NCBI GenBank assembly: GCA_902625725.1
Contig: CACOCY010000004.1
Span: forward strand, 1-64,000
Length of the DNA stretch: 64,000 bases
Direction: 5' to 3'
From: an uncultured SAR116 cluster alpha proteobacterium
Lineage (GTDB): Bacteria; Pseudomonadota; Alphaproteobacteria; Puniceispirillales; Puniceispirillaceae
This document shows positions 1-64,000 of this stretch, in pieces. Every line of letters starts with the position of its first letter. The first letter of the stretch is position 1. The position numbers and the translations under genes are program-made. The notes under the pieces are model-generated. The model searched no databases and was not told the origin of the DNA. It saw nothing but the letters and a program-made list of their open reading frames with translations.

Positions 1-1
1 G

Positions 2-97
2 GCTCTTCTAGTTACCTCGGGATTAGTTTTTTATTTCGGTATAGCTTTCTCAACTGGTTATGCTCCAAAAGGGTTAATAAAAAAAACTTCGCTTTAA
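2..97 (+). CDS. murJ: MurJ lipid II flippase, C-terminal end (partial)
   Basis: Only the last 31 codons are in the window; the gene enters from the left edge and stops with TAA at 95-97. The peptide is a hydrophobic helix with the pattern SGLVFYFGIAFSTGY followed by a short basic tail, which matches the last transmembrane segment of MurJ/MviN. MurJ is the inner-membrane flippase for the peptidoglycan precursor lipid II. The assignment leans on position: murJ directly upstream of trpS is a common alphaproteobacterial order. With so little sequence the identification is probable rather than certain. Confidence 0.55.
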   Translation, partial: ALLVTSGLVFYFGIAFSTGYAPKGLIKKTSL

Positions 98-185
98 AAC
101 TAAACTTATGAGAATTTTATTCATGTTGGCTTGAAATACTCTTCTATAAAAAGTAAAAAAGACAAAACTTAAACGGAAAAAATCA

Positions 186-1196
186 ATGTTTGATGACAGA
201 GTTTTTTCGGGTGTACAGCCTACGGGAAATCTTCATTTAGGAAATTATCTTGGTGCAATAAAAAATTGGGTCGGGTTGCAGAAAGACTATGAAACTATTT
301 ATTGCATTGTCGACTTGCATGCCATAACAGTACCACAAAAACCAGAAAATCTTAAGGTTGCGACCCAAGAGGTAGCGGCTTGCCTCATTGCATCTGGAAT
401 AGATGTTAACAGCTCAATCCTATTCAATCAATCACAAGTACCACAACACGCAGAACTTGCATGGCTATTTAATTGTGTTGCTCGTCTTGGATGGTTAAAC
501 CGAATGACCCAATTTAAAGAAAAAGCAGGCAAAAATAGAGAGAATGCAACGGTGGGATTATATGCATATCCTACCTTAATGGCAGCTGACATACTTGCTT
601 ACAAGGCAACCCACGTGCCAGTAGGCGATGACCAAAAGCAGCATTTGGAACTCACCAGAGATATTGCTATGGCATTTAATTCTATGTTTGGGGAAAGTTT
701 TTTTCCTTTACCCGAACCTATTATTAAAAAAACAGCAGCCCGAATTATGAGCCTCAGAGATGGCGCATCTAAAATGAGCAAGTCTGAGACATCTGATTAT
801 TCGAGGATAAATCTTAATGATGAAGATGATTTAATTTCTCAAAAAATAAAAAAAGCAAAAACTGACTCGGAGCCACTACCAGACAATATAAAAGCTCTTG
901 AAGAAAGACCAGAAGCCAGAAATCTTATTGGTATGTATGCATCATTAACTAATCAGAGTGAAAATACAGTTTTATTAGAGTTTTCAGGTTATGGATTTGG
1001 AAAATTTAAGCCGCTATTAGCAGAATGTGTGATAAATACAATTTCACCAATAAGAAATGAAATGAACAGAATATTATCTGATAAAGCTGAATTAAATCGT
1101 ATTTTAGTTGACGGAGCTGAAAAAGCGGCATCCATAGCAGATCCCATATTGGCAAGTTGTAAAAGGGTTATTGGATTTGTCCAATCCGTTGAATAG
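186..1196 (+). CDS. trpS: Tryptophanyl-tRNA synthetase
   Basis: Class Ic aminoacyl-tRNA synthetase that charges tRNA-Trp in the cytoplasm. The 336-residue length is normal for bacterial TrpS. The HIGH-type signature appears as [12 protein letters not shown] near residues 13-24, and the KMSKS loop is intact near residue 198 (SKMSKSE). The segment [13 protein letters not shown] in the middle is the conserved tryptophan and dimer-interface region. An A-rich stretch with CGGAAAA lies just before the ATG. It follows murJ by about 90 bases and is separated from the next gene by 108 bases, so it may share the murJ transcript. Confidence 0.97.
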
Positions 1197-1304
1197 AGCG
1201 TAAAATAATAATCTAAATGCTTCCCAATAAGATGTATAATTGTTACATTATTAAAAATTTCTCATTGTAGTTTCTTATTCATAACGTTTAGGAGAAATAT
1301 AAAA

Positions 1305-1859
1305 ATGTTTATACAAACAGAGGAGACCCCTAACCCAGCAGCACTAAAATTTATCCCTGGAGTGGATGTAATGGGCACAGGTAACGCAGAGTTTAATTCT
1401 GAAGAAGAGACAAGAAACTCACCCCTTGCAAGAAGAATATTTCAGATAGATGGTGTGCAATCTGTATTTTTGGGAGCAGATTTTGTCGCTGTGACAAAAA
1501 TTGATTCGTTGGAATGGTTTTCTTTAAAACCGGCAATACTAGCCGGTATTATGGAACACTATGCATCTGGATTGCCAGTTATTGAAAAATCAGAAGAGAC
1601 AGTCTCTTCTGTCGAAGAAGCTGACAGCGAGACAGTTCAGCAAATTAAACACCTTATTGATACCAGAGTAAGACCTGCTGTTGCCATGGATGGTGGTGAT
1701 ATTATTTTTTCATCTTATGAGGACGGCGTGGTCACACTTCAGATGCGCGGTGCCTGCCAAGGTTGTCCTAGTAGTGCTGCGACACTTAAGATGGGAATTG
1801 AAAATATGCTCCGACATTATATACCTGAAGTAAAAGAGGTTAGACCTGCAGGCTCCTAA
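1305..1859 (+). CDS. nfuA: NfuA-like Fe-S cluster carrier (Nfu_N + NifU C-terminal domain)
   Basis: Scaffold or carrier that holds a 4Fe-4S cluster and passes it to target enzymes. Residues 1 to about 90 form the Nfu N-terminal domain, with the typical start MFIQTEETPNPAALKF. Residues about 110-180 form the NifU C-terminal domain with the cluster-binding pair C151-x-x-C154 in CQGCPSS. The 184-residue length is normal for the alphaproteobacterial two-domain form. A good Shine-Dalgarno (AGGAG) precedes the ATG, and a TATAAT-like -10 at 1235-1240 suggests its own promoter. No other Fe-S assembly genes are adjacent. The MiaB encoded 3.4 kb downstream is a possible client, by inference only. Confidence 0.9.
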   Translation: MFIQTEETPNPAALKFIPGVDVMGTGNAEFNSEEETRNSPLARRIFQIDGVQSVFLGADFVAVTKIDSLEWFSLKPAILAGIMEHYASGLPVIEKSEETVSSVEEADSETVQQIKHLIDTRVRPAVAMDGGDIIFSSYEDGVVTLQMRGACQGCPSSAATLKMGIENMLRHYIPEVKEVRPAGS

Positions 1860-1901
1860 TATATGTTAAGTTCTTAGTCACATGCTGCGGAAAAATGTGA
1901 A

Positions 1902-2870
1902 ATGTTGAGGTTTTTTCAACCGGGGATTATATTTTTATTAATTGTTTCTGTTCTCCTTGGGTATTTTTTGCCCTTAAATTTTGAAAAGCCACGTTTTTTA
2001 GCGGAAACAAAAAAAATCGATTTTAAGACTGACAAGCGGGAAGACTTAGTTCGTCAGTTATATAATTACAAGCTAGAAAATTTACATTTTGCTAACAAGG
2101 AACAAGATTGGTTTCAGAAAATACCCAACAACATCGTTATTAAATTTCTTCCAGATGGCCTGAATGAGCTTAACTATTCGTCGTCTGGTTTGTTAAGCGT
2201 TCCAAATATATTTTTGGAAAAAGTGCCCACGGGGCTAGATGTTTTGCCGTCAGAATACAAAAAAGCAATTTTCATAAGATTTATGTTACCTTTAATTTTG
2301 AGGGCAAATCAACAAATTTGGGAACAAAGACAACAAATTATAGATGCAAAGAGTTCTGAAAATAAAATTGTGATGAAAAAAATTGCAAAAATTTACAAGA
2401 TTGATAAAAGCTTTACAAAAAGTGATGTGACGTATGATTGGGCTGATAAATATGTTTTGCCAATACCAACTTCGCTTGCTTTAGCTCAGGCTGCTATCGA
2501 ATCAGGCTGGGGTACTTCTCGCTTTAGTATTCAAGGAAATGCTTTATTTGGGCAATGGTCTTGGTCCCCTCAATCTGGTATTAAACCACTTGAGGCTTCA
2601 AATAGTGAGGCTGTAGTTCGAAGTTTTCCTAATCTTCAAAGTTCCGTTAACTCTTATATGAGGAACTTGAATACACACCCTGCTTACAGAGAGTTTAGAG
2701 AGCTTAGAAATTCATACATAAAAAAAGGAAAATGGCCAGATGGTTTAGAACTAGCCCCGGCATTGTATCCCTATGCAGAAACAGGGGAACACTATGTTGA
2801 CTCTATTAAAAAAATTATTTTACAAAATGACCTTCAACGCTTTGATTATAGCAAATTGCTTATTCGGTAA
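1902..2870 (+). CDS. Bax-type glucosaminidase domain protein, membrane anchored
   Basis: Probable peptidoglycan hydrolase of the Bax/GH73 (N-acetylglucosaminidase) type acting in the periplasm. Residues 5-25 are a hydrophobic signal anchor. The C-terminal half carries the family core: SLALAQAAIESGWGTSRF near 192-209, in which the Glu is the expected catalytic acid, followed by NALFGQWSW and a YAETGEHYVDSI tail motif. The N-terminal 140 residues are not recognised. The gene runs head to head at its end with the minus-strand deacetylase gene and overlaps it by 11 bases. Both neighbours are probable cell-wall or glycan enzymes, so a shared envelope role is plausible. Confidence 0.8.
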   Translation: MLRFFQPGIIFLLIVSVLLGYFLPLNFEKPRFLAETKKIDFKTDKREDLVRQLYNYKLENLHFANKEQDWFQKIPNNIVIKFLPDGLNELNYSSSGLLSVPNIFLEKVPTGLDVLPSEYKKAIFIRFMLPLILRANQQIWEQRQQIIDAKSSENKIVMKKIAKIYKIDKSFTKSDVTYDWADKYVLPIPTSLALAQAAIESGWGTSRFSIQGNALFGQWSWSPQSGIKPLEASNSEAVVRSFPNLQSSVNSYMRNLNTHPAYREFRELRNSYIKKGKWPDGLELAPALYPYAETGEHYVDSIKKIILQNDLQRFDYSKLLIR

Positions 2871-3897
2871 GAAATTGTCTTCCATACCACCGCCAACGCC
2901 CATTCTCTGCGGGCATAGTGCAATTTATTCGTGACCGAGGTCCATTCATAACTCCAGGCAATCTAACTTCTGCTCTTGGACCTAATATTTCAACATTTAG
3001 TTTACCAAATTCGCCTGAAAAACATCTTAATTGTTTGATCGGCGTGAGCGATTTATCAACTGTAAAACCATACAAAGGAGGGTTTTCTTTTAAGACCATA
3101 TCTTGGGGTGTAATATCTTTCACCCTTAGCGGTTTTCCATCGAGCGCAAGTTTAAGTCGATCAATTGTTCCATAATTTTCATTGAATGCGAATCTAGGTA
3201 ACTCAAACATATTATCTTCCGCAAATAAAACGCCAGAATTCTGTCCAAAAGCTGCAATAAATCCGGCGTCTTCAACTGCTTTGACAACGTCTAGAGAATA
3301 TTCACCATAGGGATATGCAAATAATTTGGGATATTGGCCAGTCTCTTCTAAAAATCTTTCATTTGATAAGGCAATCTCTAGTTCAACTTTTATAGGAGAT
3401 AATCGATGCATATGGGGGTGAGATTTAGTCTGGGAGCCAATTATCACCCCACTATCTTGCAATTCCCGTATTTGATTCCAATTCATATAGTTTCTTAGGT
3501 TATTATCTACAGGGTCTGTTGCAATGAAAATTGTAAACGGAAAATTATATTCTTTGAGTCGTGGCCATGCCTCAGTATAAACAGATAGATACGCATCATC
3601 AATTGTGATAGCTAAGGTTTTGTCGTTTAATTCACCGCCAGATTGCAATGTTTCAATTATTTGCAAAAGTGGGACAACATTGTAGTCGCCCTGCGAAATA
3701 AACTCAAGGTGCGACTCAAATTGTTCTATGGTAACATTCGTTGAGGGAAAACGACTTTCTCCAAATCGATGGTACATTATTACTGTAGCATAGTCATATC
3801 TCTCTGCAGCATCACCCTTTTTGATGGAGTTTGGGTTAAGAATAAAGCAGCTAAAATAAAGTATTAAAAATAATAGTAATGGATGTTTTTGTAACAT
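2860..3897 (-). CDS. Exported polysaccharide deacetylase (NodB domain)
   Basis: Carbohydrate esterase family 4 protein expected to remove acetyl groups from a glycan outside the cytoplasm. Residues 5-20 look like a signal peptide. The NodB core is visible: YHRFGESRFPSTNVT near residue 42, the metal-binding AITIDDAYLS near 97 (the usual TFDDG motif altered to TIDDA), HPHMHRLS near 160 supplying the two metal His, and FAYPYGEYS near 193. The C-terminal 100 residues are outside the NodB fold and are not recognised. The gene ends inside the last codons of the convergent Bax-like gene (11-base overlap). The substrate could be peptidoglycan or a polysaccharide. Confidence 0.85.
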   Translation of the reverse strand: MLQKHPLLLFLILYFSCFILNPNSIKKGDAAERYDYATVIMYHRFGESRFPSTNVTIEQFESHLEFISQGDYNVVPLLQIIETLQSGGELNDKTLAITIDDAYLSVYTEAWPRLKEYNFPFTIFIATDPVDNNLRNYMNWNQIRELQDSGVIIGSQTKSHPHMHRLSPIKVELEIALSNERFLEETGQYPKLFAYPYGEYSLDVVKAVEDAGFIAAFGQNSGVLFAEDNMFELPRFAFNENYGTIDRLKLALDGKPLRVKDITPQDMVLKENPPLYGFTVDKSLTPIKQLRCFSGEFGKLNVEILGPRAEVRLPGVMNGPRSRINCTMPAENGRWRWYGRQFLTE

Positions 3898-4006
3898 AAT
3901 ATATATTTTTTCTGAATATTTTTCATATTATTATATCATAATTTATTGACATAAAAACACTTCTTTGTTCGTTTATGCCTAATAAAAAACTTTATTAAGA
4001 AAAAAA

Positions 4007-4726
4007 ATGATTTTGCTAGCGCTTGAGTCTTCAGCTGAATTGAGTTCAGTTGCTGTCTGGAAGGACTGGAACGTTCTTGCCCATCAAATTGTGGAGTCTA
4101 AGTTTGGACATGCAGAACGAATAATAATTCAAGTAGAGAAAGCCATAAAACAAGCGGAAATTGATTTGAGCGAAATTGATTTTTTTGTAGGTGGAAGAGG
4201 TCCTGGTTCTTTTACCGGTATACGTACTTGTCTTGCTGCTATCGCAGGTTTCAGCATCGCTACAGAAAAACCTTTTTTTGGTATAAACGGGTTATCTGCT
4301 TTGGGTTTTGCAAATTATATTAGACATAAAAAAGAAGCTAATCTCCATGAGAAAATGAGAATTTTCGCAGTTTCAGATACAAGAAGAAGGTCGTTTTATA
4401 TTCAGGAATTTAACAAAGATTATACATCATCTGACATTATACATGATTTCTCTTTAGAAAAATTGAAAAATAAGGTTAGTTCATTGTCTAAATCTGGGTA
4501 TTCTGTAAATATAAGTGGTCCATTTTCAAAAAGCTTTTGGCAAAAAAATGTTAACATACCAACGCAGTTTACGGTAAAATATGACAGGGTAAATCTTGAT
4601 GCCACTCATATTGCAAATTATGCTGCATGGCAGATTGAAAACGAAAGAACGGTCTCACCTGCAACTCCTCTATACGTAACCCCTGCTGCAATTTTCAATT
4701 CAAACACCAAAAACTCTCGGATATAA
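4007..4726 (+). CDS. tsaB: tRNA t6A biosynthesis protein TsaB
   Basis: TsaB is the non-catalytic partner of TsaD in making N6-threonylcarbamoyladenosine at position 37 of ANN-decoding tRNAs. The ASKHA-type start ILALESSAELSSVAVW is intact, and the family hallmark GGRGPGSFTGIRTCLA lies near residues 63-78. The 239-residue length is normal. The upstream region contains a TTGACA box at 3946-3951, a possible -35 element. It lies 14 bases ahead of the rimI locus, the usual tsaB-rimI pairing. Confidence 0.92.
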   Translation: MILLALESSAELSSVAVWKDWNVLAHQIVESKFGHAERIIIQVEKAIKQAEIDLSEIDFFVGGRGPGSFTGIRTCLAAIAGFSIATEKPFFGINGLSALGFANYIRHKKEANLHEKMRIFAVSDTRRRSFYIQEFNKDYTSSDIIHDFSLEKLKNKVSSLSKSGYSVNISGPFSKSFWQKNVNIPTQFTVKYDRVNLDATHIANYAAWQIENERTVSPATPLYVTPAAIFNSNTKNSRI

Positions 4727-4740
4727 AAAAGACAAGTTTT

Positions 4741-5191
4741 ATGATTCATATAAAAAGAATAGACCAGCAAAATAGGGATTCTGTTTTAAAATTATACAAA
4801 CGTATTTATTCATCTAAGACAGATTCTGTTATGTTTCTGAAAATAATGAAAAAACCATCTCATGTTGGATTTTGCGGTTATTTCGAAAATAATTTAATTT
4901 GTTTTATATCTGCCATTCATATTCTTGGCGAGATTGATATTATTGAACTTAGTGTTAAGCAAGAATTTCGAAGAAGGGGGGATAGGGTATAAATTAGTTA
5001 GTTATCTTCAGCAATACAGTATTCAAAATGGTGTAGGAAAAATTTTTCTTGATGTTGCAAAGAACAATATTGCTGCTATTGGCTTGTATGAGAAAGCCGG
5101 GTTCAATACAATAAGAATTAGGAAAAATTATTACATGCTTGATGGTTCTTCCATCGATGGATATGAATATTGTTGGAATATGACAGTTTGA
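4741..5191 (+). pseudogene. rimI: RimI-like N-acetyltransferase, split by a one-base frameshift
   Basis: GNAT-family acetyltransferase; RimI acetylates the N-terminus of ribosomal protein S18. Two overlapping reading frames (4741-4992 and 4925-5191) together make one complete RimI of about 150 residues. Frame one ends in ELSVKQEFRRRG, and the other frame continues with IGYKLVSYLQQYSIQNG and the family tail NIAAIGLYEKAGFNTIR. The join falls exactly at a run of six G at 4976-4981; five G would restore the RRG-IGYK acetyl-CoA loop. Either the assembly carries an extra G in a homopolymer, or the gene is truly broken. The intact downstream codons argue for a recent change or a base-calling error. 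Confidence 0.85.
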
Positions 5192-5285
5192 GAAGTTTAC
5201 TGCTATTTCAAGCTTGCACTGTCTTAAAACTTGAAGTATTCACCCTTTAAAACTTAGACAAGAAACTCTTATTGACTGTTTATTT

Positions 5286-6638
5286 ATGAAAAATCTATTC
5301 GTTAAAACTTACGGCTGCCAGATGAATGTATACGATTCTGACAGAATGAAGGATTCATTAGAGCCACTTGGTTATCAGGAGAGCTCAGATTTGCAGAATG
5401 CGGATATGATTGTTATAAATACTTGCCACATTAGAGAAAAAGCATCTGAAAAAGTATTTTCTGAACTGGGTCGATTGCGTAAAGTAAAACAACGTGCTCA
5501 ACAAGAACAAAACCGACAGGTAAAGATTGTGGTTGCTGGCTGTGTTGCTCAAGCTGAAGGGGAAGAAATTACTAAACGTGCCCCCTGGGTTGATATTGTT
5601 GTTGGTCCGCAAACCTATCATAGGCTTCCAGATTTGGTGGCGAAGTTAGACCCTTTTCAAAGAAACCGTTTAATTGACATTGATTTTCCACCTGAAATAA
5701 AATTTGATTTCCTTCCAGAAAAGCTAGGAAAACGGGGTCCAGCTGCATTTTTGTCTATTCAGGAAGGATGTGACAAGTTTTGTAGCTTCTGTGTGGTTCC
5801 ATATACAAGAGGAGCTGAGTTTTCACGGTCCGTGCAAAAAATTATGGATGAGGCCAAAAGCTTAATCTCGTCTGGTACAAAAGAAATCACTCTACTCGGT
5901 CAAAACGTTAATGCGTGGCATGGTGTTGGCCCTGGTGGAAAAGATTGGGGACTTGGCAGGTTAATTTTTGCTTTGGCGGAGTTACCTGAGCTTGAGCGTA
6001 TACGATATACAACTTCTCATCCGTTAGATATGGACGATGAATTAATAAATGCTCATGCAGAGGTAAATAAACTTATGCCATATCTTCATTTGCCCATTCA
6101 ATCAGGCTCAGATAAAATTCTACACGCTATGAATAGACGCCACACGGTGTTGGAATATTTGAATATTATAGATCGTTTGCGCTCAGCTCGAAGTGATATT
6201 GCTATGTCTAGTGATTTTATAGTGGGGTTTCCTGGAGAAACTGATAAAGATTTTGCAAATACGTTAAATTTAATTGATAAGGTTGGATATGCGTCAGCTT
6301 ACTCTTTTAAATATAGTGTACGTCCAGGCACACCAGCAGCATCTAAATCGCTACAAGTGCCTGAAGACGTTAAATCAGATCGTCTGCTGTCGCTTCAGCA
6401 ACTATTAGACGCCCAGCAATTTGCATTTAACAAGAAATGTGAGACCAAGAAATTTGATGTTCTTGTTGAGCAAAAAGGAGAAAGAAAAGGGCAGTTGAGC
6501 GCTAGAACGCCTTATATGCAGTCAGCGTACTTTGATGGTCCAGAGAGTTTAATAGGCAAAATGACCCAAATAAAAATTTCATTCGCAAGAAAAAATTCTC
6601 TTAGTGCAGAAATTTTTAATCAAAAAGAGGTAATATAA
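5286..6638 (+). CDS. miaB: tRNA-2-methylthio-N6-dimethylallyladenosine synthase MiaB
   Basis: Radical-SAM methylthiotransferase that adds ms2 to i6A37 in tRNA, using two 4Fe-4S clusters. The N-terminal UPF0004 domain has its three Cys in YGCQMN, NTCHIREKA and AGCVAQAEG. The radical SAM motif CxxxCxxC is intact in GCDKFCSFCVVPYTRG near residue 160. A TRAM domain occupies the C-terminus. Length (450) is typical. The phoH start codon follows the stop directly, so the two are co-transcribed. In many alphaproteobacteria a fur-family gene sits just ahead of miaB; here there is only a 94-base spacer after rimI. Confidence 0.96.
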   Translation: MKNLFVKTYGCQMNVYDSDRMKDSLEPLGYQESSDLQNADMIVINTCHIREKASEKVFSELGRLRKVKQRAQQEQNRQVKIVVAGCVAQAEGEEITKRAPWVDIVVGPQTYHRLPDLVAKLDPFQRNRLIDIDFPPEIKFDFLPEKLGKRGPAAFLSIQEGCDKFCSFCVVPYTRGAEFSRSVQKIMDEAKSLISSGTKEITLLGQNVNAWHGVGPGGKDWGLGRLIFALAELPELERIRYTTSHPLDMDDELINAHAEVNKLMPYLHLPIQSGSDKILHAMNRRHTVLEYLNIIDRLRSARSDIAMSSDFIVGFPGETDKDFANTLNLIDKVGYASAYSFKYSVRPGTPAASKSLQVPEDVKSDRLLSLQQLLDAQQFAFNKKCETKKFDVLVEQKGERKGQLSARTPYMQSAYFDGPESLIGKMTQIKISFARKNSLSAEIFNQKEVI

Positions 6639-7613
6639 GTGAATAGCACACAAGAAAAGTCATATAGATTGTCATTTGACGATAATCAAATCCTGTACTT
6701 ATTATGTGGGCAACATAATGTTAATCTTGCAAAAATTGAAAAAAGTTTGAACGTATCAATTGACAGTTTTGGAAACGAATTGAGGATCAGAGGTGCTTCG
6801 GATCAGACAAGGCTTGCCGGAGAAGTAGTTAAGACGTTTTTTAAACAAATATCTTTAGATTCAGATCCAAAAATTGCGGCAACAGGTCCATTAATCGACG
6901 ATATATTGCAGCTGGTTGAGAATGGGCGAGATGTGTCTAAAACCTCCTCAAAAAAAGATGTTTTTGCTTCCACTTGGCGTAAAAAAATTTACGCACGAAC
7001 AAAGGGTCAGATGGGATATTTAAGTGCTATACACGAAAATGAAGTAGTATTTGGTCTTGGTCCCGCAGGTACAGGTAAAACTTACTTAGCTGTTGCGATG
7101 GCGGTGGATTATTTAAAAAGTAAGAAAGTAGAAAAATTAATCCTCTCAAGACCGGCTGTTGAAGCTGGTGAAAGGCTAGGCTTCTTACCTGGTGACATGA
7201 AGGAGAAAGTGGACCCTTATCTACGGCCACTATATGACGCCCTTTATGATATGATGCCAGCTGAAAAAGTAGACAGAATGCTAGTGAGCGGTCAGATAGA
7301 AATAGCTCCTCTTGCGTTTATGAGAGGTCGCACACTTAGCAATGCTTTTGTAATTATAGATGAAGCCCAAAACACAACATCTGTGCAGATGAAAATGGTA
7401 CTAACACGGCTTGGTCACGATTCTAGAATGGTGATAACAGGTGATCTGTCACAAGTTGATTTACCACAAAATCAATTTTCTGGTTTAGCAGATGCAACAG
7501 CAAGATTAAGAGATATTAAAGGTGTCGGAATTTTCAGATTATCTGGTGAAGATGTTGTTAGACACCCTGTCGTTGCAAGAATATTGAAAGCCTATGATAC
7601 AGAGCAATCATAA
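6639..7613 (+). CDS. phoH: PhoH-like ATPase (YbeZ type)
   Basis: P-loop ATPase of the PhoH/YbeZ family, linked to ribosome and RNA quality control together with YbeY. The GTG start is supported by AGAGG in the last codons of miaB and by zero spacing to the miaB stop. An N-terminal KH-like segment spans about residues 25-75. Walker A is GPAGTGKTYLA near 141-151, and Walker B is FVIIDEAQNTT near 238. The 324-residue length is normal. It belongs to the miaB-phoH-ybeY-corC-lnt block, the usual proteobacterial order, though a 102-base gap before ybeY may hold a promoter. Confidence 0.93.
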   Translation: MNSTQEKSYRLSFDDNQILYLLCGQHNVNLAKIEKSLNVSIDSFGNELRIRGASDQTRLAGEVVKTFFKQISLDSDPKIAATGPLIDDILQLVENGRDVSKTSSKKDVFASTWRKKIYARTKGQMGYLSAIHENEVVFGLGPAGTGKTYLAVAMAVDYLKSKKVEKLILSRPAVEAGERLGFLPGDMKEKVDPYLRPLYDALYDMMPAEKVDRMLVSGQIEIAPLAFMRGRTLSNAFVIIDEAQNTTSVQMKMVLTRLGHDSRMVITGDLSQVDLPQNQFSGLADATARLRDIKGVGIFRLSGEDVVRHPVVARILKAYDTEQS

Positions 7614-7715
7614 TAATTAAAATTGATATATTTTTATCTTCTAATCTAATTTGCTGGACAAACCCTGTATATTTATAGCATCCTTTAAGAGTTATTTAAT
7701 TTTTTTAGAAATATA

Positions 7716-8315
7716 ATGCACATTGAAATTGTAGAATCCCCTTCAGAAAACCCTGACAGTTTAGACCCTGAGCCGAGCGATAACTATCATTTGAGAGAGA
7801 CTGAGCATTTTATCATTGTTAAATTTGAAACCGGCGAGGTCAGTTTATCTATATTGGAAAAACGCTGGATAGGCCTTTTTAATTCTATTGACAAGAGCGA
7901 ACTTAGTTCAATCGTTGAAGCAACTATTAATTCCACAACCCACCTTTTAAGCATACCAGATAAAAAAACCACACTTGCAATTGTTGCCACAGATAATGAA
8001 CATATGCGGCAGTTAAATGTTCAATTTAGAAACAAACCACTTCCAACAAATATATTATCCTTTCCAGACGGAAGTGTTGATCAAATTCTGAATGAATATC
8101 ACCTTGGAGATATGTTTTTAGGTTATGAAATCATTAATAAAGAGGCTGTCTCGCAAAATATACCGTTTAAAAATCATGTGATGCATCTATTAGTGCATGG
8201 TACCTTGCATCTTTTGGGATATGAACATGAACATGAATATGAAGCTCAGATTATGCAGCGTAAAGAAGCCGCAATACTGGACATATTCAATGTTCCGGAC
8301 CCTTATTTGTTATGA
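7716..8315 (+). CDS. ybeY: Endoribonuclease YbeY (rRNA maturation factor)
   Basis: Zinc-dependent single-strand endoribonuclease involved in 16S rRNA 3'-end maturation and ribosome quality control. The metal-binding H3-x-H5-x-H motif is intact in HLLVHGTLHLLGYEHEHE near residues 148-165, with FRNKPLPTNILSFP ahead of it. At 199 residues it is somewhat longer than the E. coli enzyme because of an acidic N-terminal extension of about 40 residues. It ends 13 bases before the corC start, within the phoH-ybeY-corC-lnt string. Confidence 0.93.
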   Translation: MHIEIVESPSENPDSLDPEPSDNYHLRETEHFIIVKFETGEVSLSILEKRWIGLFNSIDKSELSSIVEATINSTTHLLSIPDKKTTLAIVATDNEHMRQLNVQFRNKPLPTNILSFPDGSVDQILNEYHLGDMFLGYEIINKEAVSQNIPFKNHVMHLLVHGTLHLLGYEHEHEYEAQIMQRKEAAILDIFNVPDPYLL

Positions 8316-8328
8316 GGAACAAAAAAAG

Positions 8329-9180
8329 ATGACACTCCTAAAGAATTTCAAAATGAGACCATTTAGTTTTCGAAAACAATCTGTAAGAGATGAACTATCA
8401 GAGTTAATCGAAAACTCTACTAACACAAAAGATAGCTTTGATAATCATGAAAGCACCCTTCTCAGAAATATTTTAGGGCTAAAAGATCTAACAGCTGAAA
8501 GTCTAATGGTGCCAAGAGCAGACATCGTGTCTATTGATCTTACAGAGGATTTTGAGAGCGTTATGGCACATGTTTGTTCAGCAAATCACAGTAGACTTCC
8601 TGTTCACAATGGCTCTATGGATGTTATAAATGGAATGATCCATATCAAGGATCTGATGCCTCATTTGCTCGCATCTTCTAAACCAGACTTAGAAAAATTG
8701 CTCCGCCCCGTTTTATTCGTATCACCTTCTATTTGGGTAATGGATTTACTTCACGAAATGAGATTAAAAAGACGTCATTTAGCATTAATCGTTGATGAAT
8801 TTGGTGGTGTTGATGGACTTGTCACAATTGAAGATCTAGTCGAAGAGATCGTTGGCGAAATAGAAGATGAACATGATGAAATGGAAATGCCTCGTTTTGA
8901 GCTAATGGATGATGATTCAGTCATTGCAGATGCAAGACTCGAGCTTGAAGACCTTGAAAAGCTTGTTGGAATTTTAGTAGATGATAATGACCGAGAAGAG
9001 ATTGATACCGTGGCTGGCTTAGTTTTTCAGCTAGCGGGTAGGGTTCCTGTGAAGGGTGAGGTTATACGTCACTCGAGTGGCTTAGAATTTGAGGTTCTTG
9101 AAGGGGATCCTCGTCGGATTACATTGTTAAAAATTGACGGTATTAATTCAGTTAATTCGTTAAAAATTAAGCAAGAATAA
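8329..9180 (+). CDS. corC: CorC/HlyC-type CBS-domain protein
   Basis: Cytoplasmic protein with a tandem CBS pair followed by a CorC_HlyC transporter-associated domain; the family is tied to magnesium/cobalt efflux or envelope integrity. The first CBS begins near VPRADIVSID, the second covers the LHEMRLKRRHLALIVDEFGG region, and the C-terminal domain ends in VLEGDPRRITLLKI. I chose ATG 8329 rather than the in-frame ATG at 8197. GAGGAA lies at 8314-8319 before it, and the longer form would overlap ybeY by over 100 bases and add a non-conserved peptide. It lacks the DUF21 membrane domain, as usual for this locus. Confidence 0.9.
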   Translation: MTLLKNFKMRPFSFRKQSVRDELSELIENSTNTKDSFDNHESTLLRNILGLKDLTAESLMVPRADIVSIDLTEDFESVMAHVCSANHSRLPVHNGSMDVINGMIHIKDLMPHLLASSKPDLEKLLRPVLFVSPSIWVMDLLHEMRLKRRHLALIVDEFGGVDGLVTIEDLVEEIVGEIEDEHDEMEMPRFELMDDDSVIADARLELEDLEKLVGILVDDNDREEIDTVAGLVFQLAGRVPVKGEVIRHSSGLEFEVLEGDPRRITLLKIDGINSVNSLKIKQE

Positions 9181-9198
9181 TTTTAGAAATAAGATACG

Positions 9199-10773
9199 GT
9201 GAGAACGACCGAATTCAAAATTATTGAGCTATCGAATCAATTGCATCTGCAGGGAATTTTTTTGCAATTATGTGTGATGGCTCTATTGGGTATATTGGCA
9301 AGTGTCTCTTTGCCACCGCTATCGTTATTTCCAGCAATACTAGCTTTTGTTCCATTTTTAATACATTCTTTGTTTTCAAAATCTATGTGGCGCATGATAA
9401 TCTTGTTTTGGGGGTTTGCCTTTGGTTGGTTCACCGCGTCACTTTATTGGATTTCAGCATCCTTATTCGTTGATGTTTCTTGGGAGACATTAATTTTACC
9501 TTTTGCTTTATTTGCGCTTCCTGCATTTTTGGCCATGTTCTGGGGTTTGGCAGGGTTTTTTGTTTTTTTGTGCGGACGAACAATTAAATCAAGACTGTTA
9601 TACACAGCTGTCTTCATTGGTCTGGCAGAGCTACTTAGAGCATACCTTTTTACAGGATTTCCCTGGAATTCACCATCACAGCTTATATTAACACACCTTT
9701 ATTTATCTCAGATTGCGTCTGTAATAGGACAAAACGGCTCTGTTTTTTTAATATTATTATCTGTTGTAGCTTTTTGTTTTCTTTATCTGAGAATCTGGAA
9801 AATAGGACTTCTATGTATTTTACCTCTTCTTGCAAGCCTATGCTTTGGTGCATTGCGATTAGATAGTCCGTCAGTCTCAAATAAACCTAAGTTAGAACAA
9901 AATCGGCACATTTCTATTAGACTTGTCCAACCGAATGTCCCACAAAAAGAGAAATGGAATCCAGAATATAAGCAGCAGCAAATAGATGATTTATTTGAAC
10001 TATCTGCGTCAAACGATACGCCAGTATCACTAATTATTTGGCCTGAAGCAGCGTTTCCTTCAATTTGGCTAGATTTTGAGAATAAGTTTAATGAAATGAG
10101 TCAGATGAATTTTCCTAAAAACTCACATCTGCTTTCTGGAATGCTTCGATTAGATTCGAATAAAAATTTATATAATTCAGCTTTATTATTTAATGATAAA
10201 GCTGAATTAACTGGAAAAATAGATAAGCAAAAACTTGTTCCATTCGGTGAATATATTCCTTTCAGAGAAAAACTTTACCTTAAAAATTTATCGTTATTTG
10301 GAAATAAAAAAGATATCAGTATAGGTCCGAATGCTAAATTATTGACAATCAGGGATAATATAAAATTAAAAGTTTTTATTTGTTATGAAATCATTTTTTC
10401 AGAGCTTGTTTCATCACAAGAAAGGCCAGATATTATGATTAATCTCACCAATGATGCTTGGTTTGGTCAAACATTAGGGCCGTATCAGCATTTAAGCCAA
10501 GCCCGCATGAGAGCAATTGAGGAGGGTTTGCCTCTCGTTCGAGTAGCAAATACCGGAATATCTGCTGCATTTGATTATCAAGGTAATATGCTGGGTAAAA
10601 TTAATCTGTCAGAAAAAGACGTCTTGGATATACCCTTATCGATGAAACAGGAACTAACAATTTTTTCAAAATTTAGGTGGAGAATTACAATGTTAATTAC
10701 TTTTTCGCTTGTTTTATTTACAGTTTTCCTTGACGTGAGATCTCAAGCTAGGCAGAAATGCAATCAATTATAA
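9199..10773 (+). CDS. lnt: Apolipoprotein N-acyltransferase
   Basis: Inner-membrane enzyme that adds the third acyl chain to the N-terminal Cys of lipoproteins. The N-terminal half has about six hydrophobic segments (residues 20-220). The C-terminal half is a nitrilase-fold domain with its catalytic triad visible: Glu in [10 protein letters not shown], Lys in [13 protein letters not shown] and Cys in [11 protein letters not shown]. Length (524) is normal. The start is GTG with no strong Shine-Dalgarno, so the precise start is less certain; an internal ATG at codon 27 is an alternative. In many alphaproteobacteria a small XRE regulator follows lnt; here metK follows after 13 bases. Confidence 0.95.
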
Positions 10774-10786
10774 AGGAAGTGTTCTC

Positions 10787-11962
10787 ATGGCATATTTATT
10801 CACATCCGAATCAGTCTCTGAAGGTCACCCGGACAAGGTTTGTGATAGAATATCAGATACAATTCTTGATCTTTTTTTGGATCACGAACCTGAAGCTCGT
10901 GTGGCGTGCGAGACGTTAGCCACTACGAATAGGGTCGTATTAGCAGGCGAAGTCAGGGTTGATAAAAAGATTCTGCCATTAATTACAGAAAAAATAGAGC
11001 CAGCTGTTCGTTCTGCGGTGAAAGATATTGGCTATATGCAGGAAAAATTTCACTTTAATCACTTTGAATTTCAGAATTATCTTCATGAACAGTCGGTAGA
11101 TATATCCCAAGGAGTAGATAGTGGAAAGGACAAAGATGAGGGAGCGGGTGACCAAGGGTTGATGTTTGGCTATGCATGCAGAGAAACTCCATCACTAATG
11201 CCAGCGGCTATTCATTATTCTCATTTGATATTAAAAAAACTTGCTAATGTGCGCAAAGAACACCCTGGTTCAATTTTAGGACCCGATTCCAAGTCACAGG
11301 TAACTTTACGGTATAGCGATGAGGGTGAAGTAATTGGTGTTGATACAATTATATTGTCCACCCAACATAAAAAAGGAGTAACCGTTGAAGAAATACGGAA
11401 ATTAGTAACCCCTCTAATTGCTGATTTATTGCCAGTTGGTTGGATGGTTTCTAAAGAGAAACTGCTCATAAATCCAACAGGAAAATTCGAAATTGGTGGA
11501 CCAGACGGAGATGCAGGCCTTACTGGTCGAAAAATAATTGTAGATACTTACGGTGGTGCTGCCCCTCACGGAGGTGGTGCGTTTTCTGGAAAAGATCCAA
11601 CTAAAGTTGATAGATCAGCTGCCTATGCCGCAAGGTATCTTGCAAAAAATATCGTAGCTGCAGAGCTTGCAAAAAAATGTACTATACAATTAGCATATGC
11701 TATTGGTGTTTCTCAGCCTGTTTCTGTTTACGTTGACACTCATCAAACTAGCGGAGTCGAGAAAAAAAAAATTGAGAATGCTGTTAAGGAAGTAATGGAT
11801 TTGTCACCTAGAGGTATACGAACTCAATTAAAGCTAAATAATCCTATTTATGCTTGCACCTCGGCATATGGCCATTTTGGCCGCGAATTTGAGGAAATGG
11901 GTAAAAATACTTTCACGTGGGAAAATACAAATTTGGTAGACGCGTTAAAATCACTTGTCTAA
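10787..11962 (+). CDS. metK: S-adenosylmethionine synthetase
   Basis: Makes S-adenosylmethionine from methionine and ATP. The 391-residue protein has the N-terminal [20 protein letters not shown] motif, the [12 protein letters not shown] hexapeptide-type loop near residue 120, and the P-loop-like [19 protein letters not shown] near 265. A good Shine-Dalgarno (AAGGAAG) precedes the ATG. Its last eight bases overlap the start of trmB, so the methyl donor synthase and a SAM-dependent tRNA methyltransferase are translationally linked. No SAM riboswitch is apparent; the gene lies 13 bases after lnt. Confidence 0.97.
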
Positions 11963-12677
11963 AAAAAGAGATTATGAAATTTTAACACAAAACAATTTCA
12001 GAGAAGACTTTTCACCCTTTTACGGCCGAAGAAAAGGAAGACGGCTCAGTAATGCTGCAAAATGTCTATTAGAAGAAAAATTGTCGGTATATGCCATACC
12101 GGATAAGACTCATAATCCAATAGAATTTTTTTCACATAACCCAGAGAAAATATTTTTAGAAATAGGTTTTGGAGGAGGAGAACATCTAGCGACTGAAGCA
12201 AAAAACCATCCTAAAAACGGCTATATTGGTGCCGAACCATTCTTGAATGGAGTAAGTTCGCTATTAAGAATTTGCGAGGATAACCGAATTAAAAATCTTC
12301 GTATATGGCCTGAAGATATACGTCATCGAATGTCAATATGGCCCAATGATTGTTTAGATGGTGTGTTCATTATGTTCCCAGATCCTTGGCCAAAGACAAG
12401 GCACGTTGAGAGGCGCATAATCAATGAAGACAATTTAGCACAGCTAACCAGATTAATAAAAATTGGTGGACAACTTAGAATGGCAAGCGATCATCCTTGC
12501 GCAAAAAATTGGATATTGGCAGGTATTTTAGAGAACTCTAACTTTGATTGGCTTATAGAACATCCTGGCGAATGGAATACAAAACCTGAAAGTTGGCCAG
12601 AAACTAGATATATGAGAAAGGCTGTGGCGGAGGGTCGAAAACCGGCTTGGTTTAATTTTAAAAGAGTGGTTGTTTAA
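11955..12677 (+). CDS. trmB: tRNA (guanine-N7-)-methyltransferase TrmB
   Basis: Methylates G46 in the tRNA variable loop using SAM. The Rossmann motif I is [13 protein letters not shown] near residue 67, and the family signatures [11 protein letters not shown] near 140 and the final [11 protein letters not shown] are present. Length (240) is typical. It starts with TTG inside the end of metK (overlap of eight bases), which brings the start MSKKRDYE in line with family length; no ATG fits. It ends about 95 bases before the probable rimP-operon promoter. Confidence 0.93.
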
Positions 12678-12772
12678 TCTGTGTTTAAAATACTATGCTG
12701 TAACTTTTGAGCGTGTGACTGATCAAGCATTTTCAAATCACTTGTAAAATGTTCTTGAATGTGATAATACGT

Positions 12773-12818
12773 TATAATACGAGTTTTTAAAATTGGTGGG
12801 TTTTATCCCGCCTTTTTT
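12773..12818 (+). promoter_or_regulatory. rimP leader: -10 box followed by terminator-like hairpin
   Basis: A perfect TATAAT at 12773-12778 is followed, about ten bases after the expected transcription start, by an intrinsic-terminator structure: GGTGGG (12795-12800), loop TTTTAT, CCCGCC (12807-12812), then six T (12813-12818). The stem is six pairs with one G-U. It lies between the promoter and the rimP ATG at 12850. This resembles the attenuator-type rimP leader described in proteobacteria and would control the rimP-nusA-ylxR-infB operon. No good -35 was found at 17-base spacing. Confidence 0.65.
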
Positions 12819-12849
12819 ATTGGTTTTTGGTAAAAGTTTAATTTCACAA

Positions 12850-13353
12850 ATGTTAAATAAATTACTGACACAAATTATTGAGCCTGCACTAAAAGATATT
12901 GGTTACCTCTTGGTTGGTTTGAATTACTCTGCTCCCGTCAATAAAACAAAAAAAGAAACGCGGGCAAATTTGCAAATTCTGGCTGAACCTATTGATCTGT
13001 CAGATATGAACGTTGAGGATTGCGAAAAAATAAGTCGACATATTGCAACCGTCCTGGACATCGAAGATCCCATACAAAATGCTTATAATCTTGAGGTTAG
13101 CTCTCCTGGAATTGACAGACTGCTGACAAAAATTGATGATTTCAAGAGATTTAAGGGTGAGACAGTAAAGGTGCGAACGCGTTCTATGAAAGATGGACGA
13201 AAACGTTTTAGAGGAAAAATATCTAGTATTGATGAAGATGAAAACATTTTTTTTGATACTGGATTTGGAAGAGTTAGACTTAGTATCACTGAGCTTGAAT
13301 CTGCGAGGCTGGATCCAAGCGAATATTTTTCAAGTGGTTCTAGATTAAAATAA
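12850..13353 (+). CDS. rimP: Ribosome maturation factor RimP
   Basis: Assembly factor for the 30S ribosomal subunit. From ATG 12850 the protein starts MLNKLLTQIIEPALKDIGY, the usual family beginning, and contains the core CEKISRHIATVLD and NLEVSSPGIDRLL. It is 167 residues. An upstream in-frame TTG at 12793 would add 19 residues, but that codon lies in the terminator hairpin of the leader and the added hydrophobic peptide is not family-like. No strong Shine-Dalgarno is seen. It opens the rimP-nusA-ylxR-infB operon, with nusA 18 bases downstream. Confidence 0.9.
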   Translation: MLNKLLTQIIEPALKDIGYLLVGLNYSAPVNKTKKETRANLQILAEPIDLSDMNVEDCEKISRHIATVLDIEDPIQNAYNLEVSSPGIDRLLTKIDDFKRFKGETVKVRTRSMKDGRKRFRGKISSIDEDENIFFDTGFGRVRLSITELESARLDPSEYFSSGSRLK

Positions 13354-13371
13354 AAAAGAAAAGAGATTACC

Positions 13372-14934
13372 ATGGATACATCATCAGTACCAGGATTAGA
13401 GCTTATTCAAATAGCAGATACTGTCGCAAGGGAAAAATCTATTGACCGTGACGAGGTGATATCGGCAATGGAGGAGGCAATCCAAAAAGCAGGTCGTTCT
13501 AAATATGGATATGAGCACGATATTAGGGCAACGATTGATCGAAAAACAGGTAAAATTAGTCTTGAAAGATGGACAGAAGTTGTTGACGATGTTGAGGATG
13601 ATGCAACGCAGATGTCTGTCCTAGAGGGGAAGAAACATAAAATTGAATTGGGGGAATTTTTGCGCGAACCCTTACCACCAATTGAGTTTGGGAGAATTGC
13701 AGCGCAAACCGCTAAACAAGTTATTTCTCAAAAAGTTAGAGACGCGGAACGTTCAAGACAATATGCAGAATATAAAGACAGAGTTGGAGAGATTGTTGTA
13801 GGTACAATTAAGCGCGCTGAAAGCTATTCCATTACTGTGGACCTTGGAAGAGCAGAGGGTGTTATTAGACGAGAAGAAATGATTCCTCGCGAAAATTTAA
13901 GACAAGGTGACAGAATCAGAGCCTTTATTTTAGATGTGAGAGAAGAAGTGAGAGGCCCCCAGATATTTTTATCTCGTGCAGCGAATGAATTTATGGCAAA
14001 ATTATTCACACAAGAAGTTCCAGAAATTTATGATGGCATCATTGAAATTAAAGCAGTGGCAAGAGAACCGGGAAGTAGAGCCAAAATCTCTGTCTTGTCT
14101 AGAGACACAAGCATCGACCCCGTTGGCGCTTGTGTCGGCCTCCGCGGAAGCCGGGTACAGGCTGTTGTCGGGGAGTTGCAGGGCGAAAAAATCGAGATTA
14201 TTCCATTTGTAGAGGACCCAGTGGGTTTTGTTGTAAATGCATTGGCACCTGCTGAGGTTGCTAAAGTTCTTATGGACGAAGTTGCAAATAGAATGGAAGT
14301 GGTGGTGCCAGATGATCAGCTAAGTCTTGCTATTGGTAGACGTGGTCAAAATGTAAGACTCGCTTCGCAGCTTACAGGCTGGTACATTGACATTTTAACA
14401 GAAGCGGAAGAATCCGAAAAACGCCAAGAAGAAATTAAAACTCGTTCTGATCGATTCATAGAGGCATTGAATATTGATGATGTAATAGCACATCTTCTTG
14501 TTGCGGAGGGTTTTGTTATGGTTGAAGATATTGTTGTTACTGAGATTGAAGAATTATCAGAAATTCAGGGCTTTGACATTGATATTGCAACAGAGATTCA
14601 CAACCGCGCGGTTGAATTTGTCGGTGTTGAAAATGAGCGGATAGAAAGTGAGCTGGCAAGGTTGAAGGTCTCAAAAGATCTTCGTCAGTTTGAATATATC
14701 TCTCTTCCTATGATGCTTAAATTAGCTGAGAATGAGATTCTCAATCTTGACGAATTGGCAGAATTAGATAGTGAAGAGCTAATGAATTTACTTGGGGAAC
14801 TTGGCCTTGAAGACGAAGTTGAGGCCGGAAACATTATAATGGCAGCTCGAGCCCACTGGTTCGAAGATGAACTAATAGCAGAAGAAGCGTCTGAAAAAAA
14901 TTCAGGTGATGATGTAACTGATGCGGCTAATTAA
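13372..14934 (+). CDS. nusA: Transcription termination/antitermination factor NusA
   Basis: RNA-polymerase-binding factor controlling pausing, termination and antitermination. Domains in order: N-terminal polymerase-binding domain (1-130), S1 domain (about 135-200, VGEIVVGTIKRAE onward), KH1 and KH2 (about 230-350, with VGACVGLRGSRVQAV and AIGRRGQNVRLA), then two acidic helix-hairpin-helix repeats (about 360-500). The repeats make the 520-residue long form typical of proteobacteria. A Shine-Dalgarno (AAGAGA) precedes ATG. It follows rimP by 18 bases and precedes ylxR by 21. Confidence 0.97.
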   Translation: MDTSSVPGLELIQIADTVAREKSIDRDEVISAMEEAIQKAGRSKYGYEHDIRATIDRKTGKISLERWTEVVDDVEDDATQMSVLEGKKHKIELGEFLREPLPPIEFGRIAAQTAKQVISQKVRDAERSRQYAEYKDRVGEIVVGTIKRAESYSITVDLGRAEGVIRREEMIPRENLRQGDRIRAFILDVREEVRGPQIFLSRAANEFMAKLFTQEVPEIYDGIIEIKAVAREPGSRAKISVLSRDTSIDPVGACVGLRGSRVQAVVGELQGEKIEIIPFVEDPVGFVVNALAPAEVAKVLMDEVANRMEVVVPDDQLSLAIGRRGQNVRLASQLTGWYIDILTEAEESEKRQEEIKTRSDRFIEALNIDDVIAHLLVAEGFVMVEDIVVTEIEELSEIQGFDIDIATEIHNRAVEFVGVENERIESELARLKVSKDLRQFEYISLPMMLKLAENEILNLDELAELDSEELMNLLGELGLEDEVEAGNIIMAARAHWFEDELIAEEASEKNSGDDVTDAAN

Positions 14935-14955
14935 TGGATATGGACTCAACTTCAA

Positions 14956-15600
14956 ATGTCAAAACGGACCTGCATAATAACTGGTAAAAAATTGGAACCT
15001 TCTCTTTTGCTAAGGTTCGTTGTTAGTCCTGATGGTAATCTGACACCAGATATTGCCAATAAACTACCAGGTCGCGGAGCTTATATTTATCCAAAACCTG
15101 AATATGTAAGAGAGGCACTAAAAAAAAATAAATTAGCTCGGCATATAGGTTTCCAAAAAATATTATTACCGAAAGAAATAGACCTGTTTCTTCGGTTGAT
15201 TGAGGGTTTGTTGCGGAGAAAGTTTGTTGAGCACATTGGGCTTTTTAGAAGACGCGGAATTGCCATTGCTGGAGCTAATAACTTAAAAGAAAATCCTTTA
15301 TTGGTTGGTTTGCTTATAGCCAGTGATGCCTCTGATAGGGAAGCTAAAAATATTGAGTCTCTGACCCACCCTAATTGGATACTGAAAGGAATCCCTTCTG
15401 AAATATTGGGAAAGGCATTTGGACGAAAATCTCTAGCATTTGCAGGTATACTCGGTTTTAAAAGAGCAAAAAGTGAATTTAATGGATGTAGTATCAGGTA
15501 TTCTTATCAGCGCTGGAAGCCATTTATTCATGAGATCTCTTGTCAGACGGGCATCGACGGGTGTATCAACGAGCAATATAAGTTACTTAACAAGATCTAA
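14956..15600 (+). CDS. YlxR-like RNA-binding protein with C-terminal L7Ae-like part
   Basis: YlxR (DUF448) proteins are small nucleic-acid-binding proteins between nusA and infB. Residues 1-75 form the YlxR fold: RTCIITGKKLEPSLLLRFVV and the hallmark KLPGRGAYIYP. The remaining residues, up to about 170, resemble the L7Ae-like extension typical of alphaproteobacterial homologues (segment GIAIAGANNLKENPLLVGLL). The last 40 residues are not recognised. The total of 214 residues is normal for this fused form. The gene is in the rimP-infB operon, 21 bases before infB. Confidence 0.85.
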   Translation: MSKRTCIITGKKLEPSLLLRFVVSPDGNLTPDIANKLPGRGAYIYPKPEYVREALKKNKLARHIGFQKILLPKEIDLFLRLIEGLLRRKFVEHIGLFRRRGIAIAGANNLKENPLLVGLLIASDASDREAKNIESLTHPNWILKGIPSEILGKAFGRKSLAFAGILGFKRAKSEFNGCSIRYSYQRWKPFIHEISCQTGIDGCINEQYKLLNKI

Positions 15601-15621
15601 AGTGAGCAAGAAGGGCTAATA

Positions 15622-18213
15622 ATGAGTGAAGACACAAATAAAACCAAGACATTAAGTTTGTCGGGTAGCGGCAAATTGTCCCTTGGTGGTGTGGACTCCC
15701 CTCCTCGCCGAGGTGCTGAAGTAGGAGCAAGAAGAGGTAAAACGGTGCAGGTGGAGGTTCGTAGAAAAAGGGCGCCTGCAAGCCAGATGCAAAGGGCCCC
15801 ATCTGCAGTGCCGCAAGCATCACCACCTTCAACTCCGGCAGCATCAGCAGCTGAATTTAATGAAGAATCGGAAACGCAGCTACAAGACGGATTAACTGCG
15901 ACGGAACGTGCTAATCGAATAGCGGTTTTGAAACAAGGTATAAAACGATCAGAAGGGGTAATTACTGAAAAACAAATTGAAAAATCATATGAAAGTAAAA
16001 AAAATTCTCTTAACTCAGACGGTAAAAAAGTTGTTCAAAAACAATCAGAAAAAACTGAGGATTCAACATCTCTAAGACGACTTGCTGAATTAGCAGAGCT
16101 TGAAGAAATCGAAGCACAAACAAAAGTAAGGAAAGAGGAAAAGCTATCAAAAATTGAGGTTGATCAAAACAGACGACAGAATGTTAACCTATTACCTACT
16201 GATATCGCAAATGATACGCCTCACTCTAGACGAGCAAATGAGGCATCTACGGGAAGACGAAAACGTGAGGACGATGTCGAGCTACCTCGCAGGACTTCTG
16301 GGCGCAATCGAGACATCGTTTCAAGAAGGCAGGGAAAGTTGACTATATCAGAGGCTCTTTCTGGGACGGAGGGAGGTAGACAACGTTCTCTCGCATCAGT
16401 AAGGCGACAACGTGAAAAAGCTCGAATGCGCGAAGAGTCACAGCCGCAAATAAAACAAATTAGAGACGTAACAATTCCCGATTCAATTACTGTGTCTGAA
16501 TTAGCTAATAGAATGGCCGAACGTTCTGCCGACGTAGTGAAAGAACTGATGAAACAAGGTATAATGGTTACAGCTACTCAGAGTATTGATGCCGAAACAG
16601 CTGAGCTTGTAACAATAGAATTTGGTCATAAAGCACTTCGGGTCTCAGAATCAGACATTGAAATTGGCCTTCAAGGTGAGGAAGACTCTCAGGATAATTT
16701 GAAAGCAAGGCCGCCGGTAATAACTATAATGGGGCACGTTGATCACGGGAAAACGAGTTTACTAGACGCCATCCGAAAAACTGACGTTGCTGGCAGTGAA
16801 TCAGGAGGCATTACTCAGCACATAGGGTCTTACCAAATTAAAACTCAGGCGGGGAATACTATTACATTTATTGATACTCCTGGGCACGAGGCTTTCACGG
16901 AGATGCGATTGCGAGGCGCTTCCACTACTGATATGGTGGTTCTGGTTGTTGCTGCTGATGACTCGGTAAAAGAACAAACAATTGAAGCGATTGATCACGC
17001 CAAGGCAGCAGAATGCCCTATTATTGTTGCGGTGAATAAATGTGACAAGCCAGAGGCTGATCCGCAGCGTGTTCGCAGTGATTTGTTGCAGTATGAGATC
17101 ATAACAGAGGATTTTGGAGGGGAAATCCAATGTATTGATGTTTCCGCTCTTACTGGACAAGGTCTTGATAAACTTGAAGAGGCTATGATGCTTCAGGCAG
17201 AAATCTTGGAGCTTAAGGCAAATCCAGATAGGTCAGCAGAAGGCTCAGTTATTGAAGCAAAAGTAGAACGTGGGAGAGGTTCTGTTGCGACAGTTCTAGT
17301 CCAGAGAGGAACTTTAAAGGTGGGTGATATTTTTGTTGTAGGGGCTGAGCATGGAAAGGTACGCGCTCTACTTAATGATAGGGGTACAAATTTAGAAAAA
17401 GCGTATCCGGGCCAGCCTGTTGAGGTTCTGGGCTTAAATGGAACACCGATGGCGGGAGATCAATTCATAGTTGTTCCAACCGAATCCAGAGCTCGCGAGA
17501 TTGCAGATTACAGAAGCAGACAAGCTCGTGATAAAGAGGCTGTGATAAAAGCGCGTGGCTCAGTTGAACAAATGTTATCGGCAATCGCAGCTGGTGAGGC
17601 TGAAGAGTTGCCCGTGGTAATAAAGACTGATGTTCACGGTTCGCTTGAGGCTATAAAAGTAGCACTCGATAAATTAGCAACGGAGCAGGTAAAGGTTCGC
17701 ATTCTCACAGGCGGTGTTGGAGCATTATCTGAATCAGATATTTCATTAGCTGCAGCTTCGCAAGCGATCGTTGTTGGCTTTAACGTCCGAGCTATTCCTC
17801 AAGCACGAGACCTTGCTCGTCGCGATGGTGTTGAAATAAGGTACCATTCAATAATTTACGAATTAATAGAAGAAATTAAATCTGCGATGGGTGGTTTGTT
17901 AAGCCCTGAAAAACACGAAGAATTTATTGGCTACGCTGAAATAAGGGAAGTTTTCTCCGTATCCAAACTTGGAAAAGTTGCGGGATGTTATGTAACGGAA
18001 GGTATAATTCGTCGTGGTTGTAGCGTTCGTTTGCTTAGAGAAAATGTGGTTATTCATGAGGGTTCACTTAAAACACTGAAGCGCTTTAAAGATGAAGTTA
18101 AAGAAGTAAAAGATGGCTTAGAATGTGGTATGGCTTTTGAAAATTATTCAGATATTCAAAAAGGAGATATGATTGAATGTTTTGAATTGAAAGAAGTCGC
18201 TCGCACTTTATAA
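15622..18213 (+). CDS. infB: Translation initiation factor IF-2
   Basis: GTPase that places initiator fMet-tRNA on the 30S subunit. The N-terminal region starts with [15 protein letters not shown], as in alphaproteobacterial IF-2, and continues as a long charged low-complexity arm to about residue 280. The IF2_N segment ([19 protein letters not shown]) leads into the G domain, where G1 is [13 protein letters not shown] near 371, G3 is DTPGHEAF and G4 is NKCDKP. Domains II-IV follow. Length (863) is normal. AGAAGG lies before the ATG. Confidence 0.97.
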
Positions 18214-18267
18214 TTTAAATGTAATTCAGATAGCAGCGATTTTTCGAGCCGAAAATGAGCAAATATT

Positions 18268-18675
18268 ATGTCAAGAAAATCTAAAACATCAACAAAATAT
18301 CCAAGCAAACGTCAGTTACGTGTAGGAGAAGAGATAAGACACGCGTTAGCGGACATATTTTTAAAACAGGACGTTTATCTGGATGAATTGAAAGATGTCT
18401 CAATTACAGTTAGCGAGGTATCAGTCAGTCCAGACCTATCTAACGCAAAAGTATTTGTAATGACTTTAGGGGGAGAAGATATTGAAATCACTATTTCAAT
18501 ATTAAATAAGATGTCACCATTATTTGCTCATCACGTATCACAAAAAGTGTATCTTCGACGAGTACCAAAACTAAAATTTATTGTAGACGGAAGTTTTGAC
18601 CACGTTGATAAAATAACGTCTATATTTAATAATTTGCCTGTTTCAGTAAATGCTGATAAGCAAAATGGAAATTAA
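18268..18675 (+). CDS. rbfA: Ribosome-binding factor A
   Basis: Small KH-fold protein needed for late 30S assembly and 16S 5'-end processing. The protein is 135 residues with the family pattern KRQLRVGEEIRHALADIF at the start, ITVSEVSVSPDLSNAKVFV in the middle and HHVSQKVYLRRVPKLKFIVD near the end. It follows infB by 54 bases and precedes truB, the usual infB-rbfA-truB-rpsO-pnp order. A spacer of 69 bases separates it from truB. Confidence 0.94.
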   Translation: MSRKSKTSTKYPSKRQLRVGEEIRHALADIFLKQDVYLDELKDVSITVSEVSVSPDLSNAKVFVMTLGGEDIEITISILNKMSPLFAHHVSQKVYLRRVPKLKFIVDGSFDHVDKITSIFNNLPVSVNADKQNGN

Positions 18676-18744
18676 AAAAGATTCAAATAATTTCGCTGTC
18701 AGACACCCTTATTGACGTGTGAAAATCATTAGAGTAGATGAGTT

Positions 18745-19659
18745 ATGTCGCCTAAAAAGGCAATTATACACGGTTGGATAAATTTATATAAACCAGTTGG
18801 GTTAACTTCTGCTAAAGCTGTATCCATAGTTCGAAACCAATTAAATTGTGCAAAAATTGGACACGGAGGCACACTAGATCCACTTGCCAGCGGGGTTTTG
18901 CCTATCGCTATAGGTGAGGCAACTAAAACAGTTTCTTATGTCATGGATAGCGTTAAAAAATATGAATTTACTTTATGTTGGGGATATGAAACGACTACCG
19001 ATGATAAAGAGGGTTTTCCTACGCGAGTTTCAGAAAAATATCCAACAGATGTGGAAATATTAAGTTGCATACCAAAATTCGTCGGAAAAATAGAACAAAA
19101 ACCACCGTATTATTCAGCTGTTAAAATCAATGGTAAACGTGCATATAAATTAGCGAGGTGTTCGGAAAAACAGGGTTTGAAAAACCGAATAGAATTAAAA
19201 CCTCGTGAAGTAGTTATTCACAATCTATCTTTATTATCACAAAGTGAAAATGAGGCACGTTTTGCAGTTACATGCAAAAAAGGAACCTATATTCGTTCGC
19301 TAGGGCGAGATATGGGCCGACTTTTAGATTCAGCAGCTCATGTTTCAAATCTGAAAAGGGTTTCTGTAGGAAATTTTGATATTAAAAATACGATTTCACT
19401 GGATTTTTTAAAAAGTTTGAGAGATATTGCTCAGGTTAAAAAAAATGTTTTATCGTTACTTACAGTGCTAGACGACATCCCGGCACTTTTTGTAACTCCT
19501 GAGGAGGCTACCAGAATAAAAATGGGGCAACGCATTGCTTATTCTAGGGAAAGCCCCAAGGAAAATAAAATTGGTATTGCTATCTGCGGTGGTGAAGCCA
19601 TCGCTCTGATAAAGGTCGTATCTAGTATAATCCACCCTATCAGAGTTTTTAATTTATAG
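18745..19659 (+). CDS. truB: tRNA pseudouridine(55) synthase TruB
   Basis: Makes pseudouridine 55 in the T loop of tRNAs. The catalytic motif GHGGTLDPLASGVLPIAIGE is intact (residues about 40-59), with the Asp of TLDP as nucleophile; KTYIRSLGRDMG-type sequence (KKGTYIRSLGRDMG near 190) is the second family signature. A short C-terminal PUA-like part follows. Length (304) is typical. It is 24 bases upstream of rpsO, whose strong Shine-Dalgarno follows the truB stop directly. Confidence 0.95.
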   Translation: MSPKKAIIHGWINLYKPVGLTSAKAVSIVRNQLNCAKIGHGGTLDPLASGVLPIAIGEATKTVSYVMDSVKKYEFTLCWGYETTTDDKEGFPTRVSEKYPTDVEILSCIPKFVGKIEQKPPYYSAVKINGKRAYKLARCSEKQGLKNRIELKPREVVIHNLSLLSQSENEARFAVTCKKGTYIRSLGRDMGRLLDSAAHVSNLKRVSVGNFDIKNTISLDFLKSLRDIAQVKKNVLSLLTVLDDIPALFVTPEEATRIKMGQRIAYSRESPKENKIGIAICGGEAIALIKVVSSIIHPIRVFNL

Positions 19660-19683
19660 CCGTTACAGGTAAGGAGGTATTTG

Positions 19684-19953
19684 ATGTCGATTACAAAAGA
19701 AAAAACAGCTGAGTTGGTTAATAAATTTGGTTTAAATGAAAATGACTCTGGGTCTGCAGCGGTACAAGTTGCTATATTAAGTGAGCGAATTTCAAATCTT
19801 ACTGAACATCTAAAAATTCATAAGAAAGATTTTGGATCTCGTCGTGGTTTGTTGATGATGGTTGGACAAAGGCGTCATTTGCTCGATTACATTAAATCTC
19901 GTAAGGAAAGTGATTATAAAGAATTAATATCTAAGTTAGGTTTGCGTAGATAA
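19684..19953 (+). CDS. rpsO: 30S ribosomal protein S15
   Basis: Primary binder of 16S rRNA helix 22 in the 30S platform. The 89-residue protein starts [16 protein letters not shown] and carries the rRNA-contact region [20 protein letters not shown]. The ATG at 19684 is chosen over the TTG directly before it because GGAGG at 19673-19677 has optimal spacing to it. It sits between truB and pnp, as in most proteobacteria, and is followed by a terminator-like hairpin. Confidence 0.97.
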
Positions 19954-19991
19954 ACTTGATCAACATTATTAACTTTTAAATAACACAATCT

Positions 19992-20020
19992 AGCCACCTT
20001 AATCTTTAGTGGACTTTTTT
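19992..20020 (+). terminator. Weak terminator-like hairpin after rpsO
   Basis: CCAC (19994-19997) can pair with GTGG (20009-20012) across an 11-base loop, and six T follow at 20015-20020. The short stem suggests partial termination, allowing some readthrough from rpsO to pnp. It opens the 328-base rpsO-pnp spacer. Confidence 0.45.
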
Positions 20021-20109
20021 GTTGTTGCAATTCAACAATACTCATGTCATATACCCATCATGAAAAAATAATATCATCATTTGCCGCAAAATTATGGAGA
20101 GAGGCGGAC

Positions 20110-20157
20110 GCTTGACCGAGCAAGCAATTTGAACAACCAGACGGAGATTGTTGTTCA
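20110..20157 (+). ncRNA. Paired hairpins in the rpsO-pnp spacer (candidate pnp leader)
   Basis: Two adjacent stems lie in the 328-base spacer (19954-20281). Stem 1 is GCTTG/CAAGC (20110-20114 with 20121-20125). Stem 2 is TGAACAAC/GTTGTTCA (20130-20137 with 20150-20157), eight perfect pairs with a 12-base loop. Neither is followed by a T run, so they are not terminators. In E. coli a double-stranded structure in the pnp leader is cut by RNase III and then mediates PNPase autoregulation; these stems are in the equivalent place. The rest of the spacer holds no gene that I can see. The pnp Shine-Dalgarno (ACGGAG) lies at its end. Confidence 0.45.
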
Positions 20158-20281
20158 GTTTGATCCCTACTATGAGATTTTAGAATGTTAATTCGAACCC
20201 ATTGTTGCTTCGTTCAAGAAATTATGTACCTCAGTCAGCTATTTGTAAAATGGCTAAAGTAACGAACGAACGGAGTTATTA

Positions 20282-22405
20282 ATGTTCACAATTTACAAAA
20301 AAGAATTTCAGTGGGGAGATAGGACCGTTGTTTTGGAAACGGGAAAAATAGCTAGACAAGCAGATGGCGCGGTTCTAATTTCCATAGGTCAAACCACAGT
20401 TTTATGCACAGCTGTTGCCGCAAAATCTGCAAAGCCTGGACAAGACTTTTTTCCATTAACTGTAAATTATCAAGAAAAAGCGTTTGCTGCAGGCAAAATC
20501 CCTGGTGGCTTTTTCAAACGAGAAGGACGGCCATCTGAAAATGAAACGCTTGTAAGCAGATTAATTGATAGGCCTATAAGACCACTTTTTCCCAGCGAAT
20601 TTAAATGTGAAACACAAGTTATATGTACTGTATTATCACATGATATGGAAAATAATCCTGATATAGTTGCAATGTTAGGTGCTTCTGCTGCTTTGACAAT
20701 ATCTGGTGTTCCATTTTATGGCCCAATCGGAGCAGCTAGAGTGGGGCTTATAGACGATAATTTTGTTTTAAATCCAACAATTACTCAGATGGAAAATTCC
20801 ACGTTGGATTTAGTCATGGCCGGCACTTCAGAGGGCGTATTAATGGTTGAATCTGAAGCTAACGAATTATCAGAAAAAACAATGTTAGAGGCTGTAAACT
20901 TTGGTCACAAGGAAATACAAACAGCAATTAGAGCTATTATTGAACTTGCGGAATCAGCCGCGAAGGAGCCGCGTGAACTTCCGCAGGAGCCAACAGAAAC
21001 TGAGACTGTTAGAAGTTCGTTATCATCTCTAAGAACTGAAGTTGAAAAAGCTTATGCTATTTCTGACAAAACTAACAGACAAAGCTCACTTGCTGCTATT
21101 AGAGAAAAAGCTCTTGAAATTGCAGATACAGACATAGATAGCATTTTAATTGGTGGTATTATGAAAGACCTGGAATCTGACGTAGTGCGTTCTGCTATAT
21201 TAAACACTGGCATACGCATCGATGGTCGAGATACAAAAACAGTGCGCCCGATTGTAGCTGAGGTTGGTTTGTTGCCAAGAACACACGGTTCGGCTTTATT
21301 TACACGAGGAGAGACACAGGCGCTTGCCGTTACTACACTTGGAACAGGTCAGGACGAACAAATTATTGATTCCTTAGAAGGGGAGTCACGTTCAAGATTT
21401 ATGCTTCATTATAACTTTCCACCTTATTCTGTTGGAGAAGCGGGCCGAGTTGGCAGCCCGGGAAGACGTGAAATAGGACATGGAAAATTAGCTTGGAGAG
21501 CCATTAACCCTGTTCTCCCAGAAAAAGAGGAATTTCCTTATACACTTCGAACAGTTTCAGAGGTGACAGAATCAAACGGTTCATCCTCTATGGCGACAGT
21601 ATGTGGAACATCACTTGCATTGATGGATGCAGGAGTTCCACTGAGACGTCCTGTTGCTGGTATAGCAATGGGACTAATAAAAGAGGGAGACTCTTTTGCT
21701 GTTCTGTCAGATATTCTTGGTGATGAAGATCATTTAGGTGATATGGACTTTAAAGTTGCTGGTACAAAAGACGGTATTACTTCACTACAGATGGATATAA
21801 AAATAACATCAATAACTTCCAAGATTATGAAGATTGCATTGGATCAAGCTAAAGAGGGTAGATTGCATATTCTAGGGGAGATGAGTAAGGCGCTTAATTC
21901 TGCAAGAGAAACTTTGTCAGATAGTGCCCCGAAAATCACGACCTTAAAAATTCCGGTTGATAAAATCAGAGATATTATTGGTCCGGGCGGTAAGGTTATT
22001 AGAGAAATATGTGAGCAAACGGGAGCAAAAATTGATATTGAAGATAACGGGACAGTATCCATAGCAGCGTCATCGCAAGTATCTTCTGAGGCAGCAATTA
22101 GTCGCGTTAAGGATATTGTTGCGGAGCCGGAACTTGGTGAAATTTATACCGGGTCTGTGGTAAAAACTGTTGACTTTGGTGCATTTGTAAATTTTCTTGG
22201 TCCTAAAGATGGTCTTGTGCACATTTCTGAAATGCGTGAAGAAAGAGTCGCCAAAACAACTGACGTATGCAAAGAGGGCGACAGCGTTAAAGTAAAAGTT
22301 ATTGGATTTGATGATAGAGGAAAAGTAAAATTGTCAATGAAAAGAGTTGATCAGGAAACTGGCGTTGATCTTGAAGTTACTTCAGATGGTTCAGAAGTTA
22401 ATTAA
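20282..22405 (+). CDS. pnp: Polyribonucleotide nucleotidyltransferase (PNPase)
   Basis: Phosphorolytic 3'-5' exoribonuclease and degradosome component. Domains in order: first RNase PH domain (about 10-215), helical linker, second RNase PH domain (about 310-540, with the active-site region [13 protein letters not shown] and [18 protein letters not shown]), KH domain (about 555-610, [12 protein letters not shown]), and S1 domain (about 622-690, [17 protein letters not shown]). The 707-residue length is normal. The Shine-Dalgarno ACGGAG precedes ATG. The long leader with hairpins suggests post-transcriptional control. The gene ends facing fabI. Confidence 0.97.
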
Positions 22406-22428
22406 TTTGAGCAAACCATCTTTTTAAA

Positions 22429-22442
22429 CCAAAAATTTTTGG
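22429..22442. repeat. AT-rich palindrome between convergent pnp and fabI
   Basis: CCAAAAATTTTTGG is a perfect 14-base palindrome in the 73-base gap where pnp and fabI converge. It may act as a weak two-way terminator, but no clear T run follows in either direction, so function is uncertain. Confidence 0.25.
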
Positions 22443-22478
22443 ATTATAATATTGCCAGTTTTTGCGCCTGTGCTTTCA

Positions 22479-23258
22479 TTATTCACTAATTGAAACTCCA
22501 ACATTATTAAAACCGCCGTCTACATAATGGATTTCTCCGGTTACACCGCTTGCAAGGTCCGATATTAAATAACACCCTGCGTTACCCACTTCATATATGT
22601 CTGGATTTCGACCTAGGGGCGAATTTTTTTCACTATGACGAAATATTCCTCGCGCCCCGCTTATTGCAGAACCAGCCAGCGTTTTCATTGGTCCAGCGGA
22701 AAGTCCGTTAACCCTTATGTTTTTCTTGCCAAGATCGACTGCCAAATATCGAACTGAAGACTCCAGTGCAGCTTTTGCAACACCCATCACATTATAATTT
22801 GGAGTAGTTCTTACACCACCGAGATAACTTAGTGTTAGAAGTGACCCACCATCCGGCATCATAGGAAATGAAGCTTGAGCCAACTCTGTGAAAGAAAATG
22901 CAGAGATCAGCATTGTTTTTCTGAAATTTTCTCTTGAGGTATTATAATAAGCACCTCGTAGTTCATTTTTGTCTGAAAAACCTAATGAGTGAACAACAAA
23001 ATCAATTTCACTCCAATGATTTGATAACTCAGTAATTGTTTTTTTTGCCGAATTTTCTTCACTCACATCACATTGAATTAGTAAATCTGATTTAACCGAT
23101 TCTGCTAAGGGTGCAAGACGCCTCTTAAACGCAGGCATTTGATAAGTAAAAGCAAGTTTGGCGCCAAGCTCATGTGCCTGTTTTGCAATACCCCATGCGG
23201 CAGAATTTTCATTTGCGACACCCATTATTAGTCCACGTTTGCCAGATAAAAGGGTCAT
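22479..23258 (-). CDS. fabI: Enoyl-[acyl-carrier-protein] reductase FabI
   Basis: NADH-dependent last step of each fatty-acid elongation cycle. It is an SDR-type protein with the FabI start MTLLSGKRGLIMGVANENS and the catalytic pair Tyr and Lys in YNVMGVAKAALE near residue 156. The frame opens further upstream at 23321, but those 21 residues overlap fabB and are not family-like. With ATG 23258 the spacing to fabB is ten bases and the protein is 259 residues, as expected. It is the last gene of the fabA-fabB-fabI operon. FabI is the target class of triclosan. Confidence 0.95.
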   Translation of the reverse strand: MTLLSGKRGLIMGVANENSAAWGIAKQAHELGAKLAFTYQMPAFKRRLAPLAESVKSDLLIQCDVSEENSAKKTITELSNHWSEIDFVVHSLGFSDKNELRGAYYNTSRENFRKTMLISAFSFTELAQASFPMMPDGGSLLTLSYLGGVRTTPNYNVMGVAKAALESSVRYLAVDLGKKNIRVNGLSAGPMKTLAGSAISGARGIFRHSEKNSPLGRNPDIYEVGNAGCYLISDLASGVTGEIHYVDGGFNNVGVSISE

Positions 23259-23268
23259 TTCTTTCGGC

Positions 23269-24507
23269 CTATATTGATAATTTAGATAGAGCAATGGTGG
23301 CATTAGTGCCACCAAAGCCAAAAGAATTCGAGAGCGCTATGTCTATATTAATGTCGTCAATCAGTTCATCTGCGATAGGCAACTCTCCAATTTCAGGATC
23401 GGGATTGTTAATATTAGCAGATGCAGCGATAAAACTCTTTTTCATCATTAATAATGTGTAGATTACTTCTTGCACCCCCGTGGCCCCAAGAGAATGACCA
23501 GTTAGTGATTTGGTGGACGACAAATAAGGCAAATTTTTCAGTGGCGAAAACACCTCTCTAACAGCCATTAATTCTTTAGAATCGCCTGCCGGTGTAGATG
23601 TGCCATGTGCATTAATATAAACAACATTTCCATGGAGTCCATTACCATCGAACCCTTCTAGGGCTAGCTTCATACATCTAATTGCTCCCTCTCCCGAAGG
23701 TGCTACCATATCAAATCCATCAGAATTGGCACCATATCCAACAATTTCAGCATAAATATTTGCCCCTCTTGCTTTTGCGTGCCCATATTCTTCTAGAACA
23801 AGCATGCCACCTCCGCCTGCAATTACAAACCCATCTCTGTCGATATCATACGCACGGCTCGCATGCTGAGGAGTATCATTATATTTGGACGACATTGCCC
23901 CCATTGCGTCGAATAATGAGGATAACGACCAGTCTAATTCCTCACCTCCACCTGCAAATATAATATCCTGAATTCCAAAACGAATGGCATCTGCACCAGC
24001 TGTTATACAATGAGCAGAAGTTGAACAGGCAGAGGTAATAGAATAATTTAGCCCTTTAATTTTAAAAAAAGTTGCAATACAAGCAGACACTGTAGATGAC
24101 ATGCATCTTGGAACCATATACGGACCAATTCGTTTTGGTCCTTTTTCTCGTGTAATATCTGCAGCATGAATGAGGTTAGCGGTAGACGGACCACCAGAGC
24201 CAGCAATTAATCCAGTGCGTGGGTTAGAAATATCGCTTTCCTCAAGGCCCGAGTCAACAATTGCTTGCTCCATAGATAAAACGGCATACGCAGCTCCATC
24301 CCCCATAAAACGCATTTGTTTTCTGTCAATGTGTTCATTTATATTTATTTTAACCGTGCCTTTAACTTGAGATCGAAATCCAAGTTCGGCATAATCAGGC
24401 GCTGACACGATACCAGAAGTCCCATTTTTTAAAGATTGATAAACTTCATCAGCATTATTTCCAATCGATGAGACAATTCCAATACCTGTAATAACAACCC
24501 TTCGCAT
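23269..24507 (-). CDS. fabB: 3-oxoacyl-[acyl-carrier-protein] synthase I FabB
   Basis: Condensing enzyme needed to elongate unsaturated acyl-ACPs made by FabA. The catalytic Cys-His-His triad is visible: [10 protein letters not shown] near 160, [11 protein letters not shown] near 300 and [14 protein letters not shown] near 330. The 412-residue length is typical. It is two bases downstream of fabA, with GGAGGAT directly before the ATG at 24507, so translation is closely linked. The genes form the alphaproteobacterial fabA-fabB-fabI operon. Confidence 0.96.
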
Positions 24508-24509
24508 AA

Positions 24510-25025
24510 TTATCCTCCTGCTCCGAATAGCCCAACGCGAATATCTTCTGCTTCAAACACAGTTTGTCCATCACACAATACTTCACCATCTGCCACACCC
24601 AAAACGAGTTTGCGCAAAATTACCCGTTTCATATGAATATTAAATTTAACTTTTTTAGCACTTGGTAAGATTTGACCAGAAAATTTAACTTTTCCAACTG
24701 AGATAGCTCGCCCTCTCCCTAAACCTCCGGCCCAACCCAAATAAAAACCAACTAGTTGCCATAATGCATCCATTCCCAGACAACCAGGCATTACTGGATC
24801 ATTTTCAAAATGACACTCGAAAAACCAAAGTTTGGGATTAATGTCGAACTCAGCTATAATTTCACCTTTATCAAAATTTCCACCATTGTCCGATATGGAG
24901 GTGATTCTGTCACACATGAGCATTGGGGGCATTGGTAATTGTGGGTTTCCGACGCCAAATAACTCTCCTTTCGCGCATGAAATTAATTCTTCATAAGAAT
25001 AGCTTGATTTTTGGGTCACTTTCAT
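24510..25025 (-). CDS. fabA: 3-hydroxydecanoyl-ACP dehydratase/isomerase FabA
   Basis: Dehydrates 3-hydroxydecanoyl-ACP and isomerises the double bond, starting anaerobic-type unsaturated fatty-acid synthesis. The catalytic His is in [20 protein letters not shown] (near residue 70-90), and the Asp lies in [11 protein letters not shown]. Length 171 is normal. It is the first gene of the fab operon. In many alphaproteobacteria the iron regulator irr precedes it; here the next gene upstream is the SH3 protein on the same strand, 79 bases away. Confidence 0.96.
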
Positions 25026-25104
25026 AAAGGTTCCTTTTCACTCATTAAAAGAGGTTCAAGCATACTATTTTTTGAACATTTTGTAATTGTTTTTCCAAAT
25101 TAGC

Positions 25105-25701
25105 TTAGTTCAAAACTTCGTTCTCCAACAATCCCCAGAATGCGTCCCGTTTTATCCATCCCTTTAATTCAGGATGAGCTACTTTGCAATATTGAGGTTT
25201 ACAATATTGTAATTCCATTAGCACATTTTTTTCAACGTAACCCACTAATTTTGAATTGTCTTCGACTGATTTATACACCTCTGTCACTCTTTCGGTTATC
25301 AGGGCTGTCCTTCTACCAGTTAATAACTTTGTATGCATCCAGCCAGTAACACCATCATGGTCAATAACTTTTCGCCACACTTCATATTCTGCAATAACTT
25401 TTAGCGGAAGACCTTTTTGTTGGTAAACCCACGCAATAGGGTACTCGTTTCCTGGCCCAACCCGCATATTTGCTTTATCTGACTTAAGAGACAAAAATCT
25501 AGGAACCTCATATCCAGACCCACGAACAACTACTCTAATATCTTGTGCAAAAACAGCACTCTTATTATTAAATTCTTTTGTCAGAACACCGAATATTGTA
25601 ATTACAAATATGATAATTAAAGCCAATCTATAACCAATTTGCATCGAAATATGAAAAGATAAATATATTTTGTTCAATAGAGGATTTTTTTTACATAGCA
25701 T
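25105..25701 (-). CDS. Exported SH3-domain protein
   Basis: Probable periplasmic protein with bacterial SH3 repeats; its exact role is unknown. A hydrophobic segment (about residues 22-40, RLALIIIFVITIFGV) is a signal peptide or anchor. It is followed by the conserved core PRFLSLKSDKANMRVGPGNE, a second block GLPLKVIAEYEVWRKV and GWMHTKLLTGRRTAL, then a second SH3-like unit ending in GWIKRDAFWG. An internal Met at codon 20 (25644) could be the true start, as it gives a more normal signal peptide. It is divergent from the 2-hydroxyacid dehydrogenase, a pairing seen in other alphaproteobacteria. Confidence 0.85.
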   Translation of the reverse strand: MLCKKNPLLNKIYLSFHISMQIGYRLALIIIFVITIFGVLTKEFNNKSAVFAQDIRVVVRGSGYEVPRFLSLKSDKANMRVGPGNEYPIAWVYQQKGLPLKVIAEYEVWRKVIDHDGVTGWMHTKLLTGRRTALITERVTEVYKSVEDNSKLVGYVEKNVLMELQYCKPQYCKVAHPELKGWIKRDAFWGLLENEVLN

Positions 25702-25877
25702 GTTATTTTTTTGCCAATATTTGATACATAAAAAAATTAAATCTAGACGCAGGTATAAAGCAAATTTAAAGTAAATTTGGTGGGTAAAATTTAATTTTTT
25801 TGAAATAGTATAGCAGAAATGTACATTATAATGCGAGTATCTTCTATATTTAAAGAAATATATAAGGTTTAAAGAGG

Positions 25878-26855
25878 ATGAAAACCAAAATTATTCTAAC
25901 ACGGAGGCTGCCAGATACGGTTGAAACGCGTATGCGAGAGTTATTTAATGCAACGTTGAACGAATCCGATCAGCCATTTAGTGAGATGCAATTAGTAGAA
26001 GCTGTAAAAACCGCCGATGTTTTGGTTCCAACGGTTACAGATGACCTAAATGCCTCTGTTATAGAGCAGTCAGGGCCGCAATTAAGATTAATTGCGTCTT
26101 TTGGAACGGGTGTTGACCATATTGATCTTAAAGCAGCACGAAAAAAAGGTATAACTGTAACTAATACCCCTGGAGTTCTGAGTGAAGATACCGCAGATGT
26201 CGCGATGGCACTAATTTTGGCGGTGCCAAGGAGAATTGTTCAGGGAGACACAAAAATTCGTTCTGGTCAGTGGGATGGGTGGTCTCCAACAGGAATGCTT
26301 GGTCACCGGATAAATGGAAAGCGGCTAGGCATTATTGGCATGGGTTCAATTGGGCAAGCAATTGCGAGAAGAGCAAAAGCGTTTGGAATGTCAATTCACT
26401 ATCACAATAGAAAAGCCGTTCATCCATCTACAGAGGCGGATTTAGAGGCCACTTATTGGGAGACTGTTGAGCAAATGCTTCCCCGGGTGGATATCATTTC
26501 TGTCAATTGTCCAAGTACACCAGCAACGCATCATCTTCTGAATGCTGAGAGATTAAGTCTTTTACCTTCGCATTCATACTTAGTAAATACAGGTAGAGGA
26601 GATGTTATAGACGAACTAGCTTTACTGGATTTGTTGAAAGAAAAGAAAATTGCTGGAGCCGGCCTGGATGTATATGAACATGAGCCAGTGGTTACGTCTG
26701 CACTTATAGATTTGCCCAATGTGGTATTGCTTCCACATATAGGTTCAGCAACTATTGAGGGCAGACATGCAATGGGAGAAAAGGTTATCATAAATATTCA
26801 AACTTTTTTTGATGGTCATACACCTCCAGATAGAGTGGTTCCTGCAATGCTTTAA
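25878..26855 (+). CDS. D-2-hydroxyacid dehydrogenase (glyoxylate reductase-like)
   Basis: NAD(P)-dependent reductase of 2-oxo acids. The Rossmann motif is LGIIGMGSIGQAIARRAKAF near residue 150. The catalytic Arg, Glu and His are in NTGRGDVID, DVYEHEP and LLPHIGSAT. Length (325) is normal for the GyaR/GhrB group. AGAGG precedes the ATG, and TATAAT lies upstream in the 176-base divergent region. Similarity of the family makes the exact substrate (glyoxylate, hydroxypyruvate, others) impossible to call. Confidence 0.88.
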   Translation: MKTKIILTRRLPDTVETRMRELFNATLNESDQPFSEMQLVEAVKTADVLVPTVTDDLNASVIEQSGPQLRLIASFGTGVDHIDLKAARKKGITVTNTPGVLSEDTADVAMALILAVPRRIVQGDTKIRSGQWDGWSPTGMLGHRINGKRLGIIGMGSIGQAIARRAKAFGMSIHYHNRKAVHPSTEADLEATYWETVEQMLPRVDIISVNCPSTPATHHLLNAERLSLLPSHSYLVNTGRGDVIDELALLDLLKEKKIAGAGLDVYEHEPVVTSALIDLPNVVLLPHIGSATIEGRHAMGEKVIINIQTFFDGHTPPDRVVPAML

Positions 26856-26869
26856 ATTTTGCAAAATTT
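26854..26869. repeat. AT-rich palindrome between convergent genes
   Basis: AAATTTTGCAAAATTT is a perfect 16-base palindrome overlapping the stop of the dehydrogenase gene, in the 29-base gap before the end of the minus-strand MoeB-like gene. It could form a weak bidirectional terminator. Such palindromes arise often by chance in AT-rich DNA. Confidence 0.25.
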
Positions 26870-26884
26870 CAAAAGTTTTAAAAT

Positions 26885-27649
26885 CTATTCAGAGCAAATT
26901 GTACATCCTTGTTTTTTTGTAATACGGATAGATTCAAAGTTTCCTGAATATCCGTCAAACAAGGTTAACTTGTTTATAGAAGTTTTCCCTGCTTTTGTGA
27001 TCCATTTAATTGTCTCTAAAGATTGTAAATTACCAATAATGCCTGTTATTGGAGAAATAATACCGGCTTGAGCACAATTTGATACTTGAGTCGTCTTTAC
27101 ATTCTCTGTAAACAGACATTTAAAACAAGCGGATTCTTCGTAACCTTCTATCCCGGCCATAAAAGTTGCTATTTGCCCATCAAATCGAACAGCACCCCCA
27201 AAAATATGTGGAACCTTCGTTAAAAAACTGGCTTTTGCAGCAGTAATTCTGGTGCTAAATTGATCAGTGCAGTCTACCAATACGTCGCAATCTGCTAGAA
27301 TCTCGACGAGCAAGGCCTCATTTATCGTCTGCTGTTTTATTTTTACCAGAACATCAGAATTGATGTCCTCAACAAAGCGCTGAGCATGTAATGTTTTTGG
27401 CTGTCCAACGTCTTGTTCGCGATAAATAAACTGTCTATTTAGATTGCTTAAATCTATAGTGTCATTGTCACATATTATAAGCTCGCCTATACCAGCAGCG
27501 GCTAAATTTGCGATTACAGAAGAACCCAATCCCCCAGCCCCTAATATGACAACTTTGGACGAAAGTAAAAGTTTTTGACCATCCTCGTCAATTTCCGGCA
27601 TCACTAATTGTCGGGCATATCTATAAAGTTGTTTTTCTGTTATCATCAT
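26885..27649 (-). CDS. MoeB/ThiF-type sulfur-carrier adenylyltransferase
   Basis: E1-like enzyme that adenylates the C-terminal Gly-Gly of a small sulfur carrier (MoaD in molybdopterin or ThiS in thiamine synthesis). The nucleotide motif VVILGAGGLGSSVIANLAAA lies near residue 33, followed by DNDTIDLSNLNRQFIY. Zinc ligands are two CxxC pairs, CFKC near 188 and CTIC at the C-terminus. Length (254) fits MoeB/ThiF without a rhodanese domain. No carrier or MoaE gene is adjacent, so the pathway is open. It is 15 bases after dut on the minus strand, the common alphaproteobacterial coaBC-dut-moeB order. Confidence 0.88.
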   Translation of the reverse strand: MMITEKQLYRYARQLVMPEIDEDGQKLLLSSKVVILGAGGLGSSVIANLAAAGIGELIICDNDTIDLSNLNRQFIYREQDVGQPKTLHAQRFVEDINSDVLVKIKQQTINEALLVEILADCDVLVDCTDQFSTRITAAKASFLTKVPHIFGGAVRFDGQIATFMAGIEGYEESACFKCLFTENVKTTQVSNCAQAGIISPITGIIGNLQSLETIKWITKAGKTSINKLTLFDGYSGNFESIRITKKQGCTICSE

Positions 27650-27664
27650 AGATTTTTTTGCTTT

Positions 27665-28114
27665 CTAACCTGTCGAGCCAAATCCCTTTGATCCTCTCTT
27701 AGTCTTATTAAGTGTTGAGACCACACTAAGTTTGGCTTTTGTGATAGGGGAGAAGATCATTTGTGCAATTCTTGATCCGCGTTCTATTATAAAATTATCT
27801 TGGCTTAGGTTTATCAAAATAATTTTAATTTCGCCTCGATAATCGCTGTCAATAGTGCCAGGTGAATTTAAGACAGTAATGCCATAATTGTAAGCGATTC
27901 CAGAACGAGGTCTTATTTGCGCCTCCATGTTTGGTGGGAGATCTATTTTAAGTCCGGTAGGTATTAAAACTCGCTCCAGCGGACATATCTTTACCGGCTG
28001 AGTTAATGCTGCAAATAGATCTAAACCTGCCGCTCCCTCTGTTTGATAGCTAGGAATGGGCAGATTTTTTGCGTGGCTAAGAATTTCAATATTAATGTTT
28101 ATTAGAGAGTTCAT
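27665..28114 (-). CDS. dut: Deoxyuridine 5'-triphosphate nucleotidohydrolase
   Basis: Hydrolyses dUTP to dUMP, keeping uracil out of DNA and feeding dTMP synthesis. The five trimeric dUTPase motifs are in order: GAAGLDLFAA, RPRSGIAYNYG, GITVLNSPGTIDSDYRGEI, RIAQMIF and RGSKGFGSTG. I place the start at ATG 28114 (MNSLININIEIL), giving 149 residues; the longer frame from 28150 adds a non-family peptide. This start overlaps the coaBC end by 23 bases, suggesting translational coupling. Confidence 0.95.
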   Translation of the reverse strand: MNSLININIEILSHAKNLPIPSYQTEGAAGLDLFAALTQPVKICPLERVLIPTGLKIDLPPNMEAQIRPRSGIAYNYGITVLNSPGTIDSDYRGEIKIILINLSQDNFIIERGSRIAQMIFSPITKAKLSVVSTLNKTKRGSKGFGSTG

Positions 28115-29585
28115 ATGACTTCTTATTGTTGAATAGAGAAAAATAATCACTAATTTTACGAGTTAGTTTTTTTGCAATTTCAGTTTTGCTGTCAGCGCCC
28201 CAATATTGGTTCTCCGTTTTCGAAACAAAAAAGATTTCATTTCGCTCAGAATTGAACACTGAGGCATTAGACTGTAAAATAGGGTTTGCTAAAATCCAAT
28301 CTGCGTTTTTCTCTTTTCTCTTATTTGTCGCGTGTATCTCTAAATCATCTGTTTCTGCTGCAAAACCTATGACAAGCTTAGGTCTTGATGGATGATGTCC
28401 AATCCATGACAAAATATCCAACGTTTCTGTTAGAGCAAGATGAGGGGTTATTTGTTCCGATTTCTTCAATTTTTTGTTTTCTGCTCGAATTGGTTTCCAA
28501 TCAGCAATAGCTGCGGCGCAAATCACACAATCTACGTCTAATTCTCTTTCGCAAGCCGTTTTCATCTGTTCAGCCGTATCAATCTTTATAAGACGAATTC
28601 CGCTTGGCGCCTCTATATTAACTGGTCCTGATATAAGGCAGACTGACGCTCCAGCTGCAGCGCAGCTAGCCGCTATCGCATATCCCTGCTTTCCAGAAGA
28701 GCGGTTACCAATAAATCGAACTGGGTCAATTGGTTCAAAGGTTGGACCTGCGGTTATCAGTATCCGGACGCCGTTTAGTGACTTGAATTTAGGCATATTA
28801 TTATTTATTTTCAGATTTTTTTGTTTTTTCTGAAGTGCTTTTTGTATTTCCGAAACAATAAATACCGTGTCAGCAAATCTTCCTGATCCGGTTTCTCCAC
28901 AAGCAGTATTGCCTTCATCAGGTCCAATAAAGTTTAAACCTCTTTTTAGCAGAGCATTACAATTTTCTTGCGTTGCAATATTTGACCACATATGAGGATT
29001 CATTGCGGGTGCAACGTAGATCGGGGAATCTGTTACAAGACAAACGGTACTAGCAAGGTCATCGGCCAAGCCATTTGCTAATTTACCTATAAAATTTGCA
29101 GTTGCTGGAGCAACTAGAATTAAGTCTGCTCTTCGGGCAAGTTGAATATGACCCATTTCTTGTTCATCTGTAAAGTCAAATATATCCGAATAAACTTTAT
29201 TACCAGTAAGGGCAGTTACGGATAAGGGCGTAATAAATTGTTTTGCAGCTGCAGTCATCACAGAGGTTATTGATAGATTAAATTCTCGCAATCTTCGAAT
29301 AAGTTCAAGTGATTTATATGCGGCAATTCCACCGGTAATAATGAGTAATATTTCTGGTTTCTTTTTTTCGTTAATAAAACTAATTTGTAAGTTATATGGG
29401 TCAAGATGAAATCCAAACTGAGGAGCTATTTTAGATAATTTCTGAGCTTGACTCAAAGGTAGACGCTCTCGACTTCTGTAATTGCTTAAAGCACTGGGGC
29501 CAACACCAAGCAATTTTTGAAGTTTTTCAGCTCCACCAAAGGCATTAATTAAATAGTTAAGCGTATCTTGATAATTCATTTTCAC
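28092..29585 (-). CDS. coaBC: CoaBC with an N-terminal helix-turn-helix domain
   Basis: Bifunctional phosphopantothenate-cysteine ligase (CoaB) and phosphopantothenoylcysteine decarboxylase (CoaC) of coenzyme A synthesis. Residues about 8-70 form a Cro/YdaS-like helix-turn-helix (FGGAEKLQKLLGVGPSALSN then YRSRERLPLSQAQKLSKI), which is not part of ordinary CoaBC. CoaC starts near residue 78 (ILLIITGGIAAYKSLELI) with APAMNPHMW and the active-site Cys in NTACGETGSGR. CoaB starts near 270 (ILITAGPTFEPIDPVRFIGN) with CAAAIADWKP. No ATG, GTG or TTG lies between the two parts, so the fusion appears real. The total is 497 residues against about 400 usual. Confidence 0.95.
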   Translation of the reverse strand: MKMNYQDTLNYLINAFGGAEKLQKLLGVGPSALSNYRSRERLPLSQAQKLSKIAPQFGFHLDPYNLQISFINEKKKPEILLIITGGIAAYKSLELIRRLREFNLSITSVMTAAAKQFITPLSVTALTGNKVYSDIFDFTDEQEMGHIQLARRADLILVAPATANFIGKLANGLADDLASTVCLVTDSPIYVAPAMNPHMWSNIATQENCNALLKRGLNFIGPDEGNTACGETGSGRFADTVFIVSEIQKALQKKQKNLKINNNMPKFKSLNGVRILITAGPTFEPIDPVRFIGNRSSGKQGYAIAASCAAAGASVCLISGPVNIEAPSGIRLIKIDTAEQMKTACERELDVDCVICAAAIADWKPIRAENKKLKKSEQITPHLALTETLDILSWIGHHPSRPKLVIGFAAETDDLEIHATNKRKEKNADWILANPILQSNASVFNSERNEIFFVSKTENQYWGADSKTEIAKKLTRKISDYFSLFNNKKSYELSNKH

Positions 29586-29620
29586 AACTCGGTGAATAAT
29601 TCACGTATATGAAATTAACG

Positions 29621-31135
29621 TCAAAAAACAAAAAAAGCAATGCTTATCAAAATGCCAGTAACAAACCATCCTAAATTGGAAATGAAAATAAAGGTTTTAA
29701 CTTTGTTTTTTTCTATTTCTTTTTTCATCTTGCTACCATCATACTTTTCTATAATATCAGGCAGAGCAGTAAATACGCGTTCTAAATCTGTTAATATGCG
29801 TCTAAACCTAAATGTCAATCCTGTTTGGGCCTGAACCCATTCAGAGGCAAGAGGTTTAGCTAAATGCCACATATTAGCCTTTGGATTGAGGCTACGCGCA
29901 ACCCCTTCTGCCATTACCATTGTTTTTTGCAATAAATTAAATTGAGGTTGAACAAAAATATCAAATCTAGCGGATATTTGTAGTATTTGACCAAGAGCTT
30001 CGCTCAGCTCTATTTCACCAATGGGCTTGTCCATTATGGGGTCAACAAGTGCTCTTAAACTTTGCGAGAATAGAGCTAGAGAAACTGTCTCCGGCACCAT
30101 ACCTGCATCAAAGTGAAGCTTTGCCACATTATCATAGTCGCGTTCCAGCAGAGAGATAAGAAGACTGCCTAGGAAAAACTTATCTTCTGGTTTAAGGCTG
30201 CCCATTATACCAAAATCTATTGGCACAAGCATTCCATCAGAACTTACAAATATATTTCCAGGATGCATGTCTGCATGAAAATAGCCATCTCTGAATACTT
30301 GATTAAAAAAGCTTGTCGCAGCCTTATTTGTTATATCTTCAATTTTGTGACCAGCGGCAATAAGACCATTTACATCATCAATTCGAAGACCAGAAATCCA
30401 TTCACTTACAAGAATATTTTTACTAGTAAGACTATTCTCTATCCATGGAATCTTAATACCCTCATCAGTTCTTAGATTATCGCGCAATTTTCCGCCAGCC
30501 GCCGCTTCCATTCGCATGTCAAGTTCAAGTTCTGATAATTGTTTGAACTGCTCAACAGCAATTACTAGCCGTAATCTTTTCAGCTTCGGTGCAAGAAACT
30601 CCATTATTTTAGCTAGTGCACTAAACAGAGCTATATCCGTTGCCATGCGTTTTCGAATGTTAGGACGAAGAATTTTGACAGCAACATTTCTTCCATCAAT
30701 AAGCTGTGCCTTATGTACTTGGGCAACGGAAGCTGCAGCGACCGGGTGCTCGTCGAAAAAAGCAAAAATCTCTTCTAATTTTTTGCCTGTCTCTTTTTCA
30801 ATTGTCTCTCTGGCTAGCTGTGAAGAAAATGCTGGAAGACTATCTTGAAGTAACACTAATCCGCGAGCAATATCTGGCCCAAGTAAATCTGCACGTGTTG
30901 ATAGAGCCTGTCCAAATTTGATAAATACTGGGCCTAATTTCTGTAGAGCAATACAAAGCGTTTCACCAGCATTTCTCCTACTGTTTCTTCCTGCTATCAT
31001 GAAGTCAATTAAGCTAAAGAATCCCTTTTGCCAAAAGGGAAGAGGTGCTAATCTGCTGATGTGTCCTAAGACACCGGCTCTTCCCAGAACGAATCCAATG
31101 TAGGGTATTCTAAACATCGCAAGTATGTAGGACAT
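29621..31135 (-). CDS. ubiB: Ubiquinone biosynthesis kinase-like protein UbiB
   Basis: Atypical kinase/ATPase of the ABC1/ADCK family needed for ubiquinone synthesis. Family motifs are KFGQALSTRADLLG (the KxGQ signature, near 77), AAASVAQVHKAQL, NVAVKILRPN and the HADMHPGNIFV/PIDFGIMG catalytic region. Two hydrophobic segments at the C-terminus (WFVTGILISIAFFVF) anchor it in the membrane. The start is ATG 31135, overlapping the ubiE stop by one base (TAATG); the frame extends slightly further, but the coupled start is better. Length is 504 residues. Confidence 0.94.
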   Translation of the reverse strand: MSYILAMFRIPYIGFVLGRAGVLGHISRLAPLPFWQKGFFSLIDFMIAGRNSRRNAGETLCIALQKLGPVFIKFGQALSTRADLLGPDIARGLVLLQDSLPAFSSQLARETIEKETGKKLEEIFAFFDEHPVAAASVAQVHKAQLIDGRNVAVKILRPNIRKRMATDIALFSALAKIMEFLAPKLKRLRLVIAVEQFKQLSELELDMRMEAAAGGKLRDNLRTDEGIKIPWIENSLTSKNILVSEWISGLRIDDVNGLIAAGHKIEDITNKAATSFFNQVFRDGYFHADMHPGNIFVSSDGMLVPIDFGIMGSLKPEDKFFLGSLLISLLERDYDNVAKLHFDAGMVPETVSLALFSQSLRALVDPIMDKPIGEIELSEALGQILQISARFDIFVQPQFNLLQKTMVMAEGVARSLNPKANMWHLAKPLASEWVQAQTGLTFRFRRILTDLERVFTALPDIIEKYDGSKMKKEIEKNKVKTFIFISNLGWFVTGILISIAFFVF

Positions 31136-31911
31136 TAATCTAACTTCCACCCTGAGTGAATTGTTGCTATGCCACCGGAAAGTTTTTTTACTTTGATTTG
31201 CGCTAAGCCTGCATCAGCCATCATAGTGCAGAGTTCTGCCTGAGAGGGGAATTTCCGAATCGACTCAACTAAATACTTATATGAATACGCATCTCCAGCA
31301 ACTAGTTGTCCAAGTTTTGGGAGCACATCATATGACCACCTATCATAGATCCGAGATAGCAAAGGGTTTTGGACATGTGAAAACTCGAGACAGCAAAACC
31401 TACCACCAGGTTTCAAAACACGGACTATTTGCTTTAATGCCAGCGCTCTATCCGGCACATTTCTAAGCCCAAAAGCTATTGTGACTCTATCTACACTATT
31501 GTTAGTAAGGGGGATTGCTTGGGCATCGCCTGCCATCCAGGCAAGCCTTGGACCAAATTTATTTATTTCTTTTCGCTTTTGTCCTTCTGCCATCATTTTT
31601 TCGTTTATGTCGATTACGTGGGCAGATTGACCACCTCGCTGTAAAAATCTAATGGCGATATCTCCTGTTCCGCCTGCTAAGTCTGCTAATATTTGGTTTG
31701 GACGAGGTGCTATCCAGTCTAGCAGAGCTTCCTTCCATAACCTGTGAACACCAAAGCTCATTAAATCATTCATCAAATCGTATGACGATGCAACATTATT
31801 AAATACGTTATTTACTAAACCTTGCTTTTGTTCCAGTTTTACCACACGGTTACCGAAATCAACTTTTTCATTATTTAATATTTTTTCTGTACTTTCCGAA
31901 TTTGCACTCAT
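31135..31911 (-). CDS. ubiE: Demethylmenaquinone/2-octaprenyl-benzoquinol methyltransferase UbiE
   Basis: SAM-dependent C-methyltransferase of ubiquinone (and, where present, menaquinone) synthesis. Motif I is ADLAGGTGDIAIRFL, and family signatures are NDLMSFGVHRLWKEA near 45 and RVTIAFGLRNVPDRALAL near 140, with GGRFCCLEFSHV after it. Length (258) is normal, with a slightly extended N-terminus. It starts the ubiE-ubiB-coaBC-dut-moeB minus-strand string, divergent from mutM across 126 bases. Confidence 0.95.
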   Translation of the reverse strand: MSANSESTEKILNNEKVDFGNRVVKLEQKQGLVNNVFNNVASSYDLMNDLMSFGVHRLWKEALLDWIAPRPNQILADLAGGTGDIAIRFLQRGGQSAHVIDINEKMMAEGQKRKEINKFGPRLAWMAGDAQAIPLTNNSVDRVTIAFGLRNVPDRALALKQIVRVLKPGGRFCCLEFSHVQNPLLSRIYDRWSYDVLPKLGQLVAGDAYSYKYLVESIRKFPSQAELCTMMADAGLAQIKVKKLSGGIATIHSGWKLD

Positions 31912-32037
31912 TTATTGAGTTTCCTAATATTATTGGTGTATTTTATTTTAATATAGGGTGGTAGCGTTACTTCCTCAAATACCATGTTTTATTTGTGATG
32001 TTGTTATAACAGGATAACGAAAAAAGAGGAAATCTAA

Positions 32038-32859
32038 TTGCCAGAGTTACCAGAAGTAGAAACAGTTAAGCGTGGAATCGCGCTCTTAGCTACTGGAAAA
32101 AAAATAACTAACATTTTCGTGGGTAGAAAAGATTTACGTTGGCCCATTCCAAAATATATCGGAAAAGACTTAAAAGGGGCGATTTGTAGACCGCCAAAAA
32201 GACGTGGAAAATATATTTTAATTCCGCTATCAAATAAAAAAATTCTACTTTTACATCTTGGCATGTCAGGCTCTTTTCGGATTACTTCAAATCGTCCAAA
32301 TTTCCAGAAACACGATCACTTTGCAATGGAATTTGAAGAGAATGATTGGGCGGTATTTTGTGATCCAAGAAGATTTGGCTATATTGATTTACTAAATGAA
32401 GAACATGCTAAATCACATCGCTTTTTAAAAGAGCTTGGAGTTGAACCCCTCAGCAGTGATTTCACACCTGATTACCTTGCGGCGCAGACTGCAGGTAAGA
32501 ATTGCTCTATAAAAGCCATTCTTTTAGACCAGACAAAAATCGCTGGTATTGGTAATATTTACGCGTCAGAAGCATTATTCAAGGCTAGAATTTCACCAAA
32601 GCGTCAAGCAAAGACTATTAAGGGTAAGAGGGCTGAAAGGCTCGTAAACTCCATTAAATCAATTCTTCTTAGAGCTATTGAGGCTGGAGGAACTAGTCTT
32701 CGCAATCATGTACAACCAGGTGGAGAAATTGGTTATTTCGTCCAATCGCTTCAGGTTTATAGTAGATCTGGTGAACCATGTCTTAAATGTGGTGCTGTTG
32801 TAAAGCAGATAAAGCAGTCAGGTCGTACTACGTTTCATTGTGGTTTGTGTCAGCGTTGA
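32038..32859 (+). CDS. mutM: Formamidopyrimidine-DNA glycosylase MutM
   Basis: Removes 8-oxoguanine and formamidopyrimidines from DNA. The start is TTG with GAGGAAA before it. It encodes PELPEVET directly after the initiator Met, and Pro at position 2 is the catalytic nucleophile, so this start is fixed. The H2TH region (DQTKIAGIGNIYASEALF) and the C-terminal zinc finger with four Cys (CLKCG and CGLCQR) are intact. It is 273 residues. Divergent mutM/ubiE is typical of alphaproteobacteria. Confidence 0.96.
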   Translation: MPELPEVETVKRGIALLATGKKITNIFVGRKDLRWPIPKYIGKDLKGAICRPPKRRGKYILIPLSNKKILLLHLGMSGSFRITSNRPNFQKHDHFAMEFEENDWAVFCDPRRFGYIDLLNEEHAKSHRFLKELGVEPLSSDFTPDYLAAQTAGKNCSIKAILLDQTKIAGIGNIYASEALFKARISPKRQAKTIKGKRAERLVNSIKSILLRAIEAGGTSLRNHVQPGGEIGYFVQSLQVYSRSGEPCLKCGAVVKQIKQSGRTTFHCGLCQR

Positions 32860-32897
32860 ATCATGTTACAGTTAAGAATATCAGCTAGGATTTAAAA

Positions 32898-33293
32898 ATG
32901 CTTAATTCACGAGATTTTATGACGTCGTTTAATATATTGGCTGCAATAACTATCGCATTATCACTTTTAATAGTTATTTCAAAAAGTTCATTTGGCGAGG
33001 AACAAAGCAACATAAAGTTTATAGATGATATCCCAGTGATGGATTCAATGAAAGTTGAACCTGAATTTAGTTTTAGTTTTGATTCTCCATCTGGTCGCAT
33101 TGTTATTTTAATTGCTACTTCAAGCAGTCATAAAAAGGAAATTACGCAATTCTACCGGCAAGTAATGCCCCAACTAGGCTGGAAAGTGAAAGACAACCAG
33201 TACGAGCGAGGAGATGAAAAATTTCAACTAGTATCTTCTAATAACCAAGATAGTGTAATATGGCGTTTAAGTATTACGCCTTTGCATAAATAG
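32898..33293 (+). CDS. Small exported protein of unknown function
   Basis: I do not recognise the family. The 131-residue product has an N-terminal hydrophobic stretch (about 12-30, FNILAAITIALSLLIVISK) ending in a possible signal-peptidase site around FGEE. The mature part has a beta-rich feel with FYRQVMPQLGWKVKDNQYER and the end WRLSITPLHK, resembling small periplasmic domains that carry a GWK segment. TAGGA precedes the ATG. It sits between mutM and rpsT; the position suggests no function. Confidence 0.7.
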   Translation: MLNSRDFMTSFNILAAITIALSLLIVISKSSFGEEQSNIKFIDDIPVMDSMKVEPEFSFSFDSPSGRIVILIATSSSHKKEITQFYRQVMPQLGWKVKDNQYERGDEKFQLVSSNNQDSVIWRLSITPLHK

Positions 33294-33391
33294 TTGATAT
33301 GTGAGTACTTTAAGTCAAGGCAATTATAACTTGACTTGAACACTGTTTCAGCCTTATACAACTGGTCATTTAATGATGTGAAAGGTAGTTT

Positions 33392-33667
33392 ATGGCAAAT
33401 CATAAGTCAGCGAAAAAAAGAATACGTAGAAATTTAGCTAGAGCAGAGATTAACAAATCCAGAATGAGCCGTATTCGCACTTTTATTAAGAAAGTTGAGT
33501 CTGCCATAGGCGCTGGAGACATTGATAACGCGAGAGTTGCATTGAGGCAAGCTCAACCTCAGATAATGAGGGGTGTTACTAAAGGTGTGTTGCATAAAAA
33601 TACAGCATCAAGAAAAATGTCCCGACTCGCGGCTGGCGTTAAAAAAATATCTATAAAAGCTGTTTAA
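33392..33667 (+). CDS. rpsT: 30S ribosomal protein S20
   Basis: Basic helical protein binding 16S rRNA in the body of the small subunit. The 91-residue protein starts [20 protein letters not shown] and ends with [19 protein letters not shown], both standard. It is followed by a strong terminator, and then dnaA; rpsT-dnaA adjacency is a known alphaproteobacterial arrangement. Confidence 0.97.
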
Positions 33668-33711
33668 GATGTCCTGCTGATATATTTAAAGAGGGATTAT
33701 TGGAATATCAT

Positions 33712-33735
33712 GGGGTCACAGACCCCTTTTTTTTT
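33712..33735 (+). terminator. Strong Rho-independent terminator after rpsT
   Basis: GGGGTC (33712-33717), loop ACA, GACCCC (33721-33726), followed by nine T. This is the clearest intrinsic terminator in the window and isolates rpsT from dnaA. Confidence 0.92.
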
Positions 33736-33981
33736 CTTTCAGATTTTCACCTTAAAACTGATTCGATTTTCTAACAGATTGAATCTTTTCAATATCTACT
33801 CTTTTTCCAAAAATCTGTTAAACATATGTCAAGCGCTTTATTTAGACTTAATTATATTTATTTGTCTTTTTGTTTCAGATTCTAGCTTGATCAAAAGTTT
33901 GTTAAATGGGTATTCTGCTTTGACGTATTGTTTAGTTTTGACCTAACACAATAAATTCAAATTCGCTGTCAGGAACATCTC
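33736..33981 (+). promoter_or_regulatory. AT-rich dnaA upstream region
   Basis: This is the rest of the 314-base rpsT-dnaA spacer after the terminator. It is T-rich and must hold the dnaA promoter, although no convincing -35/-10 pair was found. It contains three GANTC sites (33760-33764, 33781-33785, 33878-33882), a small hairpin at 33778-33793 and the palindrome AAGCGCTT at 33831-33838. No DnaA box cluster was found, so there is no support for an origin here. The dnaA Shine-Dalgarno AGGAA is at 33971-33975. Confidence 0.5.
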
Positions 33982-35451
33982 TTGGAAAAAGACTTTTATA
34001 AAAAAGATGTAATTAATTCGACTGACGGGAAAAATAATACCCGAGAGAGAAGTTCGAAAACTGATTCTACGAATAAAAACATATCTGACAAAACAGACGA
34101 GTTGTGGAGATTGATAAGCGTTCAAATCCGAAAAGACATTGGTGAGACAGCTTGGCGAAATTGGATAAAACCCCTCGTATTTGAACGTTTAGAAACAGAA
34201 ATAATTCATTTAAAATCACCAAGTAGGTTGGTTCGAGACAGAGTGAAATCACACTACGCAGACAAGTTAAGACTTGTTGCCAAAAGTTTGTCACTACCAG
34301 TTTGTGAATTTGAGATAAATTCGATCGATTCCTCAATTGTAACGAGTTTTAACGAAACATCTTCAAGTAAAGCGCCTCGTATAACAGAAATAAGTGTAAC
34401 GAAGTCAAATAATAAAGCTATATCTCCCACACATGGTTTGGATCCCCGATTTACATTCTCAAATTTTTTTGTTGGCAAGCCAAATGAATTGGCTTTCGCC
34501 GCTGCTAGACGTGTTGTCGAAAGTGCAACAGCAGCCTTTAACCCATTGTTTTTATATAGCGGTGTTGGTCTTGGAAAAACACATCTAATGCACGCAATTG
34601 CGTGGGAGATTAATGCGCGGCAACCAAATCGTAAGGTGATGTATCTCTCAGCTGAAAAATTCATGTATCGTTTTATTCAGGCTCTAAGGCATCAGGATAC
34701 TATGACCTTTAAAGAACAATTCCGTTCTGTTGATGTGTTGATGATAGATGATGTGCAATTTATTTCCGGTAAAGAATCAACACAAGAAGAATTTTTTCAT
34801 ACGTTTAATGCACTGGTAGATGAAGGAAAACAGGTTGTCTTGTCAGCTGATAAGTCACCAACGGATCTATCAGGTATGGAAGAGCGTCTGAGAAGTCGCT
34901 TGGGATGGGGAATGGTTGCTGATATTCATGCTACCACTTATGAGTTAAGACTTGGTATTCTCATTTCCAAGCGGGACTCAGTTGCTGTTAGTGTGCCAGA
35001 CACGGTTCTTGAATTCTTAGCCCGTAAAATAACTAGCAATATACGTGAATTGGAAGGTGCATTTAATAGAATCGTAGCCCATGCAAGCTTAGTCGGCACT
35101 ACTATTACTGTTGAGATGGCACGGGAAACTTTATCAGATTTAATAAGAGCTTCTAGTCGTCGTGTTACAATTGATGATATCCAGAAACAGGTCTCAAAAC
35201 ATTTTTCCATTAGGACTTCAGATATGTTCTCAGCAAGGCGCGCAAGGTCCATAGCAAGGCCTCGTCAGATAGCAATGTATCTTGCAAAAAACTTGACTAC
35301 GTCATCATATCCTGAGATTGGGAGAAAGTTTGGTGGAAGAGACCATACAACTATCATGCATGCTGTAAAAAAAGTTGAAGAGTTACTCAATAATGATAGC
35401 GAAATGTGCGACGACGTAGAGTTGTTGCGCTCCTTGCTATCTGACAATTAA
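33982..35451 (+). CDS. dnaA: Chromosomal replication initiator DnaA
   Basis: AAA+ ATPase that binds DnaA boxes and melts oriC. Domain I covers about residues 38-110 after a polar N-terminal extension of some 35 residues. Domain III has Walker A LYSGVGLGKTHLMHAIAWE and Walker B VDVLMIDDVQFI. Domain IV ends with SYPEIGRKFGGRDHTTIMHA, the DNA-binding signature. The start is TTG with AGGAA spaced seven bases before. Length is 489. The dnaN start is 116 bases downstream. Confidence 0.97.
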   Translation: MEKDFYKKDVINSTDGKNNTRERSSKTDSTNKNISDKTDELWRLISVQIRKDIGETAWRNWIKPLVFERLETEIIHLKSPSRLVRDRVKSHYADKLRLVAKSLSLPVCEFEINSIDSSIVTSFNETSSSKAPRITEISVTKSNNKAISPTHGLDPRFTFSNFFVGKPNELAFAAARRVVESATAAFNPLFLYSGVGLGKTHLMHAIAWEINARQPNRKVMYLSAEKFMYRFIQALRHQDTMTFKEQFRSVDVLMIDDVQFISGKESTQEEFFHTFNALVDEGKQVVLSADKSPTDLSGMEERLRSRLGWGMVADIHATTYELRLGILISKRDSVAVSVPDTVLEFLARKITSNIRELEGAFNRIVAHASLVGTTITVEMARETLSDLIRASSRRVTIDDIQKQVSKHFSIRTSDMFSARRARSIARPRQIAMYLAKNLTTSSYPEIGRKFGGRDHTTIMHAVKKVEELLNNDSEMCDDVELLRSLLSDN

Positions 35452-35567
35452 ATCGATTTTGTTGAACATTTATAGCGTAGCGATATCTTGTTTCTTAAAA
35501 GGATTGGCATACCACATTTTGTGTGTCAAAATGATGTAAATCACCTTATCTTACGGTGGAGGTAGAA

Positions 35568-36671
35568 ATGAAAATAGCTATTGATCGCATGAATTTATTA
35601 CGCCCGCTCAGCCATATAAATTCAGTAGTTGAGCGACGAAATACTATACCTATATTGTCTAACGTTGTTTTAAATGCAGTATCCCAAAAATTGTCACTTA
35701 CAGCTACAGATATGGATATGGATATTGTTACCAATGCCCCATGTTCGGTATCAATCGAGGGTGCAACAACAATATCAGCTCATTTGCTTTTTGAGATCGT
35801 TAAAAAATTACCAGATGGAGCGGAGGTTCAAGTTCAAGTGGCTGATGGTCACGCACAAATTAGCTCTGGGAGATCAAGTTTTAAACTGCCAACATTACCG
35901 ATTGAAGATTTTCCAGCTATAAACAGCTCTGACATGCCAGTTAAATTTTTAGTTGCTCCATCAGATTTAAGAAATCTAATTGATACCACAAAGTTTGCAG
36001 TGTCAATGGAGGAAACTAGGTATTATCTTAACGGGATTTACATACATTTTTCGGACACAACGAATTTAACTGCTGTTGCAACAGACGGACATAGGCTGGC
36101 TTTGTCACAGATGAAATCACCCCCTGGCTCAGAGAGCATGCCTGCCGTCATTATACCTCGTAAAGCGGTTTTAGAGCTGAGAAAGCTTTTAGATGATGAG
36201 TCTAAAGATATAGAAGTGAAGATATCGGAAAGTCGAGCTGAATTCTGTGTTGGGGATATAAGGCTTACAACAAAATTAATCGATGGTTCTTTCCCGGATT
36301 ATAAAAGAGTTATCCCCACAAGTAATGATAAAATAATACTAATTAACGTAGATTTATTCATTGCGGCTGTAGATCGAGTTTCAACTATAGCCTCTGACAA
36401 GTCACGTGCGATAAAACTTAATATAGGGCCTAGTCAACTAGTTTTGTCAGCAACCAATCCAGATGCTTCAAGCGCGACTGAAATGCTTGAAATTGAATAT
36501 AATGGAGAGATTATAGACATCGGTTTTAACGCTAAATATCTTCTGGATATTTTGAATCAGATAAAAGGGAAAATTATTGCAGTAGAGCTTGCAGATTCTG
36601 GTTCTCCAAGTTTGCTTCGCGACCCTGAAGATGAAGCAAATATTTTTGTTCTAATGCCGATGAGAGTTTAG
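35568..36671 (+). CDS. dnaN: DNA polymerase III sliding clamp (beta subunit)
   Basis: Ring-shaped processivity clamp. The ATG at 35568 is chosen (MKIAIDRMNLLRPLSHI) because GGAGG lies at 35558-35562; an upstream GTG in frame lies over that ribosome-binding site. All three clamp domains are present, and the C-terminus ends IFVLMPMRV, the usual M-P-M-R-V/L. Length is 367. It is followed by recF after 11 bases. Confidence 0.97.
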   Translation: MKIAIDRMNLLRPLSHINSVVERRNTIPILSNVVLNAVSQKLSLTATDMDMDIVTNAPCSVSIEGATTISAHLLFEIVKKLPDGAEVQVQVADGHAQISSGRSSFKLPTLPIEDFPAINSSDMPVKFLVAPSDLRNLIDTTKFAVSMEETRYYLNGIYIHFSDTTNLTAVATDGHRLALSQMKSPPGSESMPAVIIPRKAVLELRKLLDDESKDIEVKISESRAEFCVGDIRLTTKLIDGSFPDYKRVIPTSNDKIILINVDLFIAAVDRVSTIASDKSRAIKLNIGPSQLVLSATNPDASSATEMLEIEYNGEIIDIGFNAKYLLDILNQIKGKIIAVELADSGSPSLLRDPEDEANIFVLMPMRV

Positions 36672-36682
36672 TAATTATTTTC

Positions 36683-37858
36683 ATGGCTTTAACATCCACT
36701 GCTCACAATGGTGCTTCAAATCCCTCAAATATGACAAATAAAAAGATCAGTCATTGGATTAGCAAAATTCGTCTATCCAATTTTCGTAATTATAAAGAAG
36801 CAGATTTTAAAATACAAAAAGCCCCAGTCATACTTATTGGCAAAAATGGAACAGGGAAAACAAACTTGTTGGAAGCAATATCTTTGCTAGCACCGGGTCG
36901 AGGATTAAGGCGTGCTAGCAAAGATGAATTCAGCTATAAAGATTTATTTAATCCCATATCAAGCGCTAATAAATGGGCGCTTTCTATAAATTTAGAAGTA
37001 AATAACACATGTTGGCAGATTGGCACGGGAATATCTCAAGAGGGTAAGCAAAGAATAGTGAAAATTAACGAGCGGAGTGAAACACAGGAAATGCTCTCTC
37101 AGATTTGTGCAGTGTCTTGGCTTACACCACAAATGGACGGCTTGTTTTTAGACAGCCCTAACTCTAGAAGGCGTTTCATTGACCGGTTGGCGGTTACTTT
37201 TGATACGGGGCATGCTGGCAGGTTGCTAAGGTATTACAAATTATATCGGGAGCGAAATCGAATGTTAGCTAATGAGGTTTATGATCCTATATGGTATAAT
37301 GTTAATGAAACCGCCCTATCTGAAACGGGGGTCGCTATTATGGCCACTCGTCAAGCTTTGATTTCAGATATAAACCGAACAGTTCAAAATATGCAGATAG
37401 AGTTTCCAAGATTCTCGGCCAAGCTGATTGGCGGTGGTTCTGAATTATTACCAAAGATGTCAGCATCAGATTTTGAAGATAAGATTAAACGAGAGGCTAA
37501 GCAAAATCGAGAAGCAAACGATAACTCACTGACAGGACCACATATGGCTGATTTGCGTGTAACACACATTGAAAAAAATCAGTTAGCAAATGAAGCATCA
37601 ACAGGAGAGCAAAAAGCACTCCTTGTCACCTTTATACTAGCACATGCCCATTTGCAGAAAAATAGATTAAGAAAACCACCACTTTTGTTATTGGATGACG
37701 CGGCAGCATTATTAGACCCGTGGCGAAGAGACGCGTTGTTTTATGCCTGTTCAGCCTTATCAGGACAGGTTTGGTATAGTGGAAGTGATGAGAAAAGTTT
37801 TAGTTCTCTTAAATCAAAAGCTCAGTATTTTTATTTAGATAATGGTAAAGTAAGTTAA
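36683..37858 (+). CDS. recF: DNA replication and repair protein RecF
   Basis: SMC-like ATPase that helps load RecA at single-strand gaps. Walker A is LIGKNGTGKTNLLEAISLLA near residue 50, the ABC signature is NEASTGEQKALLVTFILA near 310, and Walker B is PLLLLDDAAALLDPWRRDAL. The first 26 residues, before WISKIRLSNFRNYKEA, are longer than usual; an internal ATG at 36731 is a possible alternative start. Length is 391. It lies between dnaN and gyrB in standard order. Confidence 0.95.
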   Translation: MALTSTAHNGASNPSNMTNKKISHWISKIRLSNFRNYKEADFKIQKAPVILIGKNGTGKTNLLEAISLLAPGRGLRRASKDEFSYKDLFNPISSANKWALSINLEVNNTCWQIGTGISQEGKQRIVKINERSETQEMLSQICAVSWLTPQMDGLFLDSPNSRRRFIDRLAVTFDTGHAGRLLRYYKLYRERNRMLANEVYDPIWYNVNETALSETGVAIMATRQALISDINRTVQNMQIEFPRFSAKLIGGGSELLPKMSASDFEDKIKREAKQNREANDNSLTGPHMADLRVTHIEKNQLANEASTGEQKALLVTFILAHAHLQKNRLRKPPLLLLDDAAALLDPWRRDALFYACSALSGQVWYSGSDEKSFSSLKSKAQYFYLDNGKVS

Positions 37859-37864
37859 TAGTAG

Positions 37865-40323
<2,459 letters not shown>

Positions 40324-40324
<1 letters not shown>

Positions 40325-41607
40325 TGGCTGATAGGTATTTTTCTTCGGTCTCAGAAATTGAACATAGTTTGATTGATCCAAGAGTTAGTGTTGCAATTCG
40401 ATGGATAGCCCTTTCAGGACAATTAGCAACCGTACTTCTTGTTCATTTTGTTTTCGGTTTTAACCTTCCTCTATTCCAGTTGCTCACTATTATTGCAATT
40501 GGAATACTACTAAATTCATGGCAAATGTTACTAAATAGTAATGGGGTGCAACTATCACGACCACCTGTTCTATTCGTGCTTATATTTGATGTTATCCAGC
40601 TTGCCGCTCTATTATATTTTGCTGGTGGTTTACTTAATCCATTCTCTATATTATTTCTTGCACCTGTGGCGGTTTCTGCATCTATCCTGGATGTGTTTTC
40701 AACTATAAGCCTTGTGATTATCGTGACCATATGTGCAAGTATACTCACTATCTATCACTTGCCTCTGCCCTGGTCAGACACTGGTTTAATGGTTCCAGCC
40801 TTATATCAATTTGGCTTATGGGTTGCGTTGGTTATATCTACTATTTTTATGGCCTATTATGTGTTTTGGTTGGCATCGAAAAGCAAAAAAACATCTGAAA
40901 TGCTGAGTCAGACAAAATTAATGCTAGCTTCTCAGAGGCAGGTTATCGCATTAGGGTCTCTTGCTACAGCTGCAGCCCATAAGCTTGGGTCTCCATTAAC
41001 AACAATAAAGCTAATTAGCGATGATTTAATGTCTCAGTTGAAGTTGAATGCTATTCAGGAAGAAGATTTATTATTGTTGAAAGCAGAGATCGATAGATGT
41101 CAGGTTATTTTATCTGAACTAGATTCTGATGCAATGAAGACAAATCGAGAGCTAAATATTTTAATGCCTGCCGTGCTTGCAATTCAAACTATGGTTGCTT
41201 CTTTAGGCACATCGTTTAAGTATCAAATTGAATGGAAGGTTGAAAACGACTCAGATGGACCACAACCAGAAATCGCACAGACACCTGAGCTAAGTTATGC
41301 ACTAGAGGCGATACTTGAAAATGCAAATGATTTTGCAGAAACAAAAATTGTTATTGATATTTCTTGGGACCACCGATCAATTTTCATAAAAATCGTGGAT
41401 GATGGAATGGGGTACTCTTCTTCAATCCTTTCAAACATAGGTCAGCCTGAAAATAGTTCACGACTTGGACAAGACGGCCACAGAGGATTTGGATTATTTT
41501 TAGTTAATTCATTCATTAGGCAATTAAATGGGACAACAAGCTTTCGAAATAGTAAGCCAAAAGGTGCGTCGGTAGAAATAAAAGTCCCTATTGAGAGCTT
41601 GGTATAA
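40324..41607 (+). CDS. regB: RegB/PrrB-type redox sensor histidine kinase
   Basis: Membrane kinase that senses redox state through quinone and passes phosphate to RegA. About six hydrophobic segments span residues 25-195, with the quinone-linked motif GGLLNPF at residues 101-107. The H box is ATAAAHKLGSPLTTI with His at 219. The usual next residue Glu is Lys220 here, unlike most RegB. The redox Cys is in DRCQVIL (C259). The ATPase has an N box (EAILENANDFAE), DDGMGY and GFGLFL. It overlaps the gyrB stop by one base (TAATG) and precedes regA by five bases. Confidence 0.93.
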
Positions 41608-41612
41608 TTATA

Positions 41613-42143
41613 ATGAATTTGGGTAAATTATTAATATTAGATGATGATAAAATTCTCTTAAGAAGACTTACAAAGTCAATGGAATCACACGGTTTTCAAG
41701 TTACCGCAGTTCCGTCAATAGAAGAGGCGGAAGATTTGATAGATAAAATTAAATTTGACTCAGCTGTTCTTGATTTAAAATTGAATGATGGAAGTGGCCT
41801 ATCTATTTTAAAAAAACTCTCCTCTGCTAATCCGAAGTGCAGAGTAATAATGCTTACTGGGTTCGGCAATATCGCAACGGCAGTAGCTGCAATGAAGGTA
41901 GGAGCTATTGATTATTTGCCAAAGCCAGCAAGCTCAGAGCAAATCAAAAATGCACTCATACATTATGATAACCCCCTGCCTCCTCCGCCGGATAACCCAA
42001 TGTCAGCAGATAGGGTTAGATGGGAGCATATTCAGCGCGTTTTTGAACAATGTAATCGCAATGTTTCCGAAACAGCTAGAAGGCTAAAAATGCATCGACG
42101 CACTCTGCAACGCATTCTTGCAAAACATGCGCCAAAAAGTTGA
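41613..42143 (+). CDS. regA: RegA/PrrA/ActR-type response regulator
   Basis: DNA-binding regulator paired with RegB, controlling redox-dependent genes such as respiration and nitrogen or carbon pathways. The receiver domain has the acidic pocket LILDDDK, phospho-acceptor Asp about residue 54 in VLDLKLNDG, Thr in MLTGFG and Lys in YLPKPAS. The linker has the characteristic proline block (PLPPPPDNP). The C-terminus is the highly conserved Fis-type helix-turn-helix RNVSETARRLKMHRRTLQRI. Length (176) is normal. It likely forms one transcript with regB. Confidence 0.96.
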   Translation: MNLGKLLILDDDKILLRRLTKSMESHGFQVTAVPSIEEAEDLIDKIKFDSAVLDLKLNDGSGLSILKKLSSANPKCRVIMLTGFGNIATAVAAMKVGAIDYLPKPASSEQIKNALIHYDNPLPPPPDNPMSADRVRWEHIQRVFEQCNRNVSETARRLKMHRRTLQRILAKHAPKS

Positions 42144-42151
42144 TTCAACTC

Positions 42152-42180
42152 ACTTAACTGTTTTAAGTTATTTTCTTTTA
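42152..42180 (+). terminator. Weak terminator-like hairpin after regA
   Basis: ACTTAA (42152-42157), loop CTGTT, TTAAGT (42163-42168), then a T-rich tail TATTTTCTTTTA. AT-only pairs plus one G-C make it weak. The rest of the 176-base spacer to the next gene shows nothing else I can support. Confidence 0.4.
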
Positions 42181-42319
42181 CTTAGGCAAAAACATAATTC
42201 ACATCTTGTATATGAGGAATAGAAGTTGATGTTCTTTTGTATTCAAAAGTTTCTAGAGAATCTACATTTGAGCACAAAGGCAATTTTAACGACGATGCTT
42301 TGCAAATGCTTACATATGC

Positions 42320-43216
42320 GTGATTACTGTGGATAGCGCTGCTTTTTTTGCATTAGCTGCTTCTTTAAGTTGGGTTTTGTCTCAATTATTTGGCCACAAA
42401 CCTACCTTATTTTATGGCTCTTTTCAATTCAACAAAATAAGAATGATTGTTGCTTCCACCCTTTTGATTGGAATGATTTTATTTACGGGAAATGATTGGG
42501 CGATCGCGCCTAGCGCATGGATATGGATCATATTGTCAGGTGTTATTGGTATCGGTCTAGGTGATTTATTCCTGTTTTTTGCAATGGAAAGACTTGGGCC
42601 ACGGAGAACCGGAATATTATTTGCTGTAAATGCTCCTTTGGCGGCATGTTTTGCTTGGTTACTCCTCGATGAAAAATTAACTTTTTCGATTATATTTGCA
42701 CTGATTTTTGGGTTTTTAGGGATTATTTTGGCTGTAATTTATGGTAGCCCTGAAACAAATAATCATGACTGGGAACAAACAAAACCACCACTATGGTTGG
42801 GTGTTGGAGCAGGCCTTCTCGCGGCAACCGGACAGGCAGCGGGTACTTTAATTCTGCGTCCAGTAATGGAACAAGGAGCAGACCCCTTACAAGCAAGCCT
42901 GATAAGGGTTGTTGCAGCGGGGATTTTTCTATGGACACCAAGTTTTTTTGAAAAGAACAAAACCAAGAACTGGAAAATCCCACCTATCCCTGTAGTCTGT
43001 CACGTAATTGGTAATGGCTTTTTTGGTTTGAGTTTTGGATTAGCCTTGTTTCTTAAAGCGTTGGAGACGGGTCAAGTAGCTAAAGTATCTATGTTACTCG
43101 CTATTAGTCCGGTATTGATGTTGCCATTTGTTTGGTTTCAAACAAAAAAGATGCCAGAACTTGGTGCATGGCTAGGTGCAGTCTTAGTTGTTGTGAGTTC
43201 CTGGATGATTGTTTAA
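42320..43216 (+). CDS. EamA/DMT-family permease (first of three)
   Basis: Inner-membrane transporter of the drug/metabolite superfamily, with ten predicted hydrophobic segments in two EamA repeats and 298 residues. Conserved spots are GVIGIGLGDLFLFFAMERLG in the first repeat and GFFGLSFGLALFLKALETGQ in the second. The start is GTG with no strong Shine-Dalgarno. Substrate cannot be inferred; the superfamily covers amino acids, sugars, drugs and nucleotide-sugars. The next EamA gene starts 14 bases later, so the two probably share a transcript. Confidence 0.85.
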   Translation: MITVDSAAFFALAASLSWVLSQLFGHKPTLFYGSFQFNKIRMIVASTLLIGMILFTGNDWAIAPSAWIWIILSGVIGIGLGDLFLFFAMERLGPRRTGILFAVNAPLAACFAWLLLDEKLTFSIIFALIFGFLGIILAVIYGSPETNNHDWEQTKPPLWLGVGAGLLAATGQAAGTLILRPVMEQGADPLQASLIRVVAAGIFLWTPSFFEKNKTKNWKIPPIPVVCHVIGNGFFGLSFGLALFLKALETGQVAKVSMLLAISPVLMLPFVWFQTKKMPELGAWLGAVLVVVSSWMIV

Positions 43217-43230
43217 CGAAATAATAAAAA

Positions 43231-44124
43231 ATGCGTGTATCAAATAAAATCGCTTATATTTATTTATTCCTAACTATGATTTTCTGGGCAGGAAATTCTA
43301 TTACAGCACGGATGTTTGCAGACGATTTACCTCCATTTCAACATGCTTTTTGGAGGTGGTTCATTGCTTCTTTTTTAATTTTGATAATTTTTAGACCACC
43401 CCTTAAGAAAGATCTTCCAATAATCTGGAAAAATAGATGGTTGGTTTTTTGGATCGCAACAACAGGAATAGGCGCCTATAATACCATGCTATACTGCGCA
43501 TTAAATTATACAACTGTCAGCAATGTTGGATTGTTGCAGACAACTCTTCCAGTAATATTGTGCTTTTTGGAATGGCTTTTTTTCAGGGAAAAAATAACAA
43601 AAATTCAAATGACTGGTATGATGGTAGCAACAACTGGGGTGCTCGTTGTAATAACTAAAGCAAATTTGACAAATTTAGTTAATCTAACTTTTAACTTTGG
43701 AGACCTGATTATGGTCGGGGCCATTCTAGCATACGGTGTGTTTTCGCTTCTCATAAGGCTTTCCCCTGCACGGATAAATCAATGGTCTTTCCTATGGGTT
43801 TTATTTGTTGTAGGCGCAGTGGAGTTGTTACCGTTTCAATTTTTTGAATACCAGGCGGGTAATCGAATGAACGTTTCGTTGGGCCCTATGCTTGGACTGG
43901 CTTATATTGTGATCGGTCCTGCTATATTTGCGTATAAATTCTATACCTCAGCTGTTGTTACCCTTGGGGTGTCACGCACAGGGTTGTTTTTTTACTGGTT
44001 GCCTATTGTCTCTATGGTATTAGCTATATTGATATTGGGTGAACCCTTGCAAATGCACCACATTTTTGGTTTTTTATTGGTTGTATGCGGATTGAGGTTA
44101 GGTCTTAACCAAAGAGAAACATGA
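43231..44124 (+). CDS. EamA/DMT-family permease (second of three)
   Basis: A ten-segment membrane protein of 297 residues. The first repeat has the typical MIFWAGNSITARMFADDLPP and FWRWFIASFLIL; the second has SPARINQWSFLWVLFVVGAV and ends in HIFGFLLVVCGLRLGLNQ. It is clearly a different subgroup from the gene directly upstream, so this is not a recent tandem copy. Substrate is unknown. Confidence 0.88.
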   Translation: MRVSNKIAYIYLFLTMIFWAGNSITARMFADDLPPFQHAFWRWFIASFLILIIFRPPLKKDLPIIWKNRWLVFWIATTGIGAYNTMLYCALNYTTVSNVGLLQTTLPVILCFLEWLFFREKITKIQMTGMMVATTGVLVVITKANLTNLVNLTFNFGDLIMVGAILAYGVFSLLIRLSPARINQWSFLWVLFVVGAVELLPFQFFEYQAGNRMNVSLGPMLGLAYIVIGPAIFAYKFYTSAVVTLGVSRTGLFFYWLPIVSMVLAILILGEPLQMHHIFGFLLVVCGLRLGLNQRET

Positions 44125-44168
44125 ATAAAATTAATTTAGTAAAACATATCCTAGAGAGATAATTAAAA

Positions 44169-44639
44169 ATGTATAATAAGAAAAAAATAAAATTTAGCGC
44201 AGCTTTATTTTTTATGTTCGTAATAATATCAAAGCAGGTTTTTTCAGAGGCTTTTATTGAGCCGAACAATAACTATACACCTCAAGAGGTTGTGGAAATA
44301 CAATTGCTAGGGTTGCAATCAGGGGATACTGGAAAAGGGATTGAGCAAGTATGGATATTTGCACATCCTAATAATAAAAGAGCAACTGGACCTCTAGCAC
44401 GATTTAGAACACTGTTTGAAATGCCCTCCTATTCTCCGCTTATTAACTTGCAAAGTTATTCAATTGAATTAATAAACGAAACAGCAATTGAGAGTCAGTT
44501 TATTGTATCAATCATTGCAGATGATGGTATTTCTTACGATTATTTTTGGGCATTAGAAAAGGTTCTTACAGGAGAGCAAGCAGGTTTTTGGATGACAACA
44601 ATGGTTTCATCACCACGTCAGATGAGTCGTTCTAGTTGA
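44169..44639 (+). CDS. Small exported protein, DUF4864-like
   Basis: A 156-residue product with a signal peptide (about 8-26, FSAALFFMFVIISKQVFSEA). The conserved block is YTPQEVVEIQLLGLQSGDTG followed by AHPNNKRATGPLARFRTLFE, a pattern I associate with DUF4864 proteins of bacteria and plants; function is unknown. The stop overlaps the following EamA gene start in a TTGA arrangement, so the two are probably co-translated. This links an exported protein to a transporter, by inference only. Confidence 0.75.
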   Translation: MYNKKKIKFSAALFFMFVIISKQVFSEAFIEPNNNYTPQEVVEIQLLGLQSGDTGKGIEQVWIFAHPNNKRATGPLARFRTLFEMPSYSPLINLQSYSIELINETAIESQFIVSIIADDGISYDYFWALEKVLTGEQAGFWMTTMVSSPRQMSRSS

Positions 44640-45583
44640 ATCTTTTATGCGACTTAAATAATAAGTTTAAAAAATTTCCTGTTTCTTTAAGAGCGGGTAT
44701 GTTGATATTGTTAGGGGTCTTCCTTCTTGGTTTATCTGATAACTTGGTTTTACTAATTAACAATGAAACAGGTATATGGCAGTTCCATGCAATAAGAAGT
44801 TTAGTCACTTCTATATTCATTGCCGGAATAGCCATCATTTTTAGACATGATGTAAGACCCAGAAAACCAATGCTGGTTATGTTACGTTCTTTGCTTCTCA
44901 GTGCTGCCATGATTTGCTATTTTGGGAGCTTATATTTCCTTTCTGTAGCTGAAGCAGGCGCAGGGCTTTTTTCATCTCCTATATTTGTACTAATATTTTC
45001 TGTTATAATATTCAGGATACGTATAGGGATTTTTCGAACTATAGCGGTGATAACTGGTAGCCTTGGCGTCTATTTTCTACTTGAGCCTGATTTAACCGAA
45101 TTTTATTTGTTGAAAATTATACCCATCTTGGCAGGAATTTTTTACGCCATGGCCGCACTAAGCACTCGTCATTACTGTAGTGAAGAATCTGCACTCGGTC
45201 TAACGCTATGGTATCTTATTGCCATTGGTATTGTTGGAGCTGTTTTAGCCACGATTTTTTGGTTTTTCCCATCAACTCAAAATAATGTCTCTGAGATGTA
45301 TTATTTCCTGGAGGGGTGGAAGGTCGTAAGCATTCGATTTTTAATTTGGATAGCTGTTCAAGCTGTTCTTACTGTTATTGCTTTGGCCCTTATTACGAGA
45401 GCTTATCAGATGGCGGATACAAGTATACTGGCTGTGTATGAATATGGATTTTTGCTTTTTGCTGGATTTTGGGGTTGGGTATTGTGGTCAACAGTTTTGG
45501 GTTTAAGTGAAATAACGGGTATCTTTTTAATCATGGTTGCAAGTATTATTATCATAGTCAGGTCTGCCCGCACAATTTCTTGA
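44636..45583 (+). CDS. EamA/DMT-family permease (third of three)
   Basis: A ten-segment DMT permease of 315 residues. The first repeat has LLGLSDNLVLLINNETGIWQ and FHAIRSLVTSIFIAG; the second ends with ADTSILAVYEYGFLLFAGFW. This resembles the RhaT/RarD-EamA subgroup seen in marine alphaproteobacteria. Start TTG at 44636 overlaps the stop of the DUF4864-like gene by four bases; the next in-frame Met is 21 residues downstream. Substrate is unknown. Confidence 0.82.
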   Translation: MNLLCDLNNKFKKFPVSLRAGMLILLGVFLLGLSDNLVLLINNETGIWQFHAIRSLVTSIFIAGIAIIFRHDVRPRKPMLVMLRSLLLSAAMICYFGSLYFLSVAEAGAGLFSSPIFVLIFSVIIFRIRIGIFRTIAVITGSLGVYFLLEPDLTEFYLLKIIPILAGIFYAMAALSTRHYCSEESALGLTLWYLIAIGIVGAVLATIFWFFPSTQNNVSEMYYFLEGWKVVSIRFLIWIAVQAVLTVIALALITRAYQMADTSILAVYEYGFLLFAGFWGWVLWSTVLGLSEITGIFLIMVASIIIIVRSARTIS

Positions 45584-45690
45584 ACAAAATCGTGCGAGCG
45601 AATACAACTAGAACAATATATTTGAGTATTCAGACCATAGCTTTTTAGCTTAATTTTTTAGAGTAAAACAAACAATAACGGATAAGATAA

Positions 45691-46689
45691 ATGAAAATTC
45701 TCGTTGTTTCAGATGCTTGGCATCCTCAAATAAATGGCGTGGTTAATACTATTTTATGCACGATAGCCTGCCTTAAAGAACTGGGTCATCAAGTTATTAT
45801 GTTAACGCCTGAAAAATTTAAAACAATCCCATGCCCAACATATCCCGAAATTCGATTAGCAGTTTTTCCAAAAAAAAGGGTGCAAAATTTCCTTAGCAGT
45901 CGTGAATTTGATGCAATTCACATTGCAACAGAAGGACCGCTTGGTATCGCAACTAGAAATTATGCCATAAAAAATAAACTAAAATATACAACTGCGTTTC
46001 ACACTAAATTCCCAGATTATATAAAAGCACGACTAGGTCTTCCTACTTTTATTACATATAGTTTTTTACGCTGGTTTCATCAACATTCTGAAGCAGTTCT
46101 TTCTCCAACTCATTCTATTATAAAAGAATTAAAAAAATATCATATAGGTAACCCAGTTTATTGGCCTAGAGGTGTGGAAACAGAGTTTTTTAGACCTTTT
46201 CCAAATCGCAAACCTAATAAAGAACCAGTATATTTGTTTGTAGGAAGGGTCGCTATCGAAAAAAATATTGAAGCTTTTTTATCTCTAGAAATACCCGGAA
46301 GAAAAATGGTTGTTGGGGGTGGCCCATTGTTATCTAAGTTAAAATTAGCTTATCCGAAAGTAATTTTTTTGGGAGAAAAAAATAAAAAAGATTTACCTGA
46401 GATTTATAATCAAGCTGATGTTTTTGTTTTCCCAAGCCTTACGGATACTTTTGGACTTGTGTTATTGGAAGCGATGGCATGTGGGCTTCCAGTCGCTGCT
46501 TTTCCTTGTCCTGGACCAATTGACGTTATTGGTGCTTCTAAAGCAGGTTGTCTCTCAGAAGATCTCTCAGAAGCAATTAAAGGGGCTTTGAAAATACCTC
46601 GCAATATTGCAAGAGCGCACGCTTTAAATTACTCATGGTTGGAGGCATCACGATTGTTTCTTGAACGACAAATTCAATTAAATAATTAA
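45691..46689 (+). CDS. GT4 glycosyltransferase, Agt-like
   Basis: Family 4 glycosyltransferase of 332 residues. The N-terminal pattern VVSDAWHPQINGVVNTILCT and the segment IATEGPLGIATRNYAI with TAFHTKFPDYIKARLGLP match the alphaproteobacterial Agt group, which makes glycolipids from diacylglycerol, often under phosphate limitation. The C-terminal donor domain has PVYLFVGRVAIEKNIEAFL and FPSLTDTFGLVLLEAMACGL (sugar-nucleotide binding). In other genomes agt pairs with the phospholipase plcP; here the neighbours are ppx and ppk. The function is inferred. Confidence 0.8.
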   Translation: MKILVVSDAWHPQINGVVNTILCTIACLKELGHQVIMLTPEKFKTIPCPTYPEIRLAVFPKKRVQNFLSSREFDAIHIATEGPLGIATRNYAIKNKLKYTTAFHTKFPDYIKARLGLPTFITYSFLRWFHQHSEAVLSPTHSIIKELKKYHIGNPVYWPRGVETEFFRPFPNRKPNKEPVYLFVGRVAIEKNIEAFLSLEIPGRKMVVGGGPLLSKLKLAYPKVIFLGEKNKKDLPEIYNQADVFVFPSLTDTFGLVLLEAMACGLPVAAFPCPGPIDVIGASKAGCLSEDLSEAIKGALKIPRNIARAHALNYSWLEASRLFLERQIQLNN

Positions 46690-46711
46690 GTCATATTTAT
46701 GTTTAATTTAC

Positions 46712-48208
46712 TCACTCATTCACATAAGAGATCTTGGCACCAAGAGACAATGTATTTGCAACGTTAATCAAGCGATTTTCAATTTGAGATGTAAAAAGGC
46801 TTGATGCCGAGTTGGTAACTTCACAAATAAGAGTCTTTTGTCTAATTTGCAATTTAATGTAATTTAAATTTTTGTTAATTCCGGCGCTAAAATTTAATCC
46901 TAGCCTTAAGCCAAGACCTATAAAAAGTGCATATTTTTGTTGCTGTTTCGTTAGGATAAAATCAGCTGAAAATGGTTGCTTCACGATAGATTTAACGCCG
47001 TTATATCTATGAAATAGGGTGATTGATATCCACAGTCGCTCAGGATGAGATAAGCTGTAAATAGGGAGCGCATTTATTTTTTCAAAAGCAAGAGTAGCGC
47101 GCATTGATGGCTCTTCATCCCAACAAATTTCAGACAATAAACAAGCAGCCTGCACTAAGCGTTGAGTATTAAGATTTTCCATATAAGTTGTTCCTATACT
47201 TATGCATGGCTCAATAAATTTAAATAAATTTTTATTTAGAATGGAAAATCTTAACCTATGTGCTGCAATTTCTGAGCAGGCGACATGAAGGGGGTCTCTT
47301 TTTGTATGACGATCTAATTCTGTTTGTTCCAAAATTTCCCTTGCTATTAACCCGTCACGAATACTTGTTCCACTTATAACCAAATTCTTCACGTTGGTGA
47401 TAGATAATAAACACTTTATAATTTCTGACGCCTTTGGCATTGAAAAATGCCTTCCTTTTGGAATCCCCGCCAGGTCAAAAGGTTCAGCAATAATTTTATT
47501 TAATAGAGAATTTGCTGCTATTCTAGAAATGGAAAGGGCGTGTATCATACCAAGAGGGTATTTGGTTTTGTGTATATATGCAGAACCGAGTGCTCTAAAA
47601 CTCCCTCCTACACCATATAAATTCAGACCTTCCATATGAGAAAGCCATTCAACATTTGTACACATCTCAAATATTTCAGCCTGAGATTTTATACTTAAAT
47701 GACCAACATCTAGGCTAATTGAATGCAAAGTCTTTCTGTTTCTAACATGTATTAATTCAAGGCTGCCACCACCTAAATCTGCAATAAGTCCGTCACATAT
47801 GTTAAAGTTGGATAAAAGGCCAAGAGAAACTAAACGAGCCTCCTCCTCTTGCTTTAACACTTCAATTTTGTGATTGAGTATGCCTTGTGCAGGAATTAAA
47901 AAATCTTTTGCATTTTGTGCACGTCTAGTAGCCGCAGTTGCAATAATTTTTAAAGATAAATTAGGAAGAGACTGCAAAATATGAGAAAACCTATCTAAAG
48001 TCTCAAGAGCTATTTTGATTCTCTCTGGTTGAAGAATATTTTCAGGTTCAAGTCCTTCACCGAGGCGGCAGGTGACACGTTCATTGAACAAGGGAAAAGG
48101 AAAGCGCCCCATGGTTTTGAAAATCACTAGCCGAATAGAGCTTGACCCAATATCTATTACCCCAATATAATCAGCTAAATTATTAGACTTTAAAGATGGC
48201 TCAAACAT
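46712..48208 (-). CDS. ppx: Ppx/GppA phosphatase (exopolyphosphatase)
   Basis: Hydrolyses terminal phosphates of polyphosphate (or pppGpp). The ASKHA start is YIGVIDIGSSSIRLVIFK near residue 14, with ATAATRRAQNAKDFL and the second phosphate loop DGLIADLGGGSLELIHV near 140. A long C-terminal HD-like part gives 498 residues, as in alphaproteobacterial Ppx. It is 17 bases after ppk, forming a ppk-ppx operon. It converges with the Agt-like gene across 22 bases. Confidence 0.93.
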   Translation of the reverse strand: MFEPSLKSNNLADYIGVIDIGSSSIRLVIFKTMGRFPFPLFNERVTCRLGEGLEPENILQPERIKIALETLDRFSHILQSLPNLSLKIIATAATRRAQNAKDFLIPAQGILNHKIEVLKQEEEARLVSLGLLSNFNICDGLIADLGGGSLELIHVRNRKTLHSISLDVGHLSIKSQAEIFEMCTNVEWLSHMEGLNLYGVGGSFRALGSAYIHKTKYPLGMIHALSISRIAANSLLNKIIAEPFDLAGIPKGRHFSMPKASEIIKCLLSITNVKNLVISGTSIRDGLIAREILEQTELDRHTKRDPLHVACSEIAAHRLRFSILNKNLFKFIEPCISIGTTYMENLNTQRLVQAACLLSEICWDEEPSMRATLAFEKINALPIYSLSHPERLWISITLFHRYNGVKSIVKQPFSADFILTKQQQKYALFIGLGLRLGLNFSAGINKNLNYIKLQIRQKTLICEVTNSASSLFTSQIENRLINVANTLSLGAKISYVNE

Positions 48209-48225
48209 AGAAACATTCTCAATTT

Positions 48226-50334
48226 TTAATCTGATATCGAAAGGCTACCTTGTCCAGACAAACTCGGGTTCTTCATAAAATAGGCATGTGATGAAAAGTT
48301 GGTTTCCGAAGTTTTTACCTTGTTATATTTTCCATCTGACTGGAGTTCCCAGCAATTATTAGTATCTTTTAGGGATGCTAACATCACTTGTTTGAGCACT
48401 TGTTCACGTACAGTCTCGTTTTCCAAGGGTATGAAAGTTTCTAAACGTTGATACAAATTTCGCGGCATCAAATCACCAGATGCCATAACTACTATGTTCT
48501 TATTGGATAAAAATTCTCCGCCATTGGCAAAAATATAAACTCTAGAATGTTCTAGGAATCTTCCGATTATAGAGGTCACAGTTATATTTTCAGACAACCC
48601 TTTCACTTTTGGTCTCAGACAGCAGATTCCGCGCACAACAAGTTGAATTTTAACACCAGCTTGAGAAGCTTCGTATAATTTTGAAATTATATTTGTATCG
48701 ACAAGTGCATTTGTTTTCATCCATATTCCAGACGGAATTCCAGTTCTGGCTGCATGGATTTCGTTTTCAATATGTTCAAGAAACCACCCTGCAGAAGAAA
48801 AGGGAGATATAATAATTTTCTCAAGTTTTTTTGGCTCTATGTGGCTTGTTAGATAATTGAAAATGCGCCAAGCATCTCTGCAAATTGCCGAATTACAGGT
48901 AAAATAAGATAAATCTGTGTAGCTTTTTGCTGTGACAGGATGGTAGTTTCCAGTCCCATAGTGGGCATAGGACACTAATTTTTCACCCTCGCGTCTTGTT
49001 ATTAATGATAATTTGGCATGAATTTTCATATTTGCCAAACCATAGGCAACCTGCACCCCTGCCCTCTCAAGAAGTCTCGCAAGTTGAATATTATTTTCTT
49101 CATCAAAACGTGCTTTAATTTCAATCAGCGCGGAAACCATTTTTCCGTTTTCAGCAGCGGTCACAAGAGCTCTTACTATTGGAGACTTAAGGGAGGTACG
49201 ATATAATGTCTGGCGGATTGTTAATACCATTGGATCGGCCGCGGCTTGTTTTAGAAATCGTAAAACAACATCAAAACTCTCATATGGATGGTGAACAATG
49301 ATATCTTTATTTCGGATAGCTGCGAAGCAATCGCCCTTAAAGTCCAGAATGCGTTGGGGAAAACGGGCTTGATAGGGTGAAAAACATAAGGATGGTTCAA
49401 GAAAGTCTAAAAAGCCAGAAAAATCAGAAATTCCAATATAGTCATCCGATATTGTTATCTGACTCTCGCGCAGACGCATTTCTTTTCCTAAAAAATCTAT
49501 AACTTCTTTTGATAAGCTAACTGAAACAGTTAAATTAACTCCATTTCCTCGTCTTCTGGCGCGCAAAGCAGACTCGAACTGTCGAATTAGATCATCTGCC
49601 TCGTCATCTACTTCAATCTCTGAGTCACGAAGCAATCTAAACATACCTGAACTTTTAACTGTATATTGTGGATAAATTATATTGATAAACATTTTTATTA
49701 CTGTATCGATACATGCAACACGCACTTCTCTTCCAGGCAGTCTAATAAAGCGCTTTACATTTTCTGGTATAAGAATAACTGAATTAATTATTTTACCGCT
49801 TGCAGAACATAATTCAAAAAATACTCCTCTCCCGTTATTTTGTATAAAAGGAAATGGATGGGAGGGATCAAGGGTGGTTGGCGCCAAAAGCGGGAGAATT
49901 TGATTTTCATACCAACTTTTAAGCCATTGCATGTCAGAAGATGTTAGCATTGTTTCATCGGTTAAAAACACCCCTACTTTTGAACATTCATCTAAAATTA
50001 AATTAAGTTGTTCACGTTGATTGATTTCTAATTGTTTGGCTCTTTCTGTTATTTTTAAAATAAGATAGTCAAGCGAGATATTTTGATCAGGAAGCGTAGT
50101 AAATCCCCGGGTGCTGAGCTGATACAAACCGGCAAGTCGTATCATGTAAAACTCATCTAAATTATTTGCTGCAATAGTCACAAAGCGTAACCGTTCTGCT
50201 AACGGTATATCATTATCGTATGAATTTGCTAAAACACGTTCGTTGAACGCCAACCAGCTAAGTTCCCTGTTAAAAAAAGACGTATTATCAGCATCAGGGT
50301 CAATCAGACGTTTTGTAGGTGGAATGCTATTCAT
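48226..50334 (-). CDS. ppk: Polyphosphate kinase 1
   Basis: Membrane-associated kinase that makes polyphosphate from ATP. The N-terminal domain has FFNRELSWLAFNERVL. The phospholipase-D-like catalytic domains include HHPYESFDVVLRFLKQAAAD, IEIKARFDEENNIQLARLL and HAKLSLITRREG, the latter with the phospho-accepting His, followed by YAHYGTGNYHPVTAKSYTDL. Length (702) is standard. It is the first gene of a ppk-ppx operon whose promoter lies in the 400-base gap shared with the divergent iron permease. Confidence 0.95.
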   Translation of the reverse strand: MNSIPPTKRLIDPDADNTSFFNRELSWLAFNERVLANSYDNDIPLAERLRFVTIAANNLDEFYMIRLAGLYQLSTRGFTTLPDQNISLDYLILKITERAKQLEINQREQLNLILDECSKVGVFLTDETMLTSSDMQWLKSWYENQILPLLAPTTLDPSHPFPFIQNNGRGVFFELCSASGKIINSVILIPENVKRFIRLPGREVRVACIDTVIKMFINIIYPQYTVKSSGMFRLLRDSEIEVDDEADDLIRQFESALRARRRGNGVNLTVSVSLSKEVIDFLGKEMRLRESQITISDDYIGISDFSGFLDFLEPSLCFSPYQARFPQRILDFKGDCFAAIRNKDIIVHHPYESFDVVLRFLKQAAADPMVLTIRQTLYRTSLKSPIVRALVTAAENGKMVSALIEIKARFDEENNIQLARLLERAGVQVAYGLANMKIHAKLSLITRREGEKLVSYAHYGTGNYHPVTAKSYTDLSYFTCNSAICRDAWRIFNYLTSHIEPKKLEKIIISPFSSAGWFLEHIENEIHAARTGIPSGIWMKTNALVDTNIISKLYEASQAGVKIQLVVRGICCLRPKVKGLSENITVTSIIGRFLEHSRVYIFANGGEFLSNKNIVVMASGDLMPRNLYQRLETFIPLENETVREQVLKQVMLASLKDTNNCWELQSDGKYNKVKTSETNFSSHAYFMKNPSLSGQGSLSISD

Positions 50335-50493
50335 AAATTTCCAATATTGTTAGTGATTTTTAATAGCAAGAATTGTTATAATTCAGAGATTTGTCTCAGA
50401 TTCTACAATATTATGATTTCAGACACAATCAAGAGGCATTAAAAATTTAGTTTTCACTCACATGAAAAATAAACATCTTCACAAAATAAAAAT

Positions 50494-50513
50494 GATATTG
50501 AAAATCATTTTCA
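50494..50513 (+). promoter_or_regulatory. Fur-box-like inverted repeat
   Basis: The bases TGAAAAT-C-ATTTTCA at 50499-50513 form a perfect 7-1-7 inverted repeat. The 19 bases 50494-50512 match the classical Fur consensus at 16 of 19 positions. The site lies upstream of an Fe3+-type ABC permease gene, where iron repression would be expected. Alphaproteobacterial iron regulators (Fur, Irr, RirA) vary, so which protein binds is open. Confidence 0.6.
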
Positions 50514-50679
50514 GCTGTGGCATGGATAAAATTTTGTTATCCTTCAAGATTGAGTGGCTGTGAAATGTGTAAATGATATTTGTTCGAACATTGATTTATT
50601 TTATTATGCCTCCTCTTGTAGATGCATATCCGCGTATGGAAATAAATAAGAGACTGCTTCAAACATAGGATGCGAGGCC

Positions 50680-50730
50680 ATGCGCGTAAGATCTGCTATA
50701 TTTGGTGAGTATCTTTTTAAAGAAGCTTAA
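50680..50730 (+). CDS. Possible 16-codon leader ORF before the iron permease
   Basis: An ATG at 50680 with AGGA nine bases before it opens MRVRSAIFGEYLFKEA and stops at 50730, four bases before the best permease start (50735), which itself has a poor ribosome-binding site. The arrangement resembles coupled leader ORFs such as uof ahead of fur in enterobacteria. It may be chance. Confidence 0.3.
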   Translation: MRVRSAIFGEYLFKEA

Positions 50731-50734
50731 AAGT

Positions 50735-52417
50735 ATGATTAAACTTACCGGCAAACTATTGAATAAAAAAATTTATATAATGTACAAAAGGAAAATTCCC
50801 TCTGATTTGCTTTTGCAAATATTAGCTTTATTCCTTATTTTGTTTACTTTAGCATCTATATTTAACATCATTTTGGTGTCATTAGGTGATAACAAGAATT
50901 TGTTATCACACCTTTTTGAAACCGTTTTACCCAGATATTTTCTAAACACCATTATCTTGATGGTTGGTGTTGGCGTGCTAGCCACCATTTTTGGCGTTTC
51001 TTCAGGTTGGATAATCTCAAGATATGATTTTTGGGGAAGAAAAACACTTAGCTGGATGTTAGTTTTACCTGCCGCTATACCTGCTTATTTAATTGCATTT
51101 ACATACACAGATTTTTTAGAATATGCGGGACCAGTTCAGAGCTATCTTCGCTCAGTATTTGGATGGAATGGACCTCGTGACTACTGGTTTCCTGATGTTA
51201 GAACAAATTCTGGGGCTATTTTGATGATGGCATGCGTTCTATATCCCTATATTTATATTTTTGTAAGAACAGCATTCCAGAGAATATCCCGAACATTATT
51301 TGAAACAGCAGAATTAACAGGGAAGCCATTATTTTCAAGCGTGGCTATCCCTTTAGCTAGACCTGCAATAATTGCAAGTTTATCCCTCGTGTTAATGGAA
51401 GTTATATCTGATTTTGGAACGGTAGATTATTTTGGGATAGAAACGCTTACACTCGGAATTTTTAATGTATGGCTTGGTATGAATAATATCGTTGCAGCAG
51501 CGCAAATATCGCTGATTGCTTTCATACTTATTTTACTCCTATTAACTGTTGAACGTTATGCTCGTTCTAATAGGCTTTTTTCAAATAAATCTCCGGATTT
51601 TAAGGGTATACCAAAAATAAAATTAACCCCAAAAAAACAAATATTATGTTTTTTAATTTGTGGTTTTCCAGTGCTAATAGGATTTATCTTACCTGTTATA
51701 ATTTTAATTTCTTTCATTCTACAATCCAATAACTTGAATTCCATACACTTTCTAAATAAAACGTTTTTTAATACGCTCATAATTTCACTTATTAGTGCTA
51801 CAATTATAATTATTATCTCAACATTTATCTCTATAATAAGTTTTTATAGGTTAAATAAATCAGGGAGATTTTTAGCAAATCTCTCGGCAAGTGGTTATGC
51901 CTTTCCAGGAACAATACTAGCAATAGGAGTTCTTCACTTTTTAGCTCAACTGGAGGTCATGTTTCAATCAGTTTGGTTGATTTTATTTACACAGCCTTAC
52001 GAGGCAGTTATAAGTGGTAGCTTTTTTGTACTGATAATTGCTTATCTCACAAGATTTAATGCAGTTGGCTTTGGTTCAGTAATGGCTGGGCTTGAGCAAA
52101 TACCGCGAGATTTGATGTCCGCAAGTCAGACTTTAGGCAAGCACTTTTCTAGTTCAGTAGGTGCTGTTTTGTTACCAAACTTGTGGCCCGCAATTTTAGC
52201 AGGGGGCCTTTTGTTATTTGTAGATATAATGAAAGAATTACCGCTTACCCTGTTATTGCGTCCCCTGAATTTTGAGACTTTTGCTACTATTACCTATCAA
52301 CTTGCTAAAAGTGAGATGCTGGAACAAGCTGCATATCCAGCGTTATGTATTGTGGCTTCCGGTTTGATACCTGTTGTAATCGCAAATATAGCTTTATCTA
52401 AAATAGCTGAAAAATAA
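50735..52417 (+). CDS. Fe3+-type ABC transporter permease (FbpB/SfuB-like)
   Basis: Inner-membrane permease for ferric iron ABC uptake: two MetI-type domains, about 12 hydrophobic segments and 560 residues. EAA loops are ELTGKPLFSSVAIPLARPAI in the first half and SASQTLGKHFSSSVGAVLLP in the second; SDFGTVDYFGIETLTLGIFN and DIMKELPLTLLLRPLNFETF are characteristic of FbpB. The frame opens with a TTG at 50702, but ATG 50735 is nearer to a leader ORF end. Neither the iron-binding protein nor the ATPase gene is adjacent, so partners must lie elsewhere. A Fur-like box upstream supports iron control. Confidence 0.88.
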   Translation: MIKLTGKLLNKKIYIMYKRKIPSDLLLQILALFLILFTLASIFNIILVSLGDNKNLLSHLFETVLPRYFLNTIILMVGVGVLATIFGVSSGWIISRYDFWGRKTLSWMLVLPAAIPAYLIAFTYTDFLEYAGPVQSYLRSVFGWNGPRDYWFPDVRTNSGAILMMACVLYPYIYIFVRTAFQRISRTLFETAELTGKPLFSSVAIPLARPAIIASLSLVLMEVISDFGTVDYFGIETLTLGIFNVWLGMNNIVAAAQISLIAFILILLLLTVERYARSNRLFSNKSPDFKGIPKIKLTPKKQILCFLICGFPVLIGFILPVIILISFILQSNNLNSIHFLNKTFFNTLIISLISATIIIIISTFISIISFYRLNKSGRFLANLSASGYAFPGTILAIGVLHFLAQLEVMFQSVWLILFTQPYEAVISGSFFVLIIAYLTRFNAVGFGSVMAGLEQIPRDLMSASQTLGKHFSSSVGAVLLPNLWPAILAGGLLLFVDIMKELPLTLLLRPLNFETFATITYQLAKSEMLEQAAYPALCIVASGLIPVVIANIALSKIAEK

Positions 52418-52436
52418 TATTTATATTTAGAAAATT

Positions 52437-53549
52437 TTAAGAAATAATTTTTTCCCTAGCAGAATCAATTATTTTTGCCATGTTTTCACAATCGAAAGGG
52501 TAATCTTTCCATGCTATATCTTGGAGTTTTTCCAGCATATCCTCTCTTGAAAGTAACGCTTTGATCGCGCCTGCAAAGTTAGTGCTGTCAGGTTTTTCTA
52601 CCAGTAATGCTCTGCCCTCGGCACATTCTGGAATACCTCCTACCCTTGTTGTTATTAGAGCACAACCATTAGCAAGAGCTTCAAGCACTGCTTTAGAGGC
52701 CGGCTCTTGCCAAACAGAAGGCACAATTGCAATCGCTGCTTTTTCAAGCTCTTTATTTACCTGAGCTAAAGGTAAAAAACCCTTTATCTCAGCCTGGTTC
52801 TGCAAGGGGGCTATCGCAGACTTTACGGATTTTTCATATTTTGAAGTTCTACCATTTTTAAAATGCCTTGCACCTATAATTTTTACTCGCCAATCTGGAA
52901 AGTCCGGTAATATTTTTTTTAGTGCGACTGCAGCTTCTAAAATCCCTTTCTCTGGTACGATTCTTGATGCAATTATGATTGTCTTTTCTTTGTTTGGTTT
53001 TTTTGTTAGTATTCTTTCAACACCAAGTGGTGTTAAAAATATTGGTGTTTCAGAGATTTCTTCCTTCTTAAATCCATCTAAAAAACATTTTCTTATATAA
53101 GCTGAATTGGCAAAAATGCCTGCTAGGTTTCTTGATAGCCAAAGTCGTTCTTTTAAGGTTGTACCACCCGTCATCTTTCTTGGGTCATTGTGGAGAAAAA
53201 GGGCTATTTTGTTGTTATAGCAATTTTTTGCAATCAATTGCGCGACCTGACATCGACCATGAATCTCTATAAGTGAGGGTTGCTGTTTTTGTTTTTTGAG
53301 ATGCGAAATATAGCTGTGCGCAAACCCCAAATTATGGCCATAAACAAAAGGCCATTTTGGCTTTAAGCCAATATAAGATAATCTGGGGAAGGTCTCAGAC
53401 ATAACATATTTACCATAAACATACATTTGATAGTCTAAGGTTGTGTGATATACTAAATCACGTGCCACAGTTGCGACAGCGCCAGCATTAGCCGGGGTGA
53501 AGGTTTCCTTATAAGGCAACAACAAATCTATATATGGTCTGTTCGACAA
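52437..53549 (-). CDS. GT4-family glycosyltransferase
   Basis: Cytoplasmic sugar transferase of 370 residues. The N-terminal domain has GHNLGFAHSYISHLKKQKQ and IEIHGRCQVAQL. The C-terminal donor domain has IIIASRIVPEKGILEAAVAL and the nucleotide-sugar site EPASKAVLEALANGCALITT with RVGGIPECAEG. The start is TTG, with GGAG six bases before it. It is isolated from other polysaccharide genes and converges on the iron permease, so its acceptor is unknown. It is distinct from the Agt-like gene at 45.7 kb. Confidence 0.85.
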   Translation of the reverse strand: MSNRPYIDLLLPYKETFTPANAGAVATVARDLVYHTTLDYQMYVYGKYVMSETFPRLSYIGLKPKWPFVYGHNLGFAHSYISHLKKQKQQPSLIEIHGRCQVAQLIAKNCYNNKIALFLHNDPRKMTGGTTLKERLWLSRNLAGIFANSAYIRKCFLDGFKKEEISETPIFLTPLGVERILTKKPNKEKTIIIASRIVPEKGILEAAVALKKILPDFPDWRVKIIGARHFKNGRTSKYEKSVKSAIAPLQNQAEIKGFLPLAQVNKELEKAAIAIVPSVWQEPASKAVLEALANGCALITTRVGGIPECAEGRALLVEKPDSTNFAGAIKALLSREDMLEKLQDIAWKDYPFDCENMAKIIDSAREKIIS

Positions 53550-53596
53550 AAATCACTCCAAAACTAATTTGTAAAAAACGTCCTAAGGGATAAAGC

Positions 53597-53625
53597 TTGA
53601 CCAGGTCAAAAGCAAGTTAGATAAC
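53597..53625 (+). promoter_or_regulatory. Promoter overlapping a perfect dyad, upstream of the MFS gene
   Basis: TTGACC (53597-53602), 17-base spacer, GATAAC (53620-53625) forms a fair sigma-70-type promoter reading toward the MFS gene. Its -35 is half of a perfect 6-1-6 inverted repeat TTGACC-A-GGTCAA (53597-53609), as expected for a repressor operator. No regulator gene is adjacent. The 5' leader would be about 100 bases. Confidence 0.45.
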
Positions 53626-53733
53626 CAATATGGGAGTTTTTTTTATTTAAGTTCGTCTTTGATAATAACAAGAAAATATTCTGATGCGCAAAATTGATTA
53701 TTGCTATTTACTATTGGAAAAATAGGTTTTTAA

Positions 53734-54945
53734 ATGAACTTATCTGCATTTCAATCTAATCCATTTCGCCACTATTTAGTGTGTATTGCTATTGCTCTTC
53801 AGGGTGTTTGGATACAGAGGATTGTGGTCGCTTGGCTCGCATGGGACGTCTCTAGTTCACCTGCATTTGTTGGCTTCGCTACCTTTTTGAGTTTCGTGCC
53901 AACCATGATAACGGGTCCGTTCTTTGGAGTGATCGCGGACAGAATTGAGATAAGAGTTGCTATTTTTTCTAATTATATAGCTATGTTCTTGGTTACGCTA
54001 ATCTTTATTGTATCGGCCTATATTTTCGGTATAAATAAGATATCGCTTGTACTTTTCGCTACGGTTATTGGCATTACTGCATCTGCTAACCATCCATTTA
54101 GAATGTCAGTTGCAGCAAGACTTGGTTACAAGGAACAGCTTTCGTCAATAATTGCTATTACTACTCTAAATTTTAATATTTCAAGGCTTATTGGACCAGC
54201 CGTAGGCGGTCTTTTGCTTGCACAATTTGGTCCAACTCAAACATTATGGGTAACATGTATTAGTTTTCTACCGATAATTTTATTAATTAGAAATATAAAG
54301 ATTAGGCCAAGGGATGTTAATGCTAAGTCACATCAACATTTCCTGTCTGCATTAAGAGATGGCCTTTCTTACACAAAAAGAGACCGATTTATGGTATATA
54401 TATTTGGGTTGACAGTTTGTGTAACTATGGTGGGCCGTGGTTTGCTTGAAACTCTACCCATTATCGCTCAAGGGATGTTCGATAAAGGACCAAATGAACT
54501 AGGTCTTTTAACAGCAAGCGCCGGTGGTGGGGCCATATTTGCATCTTTTGCCAAAGCTGCAGGAAAGCCGCAGGAGCCTGGCGATGTTGGGTTTCTTGGA
54601 ATAGTGTCTTCAATTCTTGTTCCAATCTCAATTATTTCGCTAGGGTTTTCGCGAGATATTATAGCAACAGCTGGTCTAATCGCTTTGCTAGGGTTTTCTA
54701 CCACATTTTTTGCCACCACGATGCAGTCTGCAGCTCAGCTTCAACTCACTGATGAGTTTAGAGGAAGAGTGATGAGCTTATGGACGATGATTGCAATGGG
54801 TGGTGGCGCGATAGGAGCGTTAACATTAGGAGCAGTATCTGAAATAATTGGCATTTCAGTTACTTTTATTACGCTAGGGGGAATAACCTCAATCGTAACA
54901 ATATTTATTTTATTGTTTGCGCGTCCATCAGGTCCAACAAGGTAA
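53734..54945 (+). CDS. MFS transporter (MFS_3, EntS-like exporter group)
   Basis: Twelve-helix major facilitator of 403 residues. The loop GPFFGVIADRIEIRVAIF near residue 70 is the MFS motif A, and PTQTLWVTCISFLP and FRGRVMSLWTMIAMGGGAIG are typical of the MFS_3 branch that includes the enterobactin exporter EntS. The nearby iron permease hints at siderophore or metal export, but this branch has many substrates. It has its own predicted promoter and dyad. It is followed by xdhC after 141 bases. Confidence 0.86.
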   Translation: MNLSAFQSNPFRHYLVCIAIALQGVWIQRIVVAWLAWDVSSSPAFVGFATFLSFVPTMITGPFFGVIADRIEIRVAIFSNYIAMFLVTLIFIVSAYIFGINKISLVLFATVIGITASANHPFRMSVAARLGYKEQLSSIIAITTLNFNISRLIGPAVGGLLLAQFGPTQTLWVTCISFLPIILLIRNIKIRPRDVNAKSHQHFLSALRDGLSYTKRDRFMVYIFGLTVCVTMVGRGLLETLPIIAQGMFDKGPNELGLLTASAGGGAIFASFAKAAGKPQEPGDVGFLGIVSSILVPISIISLGFSRDIIATAGLIALLGFSTTFFATTMQSAAQLQLTDEFRGRVMSLWTMIAMGGGAIGALTLGAVSEIIGISVTFITLGGITSIVTIFILLFARPSGPTR

Positions 54946-55086
54946 TAATTTAGCTATTATGAAAAATGAAGTATGCTTATTTTACTGAATTGATTACTGG
55001 AATATTTTTTCTGAAACACTATTTTAAGGGAATGTTTTGAGTATTTTCATTTAACTGAATCTTTTATTTAAAGGAAATATAATCTA

Positions 55087-56064
55087 ATGAAACAAAATTC
55101 TTTTTTACCACTATTAACGAGTTGGATAGAAAACAATCATTCAGCATGTCTTGCTGTGGTGATTTCAACTTGGGGCTCTGCCCCTCGACAGCCAGGCTCT
55201 ATGATGGTTATTAGAGATGATTTTCATGTAGAGGGTTCCGTTTCTGGTGGCTGTGTTGAAGGTGAAGTTATACGATTAAGTCAGGAGGCTATGATGGACG
55301 GCGTTCCTCGTCTTAAACAATTTGGTGTGGCTGATGAAAGCGCTTGGGAAGTTGGTTTGTCGTGTGGCGGAAGCATCTCTGTCTTGATACTTCCGGTAGC
55401 GGATACAGGTATCCCATTATCCGTGTTAAAGAGATTATCCGTTGCTCAACACACAAGAAAACCTTTAGACTTAATTTTTTGTCTTTCGGACACTCAAAAA
55501 TTAAATCTCAAGATTCAAAAACCATCTCTATCTATGAATTTTGTTCATAAAAGCATTTATGATGAAAAAGAGCAGATTTTTACTTTACGCATTCGACCTT
55601 GTAATCAAGTTATGATAGTAGGAGCGGGGCATATTAGCCAAGTACTCAGTCAGCTTTCAGTGGCAATGGATTTGGACGTTACAGTAATTGACCCTCGTTC
55701 CGTTTTTTTAAGTAAAGATAGATTTCCTAATGTTGAGATAAAGCTTGGTTGGCCTCAGGATATTTTGCCAAATTTGTTTATTGACTCACAAACAGCAATC
55801 GTAACATTAACACATGACCCCAAGATTGACGATCCTGCTTTGTTGCATTCTCTCGATACAAATGCCTATTATATTGGATGTTTAGGTAGTTCCAAAACAC
55901 ATAAAGCAAGGCTAGACCGATTAAAAAAGAATGGTGTCTCGGATCATTTATTATCAAGACTTCATGGACCCGCAGGCATTCCTCTTGGTGGTCGTGCGGC
56001 ATCTGAAATCGCATTATCAATTTTAGCAGAATTTATATCTATTTATAATAAACCAAATAACTAA
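55087..56064 (+). CDS. XdhC/CoxI-family protein
   Basis: XdhC proteins bind and sulfurate the molybdenum cofactor before insertion in xanthine dehydrogenase or related enzymes. The 325-residue protein has the N-terminal XdhC_CoxI domain with GSAPRQPGSMMVI and GSVSGGCVEGEVI and the CGGSISVLI segment, and a C-terminal Rossmann-type domain starting MIVGAGHISQVLSQLSVAMD and ending with GPAGIPLGGRAASEIALSI. AAAGGAAAT precedes the ATG. No molybdopterin dehydrogenase gene is in the window. A MoeB-like gene at 26.9 kb is the only other possible cofactor gene. Confidence 0.9.
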   Translation: MKQNSFLPLLTSWIENNHSACLAVVISTWGSAPRQPGSMMVIRDDFHVEGSVSGGCVEGEVIRLSQEAMMDGVPRLKQFGVADESAWEVGLSCGGSISVLILPVADTGIPLSVLKRLSVAQHTRKPLDLIFCLSDTQKLNLKIQKPSLSMNFVHKSIYDEKEQIFTLRIRPCNQVMIVGAGHISQVLSQLSVAMDLDVTVIDPRSVFLSKDRFPNVEIKLGWPQDILPNLFIDSQTAIVTLTHDPKIDDPALLHSLDTNAYYIGCLGSSKTHKARLDRLKKNGVSDHLLSRLHGPAGIPLGGRAASEIALSILAEFISIYNKPNN

Positions 56065-56190
56065 ACAACATGAACGGTTTTAGCCAAAAACCAGGAAAAT
56101 TTTTATCCCATTTTTTAAAAAACAGGGTTAGAATTGTTCGATGAAAAAACTTAATTTTGGCTTTAACATTCAATTTTAGGCAAAAACAAT

Positions 56191-58017
56191 ATGCAATTAA
56201 GGCGTTGGCAAAAAGAAATTATTGACGATTTCCAGTCTATTTTAGATTCACATCGTCGTTTTATTATCAAAGCCCCCACTGGTGCAGGTAAAACAGTGCT
56301 TGCTAGTGAAATCATAAAACAGTTTTATTCTGGAGAAAAAGTAATTGTTTTATGTCACAGGTTGGTTTTGCTTGAGCAGCTTGAAAAAGCATTAGCTAAA
56401 GAGCATAGGGTACGAAAATTAGGTCTCAATCATACGGAGGCAGCATTCTCAGATTATGATGTACTATTGTCAACTAGCACACGTGCGAGAGATATATTGG
56501 ATGACGCCATAGAACAAGCTAAGCTTGTTATTATAGACGAGGCGCACCGGGTATCACCTAATGGCACAGGTTATAAACGCATATTAGACTGCTTTTTAGA
56601 AAATGGAAGAGATGATGCTCATATGCTTGGTTTGACAGCATCGCCAGAGAGGCGAACGGCAGATCAGAAAGACCAACTTAGTCTAGCATTTGATGCAATT
56701 ATTGATGGCGCTAATATGGAAAAGCTTTTTGACGAGGGTATTTTGGTGAGACCATCGTATAGGCCTCACTTTATTCACGACTTAGATCTTGGAGATATAG
56801 ATATAAGTAGTGGAGATTTCCCTGTAGCGAAATTAGCGCCAGCTATCATTAAATCATCTATGATTAGTCACGCATGCTCTATTTATTTGGAGGAGCGAAA
56901 AAATGTAAAACCAATTCCAATATCAGCGTGGTTCTGCCCTGATGTAACAGTTGCGGAAACCACCGTTGAAGCTATTGAAGAGTTGGAAATTACCGTTTCG
57001 TTAATTACAGCCAACACACCTATAAAGGAGCGGATGCAGATGTTGGCGGATCATGCGGAAGGAAAGGTAGAGGCAGTTGTTTCCGTAGGAGTTCTTGCTG
57101 AAGGTTGGGACAATCCGCATTGTAATATTATAGTCCACATGCGGCCAACACTATCAAAGGTACTGTGGGGTCAGTCAGTGGGTCGTGGGTTACGTGCTGC
57201 TGCCAATAAAGGCACTTGTGTAGTTATAGATGTATCCTCGAACTGGTCAACTTTTGGACCTGTTGAAAAATTGCAGTGGACGTTATGGTCTCACAGAGGT
57301 TCTTATTTAAAATTTAAAAATAGATTTGAATGGATAGCTCAGCAGCCTATTGACGAGCAAACAAGCTATTATCTATGTGATAATAAATTACAAACAGGAC
57401 TGCGATGTTCTCATATTTATAAAAAAGATAAATTTTCTGACACAGGGTGTCCGATGTGTGGTTCCTTTTCTGCGATTGATATTCACAAAGAGCAAAAAAT
57501 GGATAGCTCTATTAATGATATTGGGTTGCATCGCTTATTTTTTGAGCGTATTCCCCAAGTATATGAAGAGATGAACCATAACATCTGGCGCACACTTGGT
57601 AGTACAGCTTGGACAGGTGCCGAAAAACAGGAACTGATATTCCTTGCGTTTTGTAAAGCTTTTGAGCTTGTAGAAGTAAAACCGTCAAACTCTGATTCTG
57701 AATTTTGGAAAATTACATTAGATGGTGAAGCCGCTCTCCGCACATTCCTTGTTCAAAATAAAATTCAGATTGTTAAGCAGGAAGAATTTAATCATGATAT
57801 ATTGGTTGACGGTCTGATGCACGGCAGAAGAATAAGAGCATTACAATCTAATCATGGGATATTGTTATGCGGTCAGCAGTTTGATGCTCTTGAAGAAGAA
57901 GAATTAGAACGTAAATACCAACGGTCTCTTCAAATAATCGAAAGAATTACAGTCATGGGTTGTTCAAGTCAGGATAATTTACCTTATTTTAAGGCGAAGA
58001 ATGTGTTGGTAATATGA
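56191..58017 (+). CDS. SF2 DEAH helicase, RadD/YejH-like
   Basis: Probable DNA/RNA helicase or translocase of 608 residues. Walker A is KAPTGAGKT (about 27-35), motif II is VIIDEAHRVSPNG, motif III is GLTASPERR, and motif VI is QSVGRGLRAA. A zinc knuckle with Cys (about residue 408-428, CSHIYKKDKFSDTGCPMCG) follows the helicase core, as in E. coli RadD, a factor in homologous-recombination accessory repair. The C-terminal 180 residues are not recognised. The stop overlaps the rpe start (ATGA). Confidence 0.82.
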   Translation: MQLRRWQKEIIDDFQSILDSHRRFIIKAPTGAGKTVLASEIIKQFYSGEKVIVLCHRLVLLEQLEKALAKEHRVRKLGLNHTEAAFSDYDVLLSTSTRARDILDDAIEQAKLVIIDEAHRVSPNGTGYKRILDCFLENGRDDAHMLGLTASPERRTADQKDQLSLAFDAIIDGANMEKLFDEGILVRPSYRPHFIHDLDLGDIDISSGDFPVAKLAPAIIKSSMISHACSIYLEERKNVKPIPISAWFCPDVTVAETTVEAIEELEITVSLITANTPIKERMQMLADHAEGKVEAVVSVGVLAEGWDNPHCNIIVHMRPTLSKVLWGQSVGRGLRAAANKGTCVVIDVSSNWSTFGPVEKLQWTLWSHRGSYLKFKNRFEWIAQQPIDEQTSYYLCDNKLQTGLRCSHIYKKDKFSDTGCPMCGSFSAIDIHKEQKMDSSINDIGLHRLFFERIPQVYEEMNHNIWRTLGSTAWTGAEKQELIFLAFCKAFELVEVKPSNSDSEFWKITLDGEAALRTFLVQNKIQIVKQEEFNHDILVDGLMHGRRIRALQSNHGILLCGQQFDALEEEELERKYQRSLQIIERITVMGCSSQDNLPYFKAKNVLVI

Positions 58018-58670
58018 AAAACAGTACGATAATTGCTCCGTCCATTTTGGCGGCTGATTTTGGTGAGCTTGCCGCTGAAGTAAGACAGGTCGAAAATGCA
58101 GGTGCAGACTGGATTCATCTTGATGTAATGGACGGAAACTTTGTTCCGAACCTAAGCTTTGGAGCTCCAGTTATTTCTGCTCTTCGAAAAAGCACATCAA
58201 GCTATTTTGACGCTCATTTAATGGTCCAACATCCAGAAACATTAATTTCAGATATGCAAAAAGCAGGATGTGATGGTATCACTGTACATTTTGAAGCATG
58301 TACACATCTTGATAGAACCTTGTCTATTATAAATGACCATGGTTGCTGTGCCGGTGTTGCTTTGAATCCTCATACCAGTGTTGAAAACATCTCACAAATC
58401 TTAGACAAAATTGGTTTGATTTTGATTATGACAGTGAACCCGGGCTTTGGTGGCCAAAAGTTTATTTCTTCAATGATTCATAAAATACGACAGGCTCGAC
58501 AACTGATAGGAGATAGGCCAATTCAACTTCAAGTAGATGGAGGAATAACAGCACGGACAGCACCTTTGGCACTTGCAGCTGGTGCTAATAATCTTGTTGC
58601 TGGGTCAGCAATTTTTGGTAAAAAGGTAGATGAATATCCATTCCAAATTAAAGCGATTAGAGGCGAGTAA
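58014..58670 (+). CDS. rpe: Ribulose-phosphate 3-epimerase
   Basis: Interconverts ribulose-5-phosphate and xylulose-5-phosphate in the pentose phosphate pathway. The TIM-barrel signatures are IAPSILAADFGELAAEV, WIHLDVMDGNFVPNLSFG and MTVNPGFGGQKFISSM; the C-terminal phosphate site is QVDGGITARTAPLALAAGAN. Length 218 is normal. The ATG overlaps the helicase stop by four bases. It converges with trhO. Confidence 0.96.
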   Translation: MKNSTIIAPSILAADFGELAAEVRQVENAGADWIHLDVMDGNFVPNLSFGAPVISALRKSTSSYFDAHLMVQHPETLISDMQKAGCDGITVHFEACTHLDRTLSIINDHGCCAGVALNPHTSVENISQILDKIGLILIMTVNPGFGGQKFISSMIHKIRQARQLIGDRPIQLQVDGGITARTAPLALAAGANNLVAGSAIFGKKVDEYPFQIKAIRGE

Positions 58671-58714
58671 AATTATTTTTCTCAGTCAATTGCCCAGTAT
58701 TTGTCATCTTTTAA

Positions 58715-59671
58715 TTAAACTCCAATATGTTTTTGACCGCGCTTTTGAGCCAATTTAATTTGTTTTTGTCTTTCTTTAAACCTCTCTTTTTGTTGTGTGG
58801 TTGTTTTTAAAATACAATGGGGGCAGCTAATACCTGTTTGATAACTAATCGATGCAATGTCATCTTCAGACAAGGGATGTCTGCAGGCATTGCAAAGTTC
58901 ATAGGTTCCTTTTTGTAAACTATGGTCAACGCTAACTCGGTTGTCAAATACGAAACATTCTCCCTGCCAAAGAGACTCGTTTGAAGGCACGTCTTCAAAG
59001 TATTTTAGAATACCTCCTTTTAGTTGATATACCTCGTCAAACCCAATTTTTTTTAGGTAGGCTGTTGATTTTTCACATCTGATACCGCCTGTACAATACA
59101 TAGCAATTTTTCTTTGTTTTTTACTCTTTTCTTTTAAAGCTAACTTATCTGCCCAATTTGGAAAATCACGAAATGAATTTGTTTTAGGGCTTACCGCATT
59201 CTTGAATTTTCCAATGGCAACCTCGTAATCATTGCGAGTATCAATTACAAGTACTTCTGGAGATGAAATAAATTCATTCCAGTCGCTTGGCTTTATATAA
59301 TCTCCTTTTAATTTTGACGAGTTAATTTGAGGTTTACCCATTGTGACAATTTCTTTTTTTAATCTTACTTTCATGCGATTAAAAGGACAGCTATTGTCTT
59401 GAGAGTATTTGATTTCTACGTTTTTAAATTCAGTTTGGTTATGTATCCAAGCGACAAAATCATTAACATTTTCGTGATTACCTGAAATTGTGCCATTTAT
59501 GCCCTCGGGTGCAATAAGAATTGTTCCAAAAAGTGAATGTTTAGCGCAAATTTGCTTGAATCGTTTTTGCCAAACTTTCGTTTTTTCTAAGTTCACAAAA
59601 TGGTAAAGAGCTGCAATTAAAAAAGGTTTTTGTTCCAATTCAAAAGTTTCTATGTTTGCTTGGTCTATCAT
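58715..59671 (-). CDS. trhO: tRNA uridine(34) hydroxylase TrhO (YceA-type rhodanese)
   Basis: Oxygen-dependent hydroxylase making ho5U34 in tRNA. The N-terminal domain has LFGTILIAPEGINGTISG, and the rhodanese domain has VLVIDTRNDYEVAIGKFKNA with the active-site Cys in AMYCTGGIRCEKSTAYLKK. The C-terminus has WQGECFVFDNRVSVD and the zinc-type pairs LCNACRHPL and CPHC. Length (318) is as expected. It is alone in its own transcript, divergent from the amino-acid ABC operon across 250 bases. Confidence 0.93.
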   Translation of the reverse strand: MIDQANIETFELEQKPFLIAALYHFVNLEKTKVWQKRFKQICAKHSLFGTILIAPEGINGTISGNHENVNDFVAWIHNQTEFKNVEIKYSQDNSCPFNRMKVRLKKEIVTMGKPQINSSKLKGDYIKPSDWNEFISSPEVLVIDTRNDYEVAIGKFKNAVSPKTNSFRDFPNWADKLALKEKSKKQRKIAMYCTGGIRCEKSTAYLKKIGFDEVYQLKGGILKYFEDVPSNESLWQGECFVFDNRVSVDHSLQKGTYELCNACRHPLSEDDIASISYQTGISCPHCILKTTTQQKERFKERQKQIKLAQKRGQKHIGV

Positions 59672-59921
59672 TTTAATTTTTGCTAAGATGTATTTTTTTT
59701 TAAATTCTGGACCTGTTAAACGTTACCATCAGGATATAGCATTTAAATGGATTTAACCGCAAGTAAAGTTGTTTTTTGGTCTTTAATAAATACCCAGAAT
59801 TAATTGTTAACTTGATTTCTTTATAGAATTACAATAAGGCGCTATGGTAGAAATGTATGATGTGGTTTGAATAAGATATTTTAATTCATTATAGGATAAT
59901 GGTCGTCAGGAAAGATAAATT

Positions 59922-60701
59922 GTGGATGCAATTGGAAATAGCCCAATACTGGAGGTTCGTAATTTAAAGAAAAGTTATGGGGAGCTTGCCGTTCTAAAGG
60001 ACATTAGTTTTTCAGCAAATGCGGGGTCCGTCATCAGTTTTATTGGCTCTTCTGGATCAGGAAAATCAACGTTATTAAGATGTTGTAACCTTCTAGAGAT
60101 CCCACAAGGTGGCGAAATAGTTTTCAAAGGGGAAGCAGTAGCTTGGACCAGCAAAACAGAAGAAAGACAGCTGTCAGATAAGAAACAGATCATAAAGTTC
60201 AGAACTAATTTATCAATGGTTTTTCAGTCTTTTAACTTATGGGCCCATTTGACTGTTCTGGATAATATTATTGAAGCACCAGTCACCGTACTTGGAAAAG
60301 ATAGACAAACAATGCGAGATGCTGCGTATGCGTTTCTTGATAAAGTGGGTATCGCAGACAAAGCGGAAAGTTGGCCATCACAACTATCTGGCGGCCAGCA
60401 ACAACGGGCTGCTATAGCAAGGGCACTAGCGATGGAACCAGATGCATTATTATTCGACGAGCCAACATCCGCTCTTGATCCAGAACTCGAACAAGAAGTA
60501 GTTAAAGTAATAAAAGATCTTGCATCAGAAGGGCGTACCATGCTTTTAGTGACTCATGATATGCAATTAGCACGTGAATTATCAGATCGCGTGTTGTTTT
60601 TGCACCAGGGAATTGTCGAAGAGGAGGGTCATCCAGATACTTTATTTGAAAACCCTAGGTCTAATCGGCTAAAGCAGTTTTTAAGTGCGGCTGCGAGTTA
60701 A
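59922..60701 (+). CDS. Polar amino-acid ABC transporter ATPase (HisP/GlnQ type)
   Basis: ATP-binding subunit of a polar amino-acid importer, 259 residues. Walker A is FIGSSGSGKSTLLRCCNLL near 43, signature SQLSGGQQQRAAIARAL near 157, and Walker B LLFDEPTSALDPELEQEV. The GTG start has AGGAAAG seven bases before. It opens an operon with the binding protein, two permeases and an M14 hydrolase. The 250-base upstream gap shared with trhO shows no clear operator. Confidence 0.94.
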   Translation: MDAIGNSPILEVRNLKKSYGELAVLKDISFSANAGSVISFIGSSGSGKSTLLRCCNLLEIPQGGEIVFKGEAVAWTSKTEERQLSDKKQIIKFRTNLSMVFQSFNLWAHLTVLDNIIEAPVTVLGKDRQTMRDAAYAFLDKVGIADKAESWPSQLSGGQQQRAAIARALAMEPDALLFDEPTSALDPELEQEVVKVIKDLASEGRTMLLVTHDMQLARELSDRVLFLHQGIVEEEGHPDTLFENPRSNRLKQFLSAAAS

Positions 60702-60739
60702 CTTGAAATGTACTTATATGTTTAAACAGGAGAAATGAT

Positions 60740-61459
60740 ATGAAGAAAATATTGGTGGCAGCCGTTCTGGCTGGTTTGGCAATGAGCTCTGCTTTAGCGG
60801 ATACCGTTCGTATGGGCACAGAAGGGGCTTACATGCCATATAACGGCATCGATGATAACGGTAAATTTATAGGTTTCGAAATTGACTTGGGAGATGAGCT
60901 GTGTAAGAGAGCAAATCTCGAGTGTACGTGGGTTAAGAATGATTGGGATTCGATTATTCCGAACCTAAAAGCAGGAAATTATGACACTATTATCGCTGGT
61001 ATGTCTATTACGGAAGAGCGGATGAAAGAAATTGACTTTACCACAAATTACACGCAGCCAGACCCGTCTAAATACCTTGCGTTATCAGGCGCATCAGTGG
61101 ATTTCAGCTCTGGAGTGATTGCTGCGCAAACTGGAACTATACAGGCCAGTTTTATTGTGGAATCTGGAGCTACTTTAGTGGAGTTTGCAACTCCGGATGA
61201 GACGATTGCGGCTGTTAAAAACGGTGAAGCAGATGCAGTCTTAGCAGATAAAGCATTCTTAGAACCTTACGCAAAAGACTCGGGTGGCGAGTTAGAGTTT
61301 GTTGGTGACAGCGTCCTTATTGGTGGCGGTATTGGAATGGGCATCCGCAAGTCAGACACAGATCTAAAAAACAAGTTCAATGCTGCAATTAATTCTATGA
61401 AAGCAGATGGATCACTTAATGATCTTATTAAGAAATGGGAAATTGGAGAGTTGTTCTAG
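60740..61459 (+). CDS. Periplasmic amino-acid binding protein (SBP family 3)
   Basis: Captures the substrate for the adjacent ABC permeases. The signal peptide is residues 1-20 (cleavage after SSALA), followed by the typical VRMGTEGAYMPYNGIDDNGK and the family pattern IIAGMSITEERMKEIDF near 92. Length (239) fits the Lys/Arg/ornithine/octopine or His-type group. The substrate cannot be fixed: basic amino acids, opines or ectoine-type compounds are candidates. AGGAGAAA precedes the ATG. A strong hairpin follows the gene. Confidence 0.93.
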   Translation: MKKILVAAVLAGLAMSSALADTVRMGTEGAYMPYNGIDDNGKFIGFEIDLGDELCKRANLECTWVKNDWDSIIPNLKAGNYDTIIAGMSITEERMKEIDFTTNYTQPDPSKYLALSGASVDFSSGVIAAQTGTIQASFIVESGATLVEFATPDETIAAVKNGEADAVLADKAFLEPYAKDSGGELEFVGDSVLIGGGIGMGIRKSDTDLKNKFNAAINSMKADGSLNDLIKKWEIGELF

Positions 61460-61479
61460 TTCAAAAAACCATATTCTAT

Positions 61480-61515
61480 ACAAACGCGGAGACAACATTG
61501 AAACTCCGCGTTTGT
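61480..61515 (+). terminator. Strong hairpin between binding-protein and permease genes
   Basis: ACAAACGCGGAG (61480-61491) pairs perfectly with CTCCGCGTTTGT (61504-61515) across a 12-base loop. The tail after it (CATTACTTAATTTTGG) is not a T run, so it is more likely a 3' stabiliser or partial attenuator that keeps binding-protein mRNA more abundant than permease mRNA, as in other ABC operons. Confidence 0.7.
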
Positions 61516-61578
61516 CATTACTTAATTTTGGTATAATTTCAGAAATGACTGATTTATTGCCTCATCCAAGAGGTATCC

Positions 61579-62460
61579 ATGTTTAATGCCTGTATTAATC
61601 CGTCTTCTATTGAAGGCTTTGTTTGGCTTATTTGTTATTTAACTACCGCAAAGCATTTTGCGTTCTATTTTTCTTTTCTTGTGGTATTATTATTGCTCAT
61701 TTTTGCTGCTCCATTATCTTTGTTATTTGGATTTATTGCTACTGCCGGCGTGCGTTCTTCAGTATTTCTAATAAGGATAATCGCTAAAGGCTATATAAAT
61801 ATGGTGAGGGGAATCCCTGATGTCGTTTTCTTCCTATTTGTGCCATTGGCGCTTGACCAATTATTTGAATTTATTCGCCATAAAATCATATGTTTTGACG
61901 TAACAGAACCAATATGGAGGGGGACTGATTTTGTTGTGTGTAAAGCAGCTAAACTTCCTTTATCAACGGCAGATTTATGGGTACATCAGATGTATTCTTT
62001 TATTTTAGCGTTAATAGCTTTTGCAATTGTTTTTGGCGCTTTTGCGGGCAATGTTTTGAGTGGTGCAATGAATGCTGTTCCAAAAGCGCAGACTGATACT
62101 GCTACGGCCTTTGGATTCTCGAAAAAACAAACATTCTGGCGTATTTTAGTGCCACAGATGTGGGTATATGCTATTCCTGGTTTATCAAACTTGTGGATGA
62201 TCTTAATTAAGGCAACGCCTCTGTTGTTTTTGCTAGGGGTTGAAGATGTTGTTTACTGGGCAAGAGAGCTAGGAGGGTCAAAAACCTCTTTGTATGCTTA
62301 TCCTCACCCCGACTGGAGAGTCTATTATTTCGCCGGTTTACTGGTGTTTTATTTACTGATGACATGGTTTAGTGGAAAAGTATTAAATAAGCTTCAACTG
62401 AAATTGAGTCACGGTCAGTCAACCATGGCCGGAAGAGAGTTGCAGGGGTACCCAGGATGA
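61579..62460 (+). CDS. Amino-acid ABC permease (HisQ type)
   Basis: Inner-membrane subunit of 293 residues, with about five or six hydrophobic segments. The conserved GYINMVRGIPDVVFFLFVPL near residue 75 and the EAA-like loop QTDTATAFGFSKKQTFWRIL near 175 identify the polar amino-acid permease family; PQMWVYAIPGLSNLWMILIK follows it. The usual EAA acid is replaced by Thr-Asp-Thr, a small departure. AGAGGT precedes the ATG. Its last four bases overlap the next gene (ATGA). Confidence 0.92.
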   Translation: MFNACINPSSIEGFVWLICYLTTAKHFAFYFSFLVVLLLLIFAAPLSLLFGFIATAGVRSSVFLIRIIAKGYINMVRGIPDVVFFLFVPLALDQLFEFIRHKIICFDVTEPIWRGTDFVVCKAAKLPLSTADLWVHQMYSFILALIAFAIVFGAFAGNVLSGAMNAVPKAQTDTATAFGFSKKQTFWRILVPQMWVYAIPGLSNLWMILIKATPLLFLLGVEDVVYWARELGGSKTSLYAYPHPDWRVYYFAGLLVFYLLMTWFSGKVLNKLQLKLSHGQSTMAGRELQGYPG

Positions 62461-63299
62461 GCAACTGTTTGACAACAATACAAGATTATGGTCTTCGCTC
62501 TGTTGGAATTGGTGAACGCATTTTGCCAAAAACTGATATCACAATATGTGAACAAGTTGTATTAATTGGCTCGGGGTTAATTTGGAACATTTATTTTGGT
62601 ACGATTGCCGTCTTCGTTGGCTTTTGGTTTTCCGTCATGCTTGCTATCGGTAAAAATAATAAGTTTGCTGTATTTCGGAACCCGTCCAATGTTTTTATTT
62701 TTTTATTTAGAGGTTCCCCTCTGTTTATTCAGTTTTTCTTCGCTTATGAGTTATTTGTGCTCTTACCCAAAATTGGTGTAACGCTAGATCTTGGATTCGT
62801 AAGTTTATCGATGCAGTCTCATTGGCTTACAAAAGCATGGCTTGGAGGATTAATTGTTCTTTTTTGTAACACTGCCGCTTATTCTGCAGAAATATTTTAC
62901 GGTGCTATTCGCGCGGTCCCATCCACTGAATTAGAGGCAGCAGAAGCCTATGGTATAACCGGATGGAACAAATTCAGACGGATTATCTGGCCTTCAATGC
63001 TTCGACTCGCTTGGCCTTCATATACAAATGAAGCTATTTTCTTATTTCATGCTACAACATTGATTTTTTTCACTGGTTTTCCGGCCTGGAGACAATCCGG
63101 AGATGCTCTGTACTATGCAAATTATTTTTCAGATAAAACTTTCAATCCGTTTTTACCCTACCCAATAGTGGCTGCTTATTTTATATTTATAACACTAATT
63201 ATTATTTTTATATTTGGTGTTGCAAACAGGCATCTAAATAGACATCTTAATGTTGAGCAAAGGGCCCAAATAAGACTATCACTTAATTTATTGCGATAA
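62457..63299 (+). CDS. Amino-acid ABC permease (HisM type)
   Basis: The second permease subunit of 280 residues. Conserved RGSPLFIQFFFAYELFVLLP near residue 84 and the EAA loop LEAAEAYGITGWNKFRRIIW near 160 are intact. About five hydrophobic segments are present. Four-base ATGA coupling to the first permease gene ensures balanced production. It ends 37 bases before the M14 hydrolase gene, which is in the same operon. Confidence 0.93.
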   Translation: MSNCLTTIQDYGLRSVGIGERILPKTDITICEQVVLIGSGLIWNIYFGTIAVFVGFWFSVMLAIGKNNKFAVFRNPSNVFIFLFRGSPLFIQFFFAYELFVLLPKIGVTLDLGFVSLSMQSHWLTKAWLGGLIVLFCNTAAYSAEIFYGAIRAVPSTELEAAEAYGITGWNKFRRIIWPSMLRLAWPSYTNEAIFLFHATTLIFFTGFPAWRQSGDALYYANYFSDKTFNPFLPYPIVAAYFIFITLIIIFIFGVANRHLNRHLNVEQRAQIRLSLNLLR

Positions 63300-63335
63300 G
63301 TACATTCATAAATTTTAAAAGATAGGGAGCGCAAA

Positions 63336-64000
63336 ATAAGCGTAGAACATTTAACAATTGAATTGTCAGCAGATACGGCTGGTTCTTCATATCATTTGTC
63401 TTATTATCACTTTACACCAGATGGAAAAAAAAATGTCCCAAAGGTGTATTTGCAAGCAGGCCTGCACGCAGATGAGCAGCCGGGCACACTTATATTGCAT
63501 TACTTGCTGGAAATGCTAGCAAAGGATGATAAGTTAGGACGGTTAGACGCCGAATTTTTTGTATTTCCTATGGTTAACCCAATCGGAATGGCACAAATTC
63601 ATAATCACCATCATAGCGGTAGATACGACTTTTCTACTGGCATAAATTTTAACCGAAATTGGCCAGAATTAGCCTCCTGTATTATGGATGAAGATAACGA
63701 AATAGCAAGTGACTTCACACAAGATATTAATTCAAATAAGAATAAAGTTATTTCAGCTTTGACAAAATGGATATCCAACCAGAAGCCTATAACTGCGCTA
63801 GAAAAACTTCGACTTGAAATAATAAAAATAGCGATGCACTGTGATGTTGTTTTAGACTTGCATTGCGATATTCATGCGCTTAATCATATTTATATAGCTC
63901 CACAATTAATGCCTGAATATCAAGATTTAGCTGATTGGATGGGATCCCATGCAACATTGACTGCAGAAAATTCGGGAGGAGGCTCTTTTGACGAAGTTTG
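63336..64000 (+). CDS. Succinylglutamate desuccinylase/aspartoacylase family (partial)
   Basis: Zinc-dependent M14-type amidohydrolase that removes acyl groups from amino acids (AstE, aspartoacylase, DoeB relatives). The frame runs off the right edge after about 221 codons. Zinc ligands are expected in QAGLHADEQPG (His, Glu) and LDLHCDIHAL (His); FNRNWPEL is the family substrate-binding Asn-Arg motif. No ATG, GTG or TTG starts the conserved region: the codon seven bases after GGGAG is ATA (63336), so the start is uncertain. Its place after an amino-acid ABC importer suggests intracellular deacylation of an imported compound. Confidence 0.85.
   Translation, partial: MSVEHLTIELSADTAGSSYHLSYYHFTPDGKKNVPKVYLQAGLHADEQPGTLILHYLLEMLAKDDKLGRLDAEFFVFPMVNPIGMAQIHNHHHSGRYDFSTGINFNRNWPELASCIMDEDNEIASDFTQDINSNKNKVISALTKWISNQKPITALEKLRLEIIKIAMHCDVVLDLHCDIHALNHIYIAPQLMPEYQDLADWMGSHATLTAENSGGGSFDEV

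Follow-up and report, generated by a model that had tools for sequence, protein, structure and literature searches.

The rimP-nusA-infB genes of an uncultured SAR116 cluster alphaproteobacterium are preceded by a short intrinsic terminator lying just downstream of a conserved promoter, and we interpret this arrangement as a transcription attenuator of the type known as rimP-leader, for which the level of NusA is the most likely signal (we give this explanation as a whole a probability of about 0.78). The window analysed here is the entire stretch of 64,000 nucleotides, and the features relevant to the argument are collected in Table 1. The rimP-leader was described by Naville and Gautheret in 2010, with NusA named as the likeliest regulator (PMC2965389); the idea of a NusA-regulated attenuator is hence already published. 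By its anatomy, the element in the window is a rimP-leader and adds an alphaproteobacterial case to a known and widespread brake on rimP-nusA-infB.

Table 1. Genes and signals around the start of the rimP operon in the window.
Feature	Positions	Strand	Basis or remark
trmB	11955..12677	+	TIGR00091, E 5.6e-29, below the model cut-off; gene upstream of rimP, same strand
Conserved rimP promoter, -35 TTGTAA	12742..12747	+	TTG here in 9/9 same-genus loci
Extended -10, TGA-TAATAC	12762..12770	+	position kept in genus and family
TATAAT of the earlier note	12773..12778	+	at this place in 2/9 genus loci (L001, L008), by eye
Terminator hairpin GGTGGGTTTTATCCCGCC, 6 bp, loop TTTTAT (GGTGGG-TTTTAT-CCCGCC)	12795..12812	+	fold, scan, covariation in 49 aligned loci
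T6 tract of the terminator	12813..12818	+	T run kept in alignment A1
rimP, 167 aa, ATG start	12850..13353	+	RimP_N above Pfam cut-off
nusA	13372..14934	+	TIGR01953, 399 bits, above cut-off
infB (IF-2)	15622..18213	+	TIGR00487, 799 bits, above cut-off

The gene series reads trmB, rimP, nusA, a frame between nusA and infB which we take to be ylxR, infB and rbfA, so that RimP, NusA and IF-2 were identified in that order 3' of the hairpin, the gene context of the rimP-leader. Against the RimP models of NCBIfam, the best E-value of the rimP product was 1.3e-41, with every model under its own cut-off. An earlier note on this DNA had rejected a longer rimP frame that runs over the hairpin, and this judgement is borne out: the foot of the hairpin overlaps the TTG at 12793 with which that frame starts, and in a relative from the same genus (L002) the RimP ATG stands at the position matching 12850. 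Several irregular rimP loci were encountered among the relatives. The rimP of L011 (genome G016) contains one in-frame TGA within the RimP match, and two adjoining RimP_N matches, the second under the cut-off in each case, were found at G104:C7:321-1034 and at G139:C3:124793-125543.

The signal described in the earlier note, a TATAAT followed by a G/C-rich hairpin and six T, all 5' of the rimP ATG, is present in the sequence as stated. The segment 12785-12819 folds with -13.6 kcal/mol, compared to a mean of -3.75 (sd 2.15) for shuffled sequences, none of 200 of which folded as well. Hairpins of a strict grade (six or more pairs, five or more being G-C, a loop of 3-9 nt and T6 immediately or one base 3' of the stem) occur only twice on both strands of the whole window. 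The sole other hairpin of this grade, at 33712 on the + strand, consists of GGGGTCACAGACCCC followed by eight T. A looser terminator scan of positions 9000-22000 yielded 7 sites versus 8.5 (sd 2.8) in shuffles and therefore proves nothing alone; the proof comes from conservation.

RimP was located in 56 of the 61 genomes of the genus, family and order, and RimP matches were obtained in 101 of 114 genomes of the class and 107 of 120 genomes of the phylum. From these, 184 upstream regions were assembled, comprising 9 loci from the genus, 25 from the family, 22 from the order, 106 from the class and 22 from elsewhere in the phylum. The class set derives from the 101 genomes with RimP matches minus G132 (a fragment), with G000 and G018 already included, and its 106 loci contain 8 of the 30 loci used from the phylum search as well as some near relatives, so that not all are independent. 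A scored hairpin with a T tract was found upstream of rimP in all nine genus loci (0.0 expected from five dinucleotide shuffles per sequence), in 24/25 family loci (0.8 expected), 16/22 order loci (0.4), 73/106 class loci (1.4) and 19/22 loci from the rest of the phylum (0.4). The single miss in the family, L028, is a run of N, and the six in the order (L104-L108 and L110), all from one genus, carry by eye a GATGGG..GCCCAT hairpin, which is longer and bulged in five of them. An intrinsic terminator thus precedes rimP in 55 of the 56 loci of the order, six of these being recognized by eye and the remaining locus being the run of N. In the class, 33 of the 106 loci lack a terminator at the threshold, a few of them ending at contig ends; 11 of the 33 fit a looser GGG..CCC..TTTT pattern, and none could be demonstrated in the others. 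The scored scan supersedes a first count of a fixed-GGG motif (9/9, 19/25, 5/22, 66/106 and 12/22 in the same sets), which was dropped because it misses covarying stems and picked the wrong site in L002.

The stem is maintained by compensatory change. In alignment A1, which comprises 49 leaders (48 distinct sequences) over a seven-pair stem, 97.3% of the cells are paired, and sliding the partner by one to three columns reduces pairing to 32-56%. Double-sided changes occur at five of the seven pairs, in 28 cells versus 9.0 in shuffles, with none of 500 shuffles reaching as high a value. For instance, one G-C pair of the GGG:CCC core is exchanged for A-U in 11 sequences, converting GGG:CCC to GAG:CTC, which indicates that the reported core is replaceable. 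The C-G pair adjoining the loop, found in 33 of the 48 distinct rows, is missing from the window, where T and T stand instead. Comparison of sequences thus establishes both the predicted terminator and its covarying stem.

A covariance model built from A1 recovered the rimP leader in 49 of the 61 genomes, a circular count since the same 49 loci built the model. In the genome of the window, the model had one match at E up to 0.1, namely 12769-12824 with 42.1 bits. The best match away from a located rimP in the 61 genomes reached 34.2 bits (G021), a value exceeded by 47 of the 49 leader matches; the scan scored 92 of the first-look candidates in each genome, which for the genome of the window means 92 of 1037, and other matches may have been missed. 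As a more independent test, the model was applied to 100 class loci out of 106 (L184-L189 were omitted). It gave 24 matches at E <0.01, all of them in sense orientation and upstream of the RimP match, 23 at no more than 300 nt and one at 329 nt. A scan of the named genomes for RimP relatives led to one distant locus, which did not help the comparison. The ATTG that follows the T tract was considered as a specific mark and discarded, as other terminators in these genomes end in TTTTTTATTG or TTTTTTATTT (L193, L192).

The promoter is conserved in its placement. In the window, 17 nt separate TTGTAA from TAATAC at 12765, and the end of the extended -10 is followed by the hairpin after 24 nt; an alternative reading of the -10 is TGT-GATAAT at 12760-12768 with a 15-nt spacer. 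This promoter is weak, matching the consensus at 7 of 12 bases plus the TG extension, which is exactly the threshold score of the scan; in the genus, scoring covered eight of the nine loci, with L002 (-10 TTTAAT) unscored. Within the order, a TTG-16/18-TA promoter with a score of at least 8 stands before the hairpin in 46 of 49 loci versus 7.6 expected from mononucleotide shuffles, and its -10 ends 20-49 nt before the hairpin in 34 loci versus 2.9 expected. The corresponding figures for the class, again against mononucleotide shuffles, are 62 of 73 loci versus 6.1 and 42 loci versus 2.5, with a wider spread of distances than in the order. Among the best promoter matches listed, 34 of 36 have the end of the -10 at 23-33 nt before the hairpin, the exceptions being L015 and L020; this count leaves out the family of L109-L118 and L119-L121, as well as L002, which had no promoter match. 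A promoter close upstream of the terminator is thereby demonstrated as a predicted element of these leaders, and transcription is predicted to start near 12775-12778.

The earlier note was thus right in placing a promoter 5' of the hairpin, at 12742-12770 by our analysis, but its TATAAT at 12773 is an unlikely main -10. Counted by hand, no -35 with more than two of six consensus bases lies at a spacing of 16-18 nt from this TATAAT, which by eye stands at this place in just one other of the nine genus loci, L008; the window contains 44 copies of TATAAT on the + strand and 52 on the - strand. It is therefore probably not the main -10. It lies 8 nt downstream of TAATAC, and with either choice the predicted start falls before the hairpin. 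By count of consensus bases, the top promoter-like site in 9000-22000 is TTGAAA-16-TATAAT (11/12) at 18187-18214, located at the end of infB and directly 5' of rbfA.

The hairpin might also be read as the plain 3' terminator of trmB, with rimP transcribed from a promoter of its own farther downstream. Such a reading accords with the presence of TrmB upstream in all 56 order loci, on the same strand in the 49 for which the strand is shown, and with the terminator scan of the window, which listed no second terminator between the end of trmB and 12795 and no further one before rimP. We nevertheless consider it very unlikely: the promoter precedes the hairpin rather than following it, the T tract ends just 31 nt before the rimP ATG, and 30 class loci that lack a TrmB hit keep the terminator at rimP. 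Twelve of these 30 loci were inspected, and eight opposite-strand frames were compared with Pfam, seven of which had a domain (Tim44, LysE, MFS, HrcA, photolyase, glycosyltransferase 61 and ArsP permease); the eighth, in L179, had no Pfam domain. In at least seven loci, then, the upstream gene is Pfam-supported and lies on the opposite strand, leaving no adjoining same-strand gene to terminate, so that the signal belongs to the rimP transcript. Judged from these sequence comparisons, the predicted hairpin is demonstrably part of the rimP transcript, not of that of trmB, and independent of the upstream gene.

The central claim of the earlier note, that rimP-nusA-infB can be expressed only by readthrough of a promoter-proximal terminator, is strongly supported by the conservation of both promoter and terminator. 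From the arrangement in the window, we infer the actual start and stop sites, the degree of readthrough and NusA as the sensor. RNA synthesis would begin near 12777, and after about 18 nt of RNA the hairpin and the U tract would form. A part of the transcripts would stop at the U tract, yielding an RNA of about 42 nt, and the remaining ones would pass the terminator into rimP, nusA and infB; the hairpin would also halt readthrough coming from trmB. As NusA stimulates intrinsic termination, a rise in NusA would increase termination and lower the supply of NusA and IF-2. By analogy, NusA feedback, as suggested in the earlier note, would be the most likely signal at the operon of the window.

The terminator was retained in the best structures of 12777-12870 and 12777-12900, folded as finished RNA rather than as a growing chain, and no competing structure appeared. 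Given a predicted leader of about 18 nt without an antiterminator, we favour a brake that is either protein-sensed or fixed over an RNA switch, as did Naville and Gautheret in 2010 for the rimP-leader (PMC2965389). The form that such a switch could take is a small hairpin directly 5' of the terminator that competes with its stem: CTGTC..GACGG in much of the family and GCGTC..GATGT in part of the genus. Small hairpins of this kind were seen in L010, L011, L016, L018, L024, L025, L029, L100, L101, L103 and other family loci. Although a small hairpin scoring at least 10 is present in 31 of 49 leaders versus 7.1 expected (mononucleotide shuffles), with its 3' arm often reaching 1-3 bases into the 5' end of the terminator stem, this overlap is too short for blocking the terminator, and the small hairpin stays at chance level in the genus loci L007 and L008 as well as in the window (score 8.8, p 0.36). 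It was set aside as an antiterminator on the grounds of its chance level in the window and the short overlap, and control by an RNA switch appears highly improbable. Even less probable, in our estimate, is that the short terminated RNA serves as a functional small RNA. The rimP leader is named among attenuator-derived, ProQ-associated sRNAs (PMC5391140), but the sequence 5' of the hairpin varies among relatives, leaving little for base pairing.

Nine loci of one family within the order (L109 and L111-L118) have a -10 that ends 6-9 nt before the hairpin, and the rimP RNA should accordingly begin with the terminator itself; the small 5' hairpin is zero or weak in most of them. This proximity, together with the lack of an antiterminator in the leader folds, would suit a fixed brake that imposes constant low readthrough of rimP-nusA-infB with no regulator. 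We regard this alternative as possible yet unlikely, given that NusA control of the operon has been reported in E. coli and B. subtilis. In E. coli, terminators t1 and t2 lie upstream of rimP in metY-rimP-nusA-infB, and mutants in which NusA termination is reduced contain more transcript of the operon (PMC6511841). For B. subtilis, a 2025 review states that NusA controls its own expression by stimulating termination in its 5' leader (PMC12288461).

The element in the window resembles both of these systems in having a terminator 5' of the operon, in B. subtilis likewise in a leader where it controls readthrough (PMC12288461), in E. coli upstream of rimP (PMC6511841). However, the E. coli leader, as presented in that source, includes a tRNA gene, several promoters and RNase III sites, compared to one predicted promoter and no tRNA gene anywhere in the window; the B. 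subtilis leader, for which the NusA effect is reported, measures 180 nt, while the stop site in the window is predicted after 42 nt. Closer still is the rimP-leader, which, as in the window, is located 5' of rimP-nusA-infB, has a short G-rich/C-rich terminator with a GGG..CCC core and a T tract and showed no larger leader structure or antiterminator (PMC2965389). The distance of 31 nt to the gene falls within the reported range of 4-130 (PMC2965389), and the core is present with GGG at 12798-12800 and CCC at 12807-12809. The window reads GGGT..TCCC in place of GGGc..gCCC (PMC2965389); it thus lacks the lower-case c(...)g beside the core, which we take as not strictly defining. Further differences are GAG:CTC for GGG:CCC in some relatives from the order and, in the gammaproteobacterial rimP-leader, a second terminator upstream, compared to the single one that the scan of the window lists between trmB and rimP.

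A comparison with the Rfam rimP leader, suggested in the earlier note, returned no match to RF01770 in the window. At the gathering score, no Rfam family, RF01770 (rimP) included, matched the window, and at E up to 10 the segment 12500-13000 produced six sub-threshold matches, none of them to RF01770; one of these, L20_leader at 0.14, takes in the terminator hairpin. Across 21 genomes, RF01770 gave matches at E up to 10 in 20 and above the cut-off in none, and no listed place was at a located rimP. The leader of the window is therefore not a scored member of RF01770, a model of 102 positions whose gene context is alike by name. Among the papers listed in our literature searches, and leaving aside the 2010 supplementary lists, which include other species, none dealt with the leader of rimP in alphaproteobacteria.

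Most of what is known about how the level of NusA, a central transcription factor, is set comes from E. coli and B. subtilis. The order studied here, with its very short and conserved unit of promoter and terminator, offers a simple test case for such control. The exchanges of GGG:CCC for GAG:CTC speak against recognition of the GGG motif itself by a protein, which has a bearing on the specific motif recognition proposed in 2010 (PMC2965389). We tentatively suggest that these alphaproteobacteria may possess a minimal nusA-operon attenuator, consisting of a promoter and a terminator that can start almost at +1, in which, as the core sequence is free to covary, the position and stability of the hairpin rather than a bound motif would regulate. 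If true, NusA or another factor would need to act on a polymerase that is barely past the promoter.
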